Assembly: GCF_001243045.1 (NCBI RefSeq)
Contig: NZ_LN849007.1
Span: 1,268,989-1,332,988 of the forward strand
Direction: 5' to 3'
DNA: 64,000 nt
Source: Clostridium niameyense
GTDB lineage: Bacteria; Bacillota; Clostridia; Clostridiales; Clostridiaceae
Of this stretch, positions 1 through 64,000 are shown piece after piece. A model generated the notes under the pieces. The model made no database searches and had not been told where the DNA came from. It was given only the letters and a program-made list of their open reading frames with translations. Position numbers and translations under genes: made by a program. The first letter of the stretch is position 1; every line of letters starts with the position of its first letter.

Positions 1-972
1 AAAGCAGTATATAGCTTATTAGTAGGTTCTACTTTATTAATATTTTTAAACTTGTATTCAATTTTAATAAATTCTTTTGAAATTTATAGTGTTAATTCTT
101 TTGTAGATCCTATTTGGGTATTAGCTTTTCAATTTATTGGACTTTCTTCGTTGTATGATATTGATAATAAATATGAAAATATAAATATGAATTCTAAGAT
201 ATTTTATATACTAAAAAATCTTAGTTCTATACTACCTTATGGATGTATTGTATTGTTACTAATAGTAAAACTACTAAGAACAAATAAAATAGACTTTTTA
301 ACAATTGGGTTTATGATGACTGTAGTTATAGTTATAATACGACAAATAATAACTATTATGGAAAATAAACGACTATTACAACTTTTATATAAATCTTATG
401 AAGAGCTTGAAAACAAACAAAAAGTTTTAGAAAAAAAACAAGAAAGTTTAGAAAAATTAAATTTAGAAAATGAAAAACAAGCTAATACTGACTATTTAAC
501 AGGACTTCCTAATAGGCGTTTTTTAACACAGAAGGGTATAAAGATATTACAAACATGTAAAAAAGAAAACAAAAATTTTAGCATATTTATATTAGATATA
601 GATGACTTTAAAGTTGTGAATGATACTTATGGCCATGACTTTGGTGATAAAGCCTTAAAACTTACTGCAAAAATTGCAAAAGAAGTTTTAAAAGATCAAT
701 TAATTGGACGTATAGGTGGAGAAGAGTTTGCTGGATTTATTGTAGCAGATAAAGATAAAGCAATGGAAGTTTTAGAAAATTTAAGAGAAGAAATATCAAA
801 AAATGAAATTAAATATAATAAAAATATTAATATAAAAATTACAGTAAGTATAGGATTTTCTATGAATGTATTCAATAAAGATAAAAGTATAAATACTATT
901 ATATTAAGAGCGGATGAGGCTTTATATAAATGTAAAAAGCAGGGGAAGAATTGCGTGGCATTTAAAAAATAA
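1..972 (+). CDS. membrane diguanylate cyclase (GGDEF), N-terminus outside window
   Basis: The reading frame is open from the first base, so the N-terminus lies upstream; 323 residues are visible. About four hydrophobic segments fill visible residues 2-120, a charged coiled coil follows (about 131-160), then a GGDEF domain (about 163-320) beginning DYLTGLPNR with the signature RIGGEEF at about 237-243. The family makes cyclic di-GMP from two GTP at the inner membrane face. The GGEEF variant is catalytically competent. The RxxD inhibitory site expected five residues before the signature is absent (LKDQ there), so product inhibition through that site is unlikely. No EAL domain follows. The sensory ligand cannot be read from the membrane part. 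Confidence 0.9.
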   Translation, partial: KAVYSLLVGSTLLIFLNLYSILINSFEIYSVNSFVDPIWVLAFQFIGLSSLYDIDNKYENINMNSKIFYILKNLSSILPYGCIVLLLIVKLLRTNKIDFLTIGFMMTVVIVIIRQIITIMENKRLLQLLYKSYEELENKQKVLEKKQESLEKLNLENEKQANTDYLTGLPNRRFLTQKGIKILQTCKKENKNFSIFILDIDDFKVVNDTYGHDFGDKALKLTAKIAKEVLKDQLIGRIGGEEFAGFIVADKDKAMEVLENLREEISKNEIKYNKNINIKITVSIGFSMNVFNKDKSINTIILRADEALYKCKKQGKNCVAFKK

Positions 973-977
973 ACATG

Positions 978-1006
978 TTGCTTTTACTTTAGGTTTTTAA
1001 TATAAT
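978..1006 (+). promoter_or_regulatory. sigma-A promoter for the purine permease
   Basis: TTGCTT (978-983) and a perfect TATAAT (1001-1006) are separated by 17 bases, just after the cyclase stop codon. Transcription would begin near 1013. The short leader (under 60 bases) leaves no room for a purine riboswitch. Confidence 0.6.
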
Positions 1007-1069
1007 ATACAATGTGTCAATATTATGGCATGGGAGGGTGAGGGATAAAGAGAAAAGGATGAAGGAGAG

Positions 1070-2371
1070 TTGAATACAAAGTTTAACAAATTATTTAATC
1101 TTAATGACCATAATGCTACATTTAAAGGAGAAATGCTAGCAGGATTAACCTCATTTTTTGCAATTGTTTATATAATTGCTGTAAACTCATCAATACTATC
1201 TGATGCAGGTCTACCATTAGAAGGGGCAATAATTGCCACAGTTCTATCATCTTTTGTGGGATGTCTATTAGTTGGATTTACTAGTAATGCACCACTTATT
1301 TTAGTTCCGGGAATGGGAGTAAACGCACTTTTTTCCTATACTATTGTAGGTGCTATGGGACTTTCATGGAAACAAGCTCTAGCTGCGGTTTTTGTATCAG
1401 GTATCATGTTTTCCGTAGTAGCTTTTACAAAGCTTTCAAAGATTCTTACTGAATCCATTCCAACTTCATTAAAAGAAGCTATAACTGTAGGAATAGGTAT
1501 ATTAATTACTTTTATAGGGTTACAGAAAAGTGGAATTGTAGTAGGAAGCAACTCAACTTTTGTAGCATTGGGACAATTTAATAATCCATTAGTGTATGTA
1601 ACATTTATTAATTTAATTATTACTGTAGTGTTATTTATACGAAATGTACCAGGTAATTTTTTAATAAGTATGATAACAGGAACATTTATATCTTATTTTT
1701 TTGGGCTTGTAGATGTTTCAAAGCTAAGTTTTTCAAATTTTTCATTAGCTGGTTATGGTGAGGTTTTCTTAAAAATGGATTTTAGTGCTATTACCTCTAT
1801 TGTTTTTTGGGTAGCAGTGTTTTCACTGACTTTAGTTTTAGTATTTGAAAACTTAGGTTTACTTCATGGACATATAAATGTTATGTTAAAAGAGCCTAAA
1901 AAATTTAAAACTTCCTTTAGAGGGTGTTCAATATCAGCAATTACTTGTGGATTATTTGGAACAAGTCCAACAGTAGCTACTATTGAAACAGCAGCAGGTA
2001 TAACAGCAGGAGGAAAAACTGGACTTACATCTATTGTTACAGGACTTTTATTTTTATTAGCATTATTTTTACTTCCTCTTATAAAGATTATACCTAATAG
2101 TGCCATCTCACCTATACTAATAGTTATTGGAGGATTAATGATTAAAAATACATTAAATATTAATTTTAATGATTTTTCGGAAGGATTCCCAGCTTTTTTA
2201 ACTATAGTTATGATACCATTAACATTTAGTATTGTAGACGGTATGGCTTTTGGATTTATTGCTTATCCAATTGTAAAATTAGCTAATAAAAAATATAAAG
2301 AAGTATCTCTTGCAATGTACATAATTTCAATAATATTTTTACTAAATTTTATATTGCATGCATTAGGGTAA
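1070..2371 (+). CDS. NCS2 family purine (hypoxanthine/guanine) permease, AzgA/PbuG type
   Basis: This 433-residue polytopic protein matches the AzgA/PbuG branch of the NCS2 permeases: N-terminal FNLNDHNATFKGEMLAGLTSF, the LVPGMGVNALFSYT segment and, in the second half, GTSPTVATIETAAGITAGGKTGL, which forms the substrate site in this family. These proteins import hypoxanthine, guanine or adenine with protons for purine salvage. A TTG start at 1070 is used because GGAGAG lies directly upstream and no ATG precedes the conserved N-terminus. It is a single gene with its own promoter and a terminator at 2457. Exact purine preference cannot be read from sequence. Confidence 0.88.
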   Translation: MNTKFNKLFNLNDHNATFKGEMLAGLTSFFAIVYIIAVNSSILSDAGLPLEGAIIATVLSSFVGCLLVGFTSNAPLILVPGMGVNALFSYTIVGAMGLSWKQALAAVFVSGIMFSVVAFTKLSKILTESIPTSLKEAITVGIGILITFIGLQKSGIVVGSNSTFVALGQFNNPLVYVTFINLIITVVLFIRNVPGNFLISMITGTFISYFFGLVDVSKLSFSNFSLAGYGEVFLKMDFSAITSIVFWVAVFSLTLVLVFENLGLLHGHINVMLKEPKKFKTSFRGCSISAITCGLFGTSPTVATIETAAGITAGGKTGLTSIVTGLLFLLALFLLPLIKIIPNSAISPILIVIGGLMIKNTLNINFNDFSEGFPAFLTIVMIPLTFSIVDGMAFGFIAYPIVKLANKKYKEVSLAMYIISIIFLLNFILHALG

Positions 2372-2456
2372 TAAAAATATTATAACAATATATGAAAAAT
2401 ATATTGTAATTTTATAAAGATTAATGTAAAATAATTTAATGTGATTTTGAATAAAT

Positions 2457-2482
2457 AGTCAGCAGAAATGCTGGCTTTTTTA
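2457..2482 (+). terminator. rho-independent terminator after the purine permease
   Basis: An 8-bp stem with a GAAA loop (AGTCAGCA / TGCTGGCT) is followed by a run of T. Confidence 0.85.
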
Positions 2483-2532
2483 GAATAAATAAAACTTAAA
2501 ATATAATATAAAAAAGAGAGGAATGGGGCAAT

Positions 2533-3891
2533 ATGGAAAAAAGAGAAGAGGTGACTTTAAAAAAAGGATTAGGACTTATATCAACTACTGCTATAGTTGT
2601 TGGTAATGTTATGGGATCAGGTATTCTTTTATTAGTAGCTTCTTTATCTACAGCCTGTAGTTCAGGATCTGCGATATTAGGATGGATTATAAGTGGAATA
2701 GGAGCTATTTGTATGGGATTATCTTTTGCTAATCTAGGGGAGAAAATTCCTAAAACAGGTGGTCCTTATGAATACACAAAACAAGCATTTGGAGAATTTA
2801 CTGGATTTATAAATGCATGGCTTTTTTGGAATTCCTATTGGATTGCTATCATAGCATCTTTAGTATCAGCTACAGCGTATTTAGCTGGATTTATACCTAT
2901 TTTAAATGAGAATAGGTTAGCAGCATTTATATTTACTAGTGCTGTATTATGGATTTTTACTTATATAAATATAAAAGGCATAGAAGAAGCCGCAACTTTC
3001 CAAACTATATTAACTGCTACGGTTATATTATTATCTATAATATTTGTTTTTGTGACAAGTTCAAAATTTCAAATTAAAAACGTAACTCCACTTTTTCATA
3101 AGGGAGATGGTTTAACTTCTGTAAGCACTGCTGTTTCTATAACTCTATGGGCATTTTCTGGATTTGAGGCAGCTACAGTTTCAGCAGGAGAAGTTAAAAA
3201 TGCTAAGAGAAATGTAAAAATTGCTACTATATTGGGCATTAGTATAAGCATCATATTATATTTAACTTTAAGCTTTTCTACTATGGGAGCTATAAAGCCT
3301 CAAGATTTATCTAAAGTAGATGGTAATTATGTAGCTGTATTAGCTCCTTATTTTGGACGTAAATTTGCTTATGTAGTTATTATAACAGAAGTTTTGAGTA
3401 TATTAGGTACTGCTTTTGCAACTATTTTAACTACAGCTAGAATGTCTTATATAGCAGCTAAAGATAATATATTTCCTAAAGTGTTTGAAAAGATTAATCC
3501 TAAATACAAAACACCTTCTGCATCACTTATAATTGCTGCGATTTTAGGAAATATATTATTAGCAGCAAACTACACTAAGAGTTTGTCACAGTTATTCACC
3601 TTTATGATACTATTATCTAATCTTTCTTGTTTGCCTATATATGCTTGTACCGCTTTAGCAGATATAAAGCTTTGGAAAAAAGATAATAAAAACTATAGTA
3701 AAAAATCATTAATAAAATACTCTATAGTTCCTGTTTTAGCTTTTATTTATTCTGTATGGGCAATATATGGTTCAGGATTAGAAAGTAGTATATATTGTCT
3801 GGTTTTAGTAGTTTCAGGTTTGCCTATATATTTTTATAAAAAAAGAAAATCATTAAAAGTTGAAAAATTTCAAGAGATAGATAGTTATTAA
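2533..3891 (+). CDS. APC superfamily amino-acid permease/antiporter
   Basis: A 452-residue protein with about 12 membrane segments. The first helix carries the broken-helix motif GNVMGSGIL typical of APC transporters, and the third region GGPYEYTKQAFGEFTGFINAW is typical of the basic amino-acid/polyamine antiporters (AdiC, PotE, CadB and relatives). WAFSGFEAATVSAGEV in helix 6 is the substrate-gating segment. Function is amino-acid uptake or exchange in the cytoplasmic membrane; arginine, lysine or polyamine substrates are possible but not provable here. The start ATG at 2533 is preceded by GAGAGG. A convergent terminator follows at 3903. Confidence 0.85.
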   Translation: MEKREEVTLKKGLGLISTTAIVVGNVMGSGILLLVASLSTACSSGSAILGWIISGIGAICMGLSFANLGEKIPKTGGPYEYTKQAFGEFTGFINAWLFWNSYWIAIIASLVSATAYLAGFIPILNENRLAAFIFTSAVLWIFTYINIKGIEEAATFQTILTATVILLSIIFVFVTSSKFQIKNVTPLFHKGDGLTSVSTAVSITLWAFSGFEAATVSAGEVKNAKRNVKIATILGISISIILYLTLSFSTMGAIKPQDLSKVDGNYVAVLAPYFGRKFAYVVIITEVLSILGTAFATILTTARMSYIAAKDNIFPKVFEKINPKYKTPSASLIIAAILGNILLAANYTKSLSQLFTFMILLSNLSCLPIYACTALADIKLWKKDNKNYSKKSLIKYSIVPVLAFIYSVWAIYGSGLESSIYCLVLVVSGLPIYFYKKRKSLKVEKFQEIDSY

Positions 3892-3902
3892 AATTCTTGT
3901 GA

Positions 3903-3937
3903 AAAATAAACCTTTTTAAATAAGGTTTATTTTTTTA
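3903..3937. terminator. bidirectional terminator between permease and trmO
   Basis: The arms AAAATAAACCT and AGGTTTATTTT flank a short loop, with T runs readable in both directions; it sits between two converging genes. Confidence 0.8.
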
Positions 3938-4342
3938 TTATGGATTTAATTTTTTACTATAAGGTTTTATATCTAATATAGGAGTACCATGTAACATGTC
4001 CACTCCCTGTATTATTACCTTATTTCCAGTAACCTTTAATAGTTTTACTATAGATAATCCTATAGCATTAGGTCTTCTTGGAGATCTTGTTGAAAATACC
4101 CCTTTTTTTTCTTTACTCCAAGGGGTATGAGTTATAAGGCTATAATCTTTTGATTTGTTAAAATAGAATAAGACTATTATGTGAGACAATTTATCTAAAC
4201 CTTTTAATCCATCTACATATTCTTGATTTATTTCAATTATAGCTTTTTTATCATTAGCATAAATACTCTGAGGTGGAATTTCTTCTATTTTTTCAAAAGG
4301 TGATTTTATATATCCAATGGGATTAAAGTTAATATTCGTCAT
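3938..4342 (-). CDS. trmO: TrmO/TsaA-like tRNA m6t6A37 methyltransferase
   Basis: This 134-residue protein is a full-length UPF0066 (TsaA) domain: N-terminal PIGYIKSPF, central LSHIIVLFYF and the SAM-binding block STRSPRRPNAIGLS. E. coli TrmO adds an N6-methyl group to t6A at position 37 of threonine tRNAs using SAM. The clostridial single-domain form lacks the C-terminal extension of the E. coli enzyme, as is common in Firmicutes. It is transcribed alone, convergent with the permease. The name follows family membership; the exact methylation target is inferred. Confidence 0.8.
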   Translation of the reverse strand: MTNINFNPIGYIKSPFEKIEEIPPQSIYANDKKAIIEINQEYVDGLKGLDKLSHIIVLFYFNKSKDYSLITHTPWSKEKKGVFSTRSPRRPNAIGLSIVKLLKVTGNKVIIQGVDMLHGTPILDIKPYSKKLNP

Positions 4343-4497
4343 ATAAATTCTCCTTAATATATATAGTTTTATGAAATTATTACGATTAATATAAAATAAG
4401 GGTATAGCTGTAAAAAATGAAGTGTATTAACAACTACATTATAATAGTATACCATAAAGAAAGAGTTAATGTTAATTCTAAAGTAAGGGGGATTCTT

Positions 4498-6207
4498 ATG
4501 AAAAGTACTAAAAAATTAAGTCAAAAGCTTATAAGTTGTTTTTTAGCCATTGCGATTTTAATAGGATTAGCAGGTTTTTTATCTTTAACTAAACTAAGAA
4601 GAGTTAACGAAAATAGCGAATCTATGTATCACACCTTAGAGGGTATTAAGATTTTAGAAAATTTAAAAGACAACTTCTTTGAAATAAGGGGAGATTTACT
4701 TGGTCTAGTTCACGAAAAAAACCAAGATAAGGAATCTTATTATTTAAATAATATTGATAAAATAATAAAGGATTCAGATAAAACATTAAAAAGTTATGGG
4801 GATAAACTTACAACATATTTTCCAGGTGAAAAGGAAGCTCATGAAAATTTAAAAACCAACTATATTCAATATAAAGAATATATAACTAAAATGGTAATAG
4901 CCTGTAAAAAGAAAGACTACGCCGAAGCTGATAGACAGGGACAGTTATCTTATCAATGTAGACAAAATATGATTAAATCTTTAAATAAAATAATAATCAT
5001 TAACACTAAACATGCTAAGGATCTAAAAGCTAATAATATAACTGTGTATGGCAATTCTAGATCAATTGTATCAGTTATTTCTATAATTGGATTTGCATTT
5101 GCAATTTTATTAGGAACTTTTATTACAAGGGATATAAAAAATCCTCTTTCAAAAATGGAGTCGTTTGCAGATGAACTAGCAAAGTATAATTTAACCAGTA
5201 ATTTAGAAATTAATAGACAAGATGAGTTTGGCTCTACAGCTAAGTCTCTTAAAAGTGTTCAGAATAATATGAAAGAATTAGTGGAAATTATAATGGGTAA
5301 ATCCTCTGAACTTAGTGCATCTAGTGAAGAACTTTCAGCAACTATTGAAGAAATGACTGCAAAATTTGATGAAATAGATAGTTCTTCAAATAAAATATCA
5401 AAAGAGTTAGAAGAAACAAGCGCTTCAACTGAAGAAATTTCTGCATCAGTTGAAGAAGTAAACTCAAGTATAGAGGAACTTTCTGTTAAAGCAACAGAAG
5501 GAAGCGAAAATTCATCAAAAATTAAAGTAAAGGCTAATGATGCTGAAAAACTTAGTATTGAATCCAAAGGAGCTACACAAAATCTATATAAAACAAAAGA
5601 AAAGGACATATTAAAAGCTATTGAGGATGGTAAAGTAGTTGTAGAAATAAAAGTTATGGCAGAAGCTATAGCTAACATATCAGAGCAAACTAATCTTCTT
5701 GCATTAAACGCAGCAATAGAAGCTGCTAGAGCAGGGGAATATGGTAAAGGATTTGCTGTAGTTGCAGAAGAAATCAGAAAACTTGCAGAACAATCCAAAG
5801 GTACAGTAGACACAATACAAAATACTGTAGCAAAAGTTCAAAGTGCCTTTACAAACTTATCAGATAATTCAAAGGAAGTTTTAAATTTTATTGATGATAC
5901 AATAATGAAGGATTATGAAGCTTTCTTAAATACCAGTGAAAGCTATGGAAAAGATGCTAATTTCTTAAGTAGTATGTCAGAAGATATTGCAGCAATGACT
6001 GAAGAGTTAAATGCTACAATTAATCAGGTAAGTGATGCAGTTCAAAATGTAGCTGAGGGATCTCAAAGATCTAATGAAAATACATCTCAGATATTGGATG
6101 GGATAAATGAAGCTACAGAAGGAATGACTGAAATATCTAAAACTGCACAAAATCAAGCAGAACTTGCGCAAATTCTTAATGAAATGGTAGGTAAGTTTAA
6201 AATATAA
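4498..6207 (+). CDS. methyl-accepting chemotaxis protein
   Basis: A 569-residue chemoreceptor. TM1 is at about 10-30, a four-helix-bundle ligand domain at about 31-185, TM2 at about 188-208, then HAMP (to about 265) and a cytoplasmic signalling helix pair with the highly conserved hairpin tip [18 protein letters not shown] at about 395-412. It would control CheA kinase and hence flagellar rotation. An in-frame ATG exists at 4417, but the start at 4498 is preferred: AAGGGGGATT lies just ahead and the protein then begins with a basic stretch followed by TM1. Glutamate-rich repeats around 270-350 are the methylation helices. The ligand is unknown. Confidence 0.92.
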
Positions 6208-6213
6208 AATATG

Positions 6214-6248
6214 AAAAGTACATTAGCATTAAGCTAATGTACTTTTTT
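6214..6248 (+). terminator. terminator of the chemoreceptor gene
   Basis: The stem AAAAGTACATTAGC / GCTAATGTACTTTT runs into a T tract. Confidence 0.9.
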
Positions 6249-6360
6249 ATTATAAATTGTTATTTTTTAATAAAGCAAAATATAAGTAATATATTTGTTG
6301 TTTTTTTAGTAAATTAATATTATGGATTACAAATAATTTTTATAGGAGAATTAAAAATTT

Positions 6361-7326
6361 ATGGATTTACCTGTTTATTTAAATAAATTTTTAATACAAG
6401 ACTTATATTCAATTTTAATAAATGGCTATTTGGAAAGTACAAGTTTTAAATATACTATAGATAAAACAGATACTTTAAAATTGCAAAAATCCACTAAAAA
6501 TCAATATACTAAAGATGATACATATTCTAAAAAAAGAAATAGATATCATTGTAATGCAAATAATTTTTGTACCAAAGATAAAGAAAAGAATATAATAAGG
6601 GGAGATTGTTTCTTAAATGAATGGGATCATTTAGGAATGTTCAATGATCAAAATAGTAACACTAGAGAATTAAGTATTACAAAACTATATACAACTTTTT
6701 ATCTTTTCTGTAATTTAAGAAATATGATGATGGGGAAAAATATGATAAAAGAAATAAATAATGAAGATATAAAAAATAACAGTATATGCTATGGTGAGTA
6801 TGTTCAGTTTACAGCTAATATAAACAATTCCTCACTTCCATCACAAATAAATACTTTAATAAATACTATAGAATGCTATGATGTGGAAAAGCTAAATAGC
6901 TTAATAGAAAAAAAGGATATAGCTAAAAATAGTTCTTTTAATAATTATAATACAATGATTCAACAATTAAAGAATTTAGGAAAATGCTTAGATAGTAATA
7001 CTATAGATATGATAGCAAATTTTGAAGAGTGTAATGGAGTTTTATGTGTTAATAAAAATAATTTTTTAGAAAATAATATTAATATGTATGATATCAGTGA
7101 TTGTAATTGCACAGTTTTAGGAAAAGTAATAAAAGTAATAGATAAAGAAGATAGAATAGATTTATTAAGAAAAACTTGTTTGACTGAATATTATAATAGA
7201 TTTTTAAAATCAATAAAACCTTATTTGAATATTTTAAATGAAAGTAAGATTATATTGTTAGAAGATATTATAACAGAAATAAATGGACCTTCCATTCAAG
7301 TAATACCTATTGCTATATATGTTTAA
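6361..7326 (+). CDS. uncharacterised protein, DUF6414-like
   Basis: A 321-residue soluble protein that I cannot assign a function. The opening PVYLNKFLIQDLYSILINGYLES and the later GEYVQFTANI block with SLPSQINTLIN resemble the DUF6414 family (a YLD-type N-terminus and a GDYVE core), found in Firmicutes without known function; this is recall, not a search. No signal peptide or membrane segment is visible. Codon use is as AT-rich as the surroundings. It has its own RBS (TAGGAG) and terminator (7416). The next 400 bases hold a decayed gene, so this is a locally unstable spot. Confidence 0.5.
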   Translation: MDLPVYLNKFLIQDLYSILINGYLESTSFKYTIDKTDTLKLQKSTKNQYTKDDTYSKKRNRYHCNANNFCTKDKEKNIIRGDCFLNEWDHLGMFNDQNSNTRELSITKLYTTFYLFCNLRNMMMGKNMIKEINNEDIKNNSICYGEYVQFTANINNSSLPSQINTLINTIECYDVEKLNSLIEKKDIAKNSSFNNYNTMIQQLKNLGKCLDSNTIDMIANFEECNGVLCVNKNNFLENNINMYDISDCNCTVLGKVIKVIDKEDRIDLLRKTCLTEYYNRFLKSIKPYLNILNESKIILLEDIITEINGPSIQVIPIAIYV

Positions 7327-7415
7327 AATTGTAATCCAAAGTAAAAAAATTATATTGTAATGGATTAATTTATTAGTTAAATAATCATATAATGAAAATA
7401 TTAATTATAGATTAT

Positions 7416-7460
7416 ATTAATTAAATTAGAAGATTCATTCTAATTTAATTAATAATTTTT
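7416..7460 (+). terminator. terminator after the DUF6414-like gene
   Basis: A perfect 16-bp stem (7416-7431 with 7438-7453) has a 6-base loop and is followed by a T run. Confidence 0.75.
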
Positions 7461-7540
7461 TGGACAATCCTAAAATATGTTTTATAAATAAATCATTTAA
7501 TGAGGAAAAGTTAAATTTTTATGTACTATAATAAGGAGAT

Positions 7541-7841
7541 ATGAAAATGCATAGTAGTAGTAAAATAAATCTTTTATTAAATGAAGAAGAAAATTTTAGT
7601 GTGAATTTATAGATTTTGATTTTATAAGAGGAGTTTAAAATAAATATTAAATTCGATAATTGCAAAGATGAGCAATTTATTTCAGGTAAATTTAGAATCT
7701 ATTATACTAGAAGTAAAAATATCTGATAAAATAGATTTTGAGAAAGATATTGAAATTGAGGAATACATAAGTAGAAAACTCTATAAAAAAGTGTTTACAA
7801 TATATTACTTAATATTCTTTAAATTAAACCAATATCAATAA
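7541..7841 (+). pseudogene. decayed small gene (remnant)
   Basis: AAGGAG (7533-7538) precedes an ATG at 7541, but the frame stops after 23 codons (7612). Beyond it, coding-like stretches continue in other frames: one without a start from about 7650 (KFDNCKDEQFISGKF...) that stops at a TGA near 7728, then the frame from the ATG at 7668 running to a TAA at 7839-7841 (57 codons, ending FFKLNQYQ). A good RBS feeding a broken series of frames suggests a gene inactivated by at least one frameshift and one stop. The family is not recognised; a set of tiny genuine ORFs is the alternative. Confidence 0.4.
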
Positions 7842-7880
7842 TTTTAAAAAATAAAAAATCTACAATAAGGGATGTAATAT

Positions 7881-8120
7881 ATGGCATATATTTATATATT
7901 AGAATGCAGTGATGGTACTCTTTATACAGGATGGACAACAAATTTACAAAGAAGAGTTGAAACTCATAATAAAGGAAAAGGAGCAAAATATACCCGTTGT
8001 AGAGTACCAGTTAAATTAAAATATTTTGAAGAATTTAAAACTAATAGGGAAGCTATGAAAAGAGAATATGCTATAAAGAAATTATCTAGAAAAGATAAAT
8101 TAACTTTAATAAATAAATAA
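7881..8120 (+). CDS. GIY-YIG domain protein, UPF0213 (YhbQ/YazA) family
   Basis: A 79-residue stand-alone GIY-YIG nuclease-fold domain: [17 protein letters not shown] supplies the two tyrosine motifs, RRVETHNKG follows, and the conserved glutamate lies in [15 protein letters not shown]. Members are putative DNA-structure nucleases or repair proteins; E. coli YhbQ is the best known relative. Full length for this minimal family. RBS AAGGGATG precedes the ATG. It converges on the ABC-F gene through a shared terminator. Confidence 0.85.
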
Positions 8121-8143
8121 AGCGAGAAAATCTCGCTTTATTT
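8114..8143. terminator. bidirectional terminator
   Basis: AATAAAGCGAGA / TCTCGCTTTATT with a short A loop lies between converging genes. Confidence 0.85.
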
Positions 8144-8146
8144 ATC

Positions 8147-9742
<1,596 letters not shown>

Positions 9743-9905
9743 TTATAATTTTATATTCTGCGCCATTATATCATAAATTAACACATTTAAAAAGAATTTA
9801 TTTTTATGTCATTGTTACTTTTTTTATTATAAAACTATTAAAAGGTTATGATATAATGTTAATAATATACTTGAAGTGAATATTTTGATAAGAGAGGTGT
9901 ATTTT

Positions 9906-10802
9906 ATGAATAGTGATATATTATTAGAATCGGGCACAGGAGAAGTAGAAATATTAGAGTTTAGTATAAATAATAAGTACTATGCTATTAATGTAATAAA
10001 GGTTAGGGAAGTCATAGAAATAGACAATTTAACAAGAGTGCCACAATGTCATGATGCTATAGATGGATTAATATTATGTAGAAATGAAATCTTACCATTA
10101 ATTGACTTGAACTATATTATAAATAATAAACGAGATGAGACGAGAAAATTTAAGACTATAATTTGTGAATTTAATAGAGTAAAAGTAGCTTTTAAGATTG
10201 ACAAAGTTATAGGTATACATAGAATAAAGTGGACTGAAATATTAAAACCTGATGATATATCTGCAAATTCTTTAGTTATAGGAAATATTATTTTGAATAA
10301 AAAAATAATATTATTATTAGATTTTGAAAAAATCGTGACAGACATAAATCCAAGTACTGGTATTAATGAAAATAAAATTGTAGAAGTAGATTATAAAGAT
10401 AGATCTAATATAAAAGTAATATTAGCAGAAGATTCAGCTTTAATAAGAACTTTGCTTAACGATACCCTTATGAAAGCAGGTTTTAAGAATTTAAAATTAT
10501 TTGATAATGGTAAACAAGCATTAGATTATTTATATAAGTTAGTAGATAAAAAGAAGGAAAACTTTAAAGAAGATGTTCAAATACTTATAACTGATATTGA
10601 AATGCCTCAAATGGATGGACATACTCTTACAAGAAAAATAAAAGAACATCCATTTTTAAGAAATCTTCCAGTTATAATATTTTCATCACTAATTACAGAT
10701 GATTTAAAACATAAGGGAGATTCTGTAGGAGCAGATGCACAACTTAGTAAACCGGATATAGGCAATTTAGTTAATTTAATAGATGAATATGTAGAAAAAT
10801 AG
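9906..10802 (+). CDS. cheV: CheV-type chemotaxis coupling protein (CheW + receiver)
   Basis: A 298-residue fusion: a CheW-like domain (about 15-150) with VREVIEI and VPQCHDAIDGLILCRNEILPLID, then a response-regulator receiver domain (about 168-296) with acidic pair AEDS, phospho-acceptor in ITDIEMPQMDG, and conserved SKPD lysine. CheV links receptors to CheA and can be phosphorylated for adaptation. A GTG at 9876 is in frame, but GAGAGG at 9892 sits correctly for the ATG at 9906, which I use. No other che genes are close; together with the chemoreceptor at 4498 it implies a chemotaxis system encoded elsewhere. Confidence 0.88.
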   Translation: MNSDILLESGTGEVEILEFSINNKYYAINVIKVREVIEIDNLTRVPQCHDAIDGLILCRNEILPLIDLNYIINNKRDETRKFKTIICEFNRVKVAFKIDKVIGIHRIKWTEILKPDDISANSLVIGNIILNKKIILLLDFEKIVTDINPSTGINENKIVEVDYKDRSNIKVILAEDSALIRTLLNDTLMKAGFKNLKLFDNGKQALDYLYKLVDKKKENFKEDVQILITDIEMPQMDGHTLTRKIKEHPFLRNLPVIIFSSLITDDLKHKGDSVGADAQLSKPDIGNLVNLIDEYVEK

Positions 10803-10879
10803 TATTAATGTTTGTATATAATATAGGATTATATGCTATATTATTAATATAGAGCACACAAAAGATAGGAAGGTGTACA

Positions 10880-11722
10880 ATGATACAATTAGGCAAAATA
10901 CAAAAATTAGAAATTATAAGAGATACTTCTATAGGGGTATATTTAAACTCTAAGGAAGACAAGAGTGAAGATGATATTTTACTACCTCAAAAATATGTTC
11001 CGGAAAATGCTAAGGTTGGAGATGAAATAGAGGTATTTGTTTATAGGGATTCAGAAGATAGATTAATATCAACTATTAGAAAGCCTAAAATAACGTTAGG
11101 AGAAATAAAACCATTAAAAGTAATTTCAAAAACAAGAATGGGTGCTTTTTTAGATTGGGGATTGGAAAAAGATTTATTTTTACCTTTTAAAGAGCAAATT
11201 AATGAAGTAAATATAGGTGAAGAATATTTAGTTTATTTATATATAGATAAGACTAATAGGCTTTGTTGTAGTATGAAAATTTATAAAATGTTAAAAAGTG
11301 ATTCACCTTATAAACTAAATGATAAAGTTTCAGGAATTATATATGAAATAAAGAAGTATTATGGAGCTTTTGTGGCAGTAGATTATAAATATCATGGACT
11401 AATACCTACTAATGAATTATACGGAGATTTTAAATGCGGAGATGAAATAGAAGCTAGAGTAACTCATGTAAAGGAAGATGGAAAATTAGACTTAAGTTTA
11501 AGAGGAAAAGCATATATACAAATGGATAAAGATGCGGAGATAATTTTACATAAGTTAAAAGAAAATGGTGGTTTTATTAATTTAAACGATAAAAGTAATC
11601 CAGATGATATAAAAACTCAGTTAAATATAAGCAAGAATGCATTTAAAAGAGCTGTAGGAAGACTTTTAAAAAATGGAGAAATTAGTTTTATTGAAGAAGG
11701 TATTAAATTAATAAATAAATAG
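10880..11722 (+). CDS. cvfB: S1-domain RNA-binding protein, CvfB family
   Basis: A 280-residue protein matching CvfB/YitL: three S1-like OB folds (about 1-65, 70-140, 145-215, with GAFLDWGLEKDLFLP and GAFVAVDYKYHGLIP) and a C-terminal winged helix (about 220-280, ISKNAFKRAVGRLLKNGEI). S. aureus CvfB binds RNA and affects virulence gene expression. The start has AGGAAGG 6 bases ahead. A terminator follows at 11736. It is downstream of CheV without an intervening terminator, so partial cotranscription is possible. Confidence 0.87.
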   Translation: MIQLGKIQKLEIIRDTSIGVYLNSKEDKSEDDILLPQKYVPENAKVGDEIEVFVYRDSEDRLISTIRKPKITLGEIKPLKVISKTRMGAFLDWGLEKDLFLPFKEQINEVNIGEEYLVYLYIDKTNRLCCSMKIYKMLKSDSPYKLNDKVSGIIYEIKKYYGAFVAVDYKYHGLIPTNELYGDFKCGDEIEARVTHVKEDGKLDLSLRGKAYIQMDKDAEIILHKLKENGGFINLNDKSNPDDIKTQLNISKNAFKRAVGRLLKNGEISFIEEGIKLINK

Positions 11723-11735
11723 TTATGCATGAGAG

Positions 11736-11777
11736 GATATATATTGATTTGAAATATTCAATATATATCTTTATTTT
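11736..11777 (+). terminator. terminator after cvfB
   Basis: GATATATATTGA / TCAATATATATC stem followed by TTTATTTT. Confidence 0.8.
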
Positions 11778-11871
11778 GTAAAATTTTATATAGAATAAAA
11801 GAAATGGTATCTATTAAGGATTATATTATTCTTACGATAATATAGAATAAAACAATATTTTTATTAGGGAG

Positions 11872-14800
11872 GTGTCGACTATAATTAGGAAAAAGGTTTT
11901 CGCCATATTTTTTACTATAAGCTTAAGTTCTATAGGATTGTTCAATTTAAATCCAGTACAAGCTGCTCCAAAAAATTATAAAACTAAATATAATGTTTCT
12001 ATAAATAAAGTATGGAAAATTAATTTTTCAAAAGAAGTAGATGAAACTTCAATAAAAGATAATATAAAAGTACTAGATAGTTTAGGACAAGAAGTTCCTA
12101 TAAATATATCTTTAGATGTAGATAAAAGATGTGTTAAAGTTGCCTTAAAAAATGGTACATATAATGGAATTCACTATAATGGAAAGTATAGTAAAGACCA
12201 AAAATATACTTTGCTTGTAAGTAATGGATTAATGTCAAAAGCAAATAAAAATGAAAAGCCAAAGAAACTTTATAGTGAAGTTAAAATGGATTTTAAAACT
12301 GAAGGAAATAATCCTTATCCAGGACTTCCTATAGAGGATGGAATAGTTGTAATTGGAGATAAGGCTTATTCAGTTGGATATCTTTCAACTCATTCAAATC
12401 TTGCTAATGAAATATTTGCTGGAGGAAATTATGTTGTATCCTATGTAAGTGAGGAATATGGAGAAAAGATAAAACAAATACTCGGAGATAATAAGTCCAA
12501 GGGTAATGTAGAAAAAAGTAAAGAAATAACCTATTATTCTTCTGATGGTAACCAATATAAATATGAATATAACGATAGTGTAGGAGAATATAGATTACTT
12601 CTTCCAAGGATTTATGTTGATGTTGTTCCAGGAAGTGCTAAGGGAGTTATTAGTTTAAGTGTAAAGGATATAAAGGCTGTTCCAGGAGCCAAATATTTTA
12701 AAGTAGGAAATAGCAATACTATTAAAAAAATAGGAGATACCATTATATACACTATTACTAATCCTTTAGAAAAAATAACAATCTTATCTTCTGATGAAAC
12801 TCCATTAGCTAATGCATTAGTGGAAGTTGGTTTACCTAATTCAACCTATTATAGTGTAAATACTTTAAATAAGACTTTAGGAAATACATCAGGAAATATA
12901 AGTAATAATGGTTGTGCTGCTATAGATTCTAATCTTTATGTGTATTATGTTAATACAGCAGATAAATCATCTCTTTATAGAAAAGATTTGTCTGGTAAAA
13001 TGGATTTCCAAATAGGATTAGACAAGCCTCAATATATAAACATAATGGGGGATTGGATTTACTATAGTAACTATAATGAAAATGGGAAAATATATAAAGT
13101 TAAAAAGGATGGAACTCAAAATCAAAAACTTTGTGATGATACTGCAACTTATTTAACTGTATGTAATAACGTAATATACTATAGTAATGGTTCAGATAAA
13201 GGAAAGCTTTATAAAATAAATACAGATGGAACCATGGATGGAAGTACCATAAATAAAGATCCGTCAGGAAAAGTTCATGGAGTACCTGTAGTTTCTGATT
13301 ATGGAAATTATAATAAAGCTTATGATGAAGCACATTTTATAAATGTAGTAGGAGATTGGATTTACTATAGTAATTTCTCAGATGGTCATAAAATATATGC
13401 AGTAAATAAAGATGGTACTATGAGAAGAAAAGTAAATGAGGAATGGTCTGATGCTATACAAATAGTGGATGGTTGGGCATATTATTGTTCAGGAGAAGGT
13501 ATTATAAAGAAAGTTAGAACTGATGGTTCTTCTAATATAATACCTATAAAAGGAACTACAAGAAAAGTAGATAAAGCTTATCATTTAAATATAGTAGACA
13601 ATTGGATTTACTATAGTAATGCAGAGGACAATGGAAAACTTTATAAAATCAGTATAAATGGTACTGGTGAAAAGAAAAAACTTTGTGATGTAAAAGCAGA
13701 TTATATAAATATTGTAGGAGATATTATTTATATAACTAGTGGAAGTAGAACTTATACCCTACCACTTAATAAAGAAGGAGTATCTCCTGAATTAGTAACT
13801 AAAACAGTTATGGATAATAATATATCTAAATCTGACGACTTAGATATAACAGTAGATTATAAAGATTCAGATAAAACTTTAACTCAAATTGAAGCAAAAT
13901 ATCTTCCAGGTAAAGTAGCTGTATTTATGAAAGATGATACAGTGCAACAACTTACTGTAGATTGGGATATTAAGAATAAAAAATCTAATGGACAAGGTAT
14001 TTATACCTATCAAGGAACAGTTCTAGGCTATGGTAAAAAAATAAAATGTACTTTAACAATACCTTCAGAAATGTTAAATGCCAATAGTATAATAGAAGTA
14101 TATAATAACGGTCCTAAAAATGGTTCTGTTATAGTAAGGGAAAGAAATTTTGGAAATTCACCTAAAGATTTAGAAGATAAAGCTAAATTAAAGGGAGCCA
14201 AAAGAGTAGAAATAGGAGATATTATAAAAGTATATGGAAGTCCAAAAGCAGGAGAAAAACCTTTAGGACAAGTAACAGTAAATGCTAATAACGCTAATTC
14301 TCCTTTAGTTAAAGGTCTTGATTTAGATATGTATGGAAGGAGTTTCTGGATAACTATAACAAGAAAAAATAAAGCAGAAAGTAAGGCTACCGAGGTAAGA
14401 CAGTTAGGTAGTGCTGTTATAACAGGGGATGTTTTGGATCCAGATGGGAAAGCTTTAGGTGTAGATGGAAGAGACTTTGAAATAAGAGGTTGGAACAACC
14501 CATCCATAAGAAATGATGGTTTTATATCTGATACTACAGAAATATCTTCTAAAATCCTTAAAAAGATTTACATAGTTCCGGGAAATGGAAAAGTAAATAT
14601 GGAGAATATGGGGGTTAAACCTGTAGGAACTACAAAGGGAAATTATTGGACAGGTACTAATGCCAGAGATTTATTAACTGGATATGATCTTTTGATGACA
14701 GACAGTTTAGGAAACAGATTAAAAGAAGGAAACTATAGCTTATTTGTAGTTACAGCCTATGAAGGAAAAGCAGAAGAAGATATAACTAATTATGGTTCTC

Positions 14801-16260
14801 CATTAGTTGAAGGTTTAACTGCAAGCATTCCTAAAAATATGAAAGCAACAGAGGAAAAGCTTCCTAGACAACCAAGCGTAAGTAAGCAGTATGTAAAATC
14901 TGGAGATGGTATAAAAATTCAACAATTACAACCAGGAGAAGAAGCATTTATAGCTCCAGAAACTTGCAGTTATATATCCTATGATTTAGATAATAGAGAA
15001 TATAAATCACATGATAATGTGTTCTTTAAAGGAGAAACTAGAGATAATTCTAATAGTGGAAGACCATATATAGAACAAGGTTTCCAAGAAGGTCTTAGAG
15101 ATGGAAATATAGTTCCTAGAACAGTTAAAAACGGAAGATATAAAGTTTATATAGTAAATGATATAGGTGGATCTAAGGAATCTTCTGGTGAAATTATTGT
15201 AGACAATATAAAGCCTGTAGTTACTATTCAAAATGTAGTAACTAATATTAAGGAAGTTCCTGTAAAGGGTCCTGATGGAACACCTACTGGAGCGATAGAC
15301 AGAGTAGAAGATTCTATAACAATATCTGGTGAAGCTAAAGATAATGAAGATAGAATAACAACCTATATTGTACCAGCTGGTACTGCAGCACAGGAAAATA
15401 TTATAAAATCTTCAGCTATTCAAAAATCAGGAAATAGATTTAACTTTAATATAAAAATTACAGATACAAATAAGGATCAAAAAGAAAAATATTATACAGT
15501 ATATGCTATAGATGAAGCAGGAAACATAAGTAACTTTAAAGAATTGGATAGAGCTAAGAGTATATTTGCTTCGTCCACTATGTCTGTAAATATGGATACA
15601 ATACAATTAGGTAAAGACATAGTTAGATCTAAACTTGAGGGAAGAATAAAATATCAACCAAGAGATTTAAGTGCGATAGGTGGATATTATGAGATTACTG
15701 TAGAGGGTAAAAAATATAGATTAGATAATGATACATTAAGAAAACTTGGAACACCTTCTATAGATAATTTTATAAGTTCATTATCTCAAGCAAAGGAAAT
15801 GATTAGTGTAGGTACAGAATGGAAACCTAAACCTAATGGATCTATATTAAAAGATATGGTGAGTATATATAAAGTAAATGATAGAGTATGTATAGAAAAA
15901 CCTGATGATAAAGAAATAAAAGTAGAAGATAAAACTAGTGGTGAATTAATAAGTAGTATGTTAGGTTTAAATAAAATTGCTACAGCTACAGGAGAGGCAG
16001 CTAAATCTCAAAAATATCAAATTAATGTATCCGGAGCGCAAGTAGATAAAGAATGTAATTTAGGAGTTTGCTTAGCTGGTGAATATTTTGAAATTAAACT
16101 TGCTGTTGGTGATAGACCAAATGATGTAGCTAAGAAAATAAGTGAAAAAATTAGAGTACCAGGATACAAGATAGAATACCGAAGCAATACTATCTTATTA
16201 ACTAGAGATCAGGTAGGAGCCGTAATACCTGAATTTAAAATAACTACTTTTGATTATTAA
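11872..16260 (+). CDS. giant secreted protein with SbsA-like Ig domain and DUF5050 repeats
   Basis: About 1,460 residues. A basic N-terminus, hydrophobic core and VQAA site (about residues 28-31) form a signal peptide. Next comes an SbsA/Ig-like domain (about 37-145, KVWKINFSKEVD), an uncharacterised stretch, then DUF5050-type beta repeats (about 340-630), each containing DWIYYSN followed by KIYKV and DGT. A bacterial Ig-like domain (about 665-730, VDW...GQGIYTYQGTV) and more beta-rich segments follow. No LPXTG, SLH or cell-wall-binding repeats are seen. Start is uncertain: GTG 11872 overlaps AGGGAGG, whereas ATA at 11881 has ideal spacing. A surface or matrix adhesin role is inference. The downstream gene is a domain-sharing relative. 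Confidence 0.75.
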   Translation: MSTIIRKKVFAIFFTISLSSIGLFNLNPVQAAPKNYKTKYNVSINKVWKINFSKEVDETSIKDNIKVLDSLGQEVPINISLDVDKRCVKVALKNGTYNGIHYNGKYSKDQKYTLLVSNGLMSKANKNEKPKKLYSEVKMDFKTEGNNPYPGLPIEDGIVVIGDKAYSVGYLSTHSNLANEIFAGGNYVVSYVSEEYGEKIKQILGDNKSKGNVEKSKEITYYSSDGNQYKYEYNDSVGEYRLLLPRIYVDVVPGSAKGVISLSVKDIKAVPGAKYFKVGNSNTIKKIGDTIIYTITNPLEKITILSSDETPLANALVEVGLPNSTYYSVNTLNKTLGNTSGNISNNGCAAIDSNLYVYYVNTADKSSLYRKDLSGKMDFQIGLDKPQYINIMGDWIYYSNYNENGKIYKVKKDGTQNQKLCDDTATYLTVCNNVIYYSNGSDKGKLYKINTDGTMDGSTINKDPSGKVHGVPVVSDYGNYNKAYDEAHFINVVGDWIYYSNFSDGHKIYAVNKDGTMRRKVNEEWSDAIQIVDGWAYYCSGEGIIKKVRTDGSSNIIPIKGTTRKVDKAYHLNIVDNWIYYSNAEDNGKLYKISINGTGEKKKLCDVKADYINIVGDIIYITSGSRTYTLPLNKEGVSPELVTKTVMDNNISKSDDLDITVDYKDSDKTLTQIEAKYLPGKVAVFMKDDTVQQLTVDWDIKNKKSNGQGIYTYQGTVLGYGKKIKCTLTIPSEMLNANSIIEVYNNGPKNGSVIVRERNFGNSPKDLEDKAKLKGAKRVEIGDIIKVYGSPKAGEKPLGQVTVNANNANSPLVKGLDLDMYGRSFWITITRKNKAESKATEVRQLGSAVITGDVLDPDGKALGVDGRDFEIRGWNNPSIRNDGFISDTTEISSKILKKIYIVPGNGKVNMENMGVKPVGTTKGNYWTGTNARDLLTGYDLLMTDSLGNRLKEGNYSLFVVTAYEGKAEEDITNYGSPLVEGLTASIPKNMKATEEKLPRQPSVSKQYVKSGDGIKIQQLQPGEEAFIAPETCSYISYDLDNREYKSHDNVFFKGETRDNSNSGRPYIEQGFQEGLRDGNIVPRTVKNGRYKVYIVNDIGGSKESSGEIIVDNIKPVVTIQNVVTNIKEVPVKGPDGTPTGAIDRVEDSITISGEAKDNEDRITTYIVPAGTAAQENIIKSSAIQKSGNRFNFNIKITDTNKDQKEKYYTVYAIDEAGNISNFKELDRAKSIFASSTMSVNMDTIQLGKDIVRSKLEGRIKYQPRDLSAIGGYYEITVEGKKYRLDNDTLRKLGTPSIDNFISSLSQAKEMISVGTEWKPKPNGSILKDMVSIYKVNDRVCIEKPDDKEIKVEDKTSGELISSMLGLNKIATATGEAAKSQKYQINVSGAQVDKECNLGVCLAGEYFEIKLAVGDRPNDVAKKISEKIRVPGYKIEYRSNTILLTRDQVGAVIPEFKITTFDY
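11881..11883 (+). other. possible non-canonical ATA start codon of the giant secreted protein
   Basis: AGGGAGG at 11866-11872 leaves no spacer to the GTG at 11872-11874 but 8 bases to ATA at 11881. Starting there gives a normal signal peptide beginning with IRKKVF. ATA could be a mutated ATG. Confidence 0.45.
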
Positions 16261-16262
16261 TA

Positions 16263-16291
16263 AAAGAAGGACATTAATTTGTCCTTCTTTC
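16263..16291 (+). terminator. terminator between the two giant genes
   Basis: AAAGAAGGAC / GTCCTTCTTT stem with a 8-base loop; the T tail is short. Confidence 0.75.
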
Positions 16292-16386
16292 ATTAATAAT
16301 ATGATCTATAAAAAACGTAAAAAATTACGAGAATTATAACAGAAAAGTTATTTATATATTTTATCTATAATTAGAGGAGGCACAAA

Positions 16387-19300
16387 ATGAATAAAAAAGT
16401 AATTATTCCATTAGTTATAGGAGCTTGTATTGCTTTTTCTCCTGTAAATGTAAAAGCAGAAGATTATTACAAATGGAATATGAAGGTCACAGGAGAAAAA
16501 AATAAGATTTGGACAGTAAAATTTTCTAAAAAACTCAATAATGATCTAAGAAATTTAGAAGACAAAATATATATAAAGGACTCTGAAGGAAACAAACTAA
16601 ATTGTAGAGTAAATTTGAAAGATGATAAAAAAACTTTAGAAGTATTACCACCAAATACAGGTTATAATTTAGATAAAACTTATTATCTTTACATAGATAA
16701 AGAAATTTCTTCAGAAAGAAAAGAAAGATTAGAAGACAGTATTAAGATGGATTTTTATATTGATAAAAAAGTGACTTTTAAAGATGAAAATTTAGAAAGA
16801 ATAATTAGAGAAGACTTAAATAAACCTTCCGGGGATATCTTTATAAAAGATATTTCTAAAGCTAAAATTGTTTATTTAGATGCTTCAAATAAAGATATTA
16901 AAGATCTATCTGGAATAGAATATTTAACAGATTTAAAAAAACTTAAATTAAATGATAATAAAATAGATGATATATCTAAAATTTCTGATTTAAAGTCACT
17001 AAAATATTTAGATTTAAAAAATAATAATATTAAAGATTTTAAAGCTTTAAAGGATTCAACTAAGTTAGAAACTTTATATTTAAAAGGTAATAAAACAGAA
17101 GATTATAATCCAATAGAAGGCTATTATTATAAAATAAAAGATAAGGATTTTAGCTTATATGATGATGTAAAAATTAAGTTTGAAGATAAAAATTTAGAAA
17201 AAGAAGTAAGAAAAGCTGCTATAGAATATGGAAAGGATAAAGATAGACCTATAGGAGATTTATATAATTTAAAATATACAGATGTACAAGGTATTAAAAA
17301 GCTAGATCTTCATAATAAAGGTATAAAAAGTATTAAGGGATTAGAATATTTACAAGATTTAGAGGAACTAGATTTATCTAATAATGAGTTAAGTAATATT
17401 GATACTTTAAAAGAGTTTTCAAAACTTAAAAAGGTTGATTTGTCAAAGAACAAAATTAAAGATATATCAGTTTTTCATAAATTAAACAATGTAGAATATT
17501 TGAATTTAAGTGAAAATGCTATTGAAGATATATCTCCATTAAGAAATTTAAAAAATATTAATTATTTAGATTTAAGACATAACAAAGTATATTATATAGA
17601 TTCTTTAAAAAATAAATATAATTTAGAACATTTATTTTTAGCACAAAATAATATAATTGATTTTAGTCCTTTAGCTACTTTAAATCATTTAAAAGATTTA
17701 TATATATCAAATAATATAAGTGATGATTTTAATTACACAAAGGAATATTATCATAATATTATAAATAAAGACTTTACTTTAAATAATCCTATAGTTTTTG
17801 AGGATAAAGATTTTGAGAATTTGGTAAGAAAAGAAATAAATAAGCCCTCAAATCCTATATATGAAAAAGATATGGAAAATATAAAAAAATTAGATTTGTA
17901 TCATGCTCATATTCATAAGATAGGAGGAATTGAAAGTTTCAAATCACTTGAAAGTTTAAACTTAAAAGGTACTGATATTGATGATGTATCTCCATTAAAA
18001 GCTTTAAAGAATTTAAAAGATGTAAATTTATCTAATACAAAGGTAAAAGATATAAGCCCACTAAAAAACAGTACAAGCATTAAGATATTAAATATAAATG
18101 AAACTAATGTTTCCAACATTCAATCTGCTGAATTTATGAAGTCATTAGAAAAACTTTATTTAGTTAATACTAAGATAACTAGTATTAAACCTATAACTAA
18201 TTTGAATAAAATAACGGAACTTGATATATCTAAATGTGATATTGAATTTAATGATGAATATAAAAATTCAATAAAAAGTCTTAATAACTTAACAAAACTT
18301 AATATATCTAACAATCCTAAAGTGGATGATTGTTCATTTATAAAAGACTTAACTAATTTGGTTTATTTAGATATGAAAAATACTAATATTAATAATATAG
18401 ATAATTTAGGTAATTTATCAAAATTAGAATACTTAAATATATCTAATACTAAAGTTACTAATACAAAGATTATTAAAAATTTTCCAAAGCTAAGAAAAAT
18501 TGATACTACAGGATGTAACATAAACAATGGTGAATTGGATAAAGATCATAATAAGTTAGTAGTATTCCAGGATAAAGTTTTAGAAAAAGAAATCAGGGAT
18601 TTAATAGATAAACCTTCTGAGTCTATATATGAAAAAGATCTTTTAGGTATAACTAAATTGGAACTTTCAAATAGACATATAAAAAATATTGAAGGATTAG
18701 ATTCTTTAAGGAATTTAACTTATTTAGATTTATCAGATAATGAAATTATAGATATAAAACCTATAGGAGCTATAAATAAATTAGATAAGTTAATTATTCA
18801 TAATAATAAAGTAGAAAGTATAAAACCACTTGAAGATTTAAATAATTTAAAGGAATTAGATTTATCTAATAACAACATAGGAGAAATAACAATTTTATAT
18901 AATCTAACTTCTTTGGAAAGATTGGATTTATCTAATAATAATATAGTAAATATAAAGAGCTTAGCATCTCTTATTAATTTAAAATATTTATCATTATATA
19001 ATAATAAGGTTCAAGAGGGTATAGAGGATGGATTAAGTAGATTGTATAATCTTACAGAAATGTATCTAAAAAATAGCGGCATAGCCAATTTTAATGCAAC
19101 TGGTGCATATTATAATAATTTAGCTAAAAAAGATTTTACTATACCTGAGGATTTTATAGTATTTGAAGATAAGAACAAAAGTGATTTTGCCAAAATAATT
19201 AGAAGTGTTATAGGTAAGAAAGAGGATACTAATGTATATAAAAGTGACTTGGATAAAATAACAGAATTAGATTTAAGTAAAAATGAACTTCAAAGAATAG

Positions 19301-20931
19301 ATAACGCTTTAAGGAGTAAATTAAACAGTAAAGTAATTAGCGATTTAGAAGGAATACAATATTTATCTAATTTAACTTCTCTTAAAATAAGTGGTGATGG
19401 AAATAGATTGGGGAATATATCCAATTTAATACCTCTTAAGAAGTTAATTAAACTAGATATGGAAAACATAAATGTAGAAGGAGATTTAACAAAAATTAAA
19501 TATCTAACTAACCTAGAGTACTTAAAATTAAATAACATGGGTATAAGGGATATAGAATTTATATCTTATCTTACAAAACTAAAAGAGCTGGATTTATCAA
19601 AGAATCAATTAAAAAATCTAAATCCAATAGGTGATTTAAATAAATTAAATAAGCTATACGTTGTGAATAATAATATATACAATGTAGAAGCCTTAGAGAA
19701 ACTTATAAATTTAAATACATTAGACTTAATAGATAATAATAATTTAGATAATATTTATCCTTTAAAATCATTAATAAATTTAAAGAGTTTAAATCTGCCA
19801 TCAAGTGTTAAGGATTATACACCTACAACTAAATATTACTATAATCTTATATATAAGAACTTTGAACTTAAAAATAACAATGTAGTAGTTATAAAAAATA
19901 TAAAAGATATAGATAAAGAAGTTAATAAGGGTGATAAATTCTCCCTACCAAACTATGTACAAGGTGTTATGAGTGATAATTCAAAAGAAGATTTTAAAGT
20001 AAATTGGGATAAAAAAGATGTAGATACATCTAAAGAGGGGGTATACATTTTTACAGGTAATGTAGATGGATATGGTAAAAAAGTGAAATTAACATTAACT
20101 GTTAATGGATACATCCCAGAAGGTATGGGAAATTCTTTAGGCAACATAATAAATGGTGCATTAACAGCTAAAGATGATAATTATATATACTATATAAACA
20201 AAGAATATGACAATAAGATATACAAAAATAAGATAAATGGAGCAGAAGATTCACTACTTTCTACAGATAATGCAAAATACTTAAATTGCTATGGAAATTA
20301 TATATACTATATAAGTAGTGGGAATATATGCAGAATAAAAAAAGATGGTGGTTCTGTAGAAAAAATATTAAATTGTGATGCTTCCAATATGATAATTTAT
20401 AATAATTGGATATACTTTTTCGATAAGAGTAAACCTGGTATATACAAAATAAAAACAGATAAAACAGGCTATGAAGCTATAATAAGTGGTGGTCAATGGA
20501 GAATAGATAGTGAATTTGTATTATCTGGAGATAATATATATTACGGAAATTACAGCGATGGAAACTGTATATATAAAATTAAAATCGATGGATCAGGCAA
20601 AGTAAAATTAAATAACATTGAAAGTAAACACATGATTATAGTGGGGAAATGGATATACTATGTTTCCAATGGAAATATATATAAGATGAAAACTGATGGT
20701 AGTTTAAATACATTACTATATAAAGGCAATGTAGTAACTTTAAATGTAGATGATTCCTATGTATATTACACAGATGGAAATAAAGATAATTTCTTATATA
20801 GAATAGATATAAACGGTGATAATAACACTTTAATCCTTAAAAAAAGCGTTACTTTTTTAAACATATTAGGTAATAATATTTATTATATTTCCAATAATGA
20901 ACCTAATAAATTAAAAACAATAAATAAATAA
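16387..20931 (+). CDS. giant secreted leucine-rich-repeat protein with DUF5050 C-terminus
   Basis: 1,514 residues. Signal peptide to about 24 (VNVKAE). An SbsA/Ig-like domain (about 27-130, KIWTVKFSKKL) matches the upstream giant. From about 136 to 1170 there are roughly five blocks, each opening with FEDKxLE...R and a KPS..IYEKDL-type segment, followed by 22-residue leucine-rich repeats of internalin type (LxxLxxLDLSxNxIxDI). An Ig-like domain follows (about 1182-1240, VNWDKKDVDTSKEGVY), then DUF5050-type repeats (about 1255-1510, YIYYI, KIYKN). No wall anchor is visible. Such proteins bind other proteins or host ligands; the ligand here is unknown. RBS GAGGAGG precedes the ATG. Confidence 0.85.
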   Translation: MNKKVIIPLVIGACIAFSPVNVKAEDYYKWNMKVTGEKNKIWTVKFSKKLNNDLRNLEDKIYIKDSEGNKLNCRVNLKDDKKTLEVLPPNTGYNLDKTYYLYIDKEISSERKERLEDSIKMDFYIDKKVTFKDENLERIIREDLNKPSGDIFIKDISKAKIVYLDASNKDIKDLSGIEYLTDLKKLKLNDNKIDDISKISDLKSLKYLDLKNNNIKDFKALKDSTKLETLYLKGNKTEDYNPIEGYYYKIKDKDFSLYDDVKIKFEDKNLEKEVRKAAIEYGKDKDRPIGDLYNLKYTDVQGIKKLDLHNKGIKSIKGLEYLQDLEELDLSNNELSNIDTLKEFSKLKKVDLSKNKIKDISVFHKLNNVEYLNLSENAIEDISPLRNLKNINYLDLRHNKVYYIDSLKNKYNLEHLFLAQNNIIDFSPLATLNHLKDLYISNNISDDFNYTKEYYHNIINKDFTLNNPIVFEDKDFENLVRKEINKPSNPIYEKDMENIKKLDLYHAHIHKIGGIESFKSLESLNLKGTDIDDVSPLKALKNLKDVNLSNTKVKDISPLKNSTSIKILNINETNVSNIQSAEFMKSLEKLYLVNTKITSIKPITNLNKITELDISKCDIEFNDEYKNSIKSLNNLTKLNISNNPKVDDCSFIKDLTNLVYLDMKNTNINNIDNLGNLSKLEYLNISNTKVTNTKIIKNFPKLRKIDTTGCNINNGELDKDHNKLVVFQDKVLEKEIRDLIDKPSESIYEKDLLGITKLELSNRHIKNIEGLDSLRNLTYLDLSDNEIIDIKPIGAINKLDKLIIHNNKVESIKPLEDLNNLKELDLSNNNIGEITILYNLTSLERLDLSNNNIVNIKSLASLINLKYLSLYNNKVQEGIEDGLSRLYNLTEMYLKNSGIANFNATGAYYNNLAKKDFTIPEDFIVFEDKNKSDFAKIIRSVIGKKEDTNVYKSDLDKITELDLSKNELQRIDNALRSKLNSKVISDLEGIQYLSNLTSLKISGDGNRLGNISNLIPLKKLIKLDMENINVEGDLTKIKYLTNLEYLKLNNMGIRDIEFISYLTKLKELDLSKNQLKNLNPIGDLNKLNKLYVVNNNIYNVEALEKLINLNTLDLIDNNNLDNIYPLKSLINLKSLNLPSSVKDYTPTTKYYYNLIYKNFELKNNNVVVIKNIKDIDKEVNKGDKFSLPNYVQGVMSDNSKEDFKVNWDKKDVDTSKEGVYIFTGNVDGYGKKVKLTLTVNGYIPEGMGNSLGNIINGALTAKDDNYIYYINKEYDNKIYKNKINGAEDSLLSTDNAKYLNCYGNYIYYISSGNICRIKKDGGSVEKILNCDASNMIIYNNWIYFFDKSKPGIYKIKTDKTGYEAIISGGQWRIDSEFVLSGDNIYYGNYSDGNCIYKIKIDGSGKVKLNNIESKHMIIVGKWIYYVSNGNIYKMKTDGSLNTLLYKGNVVTLNVDDSYVYYTDGNKDNFLYRIDINGDNNTLILKKSVTFLNILGNNIYYISNNEPNKLKTINK

Positions 20932-20941
20932 ATAACTTATT

Positions 20942-20988
20942 AAAATAAATATCTACTAAGTTAGTTGGTAGATATTTATTTTTTTATT
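20942..20988 (+). terminator. terminator after the LRR protein
   Basis: AAATAAATATCTAC / GTAGATATTTATTT stem with an 11-base loop and a T run. Confidence 0.85.
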
Positions 20989-21161
20989 AGAAAATATAAA
21001 TGCAATAGTCAAAGCTAAGGAATAAATAAAAACATTCTGTAACAAAATAATGTTATAGAGTATTTTGTTAATTATTTTCCTTAGTTTACTTAAGTATTAT
21101 TATGTTAATATAAACAAATGTAAACTAACTAAAAAAATAAATACATAATAAAAAAACTCAA

Positions 21162-21190
21162 CTGACAAATTTAGTAAATAATGCTATAAT
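21162..21190 (+). promoter_or_regulatory. strong sigma-A promoter for the GGDEF-EAL gene
   Basis: CTGACA (21162-21167) and TATAAT (21185-21190) with a 17-base spacer. The start site would be near 21197, giving a leader of about 110 bases before the ATG at 21306. Confidence 0.7.
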
Positions 21191-21247
21191 ATATTTACTA
21201 ATAAATGTATTTTTTCAGAATATATTATTAATACAAATACTGTAAAC

Positions 21248-21284
21248 AAGGGACGGTTTAATAAAAATTATTAACCGTCCTTTT
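21248..21284 (+). promoter_or_regulatory. leader hairpin, attenuator-like, before the GGDEF-EAL gene
   Basis: GGACGGTT (21251-21258) pairs perfectly with AACCGTCC (21273-21280), extended by AT pairs, and is followed by TTTT. It lies inside the leader between promoter and RBS, so it would act as an intrinsic terminator unless prevented. No known riboswitch consensus is seen upstream of it. Confidence 0.55.
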
Positions 21285-21305
21285 AAAATAAAAAGGAGAA
21301 ACTTA

Positions 21306-23756
21306 ATGAATAATATACTTTCTATATTACTCTTTATTAACTTTTGTTTTTATTTATTTACAGGTGTATATTTATTTAAAATCAACTATAAGTGTGAAAC
21401 TAATATTAGTCTTTTTATACTTTGTATTTGTACAAGTCTCTGGGCTTTTGGATATGCTTTTATGATTATATCTAAAGATATATATATAGCTAATTTTTGG
21501 AGAATAATTTCTTCTTTAGGTTGGTGCTTTTTATTTATTGCATGGATACAATTTGCTTTATCTATAAGTAATACAAATAAAATAAATACCTTAATAAAAC
21601 TAATATTATTAGCAATTGCTATATTTTTCTTCGTAAGAAGTTGTACTTATGACCCTTATACTGTACTTATAAAAACTGAAAATGGTTGGATAGATAAGTA
21701 TCCAACAAATTTATTTGAAATTATTTTCTTTACCAATTATTCCATATGTTTGCTAATAGGTATGTTTTTCATTTTCTCTTGGGGTAAAAATTCTAATAAG
21801 AAAAGAGAAAGAAGACAAAGTATTATTATAGGTTTTACATCCTTAATAGCTTTTATATTTCTTTATACAACAGATTTTATACTTCCTTTAATTGGTATAC
21901 AACTCTTCCATTTTGGGATTTTAGCAGTACCACTTGCAATACTTGGAATATGGTATTCAGTAATTAAATATAAAATTATGTCTTTAACACCTAAATATGT
22001 ATCTGATTATATATTTAAATCAGTAAATGATCCCATATTTTTTATTGGAGAAGACTTATGTATAAAAAATGTTAATAAGATTGCTTGTAGCATAACTGGA
22101 TATAATTATAATGAAATTAAGAATAGTTTATTTATAACTTTAATTGAAAATCATAATTTTAATTTAAGGAATTTATTAAAAGATAACTTTATTAAAGATG
22201 TAGAAATTAACTTATTAAAAAAGGACAATAATGTAATTCCTTGTATATTATCTGGAACAATCGTTTATGACGACTTTAATGATATGTTAGGTATAGTTAT
22301 AATATTACATGATATTTCTGAAAGAAAGAAAAGGGAAAAACTATTAAAAAACTATAATCTGGAACTTGAAAAAGAAATTAAAGAAAGAACTCTCAAATTA
22401 AAAGAATCCAACAAAATATTACAAAGAGAAATTATAGAGAGAAAAAAAGTAGAAAAACAAATAGAACACATGATATATTTTGATGAGTTAACAGGATTGC
22501 CTAATCGTAGATATTTCAAAAATTTTATAGAAAACATTATAAATAAACATAAAGAAAACTACTTTGCTGTAATGTTTTTAGATTTAGATAATTTTAAACT
22601 AATAAACGATACTTTGGGACACCAAGAAGGGGATATATTGCTAAAAGAATTTTCAAAAAGAATAAAACAAATCATAAGAAAAAATGATATTTTAGCACGA
22701 ATTGGTGGAGATGAATTTTTATTTTTAGTAAATGATCTTAATTCTTCTTATGATACTGATACTATAAATTTAATATCCCAAAGAATAATGACCGTATTAA
22801 AAAAACCTTTTATCATAAATCATACAGAAAATTTTATAACTATAAGCATAGGGGTAGCTTTTTATCCAATCCATGGTATACATGCAGAAACACTCATTAA
22901 AAATTCTGATAGCAGCATGTATAAAGCTAAATTTTCCGGCAAAGACAATATTAAAATTTATTCTAAAGAAATAAAAGCCAAGCTTTTAGAAGAAACAAAG
23001 CTTAAAAATTCACTCCATAGAGCTCTTGCCAAAAATGAATTATATGTATATTATCAACCTAAAATAAATCTTAAATTAAATAGAATATCTGGTTTTGAAG
23101 CTTTATTAAGATGGAAATTTAATAATAAGCATTTTATATCTCCAGATAAATTTATTCCTTTAGCAGAAGAAACAGGATTAATAGTCTCTATTGGTTATTG
23201 GGTAATTAAAACTTCTTGCAAACAATTAAAACATTGGCATAATAATGGTTTTAATGATGTAAATATAGCTATTAATGTATCTGTAAATCAACTAAAGGAA
23301 AAAGACTTTGTTTATAAAGTTAAAGAAATTTTAAAAGAAGTTGATTTAAATCCTATTTTTGTGGAATTTGAAATAACTGAAAGAATAGCACTTCAAGATA
23401 CAAAAAATATATTTAAGGTCTTAACAGAACTTAATTCATTAGGAATAAAAATTTCAGTAGATGATTTCGGGACTAAATATTCTTCTTTTGTTAATATAAA
23501 AAACATTCCCATAAATAAAATTAAAATAGATATGGAATTTATTCAAGGACTAGAAAAAAATAAAAAAGATGCTGCAATAGTTAGATCTATTATTAGTCTT
23601 GGCCATAATTTAGGATTGGAGGTTATTGCAGAAGGTGTAGAAACTAAATATCAATTACAATATTTAAAAAAACAAAACTGTGATCAAATACAAGGTTATA
23701 TTTATTATAAACCAATGAGTAGTTTAGAAATTGAAAATATTTTATATTTAGCATAA
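21306..23756 (+). CDS. membrane PAS-GGDEF-EAL cyclic-di-GMP protein
   Basis: 816 residues: a seven-helix N-terminal sensor region (about 1-220), a PAS domain (about 230-345), a coiled coil (about 350-385), GGDEF (about 385-550; ARIGGDEF at about 465 with an intact RxxD inhibitory site RKND) and EAL (about 565-815; FEALLRW at about 597, ERIALQD, DDFGTKYSSF, EGVET). Both catalytic signatures look intact, so it could make and break cyclic di-GMP. The usual DDFGTGYSSL reads DDFGTKYSS, a lysine replacing glycine in loop 6. RBS AAGGAG precedes the ATG. The upstream hairpin suggests regulated expression. Confidence 0.9.
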   Translation: MNNILSILLFINFCFYLFTGVYLFKINYKCETNISLFILCICTSLWAFGYAFMIISKDIYIANFWRIISSLGWCFLFIAWIQFALSISNTNKINTLIKLILLAIAIFFFVRSCTYDPYTVLIKTENGWIDKYPTNLFEIIFFTNYSICLLIGMFFIFSWGKNSNKKRERRQSIIIGFTSLIAFIFLYTTDFILPLIGIQLFHFGILAVPLAILGIWYSVIKYKIMSLTPKYVSDYIFKSVNDPIFFIGEDLCIKNVNKIACSITGYNYNEIKNSLFITLIENHNFNLRNLLKDNFIKDVEINLLKKDNNVIPCILSGTIVYDDFNDMLGIVIILHDISERKKREKLLKNYNLELEKEIKERTLKLKESNKILQREIIERKKVEKQIEHMIYFDELTGLPNRRYFKNFIENIINKHKENYFAVMFLDLDNFKLINDTLGHQEGDILLKEFSKRIKQIIRKNDILARIGGDEFLFLVNDLNSSYDTDTINLISQRIMTVLKKPFIINHTENFITISIGVAFYPIHGIHAETLIKNSDSSMYKAKFSGKDNIKIYSKEIKAKLLEETKLKNSLHRALAKNELYVYYQPKINLKLNRISGFEALLRWKFNNKHFISPDKFIPLAEETGLIVSIGYWVIKTSCKQLKHWHNNGFNDVNIAINVSVNQLKEKDFVYKVKEILKEVDLNPIFVEFEITERIALQDTKNIFKVLTELNSLGIKISVDDFGTKYSSFVNIKNIPINKIKIDMEFIQGLEKNKKDAAIVRSIISLGHNLGLEVIAEGVETKYQLQYLKKQNCDQIQGYIYYKPMSSLEIENILYLA

Positions 23757-23819
23757 AAATTATTATAGATTAAAGGAATTATATAACGCATATAGAATAA
23801 TACCCATGGGAGGGATATT

Positions 23820-24032
23820 ATGAATTTAAAATTAGATGAATCCCAAATCTTAAACTTATTAAAGTCTTTAAGAGATCATTACCTAGAGGCCAAAAGCTAT
23901 TATAGAATTCATAAAGATAACTATGAAACAATAGGTATAATTTCTCCTGAAGAATGGAAAGCAACCTATAATAACATTTTAAGTCAAGCTCATAAGGAAG
24001 GCTTGTTTACTATGTTAAAGTTAATACCATAA
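23820..24032 (+). CDS. small uncharacterised helical protein
   Basis: A 70-residue, mostly helical and hydrophilic protein (LDESQILNLLKSLRDHYLEAKSYYR) with no signal peptide, membrane segment or recognised motif. A strong GGGAGGG RBS sits 6 bases before the ATG, and it lies between the GGDEF-EAL gene and the alcohol dehydrogenase on the same strand without a clear terminator, so it is probably translated. Function unknown. Confidence 0.65.
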   Translation: MNLKLDESQILNLLKSLRDHYLEAKSYYRIHKDNYETIGIISPEEWKATYNNILSQAHKEGLFTMLKLIP

Positions 24033-24076
24033 AATTTTTATATCATTATATTTAAGTTAAAAGAGGTGCAGATACA

Positions 24077-25243
24077 ATGTTAAATTTTAATTATTCTATT
24101 CCAACAAAAATATTTTTCGGTAAAGGTAAAATAGATGTTTTAGGCGATGAAATAAAAAAGTACGGTTCTAAAGTATTATTAGTATATGGTGGTGGTAGCA
24201 TCAAAAGAAATGGCATATATGATAGGGCTGTAGAAATTTTAAAAAATAACAATATACAAATTTGGGAACTTTCTAATGTAAAACCAAATCCAAGAATAAC
24301 AAGTGTTATAGATGGTGTAAAACTTTGTAGGGAACACAATATAGATTTTATTCTTCCTATAGGCGGTGGAAGCTCTATAGATTGTGCAAAAGTCATTGCT
24401 GCTTCTGTAAACTATGAAGGTAACCCTTGGGATATTGTAACTAGAAAAGCTAAGATTACAAAAGTATTACCCATAGGTTCAATATTAACATTAGCTGCTA
24501 CTGGTTCTGAAATGGATGCTGGAGCTGTAATATCCAATTTAGATACAAAGGAAAAAATAGGTATTGGTCACGAAGATATGAAACCAAAATTCTCCATAAT
24601 GGACCCTACATATACCTTTACAGTACCTAAGAATCAGACTGCTGCTGGTACTGCAGATATAATGAGCCACACTTTTGAAGCTTATTTTAGTACAGAAAAT
24701 GGAGCCTATATCCAAGACAGGTTAGCAGAAGCTATTCTTAAAACTTGTATAAAATATGGTAAGATAGCTATGGATGAACCTGAAAACTACGAAGCTAGAG
24801 CTAACTTAATGTGGGCCTCAAGTCTTGCTATAAATGGATTATTAAGCTATGGGAAGGAAGCTAAAAAATGGAGTGTTCATCCAATGGAACATGAATTAAG
24901 TGCTTTTTACGATATCACTCATGGAGTAGGTCTTGCTATTTTAACACCTAATTGGATGAAATATGTTTTAGATGATAATACTTTAAATAAATTCGTTGAA
25001 TATGGAGTAAATGTTTGGGGAATAGATTCTAATGAAGATAAGTATACAATAGCTAATAAAGCCATAAATAAAACTCGAGAATATTTTAATTCACTATCTA
25101 TTCCATCAACATTAAAAGAAGTAGGTATAGATAATAAAAACCTAGAAAAAATGGCAAAACAAGCTACTAGAAAAGGTTCCATAGGTTCATTTAAGCCACT
25201 TAGTGGAAATGATATTTTAAATATATATAAAGCTTCATTATAA
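24077..25243 (+). CDS. iron-dependent NAD(P)H butanol/alcohol dehydrogenase
   Basis: A 388-residue type III alcohol dehydrogenase resembling clostridial BdhA/BdhB and B. subtilis YugK. N-terminal nucleotide-binding half has GGGSIKRNG and IGGGSSIDCAK; the metal-binding half carries Asp and His in GTADIMSHTFEAY and two further His in HPMEHELSAFYDITHGVGLA. It reduces butyraldehyde or acetaldehyde to the alcohol, re-oxidising NAD(P)H at the end of fermentation. Length is typical. RBS AGAGGTG precedes the ATG. A terminator lies at 25259. Aldehyde and cofactor preference cannot be decided from sequence. Confidence 0.9.
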   Translation: MLNFNYSIPTKIFFGKGKIDVLGDEIKKYGSKVLLVYGGGSIKRNGIYDRAVEILKNNNIQIWELSNVKPNPRITSVIDGVKLCREHNIDFILPIGGGSSIDCAKVIAASVNYEGNPWDIVTRKAKITKVLPIGSILTLAATGSEMDAGAVISNLDTKEKIGIGHEDMKPKFSIMDPTYTFTVPKNQTAAGTADIMSHTFEAYFSTENGAYIQDRLAEAILKTCIKYGKIAMDEPENYEARANLMWASSLAINGLLSYGKEAKKWSVHPMEHELSAFYDITHGVGLAILTPNWMKYVLDDNTLNKFVEYGVNVWGIDSNEDKYTIANKAINKTREYFNSLSIPSTLKEVGIDNKNLEKMAKQATRKGSIGSFKPLSGNDILNIYKASL

Positions 25244-25258
25244 TAAAATAATCATAAT

Positions 25259-25304
25259 AAAAAAGATTAGTAACTGTCTTATATGACTTTTATTAATCTT
25301 TTTT
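25259..25304 (+). terminator. terminator after the alcohol dehydrogenase
   Basis: AAAAAAGATTAGTAA / TTATTAATCTTTTTT stem with T run. Confidence 0.85.
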
Positions 25305-25380
25305 TAGTTAAAAGTATAAAAATTATATAGACTAAATTAACTTATTTATGTTAATATCTAAAATATAAATTTAGTAGAGG

Positions 25381-26325
25381 ATGGATTTAAATAAGATGAT
25401 ATTTTTAAAAACCAAATTAAGTAAAATAATACTAATATTTTCTCTCTTTATAATCTTATGTACTCTTATTATATCTATTTATATAGGATTGAATTTGGTT
25501 ACTCCCAAAAGAGATATAATTAATAAAACTCCTAAGGATTATGGATTAAAATATGAAAACATATCTTTTAATAGTAAACATAATAGTGTTTTACTAAAAG
25601 GCTGGTGGATTCCAGCACAAAATGATAATAAGGAAACAAAATCTAAAAAGACTATAATTTTTTCTCATGGTTATGGAGACAATAGAGCCTTAATGGATAT
25701 AGAAGTTATAAATCTCGCCAAAAGATTATCCAAAGAGAATTATAATGTTTTAGTATTTGATTTTAGAGGTGAAGGAGAATCAGAAGGAAAGATTGTAACT
25801 TTAGGCGCCCTTGAAAAATATGATCTTTTATCTGCGATAGATTTCGCAAAAAATACTAAACACTCAGAGAAAATTGGATTGATAGGATGGTCTATGGGTG
25901 CTGCTACATCTTTACTTGTAGGAGAAAACTCCAAAGATGTACAAGCAATTATAGCAGATAGTCCTTTCTCCAGCTTAAAAGGATATCTTAAAGAAAATTT
26001 ACCTTATTGGACTAATTTACCTAATTTTCCTTTTACCCCTATTATATTAGGGGTTTTACCTAGTGTAATAAATATAAATATTAAAAGCGTAGATACTATA
26101 AATGCTGTATCAAAATATAAAAATAAAGAATTACTTTTAATTCATGGAAAAGGAGATAGTGTAATACCATATACTGAAAGTGAAAAAATATATAAAAGTT
26201 GCAAAAACAAAAGCCACATAAAGTTATGGATTACTGATAAGGCAGATCATATAAGATCTTATAAGATGCATAAAGAACTTTATGAAGAAAATATAATTAA
26301 TTTTTTTAATTTAAATTTAAAATAA
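25381..26325 (+). CDS. membrane-anchored alpha/beta hydrolase
   Basis: 314 residues with one N-terminal membrane anchor (about 14-38) and an alpha/beta-hydrolase fold outside or at the membrane. The oxyanion-side motif SHGYGDNR, nucleophile elbow GWSMGAA (Ser about 171), acid in HGKGDSVIP and His in DKADHIRSY give a full catalytic triad; it resembles the YqkD/FrsA-like esterase group. Substrate unknown. Start is uncertain: the ATG at 25381 touches AGAGG with no spacer, while the in-frame ATG at 25396 has better spacing and still keeps the anchor. Monocistronic, with a terminator at 26355. Confidence 0.82.
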   Translation: MDLNKMIFLKTKLSKIILIFSLFIILCTLIISIYIGLNLVTPKRDIINKTPKDYGLKYENISFNSKHNSVLLKGWWIPAQNDNKETKSKKTIIFSHGYGDNRALMDIEVINLAKRLSKENYNVLVFDFRGEGESEGKIVTLGALEKYDLLSAIDFAKNTKHSEKIGLIGWSMGAATSLLVGENSKDVQAIIADSPFSSLKGYLKENLPYWTNLPNFPFTPIILGVLPSVININIKSVDTINAVSKYKNKELLLIHGKGDSVIPYTESEKIYKSCKNKSHIKLWITDKADHIRSYKMHKELYEENIINFFNLNLK

Positions 26326-26354
26326 ACAAATATAGAATTTAATAAGTAAAATAT

Positions 26355-26400
26355 AAAAAGTAAGAAACAATTAATTTAAATTTTAGTTTCTTACTTTTTA
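26355..26400 (+). terminator. terminator after the hydrolase
   Basis: AAAAAGTAAGAAAC / GTTTCTTACTTTTT stem. Confidence 0.85.
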
Positions 26401-26488
26401 TTTATATACTAATTTAATCACACTTTTTATATTTTTATAATATACTACTAATGTAGATAAGATACTACTAAAAAGTTGGTGCTAATTT

Positions 26489-26728
26489 ATGTTATGTTTC
26501 TATATATTTATATTAGTAATAGTACAAGCTTATTTTAGACAATGTATGTACAATATATACTTCGTATATTTATATTGTTGTTATTTAAACTATATTAGTA
26601 AACTTTGTAAAAGTAAATTACCTAAAGAAATAAAAGAAACTAATGTACCTTCAGAGAAAAAATCTAGTAATAACTGCGGATTTTTAATTGAAGCACAAAC
26701 TGTGAATATATATTTAAATTGTAATTAA
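26489..26728 (+). CDS. small protein ending in TVNIYLNCN (tandem peptide family, member 1)
   Basis: 79 residues. The N-terminal half is hydrophobic and Cys/Tyr-rich (about 1-40), then a charged linker and a C-terminus NNCGFLIEAQTVNIYLNCN that matches the ends of the next two peptides. The start is not secure: there is no good RBS before ATG 26489, so a shorter form may be made. Unknown family; I do not recognise it. Confidence 0.5.
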   Translation: MLCFYIFILVIVQAYFRQCMYNIYFVYLYCCYLNYISKLCKSKLPKEIKETNVPSEKKSSNNCGFLIEAQTVNIYLNCN

Positions 26729-26744
26729 TTTGGAGTGATATTTA

Positions 26745-26897
26745 ATGGAAAATTTAGATAAAAAAGTTATAAAACCTGAAAATGAAGAAGCTATGGATAC
26801 ATTAGGTTGTAATCCTATGCCTGATCCTAACTCAAGTTGTGGAAATATGAGAATATCAAGTAATACCGTAAATATTTATGTAAATTGTAATGCTTAA
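26745..26897 (+). CDS. 50-residue peptide ending in NIYVNCNA (tandem family, member 2)
   Basis: A short gene with GGAG 12 bases upstream. The product begins MENLDKKVIKPENEEAMD, acidic and soluble, and ends SSCGNMRISSNTVNIYVNCNA. Three cysteines. The 16 bases AATTTGGAGTGATATT ahead of the ATG (26727-26742) recur exactly before member 3, showing tandem duplication including the translation signal. Function unknown. Confidence 0.7.
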   Translation: MENLDKKVIKPENEEAMDTLGCNPMPDPNSSCGNMRISSNTVNIYVNCNA

Positions 26898-26936
26898 TAA
26901 TTTATGATTGAAATATACTAATTTGGAGTGATATTG

Positions 26937-27086
26937 ATGAAAAATTTAGATAACAAAGCTTTAATAAATAAAGATGAGCAAGCTATGGATAGAGCAGGTT
27001 ATTATCCTGAATCTACTAATGATGACTGTGGTAATATAAGAATAAGATGTAATACAGTTAACATTTATGTAAATTGTAATAGCTAA
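26937..27086 (+). CDS. 49-residue peptide ending in NIYVNCNS (tandem family, member 3)
   Basis: Paralogue of member 2: MKNLDNKALINKDEQAMDRAG at the start and CGNIRIRCNTVNIYVNCNS at the end, with the same 16-base upstream element at 26920-26935. The middle third differs, whereas the last 18 residues are nearly identical, so selection acts on the C-terminal CG...NTVNIYVNCN segment. A terminator follows directly (27092). No processing enzyme or transporter is adjacent. Confidence 0.7.
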   Translation: MKNLDNKALINKDEQAMDRAGYYPESTNDDCGNIRIRCNTVNIYVNCNS

Positions 27087-27091
27087 TTTTA

Positions 27092-27130
27092 AAAAAAGAA
27101 CTTCTAGAGTTAATCTAGAAGTTCTTTTTT
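27092..27130. terminator. bidirectional terminator between peptide cluster and yjiH-like gene
   Basis: AAAAAAGAACTTCTAGA / TCTAGAAGTTCTTTTTT, 17-bp stem; its right edge overlaps the stop codon of the converging gene. Confidence 0.9.
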
Positions 27131-28487
27131 AAAACAATATATGAGCTATTAATGCAATAATAGGTAGTGTTATAACAGTTCTTTCTATAAATATTATTAT
27201 TAAATCTTTTAATGAAACTGGAATTTTAGATCCTAACAAAAGTCCTCCAACTTCTGACATATATATCAATTGAGTAACTGAAAGACATGCTATTATAAAT
27301 CTTGTCATTTCACTTTGTATAGTAGCTGCCATAACAGAAGGTAAGAACATATCTGCAAACCCTACTACAAGAGTTTGAGAAGCTGCTGCTGCTTCTGGAA
27401 CACCTAATAACTTTAATAATGGAATAAAAGGAATACCCATCCATTTAAAAATACTTGTATATTCGGCAAGTATCAAAGCTGTAGTTCCCATAGCCATAAC
27501 TACAGGAGTTACTCCTAAAAGCATATCAAAAACATTTTGAATTCCTTGTTTGAAAAACTTACTAGGGTCATTATTTTTAGCAGCCTTGCCGATAGCCATT
27601 TCAAGTCCCCATGTAAATGAAGTATATCCTTCTGGTATCATTTCTGAAATGTTTTCTTCTGAACCCTTAACATATCTATCTGGTTTTCTAGAAAGTGGTG
27701 GAATTCTTGGAATTATAATTGCTGCTGCAACTCCTGCAAGAGTTACTGTTAAGTAAAATGGAACAAACATATGAGCAAGTTTTACTTGCGATATAACTAC
27801 TAAACTAAAAGTTATAGATACTGCAGAAAACGTAGTTCCAATAACTGCAGCCTCACGCTCACTATAATAGCCTTGTTCATATTGTCTACTTGTAAGTAAT
27901 ACTCCTATGGTTCCATCACCAAGCCAAGAAGCTATACAGTCAATAGATGAACGACCAGGTAAATTAAATATTGGTCTCATAATCTTCGTAAATAACGCTC
28001 CAAAGAATTCTAATAAACCAAAGTCTAAAAGCAAGGGTAAAAGCATACCTGCAAATATAAACACTGAAAACAATATTGGAATAAGATCATATAATAAAAG
28101 TCCCCCTGTATTTTCTGACCAAATCCATTCAGGTCCTAACTTAAAAAATGTACAAAACACTAAAATTCCGCCTAAAATTCTTGTTATAAACCATAGGGGT
28201 GTTACATTAAACAAATTATTTAAAAATTTATTTTTTAATATAAATTCGGGTTTAAATAGCTTGGTTATTATTGTAGCTAAAAAAGTAATACAAATAATAA
28301 TAGTCATAATTGCTGGTAAATATTTAGATAATAAATTTAAAACAGCTTTTGAAAGTATTGCTACAGGAATAGATATTTCTCCCTTATAGCTAACAGGTAT
28401 AATAAAAAATAATGCCCCTATAGTAGAGGGTATTAAAAATTTTAATAAATCATTTAGGGTATACTTTAAATTTGTTTTATCTTCCAT
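27129..28487 (-). CDS. YjiH family membrane protein with nucleoside-recognition (Gate) domains
   Basis: 452 residues, about ten membrane segments, with two Gate/nucleoside-recognition-type blocks (LLPLLLDFGLLEFFGALFTKIMRP and the C-terminal VTPVVMAMGTTALILAEYTSIFKW), the YjiH family layout. Conserved SSIDCIASWLGDGTIGVLLTSRQYEQGYYSEREAA lies between them (segments cited separately in the family). Such proteins are presumed transporters of nucleosides or other small solutes; the substrate is not established. It stands alone on the minus strand, divergent from the AraC gene. Moderately sure of family, not of role. Confidence 0.75.
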   Translation of the reverse strand: MEDKTNLKYTLNDLLKFLIPSTIGALFFIIPVSYKGEISIPVAILSKAVLNLLSKYLPAIMTIIICITFLATIITKLFKPEFILKNKFLNNLFNVTPLWFITRILGGILVFCTFFKLGPEWIWSENTGGLLLYDLIPILFSVFIFAGMLLPLLLDFGLLEFFGALFTKIMRPIFNLPGRSSIDCIASWLGDGTIGVLLTSRQYEQGYYSEREAAVIGTTFSAVSITFSLVVISQVKLAHMFVPFYLTVTLAGVAAAIIIPRIPPLSRKPDRYVKGSEENISEMIPEGYTSFTWGLEMAIGKAAKNNDPSKFFKQGIQNVFDMLLGVTPVVMAMGTTALILAEYTSIFKWMGIPFIPLLKLLGVPEAAAASQTLVVGFADMFLPSVMAATIQSEMTRFIIACLSVTQLIYMSEVGGLLLGSKIPVSLKDLIIIFIERTVITLPIIALIAHILF

Positions 28488-28823
28488 AATTTATCTCCTT
28501 AAAAATATTATTGTAATAATAACTATTGTAATGCATATTTATGAAAAAATCAAGCTTTTTATTCAAAAAATATACATAAAACCCCGGGAAATCTCTTATA
28601 GGCATTGTTTATTTATGCAAATGTGAAAATAAATAATATTACTTATTTAAAAGTAAAAATTAACAGTTTAGACTATTATGAGCATTGAATTTCATTTTTA
28701 CCTTCTATATAATGTATATGTAATATGATATGTAATATGATATTTAATTAACAATTATGGTAAATTTTTTAGAGAGTAAAAATATCCAGGATGTGTCTTT
28801 TCATTAATTAGGGAGGGTCTGCT
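28488..28823. other. divergent intergenic region
   Basis: 336 bases between yjiH-like and AraC genes, must hold both promoters. A small GC-rich patch CCCCGGG is at about 28582. ATATGATATGTAATATGATAT-like direct repeats lie near 28718-28742. I see no riboswitch or convincing promoter pair. Confidence 0.4.
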
Positions 28824-29564
28824 ATGACAGAAATTTTTTATAGTATGGATCATATTCTTTTGTTAAACGGATACAATGATCCCAAGAAGCATAGACATTG
28901 GTCAAAACATTTATTAATTAGTTTAGATGGAGAAATTCAATGCTTTATTAAAAATCAAAAGATATGTTGTACAGGTATTATGATTTCTTCTAATGTATAT
29001 CACACCATTGATAGTAACCAAAAACAAGTTCTAGTATATCTATTTGATGAAACTACAGATATATCTAAAGAAATGGATTTGAAATACTTAAACAACTCTC
29101 CTTATTATATAATAACTAAAGACACTGTGGAGAAAATTAAAACTATTTGGAATGAAAAGAATACATATCATTATACCTATAAAAGCATACTAAAATCTTG
29201 TAATTTACAATCAAAAACTCCTCATATTAAGGATGATAGAATAAAAGAAGTAATAAAATTACTTAAAAATAAAAAGGAAATCACAAAAGAAATTATAAAT
29301 GATTTATCAGAAAGTGTATACTTATCTCCAAGTAGACTTTCACACTTGTTTAAGGAAGAAACTAAAATATCATTAAATAGCTATTTAGTAATTATGAAGG
29401 TATCCAAGACTTATGAGTATATATTAAAGGGAGATAATATTACAGATGCCTGCTTAAAAGCTGGTTTTTATAGCGCTTCTCATTTCGCTACCACTAATAA
29501 AAATATGTTTGGTCTTTGTGCAAAATCTTTTCAAAAAGATATAAAATTCATAGAAGTATGTTAA
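28824..29564 (+). CDS. AraC family transcriptional regulator
   Basis: 246 residues: an N-terminal cupin-like sensor region (about 1-130, HRHWSKHLLISLDGEIQCF) and a C-terminal double helix-turn-helix (about 145-240; VYLSPSRLSHLFKEETKISL and ACLKAGFYSASHFATTNKNMFG). AraC proteins bind promoter DNA and respond to a small ligand. It lies directly before, and in the same direction as, an FmdE-like gene and a nickel/peptide-type importer, making it the likely regulator of that set. The ligand could be a metal chelate or peptide; this is inference. Confidence 0.85.
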   Translation: MTEIFYSMDHILLLNGYNDPKKHRHWSKHLLISLDGEIQCFIKNQKICCTGIMISSNVYHTIDSNQKQVLVYLFDETTDISKEMDLKYLNNSPYYIITKDTVEKIKTIWNEKNTYHYTYKSILKSCNLQSKTPHIKDDRIKEVIKLLKNKKEITKEIINDLSESVYLSPSRLSHLFKEETKISLNSYLVIMKVSKTYEYILKGDNITDACLKAGFYSASHFATTNKNMFGLCAKSFQKDIKFIEVC

Positions 29565-29773
29565 AATAACAATCCCATAGATTAGTAAATTTAAAAAGTT
29601 TTGTGACAAAATGAGAAAATCTCAAAAAGAGAAAGCATTTTTGTATTATTATGAGAATAAAAAATATTTTCAGCATATGCCTATTATTATTGATAATTAT
29701 CTACCCCATGGCATAGTATTTGCTTTATATTTAACTATAGTATCTTTCATTATATTTTTAGGAGGTATAACTT

Positions 29774-30298
29774 ATGAAAAAAGACTTATGGGAAAAATGC
29801 GTAAAATTTCATGGACATTCTTGCCCAGGGCTTGCTATAGGGTATAAAGCCGTAGAAGCAGCAATAAATAAAATGGGTATAAAATTTTCAGAAGATGAAG
29901 ATATCGTATGCGTTACTGAGAACGATGCCTGTGGAGTAGATGCTATTCAAGTTTTATTAGGATGTTCTTTAGGAAAGGGAAATATTATTCATAAAGATTC
30001 TGGTAAAATGGTCTTTGCTTTTTTTAACAGAAAAAATGAAGAAAGTTTAAGGATAGTATTTGAACCTAAAGAAAAAAAGCAAGACAGAACTGAATATATG
30101 AATTACATATTAAACACAGATTATACTGAGCTTTTTAAATTTAAAAAGCCTAATTACTCTGTACCTGAAAAAGCAAGATTATTTAAAAATATAACTTGTG
30201 AAATCTGTAAAGAAAGTACCGCCGAACATAGAATAAGAATTATGAATGGTAAAATGGTATGTTCTGATTGTTTTAAAGAATATTCGAGAATCATTTAA
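29774..30298 (+). CDS. FmdE-like protein (formylmethanofuran dehydrogenase subunit E family)
   Basis: 174 residues. The N-terminal FmdE domain opens with CVKFHGHSCPGLAIGYKA, carrying the conserved H-G-H-x-C-P-G metal-binding motif, then ENDACGVDAIQVLLGCSLGKGN. A C-terminal zinc knuckle follows: CEICKES and CSDCF (about 143-170). FmdE proteins occur outside methanogens next to metal transporters and molybdo- or tungsto-enzymes; a metal-handling role is inferred. RBS TAGGAGG is 7 bases ahead. It starts the run leading into the ABC importer 36 bases downstream. Confidence 0.82.
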   Translation: MKKDLWEKCVKFHGHSCPGLAIGYKAVEAAINKMGIKFSEDEDIVCVTENDACGVDAIQVLLGCSLGKGNIIHKDSGKMVFAFFNRKNEESLRIVFEPKEKKQDRTEYMNYILNTDYTELFKFKKPNYSVPEKARLFKNITCEICKESTAEHRIRIMNGKMVCSDCFKEYSRII

Positions 30299-30334
30299 AA
30301 AACTATAAATACAAAATAACTAGGGGGATTTTTA

Positions 30335-31933
30335 ATGAAAAAAACTATACATAAATTGATAGTAGTACTTTTTACTACTATAATAAGCATGTCATTTTTA
30401 CTATGTGGTTGTGGAAATAATAAAAAAGAAGTAGAAACCAATGTAAAAAAAGAGTCTGCTCCTAAAAAAGATGTTGTTTTAAAATTAGAAGGAGGAGATT
30501 GGGGATCACCTAACCCATATCTTTCATATCCAAGGGGACCAGGATCTTCTAAAGTAAACCTAATTTATGATTCACTAATAGAAAGAGACGAAAAAGGAAT
30601 GATACCTTGGCTTGCAGAAAAATGGGAAGTAAAAAATGGTGGTAAAGAGTACTTATTTAAAATAAGAAAAGGAGTCAAATGGCAGGATGGAAAAGAATTC
30701 ACTCCAGAGGATGTAAAATTCTCTTTTGAATATTTTAAAAAGCATCCTCCTGTATCTAAAAGTCTATATATAAATGGAAAATGTTTTATAGATAATGTTG
30801 AGGTTTTGAATGATAATTACATTAAAGTTACAGTAAATACTATAAACGCTTCTTCTTTAGATAAACTAGGAAATACTAGAATTATACCAAAACATATTTG
30901 GGAAAAAGTAAATGATCCTAAAAAATTTAATGAAAAAGATGCTTTTGTAGGTTGTGGACCTTATACTTTAGAATCTTATAATAAAGAAAGAGGGGCTTAT
31001 AAGTTTACAGCTTTTAAAGATTATTGGGGACCTAAGCAAAGAGTTAAATCTATAGAATTCATTCCAGTAAGTGACCCTATACTTGCTTTTGAAAAAGGTG
31101 ATTTAGATCTTATTGAAGGCGTTAAACCAGATATAGCTAAAAAATATGAAAATAATAAGGATTATAAACAACTAAAAGGACATAACTTCTTTGGTTATAG
31201 ACTATGTATGAATATGGATAAAAAGCCAGAGTTTAAAGACAAAAATATAAGACAAGCCATAGCTTATTCTATAGACCAGCAGGAAATAATTGATAAAGTA
31301 AAAAGAGGATTAGGGGTAAAAGCTAGTGCATCTTTCTTGCCAAAAGATCACGTATGGTATAACAAAAATGTTAAAAAATATGATTATAACCCTAGTAAAT
31401 CTAAGGAACTTTTAAAAGATAAAAACTTAAGCTTTGAACTTACTACATCTAATCGTAAGGATGACTTAAGAATGGCAGAACTTATAAAACTTCAGTTAGA
31501 AAAGGCTGGAATAAAGGTTAATGTTAAAAGCCTAGACATGAAAAGTAGAGATGCTGCTGCTAAAACAGGAAATTATGAAGCTCTTATAACTTCTCATGGT
31601 GGTTGGGGGCAAGATGCGGATATATTAAGAGAGCTATATAGATCTAAAGATTTAGCAGTAGGTGGAACTATTATGAACTCCATACCAGGATATAAAAATC
31701 AAGAAATAGATAAATTATGTGATAAACAGATGAACGAAATGAATGAAGCCAAGAGAAAAAAACTAGTATATGAGCTTCAAGAAAAAATATCAGATGAAAT
31801 ACCTATGATTCCTATTATAAATACTCCTGGTGGTATTGCTATATATAAACCAGCTAAATATGATGGATATATGAATATGTATAACCATTTTATGTTATCA
31901 CATAGTAAACTAAGCTATTTAGAAAGAAAATAA
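30335..31933 (+). CDS. nickel/peptide-type ABC importer, substrate-binding lipoprotein
   Basis: 532 residues. A lipoprotein signal ends SFLLCGC, with Cys27 as probable lipid anchor, then a full SBP_bac_5 domain of the DppA/OppA/NikA group (YDSLIERDEKGMIPWLAEKWEV, FKIRKGVKWQDGKEFTPEDV, RQAIAYSIDQQEI). It captures ligand outside the membrane for the two permeases downstream. Family members carry peptides, nickel-chelates or other metallophores. Adjacent FmdE-like gene favours a metal or metal-chelate, but peptide uptake remains possible. RBS AGGGGG precedes the ATG. First gene of a four-gene importer set spaced 3-12 bases apart. Confidence 0.88.
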   Translation: MKKTIHKLIVVLFTTIISMSFLLCGCGNNKKEVETNVKKESAPKKDVVLKLEGGDWGSPNPYLSYPRGPGSSKVNLIYDSLIERDEKGMIPWLAEKWEVKNGGKEYLFKIRKGVKWQDGKEFTPEDVKFSFEYFKKHPPVSKSLYINGKCFIDNVEVLNDNYIKVTVNTINASSLDKLGNTRIIPKHIWEKVNDPKKFNEKDAFVGCGPYTLESYNKERGAYKFTAFKDYWGPKQRVKSIEFIPVSDPILAFEKGDLDLIEGVKPDIAKKYENNKDYKQLKGHNFFGYRLCMNMDKKPEFKDKNIRQAIAYSIDQQEIIDKVKRGLGVKASASFLPKDHVWYNKNVKKYDYNPSKSKELLKDKNLSFELTTSNRKDDLRMAELIKLQLEKAGIKVNVKSLDMKSRDAAAKTGNYEALITSHGGWGQDADILRELYRSKDLAVGGTIMNSIPGYKNQEIDKLCDKQMNEMNEAKRKKLVYELQEKISDEIPMIPIINTPGGIAIYKPAKYDGYMNMYNHFMLSHSKLSYLERK

Positions 31934-31944
31934 AAGGGTAGTTG

Positions 31945-32928
31945 ATGATATTTATGAAAATTAAATTTTCTAAGTTTACTGAATATGCATTGACTATAAT
32001 AATTATACTCACAATAAATTTCTTTATCCCTAGGCTTATGCCTGGGGACCCTTTTGTAATACTCTCTGGAGATAATGGGTGTGAGATTTCTGCATATTCA
32101 CAGGAACAAATAGAAAAATATAAAACCTATTATGGTTTAGATAAACCTATACATATTCAATATTTAAATTACATAAAAAATTTGTGCTATGGTAATTTAG
32201 GATATAGTATTTATTATAATGATTCTGTTTTCAATATTATAAAGTCTAGATTTGGTTGGACTCTCATGTTAGTTTTAACATCTATTTTTTTTAGTTCTAT
32301 TTTAGGAACCTTAATCGGAACTTTATCTTCCTTCAATAAAGATAAAAAATTAGACCGAATACTCTATAGTTTTTTTATGACCTTATCTGAAATACCTGGG
32401 TTTTTATTGGGTATAATTTTTTTATTTATTTTAGCAGGAAAATTAAACTTATTCCCTTTATCTGGAGCTATAACAGATTTTCAAGAATATGCATCTAACT
32501 ATGAAAAAGCAAAGGATATAATTTATCATGCTACTTTACCAATTTTAACATTAACATTATCAAAAGTTGGAGACTTTTATTTAATATCAAGAAATAGTGC
32601 TATTTCGGTTTTGAAAAAAGATTATATAAATACAGCTAAAGCAAAAGGTCTAAAGAGAAGAAAAATTATATTTAAACATATACTTAGAAACTCTATCCTT
32701 CCTGTAATAACTAAAATCTTTTTAACTATAGGTTCTGTAGTGAGTGGAGCTATTTTAGTAGAAAATGTTTTTTGCTATCCAGGTCTTGGAAAGCTTATGA
32801 AAGAAGCTGTATTTGTAAGAGATTATCCATTGATTCAAGGTATATTTTTGGTAGTTACATTTATGGTTATAGTTATGAATTTAATATCAGATAAACTATA
32901 TAAAAAATTAGATCCAAGGGTGGGATAA
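31945..32928 (+). CDS. ABC importer permease 1 (DppB/NikB type)
   Basis: 327 residues, six membrane segments, BPD_transp_1 fold. Typical DppB N-terminus (FFIPRLMPGDPFVIL) and EAA-like cytoplasmic loop AKAKGLKRRKIIFKHILRNSILP that contacts the ATPase. ATG 31945 is chosen; a TTG one codon earlier and an ATG three codons later are also in frame. It pairs with permease 2 to form the membrane channel of the importer. Confidence 0.87.
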   Translation: MIFMKIKFSKFTEYALTIIIILTINFFIPRLMPGDPFVILSGDNGCEISAYSQEQIEKYKTYYGLDKPIHIQYLNYIKNLCYGNLGYSIYYNDSVFNIIKSRFGWTLMLVLTSIFFSSILGTLIGTLSSFNKDKKLDRILYSFFMTLSEIPGFLLGIIFLFILAGKLNLFPLSGAITDFQEYASNYEKAKDIIYHATLPILTLTLSKVGDFYLISRNSAISVLKKDYINTAKAKGLKRRKIIFKHILRNSILPVITKIFLTIGSVVSGAILVENVFCYPGLGKLMKEAVFVRDYPLIQGIFLVVTFMVIVMNLISDKLYKKLDPRVG

Positions 32929-32931
32929 CCT

Positions 32932-33753
32932 ATGAAAAAACATTTAATTAAAATTAAAAACTTATCTAGCATAAGTAAAATTTCTTTTATAATTATAATA
33001 TTTTTTACATTTATGGCTTTATTTTGTCCTATAATATGTAAGTTTCCATATAGTAAACCTTCAGGTGTATCTTTCAATCCACCCTGTAGTAAACATATTT
33101 TAGGTACAGATGATCTTGGTATAGATTTATGGTCTCAAATCTGCTATGGTTCTAGAATTAGTATAACTGTAGGGTTATTTACAGCACTTTTATCTGGACT
33201 TTTAGGAAGTTTTATAGGTATAGTTTGTGGTTATTATGGAGGTACTATTGATAAAATTTTAATGAGATTTACAGATTTAATGATGGTACTACCAGAACTT
33301 CCTGTAATGATAGTTCTTGCTGCTTTCTTTGGACCTAGTATAAAAAATGTAATAATTGTTTTAAGTTTATTTTCCTGGGTATCTCCTTCTAAAATAATAA
33401 GATCAAAAGTTATATCTATAAAAAACGAAAATTATATAAAAGTTGCTCAAAGTTTTGGAGGTAACTTTACTCATATATTAAGTAAACATATACTACCCAA
33501 AATAATTCCTTTAATAAGCATAAGTATGATAAAAATTATAAGTAAATCCATAATAGCAGAATCTTCTTTATCCTTTTTAGGACTCGGAGATCCTTTATCT
33601 AAAAGTTGGGGTATGATTTTAAATCACGCTATTAATTTTGAAGGAATTTACTTTACAGATTATTGGAAATGGTGGATCTTATCTCCCTTAACTTGTATTT
33701 TAACCTTAGTTTTAGCTTTTGCATTCATAAGTAAAGAATTGGAAAATATTTAG
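32932..33753 (+). CDS. ABC importer permease 2 (DppC/NikC type)
   Basis: 273 residues. DppC-type features: HILGTDDLGIDLWSQICYGSRIS just after the first membrane segment and the EAA loop VAQSFGGNFTHILSKHILPKIIPL. The gene starts 3 bases after the stop of permease 1 with only a weak RBS, so translational coupling is likely. Membrane half-channel of the importer. Confidence 0.87.
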   Translation: MKKHLIKIKNLSSISKISFIIIIFFTFMALFCPIICKFPYSKPSGVSFNPPCSKHILGTDDLGIDLWSQICYGSRISITVGLFTALLSGLLGSFIGIVCGYYGGTIDKILMRFTDLMMVLPELPVMIVLAAFFGPSIKNVIIVLSLFSWVSPSKIIRSKVISIKNENYIKVAQSFGGNFTHILSKHILPKIIPLISISMIKIISKSIIAESSLSFLGLGDPLSKSWGMILNHAINFEGIYFTDYWKWWILSPLTCILTLVLAFAFISKELENI

Positions 33754-33764
33754 GAGGAATTTTT

Positions 33765-35447
33765 ATGGAGTATTTACTTAAAGTAAATAATTTATCTATT
33801 TGCTATGAAAAAAATCAATCTTTTAAAGCTGTAGACAATGTATCTTTTTCTATAGTGGAAGGAGAAAATGTAGGAATAATCGGAGAATCTGGCAGTGGAA
33901 AAACTTCTATTGCTACAGCTATAATGGGACTTTTAAATGAAGAAACTAAGGTTTCTGGAGAAATCCTCTATAAAAATCAAAATATATTATCTTTCAAAGA
34001 AGATGAAAAAAATATGTATAGGTGGTCTCATATAGCCTTAGTTTTTCAAAATAATCTAGATGTATTAAATCCTGTACTTAATATAGAGAGTCAAATATTA
34101 GAAAGCATTATAAAACATACAAATTTATCTAAAAAAAAAGCTTTAATAAAAGTAGGTAATTTATTAGAAATGGTAGGTTTAAATAAAACTATTGCAAAGG
34201 TTTATCCCCATAATTTATCTGGTGGTATGAGACAAAAAGTTCTTATAGCTATGGCTCTAGCTTGTGATCCTAAAATATTGATAGTAGATGAACCTACTTC
34301 AGCTTTAGATAGTGTAAGTAAAAATGAAATAATAAATCTTCTTTTAAAATTACAAAAAGAAAAAAAAATAACTATGTTAGTAATCTCTCACGATTTATAT
34401 GTAATTAATAAATTAACTTGTAAATTAGAAGTTATATATAAAGGTAATATACTAGAGGAAGGTCTTACAAAAGATTTAATAAGACATCCTATGCATACAT
34501 ATACAAGAGGCATTATAAATTCCTCTATAGAAATAAATCCTTTTGGAGATTTATGGGGAATACCTTATAAAGAAGATAACTTAGATGGTGGTTGTGTATT
34601 TTATTCAAGATGCATACAAAAATGTAGAAAATGCAAATATACAAAACCTCAATTATACAACATATTAAATAATAGAAAAGTTGCTTGTAATAGAGGCGGA
34701 ATTGTAAATTTATTACAGGGGAAATCCATAAACAAAACTTATAAGGATAATAATAGGGAAGTATGTGCTGTAAAAAACTGTAATATAACTATAAGATTCG
34801 GAGAGATAGTATCTCTTATAGGAGAATCTGGTTCTGGTAAAACTACTTTAGCTAATATACTATCAGGAATATTAAATCCTGACAGTGGAACTGCTTATTT
34901 CAAAGATGAAAAAATACAAGGTAATAACCTTACTTCTAAAAAAGAAGGTATACAAATTATTTTTCAAGATCCATTTTCATCCATAAATAATTCCTTTACT
35001 ATATTAGAAACCATAAGAGAACCTTTAGATATAATTAAAGCTGGTTCAAAGGAAGATAGGTATAAAAAGGTATTAGAAGTACTGAAAAAAGTACAACTTC
35101 CTACAGAATCTAGTTTTTTAAATAAACGATGTAGTGATTTAAGTGGGGGACAAAGACAAAGAATATCTATAGCTAGGGGACTTATTATGGAACCTAAACT
35201 TTTAATAGCAGATGAGATAAGTTCTATGCTAGATCCATCTACTAAAGCAAATATTTTAAGACTTTTAAAACAACTGCAAAACTCTACTGGCTTTGCTATG
35301 CTATATATTACTCACGATATTAACTTAGCTAAAAAAATTTCGGATAAAATGCTAGTTATGCATAAGGGAGAAATTATAGAATCTGGTTCTGTTTTAGACA
35401 TATTTAATAACCCAGAAAAACCTTATACTAAAATGCTAATATCATAG
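33765..35447 (+). CDS. ABC importer fused double ATPase (DppD-DppF / NikD-NikE fusion)
   Basis: 560 residues carrying two complete ABC ATPases in one chain. NBD1: GESGSGKTS, LSGGMRQKV, LIVDEPTSALD; after it a Cys cluster (CVFYSRCIQKCRKCKY, about 285-300) typical of the oligopeptide/nickel subfamily, which can hold an Fe-S cluster. NBD2: GESGSGKTTL, LSGGQRQRI, LIADEISSMLD; the Walker B end reads DEISSMLD rather than DEPTSALD. It powers the importer formed with the preceding three genes. Fusion of the two ATPases also occurs in GsiA-type systems. Followed by a terminator. Confidence 0.88.
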   Translation: MEYLLKVNNLSICYEKNQSFKAVDNVSFSIVEGENVGIIGESGSGKTSIATAIMGLLNEETKVSGEILYKNQNILSFKEDEKNMYRWSHIALVFQNNLDVLNPVLNIESQILESIIKHTNLSKKKALIKVGNLLEMVGLNKTIAKVYPHNLSGGMRQKVLIAMALACDPKILIVDEPTSALDSVSKNEIINLLLKLQKEKKITMLVISHDLYVINKLTCKLEVIYKGNILEEGLTKDLIRHPMHTYTRGIINSSIEINPFGDLWGIPYKEDNLDGGCVFYSRCIQKCRKCKYTKPQLYNILNNRKVACNRGGIVNLLQGKSINKTYKDNNREVCAVKNCNITIRFGEIVSLIGESGSGKTTLANILSGILNPDSGTAYFKDEKIQGNNLTSKKEGIQIIFQDPFSSINNSFTILETIREPLDIIKAGSKEDRYKKVLEVLKKVQLPTESSFLNKRCSDLSGGQRQRISIARGLIMEPKLLIADEISSMLDPSTKANILRLLKQLQNSTGFAMLYITHDINLAKKISDKMLVMHKGEIIESGSVLDIFNNPEKPYTKMLIS

Positions 35448-35481
35448 ATTTATAAATGATACTAAAAGATAGAAAATAAAA

Positions 35482-35509
35482 GAGTCTTGGAGAAATCCAA
35501 GGCTTTTTA
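35482..35509 (+). terminator. terminator of the importer operon
   Basis: GTCTTGGA / TCCAAGGC stem with GAAA loop and T run. Confidence 0.9.
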
Positions 35510-35590
35510 TGTATAAACTATAGCGAATATAATTTAAGTAAAGATAGCTTTATGATAAAATTGTAAATGAATTCAAAATGGGGGGATAAT

Positions 35591-36703
35591 ATGAAAGAAA
35601 AAACAAATGAAGATATCTCTAATACATTAAAATCTTTATTTTGGACATTTTGGGGTGCTCTTTCTATAATAGGCTTTATTATAGGTGTTACTAATAGTTC
35701 TAAAAGTCCAATTAACAGTATAGTATATTTTATTATTCTTATATGTACCTGTATTTTTCAAATTATATTACACGAAGCAGGACATTTAATTTTTGGTCTT
35801 TGTTCTGGATATAAATTCATATCTTTTAGAATTGGAAATATAACCCTTATAAGAGAAAATAGAAAGTTAAAGATAAAGAAATTTAATGTAGTAGGTACTG
35901 CAGGTCAATGTATTATGATGCCTCCAGAAGGAAATGGCTATGATTGCCCATATATTATTTACAATTTGGGTGGAGTATTTATGAACACTATAGTAATCTT
36001 ACTATGTATATTATTTTATAAAACCTTTACTACTAATTTTATGGTAAAAAATTTTTGTTTTTTATCAATAATTATAGGTATATTCTTTATAATTATTAAT
36101 GGTATACCTATAAAAATTTTAGGAAATGATGGCTACAATTTTATTTCTATGAAAAAAGATAAATATGAAAGATATTCATTTTATATGATGCTTAAAATAA
36201 ATAGTCTTCTCTATAAAGGTATAAGATTAAAGGATATGCCCATTGAATGGTTCAAACTTCCTAATGGTGCTAATTCAAACAAATTACTATCTAATACTAT
36301 AAGAATTCTGGAAGGAAATTATTATATGGATAAAAGAGATTTCCATAAAGCTATAGAAATTTACAAAAGCATAATTAATACTACTCCTAATTTAAATAAA
36401 GTACTAAAAAATGAAGTCATATGCGATATATTATTTTGTGAAATTATAAATGAAGCCGGAGAAGACGTAATTAATAAATTATATACTAAAGAATTAAAAG
36501 ATTATATAAAAGCAACTAATTGTTATATGTCAAGAAAGAGATTAATGTATGCTTATTATCTTTTAGTAAAAAAGGATAATACTAATGCTAATCCTATATT
36601 AGATGAGGTTAATAAAGTTAAAAAAACTTATCCAGTTAAAGCTGAAATTGAAAGTGAATTACAAATAATAGAATTTGTAAAATCAAAATATTCCATATTA
36701 TAA
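35591..36703 (+). CDS. M50-like (site-2 protease type) membrane metalloprotease
   Basis: 370 residues. Membrane segments surround the zinc motif HEAGH (about residue 62-66, in FQIILHEAGHLIFGL) and a third-ligand segment GIPIKILGNDGYNF matches the NxxP...DG motif of site-2 proteases. The C-terminal 150 residues are soluble and helical, possibly TPR-like (YKSIINTTPNLNKVLKNEV). Such proteases cut within or next to membranes, for example anti-sigma factors or peptide precursors. ATG 35591 is used because GGGGG is 5 bases upstream; an ATG at 35567 is also in frame. Substrate unknown. Confidence 0.75.
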   Translation: MKEKTNEDISNTLKSLFWTFWGALSIIGFIIGVTNSSKSPINSIVYFIILICTCIFQIILHEAGHLIFGLCSGYKFISFRIGNITLIRENRKLKIKKFNVVGTAGQCIMMPPEGNGYDCPYIIYNLGGVFMNTIVILLCILFYKTFTTNFMVKNFCFLSIIIGIFFIIINGIPIKILGNDGYNFISMKKDKYERYSFYMMLKINSLLYKGIRLKDMPIEWFKLPNGANSNKLLSNTIRILEGNYYMDKRDFHKAIEIYKSIINTTPNLNKVLKNEVICDILFCEIINEAGEDVINKLYTKELKDYIKATNCYMSRKRLMYAYYLLVKKDNTNANPILDEVNKVKKTYPVKAEIESELQIIEFVKSKYSIL

Positions 36704-36784
36704 TAATGAAATTATATGTAAACCGAAGAACTTTTAAAAACAAATAAAATCTATAATTATTTATCAAAATGATACTAAAAACTT

Positions 36785-36840
36785 AAAATCTCAAAATGAT
36801 AACTTTAATTTATAGCATTTTGAGATTTTCATTATTTTTT
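36785..36840 (+). terminator. inverted repeat, terminator of the protease gene or enhancer
   Basis: AAAATCTCAAAATG (36785-36798) pairs perfectly with CATTTTGAGATTTT (36816-36829), followed by CATTATTTTTT. It ends the protease transcript in the simplest reading, but it also lies 35-80 bases upstream of a sigma-54 promoter, within the range for enhancer sites. TCAAAATGATA is repeated at 36764 and 36791. Confidence 0.55.
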
Positions 36841-36863
36841 AACCAATATTCAACTTTTAAATA

Positions 36864-36880
36864 TTGGCACGATAATTGCT
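36864..36880 (+). promoter_or_regulatory. sigma-54 (-24/-12) promoter
   Basis: TTGGCACG (36864-36871), four bases, then TTGCT (36876-36880) is a perfect match to the sigma-54 consensus YTGGCACG-N4-TTGCW. The -12 base at 36879 places +1 at G36891. Confidence 0.8.
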
Positions 36881-36890
36881 TTATAATATA

Positions 36891-37018
36891 GTGGGGTTAA
36901 AAAAGTTTATTATTTTGGTAATTTCCTCCTTATATTTACTCATGATAATACACCGCAATATATTTTCATGTATATAAGGAATGCTTAATTCTTAAAAGAG
37001 CTTTATGCTCTTTTTTCT
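36891..37018 (+). ncRNA. putative sigma-54-dependent small RNA
   Basis: The sigma-54 start site at 36891 is followed after about 100 bases by an intrinsic terminator (36993-37018), with no credible ORF between: the only ATG frame gives 11 codons and has no RBS. The RNA would be about 128 nt. It holds CCTCC (36925-36929), complementary to Shine-Dalgarno sites, half embedded in a 9-bp stem TCCTTATAT (36927-36935) with ATATAAGGA (36972-36980). That architecture suits a base-pairing regulator. Activator, targets and Hfq dependence are unknown. Confidence 0.55.
36993..37018 (+). terminator. terminator of the putative small RNA
   Basis: AAAGAGC / GCTCTTT stem with 5-base loop, then TTTTTT. Confidence 0.85.
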
Positions 37019-37165
37019 TTTATAAATTTAAAACAATAACAATAAAATCCTACATTACCTCTAGTTTCATATAATAATAAAACTACTTTTGCATAAACTT
37101 ATAATACAAAACTTAATAAAACACAAATACAAAAGATAAATTTTATTAATTAGGAGGTAATAATT

Positions 37166-37366
37166 ATGTCAAACAGAAATTCTAATAAATTAGTAGTACC
37201 AGAAGCTCAGAAGGGATTAGATCAATTAAAAATGGAGACAGCAAATGAAATAGGATTAACTAACTATGATTCTATGGATAAAGGAAACTTAACTTCAAGA
37301 GAAAATGGTTATGTAGGTGGAAACATGGTTAAAAAAATGGTTGAAGCTTACGAAAGAAATCTTTAA
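37166..37366 (+). CDS. alpha/beta-type small acid-soluble spore protein (SASP)
   Basis: 66 residues, the standard length. It carries the family blocks KMETANEIG, containing the GPR protease cleavage site, and GNLTSRENGYVGGNMVKKMVEAYE. These proteins coat spore DNA, protecting it from UV and heat, and are degraded at germination. Expression would be in the forespore under sigma-G; I cannot point to a clean sigma-G promoter in the 120 bases upstream. RBS TAGGAGG precedes the ATG. It shows that the organism sporulates. Confidence 0.95.
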   Translation: MSNRNSNKLVVPEAQKGLDQLKMETANEIGLTNYDSMDKGNLTSRENGYVGGNMVKKMVEAYERNL

Positions 37367-37444
37367 TAAAAAGCTAGCATAATTTAATTTATGTATATAC
37401 TAGCATAGAAAAGTAAATTAGAATAGCAAATTTAAACTTATAAT

Positions 37445-37480
37445 AAAGTACCTAAGATTATAAAAATCTTAGGTACTTTT
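37445..37480. terminator. bidirectional terminator between SASP and HesB-like genes
   Basis: AAAGTACCTAAGATT / AATCTTAGGTACTTT stem with a 5-base loop. Confidence 0.9.
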
Positions 37481-37491
37481 GTTCATATATT

Positions 37492-37821
37492 TTAACTACA
37501 ACTAGAACATGTAGAGCAACTTATATTTTCAGGTTTTATAACTGGTTCTATAGTAAATCCATCTCTACCATTTTCTTTACTACACATTAATGTAAATCCA
37601 CCATATTCTCTGCAAAGATCCCTATCTATTAAAAATACTAAATCATTAACAGGAATCACTAAATCATTTTCTGTTTGTTCATCCAGAACAATATTAAATG
37701 TAGGGCCAGATCATCCATTACCTGCTAAATATATTCTCAATACATTAGAAGGGATTTTATTTACTTCTAAAAATTCTTTAAATTCATTGTAAGCTAATTC
37801 ACTTATAGTTAAAGGTACCAT
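37492..37821 (-). CDS. HesB/IscA-like selenoprotein (in-frame UGA = Sec37)
   Basis: 109 residues when the TGA at 37711-37713 is read as selenocysteine: start MVPLTISELAYNEF, then LRIYLAGNG-Sec-SGPTFNIVLDEQ, and an end rich in cysteine (SCSTCSSCS). HesB-like proteins normally have a GCxGP-type motif here, so Sec sits at a conserved Cys place; HesB-like selenoproteins are a known bacterial family. The frame runs on cleanly for 72 codons after the TGA, and a hairpin with a UGGAU loop lies 20-36 bases downstream. RBS GGAG precedes the ATG. Presumed role: Fe-S cluster or metal handling, unproven. Ordinary gene calling misses it. Confidence 0.85.
37675..37691 (-). promoter_or_regulatory. SECIS-like hairpin of the HesB-like selenoprotein
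   Basis: On the mRNA, TTGTTC and GAACAA form a 6-bp stem around TGGAT; the loop starts 26 bases after the UGA and has G in its second position, as bacterial SECIS elements require. Confidence 0.65.
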
Positions 37822-38580
37822 AACTGCATCTCCTTTTATATTATTAAATTATGTTAATAAAATCAAACTAATATTAATACTAGTATAAGTTATAACTTTT
37901 TTCAATACTTTATAGCATTATATATAAATAAAATTTATAATGAAGTATAGTTTACAGAATCAATATTATGTAAACTATAAAATATATTTCAATTTTTTAT
38001 AATTTTAGTTATTTATTTACATGTTGCATTGATATAAAAACAAAGGGAATAATTTTATATAAATGTAGTAAAATGCATTGATATTTTTTCTATTTTTAAC
38101 ATTTAGTAAATAAAGTCGAATTATATAAAATAAAATTTTCTATTTTAAAATACCTTATTATTTGTAACATTTTGTTTTGTTAGCTATTTTTATATAATGT
38201 TAATAATAATGAGTTTAATAATAATACCCATTATTTTCCACATACTGTGAATTACTTATTTGTATAAATATCCATTTAAATACAAATAAGTAATTATTTA
38301 AATGATAAGAGTTATCATTTGATATATTTTAAAATAGGGTTAAACGTTGAAATTGTATCAATTTATATACCCCTAAAACCTAGTTATATGTAAATATTAG
38401 TTTAATTACATCTATATAGATACAATGCTAAGACTTCTCTTTTTTTATATCTTGAATTTCTATTAAGATTCCTTTTAAGTAATCTATATGTTAGCTTTTG
38501 ATATAATATTATATAAATTTAAAAACTTATAGTAATAACATAGTATAAATATATAAAAGATAGCCCTATTTTACCCATTT
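37822..38580. other. long AT-rich intergenic region with palindromes
   Basis: No gene is seen. Two perfect inverted repeats stand out: AATTACTTATTTGTA (38250-38264) with its complement at 38281-38295, and AAATGATAA-GAG-TTATCATTT (38300-38320). They could be protein-binding sites or part of an untranslated RNA. The rest looks featureless. Confidence 0.45.
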
Positions 38581-38614
38581 TTATATGCGTTAAATATACA
38601 TTTAACGCATATAA
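38581..38614. repeat. perfect 15-bp inverted repeat upstream of the recombinase promoter
   Basis: TTATATGCGTTAAAT (38581-38595) and its exact complement (38600-38614) flank ATAC, ending 3 bases before the -35 element. Placement suits an operator; there is no T run after it. Confidence 0.6.
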
Positions 38615-38617
38615 GTG

Positions 38618-38646
38618 TTGTTTACAATTAGAGTATATAGTATAAT
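38618..38646 (+). promoter_or_regulatory. sigma-A promoter of the recombinase gene
   Basis: TTGTTT (38618-38623), 17 bases, TATAAT (38641-38646); the ATG is 40 bases further on with AGGAGG between. Confidence 0.6.
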
Positions 38647-38685
38647 ATCAATAGTTACAGCAATATTTAACTTAGGAGGAACATA

Positions 38686-39678
38686 ATGAAATATAATTTC
38701 GAAGAAATTAGAAGTGTTAATAATTATTTGCCCCCATGTTTAATAGATTTTATAAATTATTTAGAAACCATCAAAGGAAAATCCCCTAATACTATTAAGG
38801 GTTATAAAACAGATTTAATTATGTTTTTTAGATTTTTAAAAATATATAAAGGACTTCAAAAACAAGAATTGGAATTTGAAAACATACCTATAAATGATAT
38901 TAATAATGATTTTTTAAGAGAATTACAATTATCTGATTTATATGCCTTTTTATCTTTCACTGAAAAGTATAGAAATAACAGTAGTTATGCTAGAGCTAGA
39001 AAAGTAGCTACTTTAAAATCCTTCTTTAAATATTTAAATAGAAAAGTTAAAATCGTAGAAGAAAATATAGCTGATGATCTAGAGTCTCCTAAAATAGAAA
39101 AAAGAAATCCTGTTTACTTAACTTTAGAAGAAAGCAAGAAATTATTAAATGCTATAACAGGAATGAACAAGGAAAGAGATTATTGTATTATAACTTTATT
39201 TTTAAATTGTGGTTTAAGACTGTCAGAATTATGTAGCATAAAGATATCAAAAATTAAAGGTGATACTCTAACAGTAATAGGAAAAGGTAACAAAGAAAGA
39301 ACTGTTTACTTAAACAAAGCCTGCATAAATGCAATCTATAACTATTTAAGAATAAGAAATAAAACTCTAGATAAAGTACCTACAGAAGATAAAGATATAT
39401 TATTTTTAAGCAAAAATAATAGAAGAATCAGTAAAAGAACTGTAGAAGTAATGGTAAAAAAGAATATTTCTAAAGCAGGATTAGACCCAAATAAATATTC
39501 CCCACATAAGTTAAGGCACACTGCTGCCACATTAATGTATAAACATGGTAGTGTAGATATAAGAAGCCTTCAAATGATATTAGGCCATGAGAATGTATCT
39601 ACAACACAAATTTATACTCATGTAGATAATGAAAAATTAAGAAACGCAGTACAATCTAATCCATTAAGCCAAGAATAA
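38686..39678 (+). CDS. tyrosine recombinase, XerC/XerD-like
   Basis: 330 residues: an N-terminal SAM-like core-binding domain (about 15-125, YLETIKGKSPNTIKGYKTDL) and a C-terminal catalytic domain with all active-site residues: Arg in CGLRLSEL, Lys in IGKGNKERT, HKLRH, GHENVSTTQIY with the nucleophile Tyr. Length fits chromosomal Xer proteins better than phage integrases. It probably acts on chromosome dimers or a mobile element; no att or dif site is recognisable nearby. It stands alone with its own promoter and a shared terminator with the formate dehydrogenase cluster. Confidence 0.87.
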   Translation: MKYNFEEIRSVNNYLPPCLIDFINYLETIKGKSPNTIKGYKTDLIMFFRFLKIYKGLQKQELEFENIPINDINNDFLRELQLSDLYAFLSFTEKYRNNSSYARARKVATLKSFFKYLNRKVKIVEENIADDLESPKIEKRNPVYLTLEESKKLLNAITGMNKERDYCIITLFLNCGLRLSELCSIKISKIKGDTLTVIGKGNKERTVYLNKACINAIYNYLRIRNKTLDKVPTEDKDILFLSKNNRRISKRTVEVMVKKNISKAGLDPNKYSPHKLRHTAATLMYKHGSVDIRSLQMILGHENVSTTQIYTHVDNEKLRNAVQSNPLSQE

Positions 39679-39682
39679 AAAA

Positions 39683-39725
39683 ATAAAACAATTATGAAAA
39701 AACTTCATAATTGTTTTATTTTTTT
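39683..39725. terminator. bidirectional terminator between recombinase and FDH cluster
   Basis: AATAAAACAATTATGAA / TTCATAATTGTTTTATT stem with T runs on both strands. Confidence 0.9.
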
Positions 39726-39733
39726 ATTCTATG

Positions 39734-40186
39734 CTAACCATCCTTATTAACTATTCTTAATGCCTGAGTTGGACAAGCTTTCACACAAGCAGGGCCGCCT
39801 TCCCTGCCTTTACATAAATCACATTTATTTGCTACTACCTTCTCCTCATTAATTTCTAACGCCATATCTATAGCTCCAAACGGGCATGCTACAACACAAC
39901 TTTTACATCCTATGCAAGCTTCCCTATCTATATGAACCTTACGATCTACTATCTCTATAGCTCCTACAGGGCACGCTTTCATACAAAGAGGATTACCACA
40001 TTGCCTACACTGAACTGGAGCACTTACAGTTTTATTTTTCATAACTGTAAGCTTTGGGAAAAATTTTATATCCGAATCTTTTAATTGAAACATGCTCTCT
40101 CCTGCATGAGATACTACACAAGCTACTTCACAAGTTCTACAACCTATACACTTTTTCGCATCAGCTATAACATAACAATTAGCCAT
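39734..40186 (-). CDS. 4Fe-4S polyferredoxin, HydN/FdhB-like (formate dehydrogenase electron transfer) A
   Basis: 150 residues starting MANCYVIADAKKC; an upstream in-frame ATG at 40201 overlaps the RBS (GGAGG), so the ATG at 40186 is used. It contains four cysteine clusters of HydN type: CIGCRTCEVAC, CRQCGNPLCMKAC, CIGCKSCVVAC and CDLCKGREGGPACVKAC, enough for four [4Fe-4S] clusters. HydN-type proteins carry electrons between formate dehydrogenase H and its partner. It is last in the fdh cluster, 24 bases after the similar protein B. Confidence 0.85.
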   Translation of the reverse strand: MANCYVIADAKKCIGCRTCEVACVVSHAGESMFQLKDSDIKFFPKLTVMKNKTVSAPVQCRQCGNPLCMKACPVGAIEIVDRKVHIDREACIGCKSCVVACPFGAIDMALEINEEKVVANKCDLCKGREGGPACVKACPTQALRIVNKDG

Positions 40187-40210
40187 TTTAAAACCCTCCA
40201 TTTAAAAGCC

Positions 40211-40729
40211 TTATTTAATTTTAAACATTAATGCAGCCTTAGTGTTTTTATTTCTTTTTTCTTCATCTACATTAACAAGTCTCAAAGCATCCTTAGGGCA
40301 TGCTTTTACACAAGCTGGTTCTTCTCCATTACACAAATCACACTTATAAGCCGCCTTTTTCAATTTATTATCCTTTTTCTTATATTTAGGTAATACCTTA
40401 ACAGCTCCAAATGGGCATGCCTTCGTACATAAACCACAACCTACACACTTTTCCTGATCCACTATTACTGCACCATCTTTTTTACTTATAGCTCCTAATC
40501 GGCATGCTTTCATACAAGGTGAATTTTCACAATGTCTACAATGTATAGGAAGAGATGGTTTTTTCTCTTCATGAAAAAACAATCTTGCAATTTTAGGTGC
40601 TTCTATATCTTCAACTTTGTTTTCTAATTCCTTATCTATATGTTTTGCTGCACAAGCCCTTTCACAAGCTCTACAACCTATGCATTTTTTTGAATTAACT
40701 ACTACAAAAGAACTAGTTTTTAATTTCAT
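40211..40729 (-). CDS. 4Fe-4S polyferredoxin, HydN/FdhB-like B
   Basis: 172 residues, a paralogue of protein A with the same four Cys clusters (CIGCRACERAC, CRHCENSPCMKAC, CVGCGLCTKAC, CDLCNGEEPACVKAC) plus a lysine-rich insertion between the third and fourth. Electron carrier for the formate dehydrogenase encoded 40 bases upstream. RBS GGTGGGG. Two related carriers beside one catalytic subunit suggest a formate dehydrogenase linked to ferredoxin or hydrogenase rather than to quinones. Confidence 0.85.
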   Translation of the reverse strand: MKLKTSSFVVVNSKKCIGCRACERACAAKHIDKELENKVEDIEAPKIARLFFHEEKKPSLPIHCRHCENSPCMKACRLGAISKKDGAVIVDQEKCVGCGLCTKACPFGAVKVLPKYKKKDNKLKKAAYKCDLCNGEEPACVKACPKDALRLVNVDEEKRNKNTKAALMFKIK

Positions 40730-40770
40730 ATACTACCCCACCTTTTCATAAAACTTCACAAAATAGAAAA

Positions 40771-42912
40771 TTACTGCGCTTTTACTGCACCCATCAAATC
40801 CCTAATTTCTTCATATTTGCTACGAACATATTCATGTGCTTTTTGTTGATCATCAATTTTTTCTATATTAACTGCACAGTACTTATATTCAGGAGTTTTA
40901 GAAATAGGATCTAAATTACAAGCTGTAAGTTCATTACATGCACCTATCCACCATTGATAAGTCATATATACAGCACCTACATTTATTCTTTCAGATACCC
41001 TTGCTTTAGCGATAACAGAACCTCTTCTAGAAGTTATTTTCATAAACTCTTCATCCTTTATTCCATATTCTTCTGCATCTTTTGGATTAATTTGAACATA
41101 ACCAGGTTCATCTGCTAACTTTTTAAGTGTCCTACAATTTCCTGTCATAGTTCTTACTGAATAATGACCAACTTCTCTTACAGTAGATAAAATTATAGGA
41201 TACTTTTCATCTGTAGCTTCCATAGGTGCTCTCCAATCACAAGCAAACAATCTGCCTTTTTTATTTGGAGTACTAAACTCACTATCTTTATAAAGATAAG
41301 AAGTTCCTTCATGATCTTCTGTAGGACATGGCCATTGAAGAGATCCTACCTTTTCTAATCTTTCATAACTTATACCTTCAAAATCTGGGCATAGCTTTCT
41401 TATTTCATCCCAGATTTCTTCTGTACTATTATAATTCATTGGATATCCCATAGCATTAGATATTTCACATATAATCTTCCAATCATCCTTACAATCCCCT
41501 ATAGGATCTATTGCTTTTCTAAATATTTGCACTCCTCGATCTGCACAAGTAAAAGTTCCTCCATGCTCACCCCAAGACGTAGCTGGAAGAATTACATCTG
41601 CATGAAGTGCAGTTTTGTTCATAAAAATATCTTGAACTATAACTAAATCTAATTTATCCAGGGTTTGCCTTATTTCTTCTGAATCCGGATCACTTTGAAC
41701 TGGATCTTCACCTATTATATAATAAGCCTTTATCTTGTTCTCTTCTAAAGCTAATTTAGGAACTTCTGTTAAATGAACACCTATTTTAGATGAAAGTTTA
41801 GTTCCCCAAGCTTTTTCAAATTTTTCTCTTATATTATCATCAGTAACACTTTGATAATCTGGATATACATTAGGTAAGGCACCCATATCACAGGCACCTT
41901 GAACATTATTTTGTCCCCTAACAGGTCCTATTCCTACATTAGGTCTACCAAAATTTCCTGTTAAAAGTGCTAAGGATGCTAATCCTTTAACTACATCAAC
42001 AGCTTGTCCATAATGACAGACTCCCATACCATAAAGTATCATAGCATTAGGTGCCGCAGCATAAATTTCCATTGCTTTTTTTATATCTTCACCATTGATT
42101 CCTGTCATTTTTTCCGCATACTCTATGGTATACTTTTCAACATTCCTTTTATATTCTTCAAAGCCTTCAGTATGTTTATTCACATAATCTTTATTATATA
42201 AACCCTTCTTTATAAGATAATTTCCAAAAGCATTTACTAAGATCATATTAGTACCATTTTTTATAGGTAACCATAAATCTGCTGTTCTGGCAGATTCAAT
42301 TATACGAGGATCTACTACTATTACTTTTGCTCCTCTTTCTTTTGCTTTAATTATTCTTCTAGCAACTATGGGGTGAGAATCTCCACCATTATATCCAAAT
42401 ATCAATATTACGTCTGTATCCTGTATTTCATGAATACCATTAGACATAGCCCCATTACCTAATACGTTGGCTAAACCAGCCACAGATGGTGCATGTCAAA
42501 CTCTAGCACAATGATCTACGTTATTTGTTCCAATAGCTGCTCTCATAAATTTTTGCATAATATAATTGGCCTCATTACCTGAACCTCTAGCACATCCTGT
42601 TCCCATTATGGAATCGGGACCATATTTTTCTTTTATTTCTTTCAATTTTGAAGCTGTAAAATTAATAGCTTCATTCCAAGAAACCTCTTCTAATTTACCA
42701 TTTTTTCTAATCATAGGACTTTTTATGCGAGCTGTTAGTATTTGAGGATCATTCAAAAAATCCCATCCATAATATCCTTTCAAACACAAATTGCCCTCAT
42801 TAGTTCTACCTTCTGCAGGTTCTGATCTAACTATCTTTCCATCCTTCACAACTAAATAAAAATTACAACCTGCTCCACAATAAGGACAGATTGTAAGTAT
42901 TCTTTTTTCCAT
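40771..42912 (-). CDS. fdhF: selenocysteine formate dehydrogenase catalytic subunit (FdhF/FdhA type, Sec139)
   Basis: 713 residues as one gene across the in-frame TGA at 42496-42498. The N-terminus has the [4Fe-4S] ligands CPYCGAGC and CLKGYYGW; then HCARV-Sec-HAPSVAGL, the textbook formate dehydrogenase Sec site where Mo or W binds. Bis-MGD-binding blocks follow (FGYNGGDSHPIVARR, GPVRGQNNVQGACDMG) and the C-terminal molybdopterin domain (REVGHYSVRTMTGNCRTL). It interconverts formate and CO2. A SECIS-like hairpin follows the UGA. Upstream of two polyferredoxins; sequence suggests a cytoplasmic enzyme without a signal peptide. Read naively it appears as two genes. Confidence 0.96.
42469..42481 (-). 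promoter_or_regulatory. SECIS-like hairpin of fdhF
   Basis: GGCT and AGCC enclose GGTTT; the loop starts 19 bases after the UGA and begins GG, comparable with the GGUCU loop of the E. coli fdhF SECIS. Confidence 0.75.
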
Positions 42913-43221
42913 AGAGCATCATCTCCCCTTTATAAAATAAAACTTAAAAATAAAATCAAATAAAAATAAATAAAAACTCTATAATCTAAACCCCTTATAA
43001 GAATAGCTTATAATAAAATATTTTTATTATAATATTATACAACAGAAATATTTTATGTTTATGAACAAAATTTTTGATAAACTACTATATATTTAAAAGC
43101 TAATAAAACCCACTATTAGCAATGTATTCCTACTAATTGTAATGATCTTAAAAACCATATATAGAATAATCTTATTCATAATTTATTTACATTTTTCGTT
43201 TTATATATTTATATTACTACA
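42913..43221. other. intergenic region upstream of fdhF
   Basis: Very AT-rich. TATAAT on the minus strand (43030-43038 area) may be part of the fdhF promoter, but no good -35 accompanies it. No RNA or operator recognised. Confidence 0.3.
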
Positions 43222-43683
43222 TTATTCTTTATAACTTTTAGTTCCCTTTAATTTTATTAGTCCTGGAAATTCTTCATCCGCTATATTACTCAATCTTTCT
43301 TCATCTTGAATTATTTCACTTAATCCGTCTACATCATCTATATACTCAATTTTTATATTCTCATTATTTTCTATAGCATAAGATTTATCATCACTAAAAT
43401 TATCATCATAGTCTTCTAATATAGTTGAAGTATCATTATTTTCATAAGAATCTAGACTCTTGTATTCTTTTTCATCTTCCTCTAATACCTTTTTTAACTC
43501 TTTCTCTTCTACAAACTGCTCTTTTTGAATTATTTCATTTATCTTTATAGCTTTAGTATCATAGCCTTCTTTTTCAAGACATTTACCACAATTATTACAT
43601 TTTTTATTTCTATCTAAATCACATATAGTACACTCTCCGCAGTTATCACATATTTTATTAGAATTTAAAATACACTTTTTCAT
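43222..43683 (-). CDS. uncharacterised protein with N-terminal Cys knuckles and acidic tail
   Basis: 153 residues. The first 36 residues hold three CxxC pairs (CDNCGECTIC, CNNCGKC), likely to bind zinc or an Fe-S cluster. The remainder is strongly acidic and low in complexity (YENNDTSTILEDYDDNFSDDK). No signal peptide. It is divergent from lexA, with a 170-base gap. I do not recognise a function; a zinc-binding regulatory or adaptor protein is one possibility. Confidence 0.6.
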   Translation of the reverse strand: MKKCILNSNKICDNCGECTICDLDRNKKCNNCGKCLEKEGYDTKAIKINEIIQKEQFVEEKELKKVLEEDEKEYKSLDSYENNDTSTILEDYDDNFSDDKSYAIENNENIKIEYIDDVDGLSEIIQDEERLSNIADEEFPGLIKLKGTKSYKE

Positions 43684-43780
43684 ATTTAAATAAATTACCT
43701 CTTTTCTACATTTTTTTAGTTAAATATTATTATATCAAATATACATCTTTAGTTCTATTAAAAATTTTAAGGATATTCAA

Positions 43781-43792
43781 GAACATAAGTTT
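43781..43792 (+). promoter_or_regulatory. LexA box in the lexA promoter
   Basis: GAACATAAGTTT fits the Firmicute SOS operator GAAC-N4-GTTC with one mismatch and overlaps the start of the -35 element. Confidence 0.6.
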
Positions 43793-43820
43793 GACTTCAT
43801 TTCCATTTTTATGGTATAAT
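43791..43820 (+). promoter_or_regulatory. sigma-A promoter of lexA
   Basis: TTGACT (43791-43796), 18 bases, TATAAT (43815-43820). Confidence 0.7.
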
Positions 43821-43852
43821 AAATACTGAATTTATAATTGTGAGGTGAAATC

Positions 43853-44458
43853 ATGGCTAAAAACACTACTAAAAGAGACGAAGTTTATAATTTTATAAAG
43901 CTACAAATTAAAGAAAAAGGTTATCCACCATCTGTACGTGAAATTTGTTCAGGTGTAGGATTAAGTTCTACTTCTTCTGTCCATGCTCATCTCAAAAAAT
44001 TAGAGCAATTAGGACTTATTAAAAGAGATAGAACTAAAACTAGAGCCATAGAAATCATAGATGAACCTACATATAAAAAAGAAATAATAAACATTCCTAT
44101 TATCGGAACTGTAACTGCTGGAGAGCCTATACTAGCTATAGAAAATATAGATGATATATTTCCTATGCCTTTAGATTATATAAATACTAATAAGGACTTA
44201 TTTATGTTAAAGGTGCATGGTGAAAGTATGATTGAAGCTGGTATATTAGATAATGATTTAGCTATTATTGAAAAAACTAATTCTGCAGAAAATGGAGACA
44301 TTATAGTTGCATTAATAGAAAATGAAGCTACTTTAAAAAGATTTTTTAAAGAGAATGATTTTATTCGTCTTCAACCTGAAAATAAAACTATGAAGCCTAT
44401 CATAGTAAAAACGTGTAAAGTTCTAGGCAAATTAGTTGGATTATATAGAAAATATTAA
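43853..44458 (+). CDS. lexA: LexA, SOS-response repressor
   Basis: 201 residues. N-terminal winged helix (about 1-70; [23 protein letters not shown]), cleavage site Ala-Gly in VTAGEP (about residue 90), catalytic Ser in [10 protein letters not shown] and Lys in ATLKRFF. RecA-stimulated self-cleavage relieves repression of DNA-repair genes. It is autoregulated by the LexA box in its promoter. The divergent position relative to a Cys-knuckle protein and nearness to mutS-mutL put repair genes together. Confidence 0.95.
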
Positions 44459-44478
44459 TATACAAGGTACTAAATTAA

Positions 44479-44507
44479 AGGTAGTTGTAACTTAGTTACA
44501 ACTACCT
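44479..44507. terminator. terminator between lexA and the PLP enzyme gene
   Basis: AGGTAGTTGTAAC / GTTACAACTACCT with a 3-base loop; T richness follows less tightly. Confidence 0.75.
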
Positions 44508-44531
44508 AATACTTTAAAACTGTTTTTAATA

Positions 44532-45815
44532 TTATCCTATTATCTTAGATAATGAAATTAATATTCCAGTTTTAGCATGATCAAATGTTAATCCACCTTG
44601 AAGATAAGCTATATAAGGATCTCTAATAGGTGCATCTGCTGATAATTCAATAGAAGAGCCCTGTATAAAGGCACCTGCTGCCATAATAACTTGATCTTTA
44701 TATCCAGGCATATCCCAAGGTTCACAAGATACAAAGGAATCTACTGGAGAACCTTGTTGAATTCCCTTACAGAAGTTAATCAATTTTTCTTTGTCATTAA
44801 ATTTTATTGCCTGTATTATATCACTTCTATCTTCATCGTACTTAGGAAGCACCTCAAAACCTGCAAGTTCCATTATCCTAGAACAAAATACTGCTCCCTT
44901 TAAAGCTTCTATAGATATATGTGGTGCTAAGAATAATCCTTGATACATCTGCCTTACTACCCCAAAAGTAGAACCACATTCTCCACCTATGCCAGGAGTT
45001 GTTAATCTGTAAGAAGCTCCTACTACATATTTTTCTTTTCCTGCTATATATCCTCCCGTTGGAGCAATACCTCCACCTATATTTTTAATTAAAGAACCTG
45101 CTACTAAATCTGCACCTACATCTGTAGGCTCTTTTGTATCTATAAATTCACCGTAGCAGTTATCTACAAAGCATATTATATCTTCTCTTATAGACTTTAC
45201 AAAAGAAACTATTTTCTCTATTTCTGATATAAGTAGAGCTCTTCTCCATCCATAACCTGTAGAACGTTGAATATGTACTAATGTTATAGTTTCATCCTCT
45301 TTTAATATTCTACCTATTTCTTCATAATTTATACTATAATCTTCCTTTAAATCTACTTGTTTGTAGTTTACACCAAAGTCCTTAAGAGAACCTATATTTT
45401 CTTCTTCTCCTACACCTATAATACTATGAAGTGTATCATATGGCTCTCCACATACGCTTAGCATAGTTTGTCCTGGTCTTAAATTACCAAATAGTGCTGC
45501 ACCTATAGCATGAGTTCCATTAACAAAATGAGGTCTTACTAAAGCACTTTCTGTATTAAATATTCTTGCATATACTCTATCTAATGTATCTCTACCTATA
45601 TCTCCATAACCATATCCACTAGAGTTTGTAAAATGTGATTCACTAACCCTTTCTTCTTGTAGAGCGTTTAGTACCTTTAACTGATTATATTCTCTTATTT
45701 CATCATACTTTTTAAATTGATGTTCTACGTCTTGTAATGCTTTTTCGTAAAGCTCAACGGTTTTATCATTTATATGGTATAAATCTTTTAATTTATTCTT
45801 TGTTATATCTAACAT
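44532..45815 (-). CDS. PLP-dependent methionine gamma-lyase family protein (YnbB / aluminium-resistance family)
   Basis: 427 residues, full length for the family. A fold-type I PLP domain: RPHFVNGTHAIGAALFG, then FVDNCYGEFIDTKEP with the PLP-binding Asp, and the Schiff-base lysine in AGSLIKNIGGGIAPTGGY. It is annotated in databases as methionine gamma-lyase or aluminium-resistance protein; the true substrate is unproven. In many Firmicutes it lies downstream of hfq-miaA, as here. RBS GGAGG precedes the ATG. Confidence 0.85.
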   Translation of the reverse strand: MLDITKNKLKDLYHINDKTVELYEKALQDVEHQFKKYDEIREYNQLKVLNALQEERVSESHFTNSSGYGYGDIGRDTLDRVYARIFNTESALVRPHFVNGTHAIGAALFGNLRPGQTMLSVCGEPYDTLHSIIGVGEEENIGSLKDFGVNYKQVDLKEDYSINYEEIGRILKEDETITLVHIQRSTGYGWRRALLISEIEKIVSFVKSIREDIICFVDNCYGEFIDTKEPTDVGADLVAGSLIKNIGGGIAPTGGYIAGKEKYVVGASYRLTTPGIGGECGSTFGVVRQMYQGLFLAPHISIEALKGAVFCSRIMELAGFEVLPKYDEDRSDIIQAIKFNDKEKLINFCKGIQQGSPVDSFVSCEPWDMPGYKDQVIMAAGAFIQGSSIELSADAPIRDPYIAYLQGGLTFDHAKTGILISLSKIIG

Positions 45816-45892
45816 TTACAGTTATATCCTCCTCTATATGTATTAACCTTAAAAATATGTATTATATTTCAACATTTTATATATTAACATAT

Positions 45893-45922
45893 AAAAAAAG
45901 AATAGGCAATTTAACCTATTCT
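45893..45922 (-). terminator. terminator after hfq
   Basis: On the minus strand AGAATAGG / CCTATTCT is followed by TTTTTT; the stem overlaps the hfq stop codon. Confidence 0.8.
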
Positions 45923-46167
45923 CTTATATCACCTGAATTAAAATTTTGTACAAACAATAGAGGTTTTAAAGGATTGATAGTAGATATAGCATGTTTATAT
46001 ATCATCATTTGTCTTCCATCCACATCAAGAATTACTGTAAAATTATCAAATCCTTTAACATGACCTTTAAGTTGGAATCCATTAGTTAGATATATAGTAA
46101 CAGGAATTTTATTCTTTCTGGCACCGTTTAAAAATATATCTTGTAAGTTGTTAACAGGTTTACTCAT
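45916..46167 (-). CDS. hfq: Hfq RNA chaperone
   Basis: 83 residues: Sm1 motif ([21 protein letters not shown]...[18 protein letters not shown], quoted in parts) and Sm2 ([10 protein letters not shown]), with a short C-terminal tail. It forms a hexamer that binds AU-rich small RNAs and their targets. RBS AAGGAGG. Last gene of the mutS-mutL-miaA-hfq run, the usual clostridial order. It could serve the putative small RNA at 36891. Confidence 0.96.
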
Positions 46168-46270
46168 TTATTTACCTCCTTACCATGAATATAAATATCA
46201 ACATTATAATAAAATAATAAAATTCGTTCTTTATAAGATATATAATTCTATAAATAAATTCAAAATCCTT

Positions 46271-47224
46271 TTATTTTTCTATTACTTTGTTATTAACTAT
46301 TCTAGTAATTTCGTCTACTATATCATCCTCATTAGAATAATTATCTTTATTTATCCATATAGCTCTTTTATCTTTTCTAAACCAAGTAAGTTGTCTTTTA
46401 GCATAATTTCTGCTACCTTTTTTTATTAAATATATGGCTTCATCTAAAGAAATCTCACCATCAAGGTAGTAAAGAATTTCCTTATAACCAATCCCCTTCA
46501 TAGATTGCATATCTTTATTATATCCCATAGATTTTAAATCTTTTACTTCTTCAATAAGACCTTTTTCAAGCATTATATCTACTCTTTTGTTTATCCTCTC
46601 ATAAAGAACAGCTCTATCCATATTTAATATAAAATAATGAATATTATAAGGTATATCATAAAGCTTTGGCTCATTCTCCTTAGTATACTCACTTATAGTC
46701 TTTCCTGTTAGTTTATAAACTTCTAAAGCTCGCACTACCCTTTTTAAATCATTAGGGTACAGTCTTTCATAAGAATCTTTATCTATATTCTCTAACAATC
46801 CATGAACATACTCTTTACCTTTATCTTCTGCTAAATTATTAAGATATTTTCTATAATCCTCATCTCTATCTGCTTCAGTAAAATCGTAATTATATATTAG
46901 AGAATTTATATAAAGCCCTGTACCTCCAGCTATTATTGGGAGTTTTCCTTTGCTTTGGATATGTTTTATAGTCTTTTCTGCTTCTTCTTTAAACTTAGCT
47001 ACATTAAATTCCTCTTGTGGCTCTACTACATCTATAAGATAATGGGCTATACCTGACATTTCCTCTTTAGATATTTTAGCTGAACCTATGTCCATATATT
47101 TATATATTTGCATAGAATCCGCTGAAATTATTTCTCCATTTAAGTTCTTAGCAAGTTTTATAGATATATCTGTCTTACCTACAGCAGTAGGCCCTGCTAT
47201 TATTAATAAATCTTTTTTATCCAT
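46271..47224 (-). CDS. miaA: MiaA, tRNA dimethylallyltransferase
   Basis: 317 residues. P-loop GPTAVGKTD at the N-terminus, substrate blocks [14 protein letters not shown] and [10 protein letters not shown], and C-terminal [13 protein letters not shown]. It transfers dimethylallyl to A37 of tRNAs reading UNN codons, the step before MiaB. The ATG at 47224 is chosen (MDKKDLLII) since AGGGGGAAG precedes it; an in-frame ATG at 47245 overlaps the end of mutL. Thirteen bases separate it from mutL. Confidence 0.95.
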
Positions 47225-47237
47225 ACTGCTTCCCCCT

Positions 47238-49142
47238 TTATACAATTCGTTTAAATTTCTTTTCTATTTCTTTTAAAGTAAATTTAATTATAGTAGGTCT
47301 TCCATGGGGACAAGTAAATGGATTTTCAAGTTTTGTTATATCTTCTATAAGTCTTTCTATTTCTATATCAGATAATTTATCATGAGCTTTTACAGCAGCC
47401 TTACATGCCATTTGAGCAATAGAATTATACTTTTCTTTAAAAGTTTTAGAAACCTTTATTTCCTTTAAATTATATAATATATCCATAAACATATTTTCTA
47501 TATTAGGTTTTTTAAGTATTAAAGGAATCTCTCTTATACTTACAGTATTTTCACCAAATTCGTCTATAGAAAATCCCGTATCTTTAAATATATCTTTATT
47601 TTCTTTATATAAATTAAACTCATTCTCCGTAAGCTCTAAAACTACTGGAGCAATTAATAGTTGAGATACTATAGCTTTATTTTCTATTTCCTTTGTGAAT
47701 TTTTCAAATAGAACTTTTTCATGGGCCGCATGTTGATCTATCATATAAAGTTCTTCTTGTTTTTCTATTAAGATATAAGTATTATTGAATTGTCCTATAA
47801 TCTTCATACTTTCAAAATTATTTTTTGTAGCAGAAGTATACTCTTCTTTTTCTACTACAAACTTTGAGACATCTTCCTTTATTGAATTATTTAATAGGCT
47901 TTCACTTTTATAGGTAGTATCTTTAAACTCTTTTTTTACATTTAGCTTATAATCTTGAATATTAAAATTGTCACTATCTACATTATTACCAGAAGTATCA
48001 TTTTTATTAACTTCTTGCAAATTATTATTTAAATCTATAGGAATTTGAATATTTTCTTTTATTGTTTCTATATTCTCTTTTACTAAAACATTAGAGTTTA
48101 AAATATGTTCAGTTTCATCACTATCTTTAAAAAAGTTCTTAAAAGAACCTTTTATATCCACTTTAAGTGCTTCATGCACTGTATCGAATATAGTTTTAAA
48201 TATAAAACCCTCATCTTTAAATTTAACTTCTGATTTAGTTGGATGTACATTTACATCTATATATTCTGGAAAAATGTCTATGAATATAACAAAAAAGGGA
48301 TAACTACTTACAGTTAAAAATGATTTAAATGCTTTTTCTATGGATGTAGCTATAAACCTACTTTTAACATATCTTTTATTTACAAATATACTTTGATTAT
48401 TTCTGCTCTTTCTACTTATATCCGGCTTACCCACAAATCCATGAATAGAAAAAATATCATTAGAGTTTTCAAAACCTATTAAGTTTTCAGCAATCTTTTT
48501 TCCATAAATCACTCTTATGCTATCTTTTAGATTTCCACTCCCGTAACTTTTTACTACAGTTTTACCATTACTTATAAGAGTAAATGCTATATCCTTATGT
48601 GCAAGTATAAATCTATTCATTATATCTGATATGTAAGAAGAATCACTTCTTGTAGATTTTAAAAATTTAAGTCTTGCAGGTACATTGAAAAATAAGTCCC
48701 TAACTTCTATAGTAGTACCTACATTAGACGGTGCATCCTTTATATAATTTATTTCTCCACCTTCTATAGATATTTCATTTCCACAGTTGCAATCCTTAGT
48801 CCTACTTTTCAACTTAATTTTAGATACTGAAGATATGCTAGCTAAAGCCTCACCTCTAAATCCCATAGTATCTATTTTATATATATCCTCTATATTAGAT
48901 ATTTTACTAGTTGCATGAGGTAGAAATGCCTTTTTCATATCTTCCTTATATATACCTTCTCCGTCATCTATTATCTTTATAAAACTTTGTCCTCCATTTT
49001 CTATCTCTACAGTTATATTCTTAGCTTTTGCATCTATGCTATTTTCTACTAATTCCTTTACTACAGAAAAAGGTCTTTCTATAACCTCTCCTGCAGCAAT
49101 TTTATTTGTAGTTTCTAAATCTAAAAGATTTATTTTCCCCAT
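47238..49142 (-). CDS. mutL: MutL, DNA mismatch repair endonuclease
   Basis: 634 residues. N-terminal GHKL ATPase (about 1-330) with [26 protein letters not shown] and [12 protein letters not shown]; variable linker (about 335-440); C-terminal dimerisation and nuclease domain with [12 protein letters not shown], the endonuclease metal motif, and CPHGRP. The endonuclease motif means nicking is done by MutL itself, as in Firmicutes lacking MutH. Ten bases after mutS; same operon. Confidence 0.96.
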
Positions 49143-49152
49143 ATAATCACCA

Positions 49153-51843
49153 CTACTTTAAAGTTTTAACTTTGTTTATTATATCATATAGTTTATTAAA
49201 GCCCTCCATAGGTGTCATGTTTAATATATCTATATCTTTTATTTCATTTATTAATTTATCTTTACACAAATCTTCAAAGTTCAACTGATGAGAAGGATTA
49301 ATTGTATCTATTGCTATATCTTCTGTATATAAAGAATTTTCTTCTTTCCTATTAATAATTTCATTATTAAATTCTTTTTCATTAACATCTTCTTTAAATA
49401 ATCTATCTTGTAAACATTTATCATTTTCATCAGAAGAATCAATAGAGTTTAATATTTGTTTAGCTTTTTCTATAACATCTATTGGGAGTCCTGCAAGTCT
49501 TGCAACTTCGATTCCATAGGACCTATCTGCTCTACCTTTTACTATTTTTCTTAAAAATATTATTTCATTATTAAGTTCCTTAACAGATACTGAATAATTT
49601 TTTACAGAGGGTATAGTATCCTCTAACTTTGTAAGCTCATGATAGTGTGTTGCAAATAATGTTTTACATTTAAGTTTAGGATTATTGCACATATATTCTA
49701 TAACGGCCCAAGCAATACTAAGCCCATCATAAGTACTAGTTCCTCTGCCTACCTCATCTAAAAGCACTAAACTTTTTGGAGTAGCATTTTTTAGTATATT
49801 GGAAACTTCCCACATCTCCACCATAAAAGTACTTTTACCTGAAGCTAAATCATCAGATGCCCCTATTCTAGTAAATATCTTGTCACATATAGATATATTA
49901 GCTTTTTTACAAGGTACAAAGCTACCTATTTGTGCCATTATAGTTATTAAAGCTACCTGTCTCATATAAGTAGATTTACCTGCCATATTAGGTCCTGTAA
50001 TTAATATAAGTTGATCCTTATCTGTATCCATATAAGTATCATTAGCTACAAATTCTCCTGTAGGTATGACTTTTTCTACTACGGGATGTCTTCCTTCTTC
50101 TATATATATTTCATCTTTAGCGTTTATATTAGGTTTAATATAATTATTCTCTAAAGCTACTGTAGCTAATGAACTTAAACAATCTAAATCAGATATTATC
50201 TTAGAAGTTTTTTGCATTCTATCTATGTTCTTTTCTATATAATCTCTAATTTCTATAAATAACTTATATTCTATATCTATAAGCTTTTCTTCTGCTCCTA
50301 ATATTTTCTCTTCCATTTCCTTTAGCTCAGGTGTTATATATCTTTCACAGTTAGTTAAAGTTTGCTTCCTTATATATCTACCTTCTGGTACTAAATTTAA
50401 ATTAGCTTTAGTAACTTCTATAAAATATCCAAACACTTTATTATAGCTTACTTTTAAAGATTTAATTCCTGTAGCCTCTTTTTCTTGTTGCTCAAGGGAT
50501 GCAATCCATTTTTTACCGTTGGTTTTAGCAAATCTTAAAGAATCTACTTCTTCATTAAAACCTTCCTTAATTATATTACCTTCCTTTACAGATATAGAAG
50601 GATTATCTATTATAGACTTATCTAATAATTTATAAATATCTTCTAAAGTATCTATACTATTATGCATTTTTTTAAATAAATTACTCTTAAAATTAGTTAT
50701 TATACTCTTTATACTAGGAACTTTTCCTATAGAATTCTTTAAGGAAATTAATTCTTTTGCATTTACACTTTTAGAAGCTACCTTACCTACTATTCTCTCT
50801 ATATCATATATATCTTTTAAGCATTCTTTTAAATCTTCATGAATAGATAGCCTTCCTAAAAGTTCATCTACTGAATCTAATCTATTTTCAATAGCCTTTT
50901 TATTTATAAGAGGTTGCTCAATCCATTTTCTTAGTTGTCTTCCTCCCATAGCAGTATTAGTTCTATCAAGTACCCATAAAAGAGAACCTTTTTTAGTTTT
51001 TTCTCTCATATTTTCTGTAATCTCTAAATTTCTTCTAGAATTTATATCAATAGTTAGATAATCAACTATACTGTAATACTGTAACTCATTTATATTAGAC
51101 AAAATACTTTTTTGAGTGTCAAATATATATGATATTAAACCATTACTTGATTTTAAAAGCACATCTTTATAATCTTCTTCATTAAAATTAATAAATTGAT
51201 TTTTTAAATTTGTATCTTTATTATCTATAAACATATTTTCCGAAATCTTTGTTATAGATACATTTGGAAATCTTTCTTTTATAGAATTTAAAAAGTCTTC
51301 ATTTATATTATCTTGAAACAATATCTCTTTTGGAATAAACTTAGATATTTCATCAAATACAATATTTTCATCAAACTTACTATCTGTACAATTAAATTCT
51401 CCTGTAGAAATATCCGCAAAACACATGGAACAGGCATTTGTGTCCTTCTCTAAATAAAAACTCATAATATAATTATTTTTACTTTCTTCTAAAAAAGAGG
51501 AATCTGTATATGTACCTGGAGTTATTATTTTAATTATACCTCTTTTTACAATACCTTTAGCTACAGCTGGATCTTCAAGCTGCTCACATATAGCTATTTT
51601 ATATCCACGACTTATTAATTTACTTATGTAATTATTAGCAGAATGATATGGTATCCCACACATTGGAGCTCTTTCTTCCAATCCACAATCTCTTCCCGTT
51701 AAAACTAATTCTAGTTCTTTAGATGCAACTTTAGCATCTTCAAAAAACATTTCATAAAAGTCTCCTAGTCTAAAGAACATTATGCAATCTTTGCAAGTTT
51801 CTTTTACTTCTAAATACTGCTTCATCATTGGAGTTAATCCCAT
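49153..51843 (-). CDS. mutS: MutS, DNA mismatch recognition protein
   Basis: 896 residues. N-terminal mismatch-reading motif [15 protein letters not shown] (Phe-x-Glu), PMCGIPYHS, core domains, and the C-terminal ATPase with [25 protein letters not shown] and FATHYHEL. A roughly 100-residue acidic tail precedes the C-terminus [10 protein letters not shown]. It detects base mismatches and recruits MutL. AAGGAGG precedes the ATG. First gene of mutS-mutL-miaA-hfq; miaB upstream ends with its own terminator. Confidence 0.97.
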
Positions 51844-51898
51844 AATTTTTCCTCCTTAAAATATATGTCCTATATCATAAAAACTTTAAATAGTTCTA

Positions 51899-51924
51899 AA
51901 AAAAGCTCTATATAGAGCTTTTTT
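51899..51924 (-). terminator. terminator after miaB
   Basis: AAAAAGCTCTATATAGAGCTTTTTT is nearly palindromic and lies just past the miaB stop, separating it from mutS. Confidence 0.85.
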
Positions 51925-53254
51925 AAATTTCCTCACCTACTAATGAAAAAGATTGAGCTTTTGTTATCTTTACATTAACAAGTTTTCCTATGTCTTCTTT
52001 ATTTCCTTCAAAGTTTACAAGTTTTCCTGTTCTTGTCCTACCCATTAACTTAGTATCATCGTTTTTACTAGTACCTTCTACTAAAACTTCTACTATTTTG
52101 TCTTGATATTCTTTATTCTTTTTAGCACAAATTTCATTTACTGCTTTTACCAATCTATCAAATCTTTTATGTTTTACATCCTCTGGAACTTGATCTTTGT
52201 ATTCAGCAGCAGGAGTGCCCGGTCTTATAGAATATAAAAAAGTAAATGCTGAATCATATTCTACTTCCTTTACAAGACTTAATGTAGCTTCAAAATCTTC
52301 TTCTGTTTCTCCTGGAAAACCTACTATTATATCTGTAGTTAATGCTACATTAGGAATTGCTTTTTTTATTTTACCTACTAATTCTAAATATTGCTCTCTT
52401 GAATAATATCTATTCATTTTTTTAAGTATTTTACTAGAACCAGATTGCACTGGAAGATGTATTTGTTCACATAATTTATCACAACTTGCAACAGCTTCTA
52501 TAACTTCTTCTGTTAAATCTTTAGGATGAGATGTCATAAATCTTACTCTTTCTAATCCTTCTATTTTATTTACTCTCTTTAAAAGTTCTGCAAAGCTAAC
52601 CTTAGGCTCTAAATCCTTACCATAGGAATTTACATTTTGGCCAAGCAAAGTTATTTCTTTGTATCCTTCTGCTACTAGTTCTTTAATTTCATTTTCTATA
52701 TTTAAAGGTTCCCTACTTCTTTCTCTACCTCTTACATAAGGTACTATACAATACGTACAAAAATTATTGCAACCATACATTATAGTTACAAAAGCTTTAA
52801 CACTACTCTTTCTATCTACAGGTATATTTTCTATTATACCATCTTCTTTTTCTTGTATTTCTAAAACCATTTGATGGTGATTTTTAACTTCGTTTAAATA
52901 ATCCATAAATTTATGGGCATTGTGAGTTCCAATTATTATATCTACAAAAGGGAACTTTTTCTTTATAGCTTCTGCCATACCTTCTTGTTGCATCATACAA
53001 CCTGTAACACATATAACCAAGTTGGGATTTTTTGCCTTTAAAGCTTTAAGCATACCTAAATTTCCATACACCTTAAGCTCTGCATTTTCTCTTACACAAC
53101 AAGTATTAAATATAATTATATCCGCATCTTCTCTTTTTTCAGTTTCTATATATCCCTCAATTTTTAATAATCCTGCAAATTTCTCTGAATCTTCTTCATT
53201 CATTTGGCATCCCCATGTTTCAATAAAGAAGAATCCCTTATTATTGTTCTCCAA
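51923..53254 (-). CDS. miaB: MiaB, tRNA 2-methylthio-N6-isopentenyladenosine synthase
   Basis: 443 residues. UPF0004 domain with [23 protein letters not shown] and CVTGCMMQQ; radical-SAM domain with CNNFCTYC (the CxxxCxxC motif) and RGRERSR; C-terminal TRAM domain (about 375-440). It adds the methylthio group to i6A37 made by MiaA. Start is TTG with GGAGG 8 bases upstream. Confidence 0.96.
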
Positions 53255-53317
53255 AATTCAATCCTCCATTTTCTAATAAAAGTTTATAACATTTATAATA
53301 TACCATAAAATTAGACA

Positions 53318-53366
53318 AAAATAAAAGTTCTAAGTACTAATATACTTAGAGCTTTTATTATTTTTT
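53318..53366. terminator. hairpin between miaB and arsM
   Basis: AATAAAAGTTCTAAGTA / TACTTAGAGCTTTTATT with minor mismatches and a T tail; it could end arsM on the minus strand. Confidence 0.65.
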
Positions 53367-53493
53367 CTAAGTTATTATATATCAATAAAAATATCTAGTT
53401 TTATTCTGTTATTATAATTTCATTTTACATTTACATTTGTACTCAAAGACACCATAAAATTCTCATTCAAATAATGTGGTGTTCAATTAACTT

Positions 53494-54285
53494 TTATAAT
53501 TTTATTGCTTTTATTGATGCAGACATAATATACTCCCCAACCTTTAAATTATGTCCCCATTTTTCAGCATATTCCTTTGATACTTCTTGCGTTTCAATTT
53601 TAATATCCTTGAAACCAGCTTTTTTCAAAAACAATTCTAATTCTTCCACTGAAGATGCACCAGTAACTCATCCACAGTAAAGCTTACTATCTTTTTTCAT
53701 TTCATTCGTCAAACTTCTAATAAGAACTATATCCGAAATTGCAATTCTACCTCCAGCTTTTAAAACACGATAAGCTTCATCATATACTCTTTGTTTATTT
53801 GGTGATAAATTTATAACACAATTTGAAATAATTACATCAGCAATATTATCTCCCACTGGAATATTTTCAATTTCTCCCAATCTAAAATCTATATTTTTAT
53901 ATCTATATTTTTTAGCCATAGCTCTTGATTTACTAATCATCTCTGGAGTCATATCAACTCCAATGATATATCCATTAATACCAACTTTTTTTGAAGCTAA
54001 AAAACAGTCAAATCCTCCTCCACTTCCAAGATCTATAACCGTTTCGCCTTCTTTAATATTAGCTATTAACTGAGGGTTTCCACAACCTAATCCCATATTA
54101 GCTTCATCTGGAGCAGCCGCTATTTCTTTATCAGAATATCCTATTTTACGTGATATTTCTATTGCAGGTTTTTTTATATTAAGTTTACCACTACAACATC
54201 CATTTTCTTTTACATTTTCAATAGCTATTTTTTTATAACTATTACGAACAATATCTCTAACATCTATCTTTTTAAAATCACTCAT
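53494..54285 (-). CDS. arsM: arsenite methyltransferase ArsM, selenoprotein (Sec206)
   Basis: 263 residues when the TGA at 53668-53670 is decoded as Sec. MSDFKKIDVRDIV at the start, SAM-binding DLGSGGGFDCFLA, PDEANMGLGCGNP typical of ArsM, then KLYCG-Sec-VTGASSVEELELF and 58 in-frame residues to the TAA at 53494. ArsM methylates As(III) with SAM; its motif normally has a conserved Cys (C-V/I-S-G-A type) that Sec replaces here. An upstream in-frame ATG at 54336 overlaps arsR; the ATG at 54285 with GGGGG is used. A SECIS-like hairpin follows the UGA. It is paired with arsR upstream. Confidence 0.87.
53642..53655 (-). promoter_or_regulatory. SECIS-like hairpin of arsM
   Basis: TCTTC-AGTG-GAAGA, loop beginning 18 bases after the UGA with G in its second position. 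Confidence 0.6.
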
Positions 54286-54298
54286 ATTTTTTCCCCCA

Positions 54299-54691
54299 TT
54301 AATTCCTTCTACATTTACAACCATTTTCAATATCATTCTTATAGCATCTTAACATTTCACAATTCATTCCACTTTTTTTATATTTAATTAAAGTTTCTAT
54401 ATCCTGATTACATATGTCTATTTTATTTAATTCATTTTCTAAGAACTCTTTTATAAATGGAAACTTTTTCAATGTATCTTTATTTAATTTATAATATACC
54501 CATTGAGCTTTCTTATTATATGTAACAATATTAAACATACTTAACTTAGTTAGGTGTCTTGAGGCATTAGATTGTGTAATTCCTAATATATATTCAATTT
54601 CACATACACATAATTCCCCGTCTTTTAATAGATTTAATATTCTGATTCTATTTTCATCTCCTAATACTTTTAGCATTTTTACTATATCCAT
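54299..54691 (-). CDS. arsR: ArsR family arsenic-responsive repressor
   Basis: 130 residues. Winged-helix ArsR fold (about 1-90) with the arsenite-sensing motif ELCVCEIEYIL, and HTH SNASRHLTKLSM. The C-terminal tail adds further cysteines (MNCEMLRC, CKCRRN), an extra possible metal site. It represses its own operon until As(III) or Sb(III) binds. AAGGAGG precedes the ATG. The arsM start lies 13 bases downstream of its stop. Confidence 0.92.
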   Translation of the reverse strand: MDIVKMLKVLGDENRIRILNLLKDGELCVCEIEYILGITQSNASRHLTKLSMFNIVTYNKKAQWVYYKLNKDTLKKFPFIKEFLENELNKIDICNQDIETLIKYKKSGMNCEMLRCYKNDIENGCKCRRN

Positions 54692-54742
54692 TTAATGCCT
54701 CCTTATAAATTTATGAATCAGTATGTATATTCCTTTATGCTC

Positions 54743-54762
54743 ATATTCGATTATACTCATAT
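54743..54762 (-). promoter_or_regulatory. possible ArsR operator
   Basis: ATATTCGATTATACTCATAT, an imperfect dyad covering the region downstream of the -10 element, is a plausible ArsR site. Confidence 0.4.
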
Positions 54763-54789
54763 AATATTCCCCTTAATTAAAGTTGTCAA
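54761..54789 (-). promoter_or_regulatory. sigma-A promoter of arsR-arsM
   Basis: On the minus strand TTGACA (54789-54784) and TATTAT (54766-54761) are 17 bases apart. Confidence 0.75.
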
Positions 54790-55096
54790 TCCTAAAATTT
54801 ATAATTTTGCATAAAAAACTTCTATTTTTAACATCACATTATTCAATTTTTAAAGAATATTAAAATTACCTTTAGTTCGAATATAATATAGTCATTTTCT
54901 AAGATTTAATCATATTTGATTGAGTTACTATATATTTTTCTTCTTTAATGCTTGCATTGGTCATATTATATCTACTTGTACCAATATTTATAGAAATTAG
55001 TTTATTAAGTTTAAAAAATATTATTTTACATAATAGTTACTATATTGTTAATAATAATTATTATATTTAAAAAATTAATTTTAGGAGGTTGTTATA
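54790..55096. other. intergenic region before the Cys-rich protein
   Basis: AT-rich; the right end holds the RBS TTAGGAGG of the next gene (55082-55089). No copper-box operator is evident. Confidence 0.3.
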
Positions 55097-55444
55097 GTGG
55101 GGATAGTAACCAATTCAACAGATAAATTTCAAACATGCATTGATGAGTGTACCAAATGTGCTCAAGCATGTTATGAGTGCTTTAAGGCATGCCTAAACGA
55201 AATTGATGTTCAAGTAAGGAGGAACTGTATAAGTACACTTATTGAATGTGCACAAATGTGTCAAATATCTTCATCTATGATGTCAATGAATGGTCAATTT
55301 ACAAAAGAACATTGTCAATTATGTGCAACTGTTTGCGATAAATGTGCACAAGAATGTGAAATGTTTAAAGATGACCATTGTAAAAAATGTGCTGCTGAAT
55401 GTAAAAAATGCGCTACTGAATGTAGAAATATGTCTGCTATGTAA
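55097..55444 (+). CDS. four-helix-bundle Cys-rich copper-binding protein (Csp/DUF326 type)
   Basis: 115 residues with about 20 Cys, arranged as CxxxC/CxxC repeats along helices (CIDECTKCAQACYECFKAC, CQLCATVCDKCAQEC, CKKCAAECKKCATEC). This is the Csp type of copper-storage protein, where the cysteines line a bundle and bind many Cu(I). No export signal, so a cytosolic form. Start is GTG with AGGAGG 7 bases ahead. Adjacent to arsR-arsM, so a metal-stress neighbourhood. Confidence 0.85.
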   Translation: MGIVTNSTDKFQTCIDECTKCAQACYECFKACLNEIDVQVRRNCISTLIECAQMCQISSSMMSMNGQFTKEHCQLCATVCDKCAQECEMFKDDHCKKCAAECKKCATECRNMSAM

Positions 55445-55452
55445 TTATAAGT

Positions 55453-55500
55453 AATAAGCAGATAATAACCTTATTATGATTCCTATCTGCTTATTATAAT
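55453..55500 (+). terminator. terminator after the copper-binding protein
   Basis: AATAAGCAGATA / TATCTGCTTATT stem with a loop of about 20 bases. Confidence 0.7.
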
Positions 55501-55585
55501 TTTAAATAATATAAAATTTTATCTATGTTTAATCTCTTTACAATTTCAATGATTATATTAAAATAATATTCTCATCATATGACAA

Positions 55586-56932
55586 TTATATTTTTAGCTT
55601 ATTATTACTTTTTACTAAATTACCATCTCTAAAAAATATACTGATTGCACACAAAAATAATATTGGAAAGTTATATCTTTGTTGCCCTTCAAAAACAAAA
55701 GATATAAATATAAAATACAAAATATTAAAAAATAATATAGATTGCATATAACTAATATTTGAATTTTTCTTAAAAAAGCTAGTAACTATATTCTTAAAGT
55801 TATATATAATGTAAAGAGATCCGAAGAAACTTAATATATAAATATAATAATCTGAAAAATAACGCATTGGGTTACTTTTTAAAATGAACAAATTATCTTT
55901 TTCCCCTTCATTATTCATTCCCCACTGATATATATCTGCTGCACCATTAAAAAAAGTATTTTTTACTCTTATTGCTCCAATTTTAATAAATTTTATAGGA
56001 TTATTAATTATCCATTTTTTAGCTTCTTCTTTAAATAAATTATTTAATTCTGGTTTTAACATTACTTGATCTACTTCATTTTCAACAATAGTTCTATAAT
56101 TAAAATTATATATTTTAAATTGTTTTTTTAATTTATCTGATATGTCTATATTAGATATTGGCATCCATGCTCCATTATTATTATTATTATTATTATTAAT
56201 AAATAGCACATATCCTCCATTATAAGATATAGGAATTAATAAATTAAACTTTTTATAATTTCTATAAGTCCATGGTGCTATTACCATGCACATAACTGTA
56301 GTAGAAATAAAAAATAATTTAAGTTGTTGTTTTATGTCTTTATTCCTTAACCATTCAACTATTGATATTATTACCGGATATAATATAAAAAAAGGCTTAG
56401 TTAGGGTAGCTAAGCCAATAAGAATTCCAATAATCACATATCTACATTTATTATTAAAATTACATAATTGCAAATATATTATAGCAGCTAGTAATAAAGT
56501 TGTTAAAACCTCTGAACCTAACACATTATTATAAACAATATAGTTAGGTAAAAAAGTTATAACCACGTATGTGCTATATATTATTATTAAATTATTATAA
56601 ATTTTAAATAATATTTTTAAAATAATTATTAATGTTATTGTAGAAAATAAAACATTCAATACCTTACCTAAGACTATCTCATTTGATCCTATAAATTTAT
56701 AGAAATATCCTAATACGAAAGGATATCCCATTGGTTGAAATGCTATAGGCTTTCCTAAATAATAGTGTCCTTCTCCCATAAAAATATTTGTGGCTATTTG
56801 TTGATATTTTTGAAAATCTGATATGGGATAACATGGAACTTTTAATATAAAAAAAATGCGTACTAATACGCCTAAAAAAGTTATTATTCCAAAATAGATT
56901 TTATTTTTAAAGTTAGCATATCTTAAGTTCAT
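55586..56932 (-). CDS. membrane glycosyltransferase, GT39/ArnT-like
   Basis: 448 residues with about ten membrane segments. The N-terminal loop holds CYPISDFQKYQ and GHYYLGKPIAFQPMGYPF, an Asp-containing catalytic loop as in dolichyl- or polyprenyl-phosphate mannosyltransferases (GT39/PMT_2). These enzymes transfer sugars from lipid carriers outside the membrane. Eight consecutive Asn (NNNNNNNN) are encoded by a trinucleotide run in a loop. Acceptor unknown. RBS AAGGAG. It is alone on its strand. Confidence 0.8.
   Translation of the reverse strand: MNLRYANFKNKIYFGIITFLGVLVRIFFILKVPCYPISDFQKYQQIATNIFMGEGHYYLGKPIAFQPMGYPFVLGYFYKFIGSNEIVLGKVLNVLFSTITLIIILKILFKIYNNLIIIYSTYVVITFLPNYIVYNNVLGSEVLTTLLLAAIIYLQLCNFNNKCRYVIIGILIGLATLTKPFFILYPVIISIVEWLRNKDIKQQLKLFFISTTVMCMVIAPWTYRNYKKFNLLIPISYNGGYVLFINNNNNNNNGAWMPISNIDISDKLKKQFKIYNFNYRTIVENEVDQVMLKPELNNLFKEEAKKWIINNPIKFIKIGAIRVKNTFFNGAADIYQWGMNNEGEKDNLFILKSNPMRYFSDYYIYILSFFGSLYIIYNFKNIVTSFFKKNSNISYMQSILFFNILYFIFISFVFEGQQRYNFPILFLCAISIFFRDGNLVKSNNKLKI
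56174..56199. repeat. ATT trinucleotide microsatellite inside the glycosyltransferase gene
   Basis: About eight tandem ATT units, coding for Asn. Length changes by one unit keep the frame. Confidence 0.85.
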
Positions 56933-57261
56933 TAACTATCTCCTTATATAAAGTTTTTTATAAAATTATATTATTTCTATAGAAAATGTAACAAATTCTT
57001 TACAGTAAAATACTATGATTTATTTTATACTAAACATTGGGATTATTTTATATTTATTATCTATAATTAGGAAATTCCCCTCAACTAACTCGTTTAACAC
57101 TTTAATTCATTATTAATATATAATATTATAAATATAAAATTTTTAGAATAAAAAATATCCTCTTTATAGGAATACTTTAAATTTAATATCTTATATACAT
57201 ATCTATAATAACATAAAAATAGGCAAAATAAAAAGACTATCTCTAGCCCCTATCTTACCTT
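56933..57261. other. AT-rich intergenic region
   Basis: I see no gene, RNA or clear control site here. Confidence 0.4.
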
Positions 57262-57627
57262 TTACATAATTCCTAATTGTTTATTTACTTCTTTATTTGT
57301 TCTATTTGAAGACTCTAATATTTTTCTATAAAGTAAATTACCAGTATATCCTTGTTTTAAATATTTATTTTCATAATACTCAAATGGTAAATTAGAATTA
57401 TTCCTATCTAAATATTTTGCTAGGTCTCTATCTTTCATTAATTTTCTAGCTTGCATTCTATACTTATTTCTTAATGAATGAGCCTTTCTAGCTTGTTCTT
57501 TTATTGCTAATGATTTATCTATTTTATTAACAATATTTCTATCATGGTAAATGTACCATTCCCTCACTTTTAAATTACTTAACTTTCCAATTAAACTTTC
57601 ATATTCTTTAAAATTAATATCTGTTAT
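57262..57627 (-). CDS. small uncharacterised basic protein, probable ATA start
   Basis: About 121 residues from ATA at 57627 (the first plausible codon after AGAAGGG), or 101 from GTG at 57567. Charged helices and several Lys/Arg/Tyr: KVREWYIYHDRNIVNK, ARKLMKDRDLAKYLDR, GYTGNLLYRKILESSNRTNKEVNKQLG. No hydrophobic segment. The stretch TDINFKEYESLIGKLSNL upstream of the GTG looks coding and continues in frame, with a strong promoter 5' of it, so the longer form is favoured. I do not recognise the family. Confidence 0.5.
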   Translation of the reverse strand: MTDINFKEYESLIGKLSNLKVREWYIYHDRNIVNKIDKSLAIKEQARKAHSLRNKYRMQARKLMKDRDLAKYLDRNNSNLPFEYYENKYLKQGYTGNLLYRKILESSNRTNKEVNKQLGIM

Positions 57628-57669
57628 AACCTTTTAAACCCTTCTTTTATTATTTACATGATTTATATA

Positions 57670-57698
57670 GTATAGTTGATATATTAAAGTTTGTCAAT
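57670..57698 (-). promoter_or_regulatory. sigma-A promoter of the small basic protein gene
   Basis: On the minus strand TTGACA (57698-57693) and TATACT (57675-57670) are 17 bases apart. Confidence 0.7.
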
Positions 57699-57898
57699 CT
57701 AAAATCAAAAATGTAAATTTTATATATCTTATCTTTTATTTTAAATCCACGTTAATATCCTTATTTTTTTCTTTCATGGATCACCACAAAACTTTTATAT
57801 AACTTTATTTATTAAATCATACAATACAAAAATATTTATTAAAAGCGACGTGAATTTAATCTTATGTCGCTATATAAAAATATTATGTATATGAATTA
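57699..57898. other. gap before the radical-SAM pseudogene
   Basis: Short AT-rich stretch with AGCGAC / GTCGCT near 57843-57870, a possible terminator-like hairpin for the minus-strand gene. Confidence 0.35.
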
Positions 57899-58556
57899 CT
57901 AAATATTTAGTAGTTCATTTGAAATTTTCTCAAATCTTTCATCTTCTATTCTTGTAATAATTATCTTGTTAGGAGATATTTCTTTAATAATATTTTTTAT
58001 CTTATTAATTGATTCATCATTATCGTTATATCCCTTAATAATGGTAATTTCAAATATAAATTTTCCTTTGTATTGTTTATTAAAAAAAGCCATATTTGAA
58101 ATGTATTCTATTAAAGTATATCCTTTAATGGGTCTTTGGATTTTTTGAAAATCTTCTTCTGTTATTGCTTTTATTTCTTCAACAACCTGGTCACATTTAT
58201 TAGCAATTTTCATATATTCATCTCTGCCTAATAAGTATCCATTAGAAAGCAGTCTTACAGATAAACCTTTATCTTTGATAAAGTCAATAATATCACTAAT
58301 TTTATCATTTACTAAGGCCTCTACTTTTGAGTTAATAAAGATTAATTCTGCTTTTGTATTTTCTATCTTGCTTTCTAATTCAATTAATGAACTATCTATT
58401 TTAGCAAATGATTTCTGCATATCTACCTTGTTTTGCGATTTTCCAATAGGACCAAAATATACAGTCGAAGTTACAATGCTTTTGTGGAAGTATGTTAACT
58501 TCCATTACCCGTTTTCCATCTTCAATATAAATATCTTTATAAGTAAAAACACTCAT
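57899..58556 (-). pseudogene. radical-SAM protein (COG0731-like) with a one-base frameshift
   Basis: The start ATG at 58556 gives MSVFTYKDIYIEDGKRVMEVNILPQKHCNFDCIF, but the third cluster codon reads TTTTGGTCC instead of TTT-TGT-CCT, one extra G near 58452. Without it the sequence continues CPIGKSQNKVDMQKSF and then the intact 173-residue tail to 57899 (SNGYLLGRDEY, INKIKNIIKEISPNK). The whole product would be about 218 residues, matching short COG0731 Fe-S oxidoreductases. The shift hits the CxxxCxxC motif, so the gene is dead, or rescued only by slippage or a sequencing error. Confidence 0.75.
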
Positions 58557-59153
58557 CACCTACTTTATTAATACTTCTGTATTGTTAGTATGCTTAAATC
58601 TTTCAAGGCATTCTCAAACTCCTTTAATGTTTATCTCTAAAAATCATCTTCAGCAATAAATTGATTCATTAGAATATACTCACTCAACCATAAAAAAATC
58701 CATAGAAATATTATTAAATATCTCCCAGGCTTTTATCCTTCCATGTACACAGTCAACTGTGTGTTTTCTCTTGTACCTGCCAGTTATAAACTGCGGAACC
58801 CTAGAAAACTTAAATACATAATTAAATTATAATTTACAAGTTTACAATTGCAAAATGCTTTTAACATAATATTATGATTAAATCAACTATATATGTTTCT
58901 AGTAAAATTATCCATTTATTAATTAAAATTTGCTTTCTATTAAATTGTTTGATAGTTTACTTTTAAATTTAATTTACATAATTATATTTAAGTAACTTTA
59001 TTTATTTTATTACATTTTTCATTTACGCTTTCATTTTTATCTATTTAATATCTATCATATTTCATAGAATTTATAAAATCACAAAATAAGATAACTCTAA
59101 ACCTATTACTACCATATGTATATAAATATAATATCCTAAACTTATTTGGTATG
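58557..59153. other. intergenic region with a higher-GC island
   Basis: About 600 bases without an intact gene. At 58740-58810 the base composition rises: ACACAG-TCAA-CTGTGT is a 6-bp hairpin, followed by GCCAGTTATAAACTGCGG, which can also fold. Broken coding-like pieces on the minus strand (AVYNWQVQEK) suggest a decayed gene instead. The rest is featureless AT. Confidence 0.4.
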
Positions 59154-59190
59154 TAAAAAGCACTTAAGGTTTTTATTCCTTAAGTGCCAC
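59154..59190 (-). terminator. terminator downstream of the DUF1259 gene
   Basis: On the minus strand GCACTTAAGG / CCTTAAGTGC, loop of 8, then TTTTT. Confidence 0.8.
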
Positions 59191-59266
59191 ATACTATTAT
59201 ATTATAAATATTTTTCTTTTAAATATATCTATATCAATCTTTAGTACCCATATAAATCTTTGGTAT

Positions 59267-59698
59267 TTATTCTATATTTGTTGGGTTTATTACAGTTTGT
59301 CCTCTTAATACTTGAAGTGCTTCCGCTACTTTTCTAGCGAAATTTAAAGGCCTATCTATTGATTCAAAATGGATATACATAAGTCTTGGATCATCAAATA
59401 ACCAATGATTGTGAAGTGCAGTAATTAATATTCCATTTCTTCTTAAAATAGATATAAAATCATTTATTTCTTCTTCAAGAATAACTGTCTCTCCTAAATT
59501 AAGAGTTCTACCTTGATTATCAGGAGACTCAAATGAAAATAATGCTGACAACGCTAATGGTGACTGCGTTGGTCTTCCTAATATTTGTGCATCAATATCT
59601 CTCTTAAAGGTTACCGTACAAACATTATCACTTGTATCTAAAATTTCAGCTCCAAGTATACGAGCAAACTGTGAACAAGTTCTACAAAAGTCTCTCAA
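59267..59698 (-). CDS. DUF1259 domain protein
   Basis: 143 residues, a single DUF1259 domain: CSQFARILGAEI, FKRDIDAQILGRPT, ETVILEEEINDFISILRRNGILITALHNHWLFDDPRLMYIHFE (short pieces characteristic of the family), no signal peptide. Members are often secreted in other bacteria and annotated as DUF1259 or LppY/LpqO; role unknown. TTG start with GGAGG 8 bases ahead. Two cysteines near the N-terminus (CRTC). Transcribed alone. Confidence 0.8.
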   Translation of the reverse strand: MRDFCRTCSQFARILGAEILDTSDNVCTVTFKRDIDAQILGRPTQSPLALSALFSFESPDNQGRTLNLGETVILEEEINDFISILRRNGILITALHNHWLFDDPRLMYIHFESIDRPLNFARKVAEALQVLRGQTVINPTNIE

Positions 59699-60034
59699 TC
59701 TTATTTCCTCCTATTATTTTAAACGTTTTTCTTAGAGGGCTTGTCCCCTCTATAATATAGTATGAAATTTATTTATAAATGTGCATAAATTTTATTTCAT
59801 ATTTAAATAATATTTGAAAACTATGTGATTTATATAATTTCAACTTCTTGCATCATTCCACTATTACTTGTATTATTTTACTAACACTCCTGCATCAACT
59901 CGTAACTACTCTGAATACCATTTTTCTATACTACAATCTATTATTTTTTATTACTATAAGTTAGTTTCCATTGAGTAAATCTAAAATAGGATATTTTCGT
60001 TTATGAGATACTTGTTTAATATACTATAAAATTT
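59699..60034. other. intergenic region between DUF1259 and CO dehydrogenase
   Basis: On the minus strand AGAGG-GGACAAGC-CCTCT (59734-59751) forms a small leader hairpin before the DUF1259 RBS. A minus-strand promoter-like TATTAT lies just upstream. Nothing else seen. Confidence 0.35.
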
Positions 60035-60087
60035 AAAATAAAAATAACAGTTATAGTGTTAGTAACTAGAACTGTTATTTTTATTTT
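60035..60087. terminator. terminator downstream of CO dehydrogenase
   Basis: Perfect 18-bp arms AAAATAAAAATAACAGTT and its complement, loop of 17, with T richness on both strands. Confidence 0.85.
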
Positions 60088-60113
60088 AAATTAAATTCAA
60101 TATTTTAATACCC

Positions 60114-62030
60114 TTAGTTTAATCCTAACTTATTTCTCTTACTTATAATATGTGATTCTATGTTATTTGCCACTTCAACTGGATTATCTCCCAAAGCAAT
60201 CTTTCCTCCGGTTATGTCTTCTACTTCTTCTGTTAATAATTTTACAAGTTTAGGAGCTCCAGTCATAAAAGGAACTGGTGATAAATGAGTGTATGCACCA
60301 TAAGCTAATGCAAATATTCCATCAATAGTTGCTTTTTGCTCCATCCATTCTGGAGCTGTAATTGCTATTGGTAGATCAGATATATCCAAATCCATATGAT
60401 CTGCAAGTGCAGTTACAAGCATTGATATTCTTCCAGTATCCGTACAAGTTCCAAAACTTAATACTGGAGGAATCTTTAAAAGATTGCAAACTGTCTTTAA
60501 TCCTTCCCCAGCTAAGGCATTAGCAGCTTCCAACGTGCAAAGACCTGCTACTTCTAAAGCATGATTTCCACAACCTCCCGATACCACTAATATATCTTTT
60601 CTAATTAATTCTTTTACAAGATTTATTGTATTCCAATCCTGTGGTCCATTTCTTAAAGTTGAGCAATTTGCAAGAGCAACTATTCCTTTAATTTTTCCAT
60701 TAGCAATTACATCTACCAAAGTATCAAGTTTATGATCAAGCACCTGTAAAACTGCTTCTGTAGAAAAACCTGCAATAGCCTTTTGAGTTATTTTAGGAAC
60801 CATAGGCTTAACTTTACCTTTACGCTTTTTAAAGTTTTCTATAGATAAATCTATTAAACTATCTGCCATGTCATCTACACTCTCAGGATTATAAGGAATC
60901 TTATGTTGTAAACCTGGCATATCTACAATAGTACTTATACTTACTAGTGTTACTCCATATCTCTCTGCATAATGGTCTATTGCTGGAGGTGAACAATTTT
61001 CTTCCATTGCCATGACATCTACTGTACCTGTAGCTAAAAGTGGTTCTATAGATAACCAGTTTCCCATAAGTCCTACAAAAACATCATCTACTTTGAATCT
61101 TTGTAGAAGTTCCTGCCCAGTCTCAATAGAACCTACTACTCTAAGTCCCTTTGCTCCTGCTTCTCTAGCTTTTTGTTGGACTTCATTCATCTTTGCCCTT
61201 TGTATTGTAGCGACTCCTCCCCATGGTTGATGTCCATTAAATACTATATTTATATACTCAGGGTCCATAATACCTAAATCTACATTTACTTCATGAGGCA
61301 TAGGTGTTCCAAATAAAATATCCTGAACCATTTCAAGACCAATTTGCGAATTATATATAGTAGCTATACCTAAACGTAAAGCCTTTGCTGCTAAAGACCT
61401 ATAACTACCATCTACATTGGTTAAACAACTAGCTACACAATTTTGTTCTTCATGAACAGTTCCTGCAGGGTAAACATTTATTTTTCTCCAAAGCTCTTTT
61501 CTCTTCCTTGGAGCAAAAGCTTCCACCATAAGGTTCTTATCCTCTACATCAATTTTCTGTTGTTCTTCTAATAATTCTGCTAATTCTATGGCCATTTGAT
61601 TTAAATTATTGCTTGTATTAATACCTAACTTTTTGCACATCCATTTTAATTTGTCTGCATCTTTAATACTAAATGGAGTCTTTCCTTCTGCTGTAGATTT
61701 CAAGGTACGAAAAGCTTCATAGGCATGATGACTGTATGTACCTGCTCCCATTATATTTTTCAGCAAGAAATTTCTCATAGCCATAGCATCAGGTCCAATC
61801 CCACATACACCTTTTTTCTGTGGCCCCTTTTCATTTATTCTACAAGGTCCTTGAGAGCATAATTGACAACTTAAACCTTGCAGACAAAATTTGCAACGAA
61901 TTTTCTCTTGTCCTATCCATCTATCAAATACATTAGACATACCATCTTCTCTTATACGTTTTAGCATTTCTTCTACAGAATCATGATAACTTACACGACC
62001 TTCAGCTTTTTCCAGTATACTCTCTTCCAT
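60114..62030 (-). CDS. cooS: anaerobic carbon-monoxide dehydrogenase, catalytic subunit CooS
   Basis: 638 residues, standard length. N-terminal Fe-S ligands RCKFCLQGLSCQLCSQGPCR (clusters B and D) and, further on, CVASCLTNVDGSYRSLA, VFNGHQPWGG, EENCSPPAIDHYAERYG, GIVALANCSTLRNGP, VSGGCGNHALEVAGLC and FGTCTDTGR, which carry the Ni-Fe-S cluster C ligands. It oxidises CO to CO2 or works in reverse with ferredoxin. No acsB or CO-sensing gene is adjacent, so it is a stand-alone CODH. Its RBS is weak. Two inverted repeats lie upstream. Confidence 0.96.
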   Translation of the reverse strand: MEESILEKAEGRVSYHDSVEEMLKRIREDGMSNVFDRWIGQEKIRCKFCLQGLSCQLCSQGPCRINEKGPQKKGVCGIGPDAMAMRNFLLKNIMGAGTYSHHAYEAFRTLKSTAEGKTPFSIKDADKLKWMCKKLGINTSNNLNQMAIELAELLEEQQKIDVEDKNLMVEAFAPRKRKELWRKINVYPAGTVHEEQNCVASCLTNVDGSYRSLAAKALRLGIATIYNSQIGLEMVQDILFGTPMPHEVNVDLGIMDPEYINIVFNGHQPWGGVATIQRAKMNEVQQKAREAGAKGLRVVGSIETGQELLQRFKVDDVFVGLMGNWLSIEPLLATGTVDVMAMEENCSPPAIDHYAERYGVTLVSISTIVDMPGLQHKIPYNPESVDDMADSLIDLSIENFKKRKGKVKPMVPKITQKAIAGFSTEAVLQVLDHKLDTLVDVIANGKIKGIVALANCSTLRNGPQDWNTINLVKELIRKDILVVSGGCGNHALEVAGLCTLEAANALAGEGLKTVCNLLKIPPVLSFGTCTDTGRISMLVTALADHMDLDISDLPIAITAPEWMEQKATIDGIFALAYGAYTHLSPVPFMTGAPKLVKLLTEEVEDITGGKIALGDNPVEVANNIESHIISKRNKLGLN

Positions 62031-62350
62031 AACTTTTGGCTTTATAAAATCTAAAATATATTTTATTCATACACTAATTTATTTAGCATCATACTAATAA
62101 TTAATGTACATAATAGCATATCTCTATAATGCTATACCATAAGCCAATGGTATATTAGTCACTTCCTTTCTTGAATAGAACAATTAATTATTGTTTCATA
62201 ATATAGAGTAATTAATCTATTTATATACTTTATTTTATTTTGTGACTTCTAATACTTTTTATACCTAATTTTAATATTACATTCATATAATAATTACTTA
62301 TTGTTATATATTAAGTCTAGTAAACTTTGGCAAGGCAGATTTACAAAATT
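62031..62350. other. cooS upstream region with two inverted repeats
   Basis: ATAGCAT (62113-62119) pairs with ATGCTAT (62129-62135), and ATACCAT (62134-62140) pairs with ATGGTAT (62147-62153); the two dyads overlap by a few bases. Placement 80-125 bases upstream of cooS suits an operator. The regulator is not encoded in the window as far as I can tell. Confidence 0.45.
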
Positions 62351-62409
62351 TTCTATTACATCTTCAATATTTTCTGCATTATATAGATAATATTGAAGAT
62401 GTAATAGAA
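62351..62409. repeat. perfect 21-bp inverted repeat
   Basis: TTCTATTACATCTTCAATATT (62351-62371) and its exact complement (62389-62409), loop of 17 bases. Strong RNA hairpin or mobile-element end; no gene runs into it on the plus strand. Confidence 0.65.
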
Positions 62410-62450
62410 CTTTTCTTATTAAATATAAGATTATAGTGATTTTCTCTAAA

Positions 62451-62483
62451 TTAGAAGCACCCAGATAACTGAGTGCTTTTTTA
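62451..62483. terminator. hairpin downstream of the Spo0E-type gene
   Basis: AGCACCCAG / CTGAGTGCT with one mismatch; T run on the plus strand, weaker on the minus. Confidence 0.6.
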
Positions 62484-62501
62484 TCATTAGTTTATTATTT
62501 T

Positions 62502-62669
62502 TTAATCATTATGTCTTAAAAATTCGTTGTACTCATTAAGCAATACATCTAATTTTTTACTTAATAATACAAGCTCTGGGTCAATAAGTTCAGTTTTTTC
62601 GCCTATTAGTTGATTCATTAAACTTCTAGCTTCCTCTATTTTTTCTAATAGTAGCTCCTCCTTCGACAT
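62502..62669 (-). CDS. Spo0E family sporulation phosphatase (small)
   Basis: 55 residues: MSKEELLLEKIEEARSLMNQ, then LIDPELVLLSKKLDVLLNEYNEF, matching the Spo0E/YnzD helical hairpin with the SQELD motif reading SKKLD. Spo0E-type proteins dephosphorylate Spo0A-P or Spo0A-like receivers to hold back sporulation. RBS GGGAGGG lies 5 bases before the ATG. Confidence 0.85.
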   Translation of the reverse strand: MSKEELLLEKIEEARSLMNQLIGEKTELIDPELVLLSKKLDVLLNEYNEFLRHND

Positions 62670-62973
62670 AGTATCCCTCCCTTCTTATGGTAATAAATAC
62701 ATTTTAAAGGATACTATGTAATAATATGTATTTAAAAAGCACTTGAAGTTAATCAAATTCTCATTTATTCTTCCATATACATATTATTTTTCTAATTTTT
62801 AAAATAAGTTATTTTTTTGTTAGTAAATTTTATTTATCATATAATTTTATAGTAATACTTTTTAATAATTGTAAACAATAATAATAATTCGGCTTAATAT
62901 GTAACAATTATAAAATATATTCATATATGTAATATATCTATATATATAAATTCATTAGAAAGGATGATACTCT
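62670..62973. other. intergenic region
   Basis: AT-rich divergent region between the Spo0E-type gene and the next gene; no confident promoter or RNA seen. Confidence 0.3.
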
Positions 62974-63387
62974 ATGTGTAATATTCCTAAGTTTGATGAT
63001 TTTATAAATAAATATCCAAAATATAAAAAATATGCACATAATGAATATTCCATAAATGTATTTGAATTTTTATCAGATCCAGTTAATATAAATAAAATGC
63101 TATTAGCAAACTCTAAAAATAAACCTGCACTTTCTGGATGTATATCTGAACTCGAATCTAAATTTAATATTTCACCTGATTTTGATTTTAATAATCCTAC
63201 TGTTAAACAAGCAATTGGCTCAATGGTAAAAATAATTCTAACTCCTTTTGGGTATACCCCTAAGGCTCAAAAAAAGATGCCTAAAGGATCTTCCAAATAC
63301 TTTAAATCATCAACTAATTATAGATTTGATTCTGAAAAAGCCCTGCTAAAAATTGTCCCTACCTTTACAATAAAAAAGATAAAATAA
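62974..63387 (+). CDS. uncharacterised 137-residue protein
   Basis: A soluble protein, starting MCNIPKFDDFINKYPKYKKYAHNEYS, with a basic C-terminus (AQKKMPKGSSKYFKSSTNYRFDSE). Asn-rich, Lys-rich, no signal peptide or known motif. An AAAGGA RBS precedes the ATG and a terminator follows. I do not recognise it. Confidence 0.55.
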   Translation: MCNIPKFDDFINKYPKYKKYAHNEYSINVFEFLSDPVNINKMLLANSKNKPALSGCISELESKFNISPDFDFNNPTVKQAIGSMVKIILTPFGYTPKAQKKMPKGSSKYFKSSTNYRFDSEKALLKIVPTFTIKKIK

Positions 63388-63389
63388 AT

Positions 63390-63421
63390 AAAAAAGAACT
63401 TGCAATGCAAGTTCTTTTTTA
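63390..63421. terminator. bidirectional terminator
   Basis: AAAAAAGAACTTGC / GCAAGTTCTTTTTT with a 3-base loop. Confidence 0.9.
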
Positions 63422-63463
63422 TTTACTGTTTTAATTACCTTTAAAATCTATCAATGTTAATAT

Positions 63464-64000
63464 TTACATAATTAAATATTCCTTTAGATTATTTATAAAA
63501 GTTTCTATACTCTTAGAAGCTATATTAGTTTTGGGTAATATATAAGAAAAACTTCTAGAATAATTCTCATTAGTTTTTATGATAGATATTTCTTTATTTT
63601 TTTCAGCTTTTTTAGCTATATAATAAGACATTAATGTAATACCTAAATTATTTTTAACACCTTCCTTAACTGCATAATTACTACCAAATACTATTAAGTT
63701 CCCAGGTACAATATTATTACTATTTAAAAATATATCTAAGTATTCTCTACTACCAGATCCATTTTCTCTAGCAATCCAAGTTTTATTTTGGTAATCTTGA
63801 ATTTGGAACTTTTTATTACAAAGTTCATCTCTATAAGGAACAGCCAAAACTAACTTATCATTATAAAAATCTTCATGTATAAATTTATTACTTGTAACTA
63901 TACCTTCCACAAGTCCCAAATCTAATTGAAAATCTTCTACTTTCTTGCATATATTGGTAGTATTTTCGATAGTAACCGCATATTTTAAATTAGGATATTT
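63464..64000 (-). CDS. LysR family transcriptional regulator, N-terminus outside window
   Basis: The frame stays open to the right edge of the window, so the DNA-binding N-terminus is missing; 178 residues remain. The LysR substrate-binding fold is seen: LDLGLVEGIVTS, NDKLVLAVPYRDEL, WIARENGSGSREYLDIFL (the typical GSG-x-R-E effector loop) and GITLMSYYIAKKA. The GSGSRE loop is like that of CysB/CysL-type or LysR sensors of small anions, but the effector is not clear. Confidence 0.85.
   Translation of the reverse strand, partial: KYPNLKYAVTIENTTNICKKVEDFQLDLGLVEGIVTSNKFIHEDFYNDKLVLAVPYRDELCNKKFQIQDYQNKTWIARENGSGSREYLDIFLNSNNIVPGNLIVFGSNYAVKEGVKNNLGITLMSYYIAKKAEKNKEISIIKTNENYSRSFSYILPKTNIASKSIETFINNLKEYLIM

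Follow-up and report, generated by a model that had tools for sequence, protein, structure and literature searches.

We report here a predicted small RNA (sRNA) gene at positions 36864-37018 of the 64,000-nucleotide stretch of Clostridium niameyense DNA analyzed in this work (hereafter, the window), where a perfect sigma-54 promoter stands behind an array of activator sites and before a short RNA with its own terminator. In our assessment, this stand-alone gene probably encodes a fast-evolving, sigma-54- and activator-driven sRNA of a metal-acquisition regulon. The core of this prediction, sigma-54 transcription of a terminated RNA from a promoter with activator sites ahead of it, had been proposed from the window alone and is now well supported by comparison with 27 RNA genes in 13 other genomes. 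Judged by sequence, the locus combines promoter, activator array, terminator and a lack of coding evidence in the same layout that is found in these 13 genomes.

Promoter, activator sites and predicted transcript

The -24/-12 element on the plus strand at 36864-36880 (TTGGCACGATAATTGCT, reading TTGGCACG-ATAA-TTGCT) had been called perfect in the first-pass annotation, and a pattern scan agrees: it is the only match without mismatch to TTGGCACGN4TTGCT on either strand of the window, and the pattern arose in 0 of 200 dinucleotide shuffles of the window. Since the same pattern is present in 113 of 206 Clostridiaceae genomes, versus 1 of 206 when read backwards, an occurrence without mismatch usually marks a genuine promoter. 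Counting from the C of TTGC at -12 (position 36879) gives a predicted +1 at 36891, the start proposed earlier, and the element thereby lies at the right distance from the RNA start, as in sRNAs of the Qrr and CrcZ kind.

The direct and inverted repeats previously noted upstream of the box correspond to predicted activator sites at -100, -73 and -51. The motif TCAAAATGATA is present at 36764 and 36791, and an inverted third copy with one mismatch is found at 36813. We built a half-site matrix from 64 half-sites of 24 relatives' sRNA promoters (seed TCAAAATGATA, up to 2 mismatches), leaving out the window and giving the positions of the half-sites no part in the training; because the seed was seen in both the window and genome G096, the motif is not fully independent. 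In the whole 64 kb the three highest-ranking matches are, in this order, half-site 2 (TCTCAAAATGATA, 36789-36801, plus strand, core at -73 from the box), half-site 1 (TATCAAAATGATA, 36762-36774, plus strand, core at -100) and half-site 3 (TCTCAAAATGCTA on the minus strand, 36811-36825, core at -51), while rank 4 overlaps half-site 1. This layout fits the arrangement in the relatives, where half-sites concentrate around -103, -75 and -51 relative to the box (-100/-73/-52 in G125). Within 170 bp of 111 perfect sigma-54 sites of relatives, one exact half-site occurred in 4 cases and two in none, versus two in the window, and two half-sites within 60 bp were seen in 0 of 200 shuffles. We therefore read the upstream repeat as a conserved activator array. 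Its inverted repeat (36786-36832), which encloses half-sites 2 and 3, may serve twice, because it is also readable as a terminator (13-bp stem, -11.6 kcal/mol as RNA, then a T-rich run), and it likely doubles as the A/T-rich terminator of the upstream gene; it could also be a terminator and nothing more.

Paired half-sites of the form TCAAAAYGATA N2-30 TATCRTTTTGA were found in 29 of the 206 genomes (reversed control, 1 of 206), and at 32 of 44 such loci a sigma-54-like box follows within 400 bp on one of the strands. Half-sites of the same type also occur at the sigma-54 promoters of loci L211-L223, L231, L236, L239 and L254, where the genes, in other clostridia, are by eye purine-catabolism-like (YgeW/YgeY-like, xanthine dehydrogenase-like) or alcohol dehydrogenase-like. 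Because similar half-sites serve these other sigma-54 genes, a similar DNA motif seems to be common to several PAS-type activators, and the array alone cannot identify the activator.

The predicted RNA (36891-37018, plus strand) is about 128 nt long and ends ahead of the next gene at an intrinsic terminator, recognized from sequence and fold at 36994-37018, in which an 8-bp hairpin (36994-37014) is followed by a T run reaching 37018. The segment 36891-37020 has a minimum free energy (MFE) of -25.8 kcal/mol (z = -2.78), and none of 200 shuffles was equally stable. Its long hairpin (36927-36980, plus strand) contains, in both the MFE and the centroid structure, the outer 9-bp stem 36927-36935/36972-36980 that had been described before, but the CCTCC said to be half hidden there is nearly all paired: the CCUCCU anti-Shine-Dalgarno sequence at 36925-36930 has unpaired probabilities of 0.04-0.33. 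Because it is mostly paired, the translation mechanism favored by the earlier reader is weakened for this RNA. The longest open reading frame (ORF) within the RNA is a leaderless one of 28 aa that uses GTG at +1 (36891-36977); an ORF of this length or longer was reached by 160 of 2000 shuffles, so coding is unsupported, and the earlier description of a terminated transcript lacking an ORF holds. An Rfam scan gave no match at gathering score at the sRNA locus. When the RNA was compared with 35 start regions in a target search, mutS, lexA and hfq came among the first four, all via AGGAGG-type pairing, an outcome that is uninformative about the targets. The Hfq gene is indeed encoded in the window, as reported previously, on the minus strand from 46167 (recognized by eye), and the window RNA may control translation and may depend on Hfq.

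Elsewhere in the window, a Guanidine-I riboswitch (58720-58815, minus strand) is the only Rfam match at gathering score. A HesB-like small protein gene (37492-37821, minus strand; family by eye) has one in-frame TGA (AGNGUSGP) and likely encodes a selenoprotein. The formate dehydrogenase gene at 40771-42912 on the minus strand, given as two pieces in the ORF list, also has one in-frame TGA (CARVUHAPSVAGLA), likely a selenocysteine codon.

Related RNA genes and their probable activator in other Clostridiaceae

The base rate of such genes was estimated from at least 110 relatives' loci with perfect boxes, which provided 109 analyzable sites, with 2 further sites too short. An ORF of at least 90 aa starts within 200 nt of the box at 105 of the 109 sites, and within 400 nt at 3 more. 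A terminator precedes such an ORF at one site, locus L140 of genome G096, and a terminated orphan behind a perfect box is thus rare (1/109). The L140 RNA is about 80 nt long, with the terminator loop AGCCCTCCT, and TTTCAAAATGATAAATATTATCGTTTTGAAA, the motif of the window's direct repeat, occurs downstream of it, ahead of a second sigma-54 gene. A search for a box followed by N42-72 and CCTCCT yielded a paralogue of L140 in G096; 15 other places with this pattern (14 genomes) are outside the family count. L011 (G067) and L020 (G069) were rejected as orphan RNAs, being long leaders followed by ORFs; these sigma-54 leaders of about 300-570 nt have long predicted hairpins and stand before PTS-type and glycosidase-like genes (by eye).

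By reading the half-site loci and using a model from five RNAs, we assembled a family of 27 short terminated RNAs in 13 genomes, comprising 18 of type A (two in G094, one in G095, four in G096, two each in G097 and G098, one in G099, three in G100 and one each in G129, G130 and G132) and 9 of type B (G094, G095, G097, G125, G128, G129, G130, G131 and G132). Box, activator array and terminator come in the same order: a sigma-54 box, in some cases with one departure from consensus, is recognizable for 24 of the 27 RNAs (not for type B of G094, G095 and G130), and two or more half-sites accompany 19 of these 24 promoters across the 13 genomes. One promoter has a single site at -51, and clear half-sites are absent from the type-A promoters of G129, G130 and G132 and from one of G097. 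Type A RNAs start with ATATAGTTTGAAATAAATTT, contain a C-rich run (for instance CCCUAAACCCUAAA) and have the terminator loop sequence CAGCCCUCCUG; across the 18 sequences, two-sided changes affect 6 of the 17 stem pairs, 4 sequences break one pair, and several pairs are invariant. The covariance model R2 gave scores of at least 52 bits in 10 of the 206 genomes, and its matches of 35-45 bits in other genomes were kept outside the family count. The type B RNAs of G125 and G128, low in R2 (28.7 bits; no right-strand match), were recognized by box, half-sites, the start GAATATA and terminator. Type B of G128 is without the C-rich run, which indicates that the family RNAs change fast. An Rfam scan of the relatives' RNAs matched no sRNA family, the miRNA names returned being long-hairpin matches below cut-off.

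The loop CCCUC is fully unpaired in all four relatives' RNAs computed. The relatives' RNAs thus expose an anti-Shine-Dalgarno sequence in the terminator loop, whereas that of the window RNA is mostly base-paired: where the family has a C-rich run and an exposed terminator loop, the window RNA has one CCUCCU, paired and outside the terminator.

Several candidates were dropped from the family. L267 of G143, a CCCUCC-loop hairpin scoring 46.9 bits, is without a sigma-54 box; this strong terminator-like hairpin (1501-1581, loop CCCTCC) represents an anti-Shine-Dalgarno loop outside the sigma-54 family. Also removed were L268 (G141), L305 (G175), L296:9413 (G096), L193:10782 and L251:1674 (G100), and all antisense matches of the palindromic terminator. 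The minus strand of L225 (G094) has, near 495, the sRNA promoter and RNA start (TTGGCATAAGAATTGCT...) a second time, followed by sequence unlike the sRNA; this copy is perhaps a duplicated promoter.

A sigma-54 activator gene is divergent to 8 of the 9 type-B RNAs (the exception is G097), and a gene of this kind lies at L290:9543-10955. Two activator proteins that were scanned contain PAS, Sigma54_activat and Fis HTH domains. The N-terminal 155 residues are matched at 62-100% identity in 13 of the 206 genomes, the next best match having 49%, and these genomes (G094-G100, G125 and G128-G132) are the same 13 that carry the RNAs. All 10 genomes with strong R2 scores are among them (hypergeometric probability 9e-15, uncorrected for kinship). 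The activator gene of G125, G128 and G131, by which these genomes were picked, is accompanied in each by a terminated RNA with box and half-sites. The 64-kb window contains no activator gene, and the activator would presumably be encoded elsewhere in the same genome.

The conservation of 36891-37018 next to the gene for a small acid-soluble protein (SASP), envisaged in the first-pass annotation, was not borne out in either respect. With BLASTN and covariance models, no recognized sequence homologue of the window RNA was found in the 206 Clostridiaceae genomes, close kin being outside this comparison. At E <= 1e-4, BLASTN of 36840-37025 matched 16 places in 15 of the 206 genomes, 11 of them covering the promoter region only, 3 the terminator and 2 inner parts (L018, L024); 10 of the 11 promoter-only places listed were rejected as RNA homologues, being sigma-54 promoters of other genes, and an Rfam scan of the BLASTN loci, L018 and L024 included, gave no sRNA family match. 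A model from the window RNA alone matched 5 of 206 genomes at E <= 0.1, and these five loci were discarded, as 0 of 5 have a sigma-54 box by pattern. The combination of a box, N26-56 and CCTCCTTA occurred in 1 of 206 genomes, in a coding-like place by eye. Plasmids and viral contigs gave no match to the window RNA, and the models R2 and R3 did not match it, scoring 16.5 and 12.9 bits over the RNA in terminator-like parts only. As to gene order, the best matches to the Xer-type recombinase at 38686 are 74-76% identical, and the SASP gene, the protease-like neighbor and the FmdE gene were present at 0 of 20 Xer loci in the retrieved flanks; L073, the sole sigma-54-like match among these loci, was rejected as coding by eye. 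The membrane-protease-like neighbor gene (by eye; no Pfam match) has counterparts of at most 50% identity in five relatives, in a scan that finds close relatives only. On these sequence criteria, the window RNA is assigned to the family by its promoter and layout, with an RNA sequence unlike those of the other members.

Metal-type neighbors and competing explanations

Two sites alone in the window match TGGCAYRN4TTGCW: the 36864 box and a second sigma-54 box (TGGCATAGTATTTGCT, 29708-29724, plus strand), 66 bases before the start codon of an FmdE gene. The operon that follows (29774-35447, plus strand) encodes FmdE, SBP_bac_5, two permeases and an OppDF-like double ATPase (Pfam; permeases by eye) and is a probable co-regulated uptake system. 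Upstream of it lie weaker activator-like half-sites at 29620-29656 (matrix ranks 7 and 8 of the window) and the rank 5 match at 29529. Genome G175 shares the operon (57% identity of the binding protein), with no sigma-54 box in 19.5 kb and no activator match among the 57 genomes listed; G174, also without the activator, shares it on a contig that begins inside the operon, the promoter region lying outside.

FmdE, part of the window RNA's presumed partner operon, is also found beside the relatives' sRNA of L296. According to Pfam, genes next to the relatives' RNAs encode CbiM with PDGLE, an FmdE carrying a zinc-finger tail, CobW and a component of an ECF transporter; a methyltransferase gene is present as well, and inspection by eye adds metal P-type ATPases, Opp proteins, and ferredoxin-like and His-rich proteins. 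A GGDEF protein, metabolic genes and further transporters among the neighbors do not fit this picture. In G129, the type-B RNA and the activator adjoin the gene for an iron-hydrogenase large subunit, and in G096 the strand opposite to a type-A RNA carries a cobalamin riboswitch, about 530 bases upstream of the RNA start. Because of these neighbors, a transition-metal (Ni/Co) regulon is suggested, of which the sRNA family would be part.

An activator site and, 101-103 bp from it, a sigma-54 box were also observed pointing antisense into the 3' end of the CODH gene of a Wood-Ljungdahl-type cluster in G098 (L308, 7617-10509), G129 (L306, 5369-8339) and G100 (L252); in G098 and G129 the site lies between the CODH gene and CooC- and formate-THF-ligase-like genes (by eye). 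An antisense RNA at this 3' end is possible.

We infer that the window gene is transcribed, and propose its signal, targets and mode of action as follows. An enhancer-binding protein of the PAS - AAA+ - Fis type, with its gene in another part of the genome, would bind the half-sites at -100/-73/-51 and, once bound, would open sigma-54 polymerase at 36864-36880, giving an RNA of about 128 nt that stops at the terminator. The FmdE/Opp uptake operon would probably be switched on by the same activator, so that a single signal, most likely a shortage of a transition metal such as Ni or Co, would trigger the sRNA and the uptake genes at once. The sRNA would then act on mRNAs, probably via C-rich/anti-Shine-Dalgarno pairing after refolding or with the help of a partner.

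It is rather unlikely that this sigma-54 sRNA answers instead to another PAS-type activator and signal, for example purine- or acetoin/butanediol-linked, and unrelated to metals. The half-site type shared with the YgeW/YgeY-, xanthine dehydrogenase- and alcohol dehydrogenase-like genes (by eye) would suit this explanation, as would the weakness of the half-sites at the window's FmdE operon, whereas the -100/-73/-51 spacing matches the relatives' sRNA promoters, and FmdE/Opp genes recur beside the relatives' sRNAs.

The SASP gene at 37166 starts 148 bases past the terminator on the same strand, and the RNA might accordingly be this gene's sigma-54 leader, ending in a regulated terminator (attenuator), in which case read-through and not the short RNA matters. 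We regard this as quite unlikely: alpha/beta SASP genes are normally under sporulation sigma factors, and the relatives' terminated RNAs precede many different genes, or are convergent or divergent to them, and, with neighbors differing in identity and orientation, share no common downstream gene.

We think it very unlikely that the promoter is decaying or accidental and makes no functional RNA, a reading that agrees with the failure to find a sequence homologue in the 206 Clostridiaceae genomes, plasmids and viral contigs but sits poorly with a perfect box of a pattern so strongly enriched over its reversed control (113 versus 1 of 206 genomes), with an intact terminator and with two exact half-sites in register. 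It is highly improbable that the RNA serves as mRNA of a tiny hydrophobic peptide, of 28 aa from the GTG at +1, as a ribosome-binding site is impossible at +1 and the one open frame is of a length matched in the shuffles.

Relation to known regulatory systems

To our knowledge, the sigma-54-driven sRNAs described so far are all from Proteobacteria. Among the matches listed in a search of titles and abstract beginnings in the open-access literature, none concerned a clostridial or Firmicutes sigma-54 sRNA; the available text of PMC7439476, PMC7724050 and PMC12069270 has nothing on such RNAs, and a term search of the available part of PMC3879012 gave no matches. According to the portion of PMC9768041 at hand, 25 sRNAs have been reported in C. 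ljungdahlii (Tan et al. 2013), and some family RNAs may be among them.

The available sections of Nie et al. 2019 (PMC6615313) describe a clostridial activator, YpdR, with the targets metM-memP-pepABC and fmdE-metM-hemABC, labeled as peptide degradation. These targets match the gene content of the relatives and of the window, whose FmdE/Opp-type operon with its sigma-54 box (29708-35447) is of the kind expected of the YpdR regulon, and this regulon and that of the RNA-associated activator are probably the same. The difference is that the YpdR regulon, in those sections, is one of peptide degradation with coding genes only: sites were searched for in the regions that precede coding genes, and the terms "small RNA" and "sRNA" occur 0 times. 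Regulon maps drawn from coding genes alone can miss RNA targets.

An sRNA family with an adjacent activator gene is a testable circuit, through which carbon fixation and hydrogen metabolism may be linked to the supply of metals. As a tentative extension, clostridia, acetogen-like ones above all, may possess a sigma-54 metal-sparing response in which a PAS-type activator would turn on Ni/Co-type uptake (CbiM, Opp, FmdE, methyltransferase, perhaps a metallophore) and, along with it, as many as four C-rich, fast-evolving sRNAs silencing the translation of metal-costly enzymes, as well as an antisense start under sigma-54 at the 3' end of a CODH gene. If so, this response would correspond to RyhB, but for nickel and cobalt and with a promoter logic like that of Qrr, and the window RNA would represent it in a lineage not yet sampled.

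CrcZ and CrcY of Pseudomonas are sRNAs under CbrB and sigma-54 and, like the clostridial type B, are encoded near their own activator gene, but CrcZ sequesters Hfq/Crc with A-rich motifs, whereas the clostridial RNAs have C-rich motifs and anti-Shine-Dalgarno loops. RsaE/RoxS and FsrA are C-rich Gram-positive sRNAs that pair with Shine-Dalgarno sequences; the relatives' RNAs resemble them in exposing C-rich segments complementary to ribosome-binding sites, and differ in being sigma-54 driven, while in the window RNA the segment is paired. The Qrr sRNAs of Vibrionaceae are controlled by sigma-54 with LuxO/SypG, and Qrr1 has two activators (PMC10162802, available text). They share with the clostridial RNAs a sigma-54 promoter, upstream activator sites, a short non-coding RNA and, in some species, several copies per genome, but belong to another phylum and differ in activator, signal and sequence, serving quorum sensing where the clostridial RNAs probably serve metal supply. 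Qrr1 is the nearest studied parallel among the systems compared.
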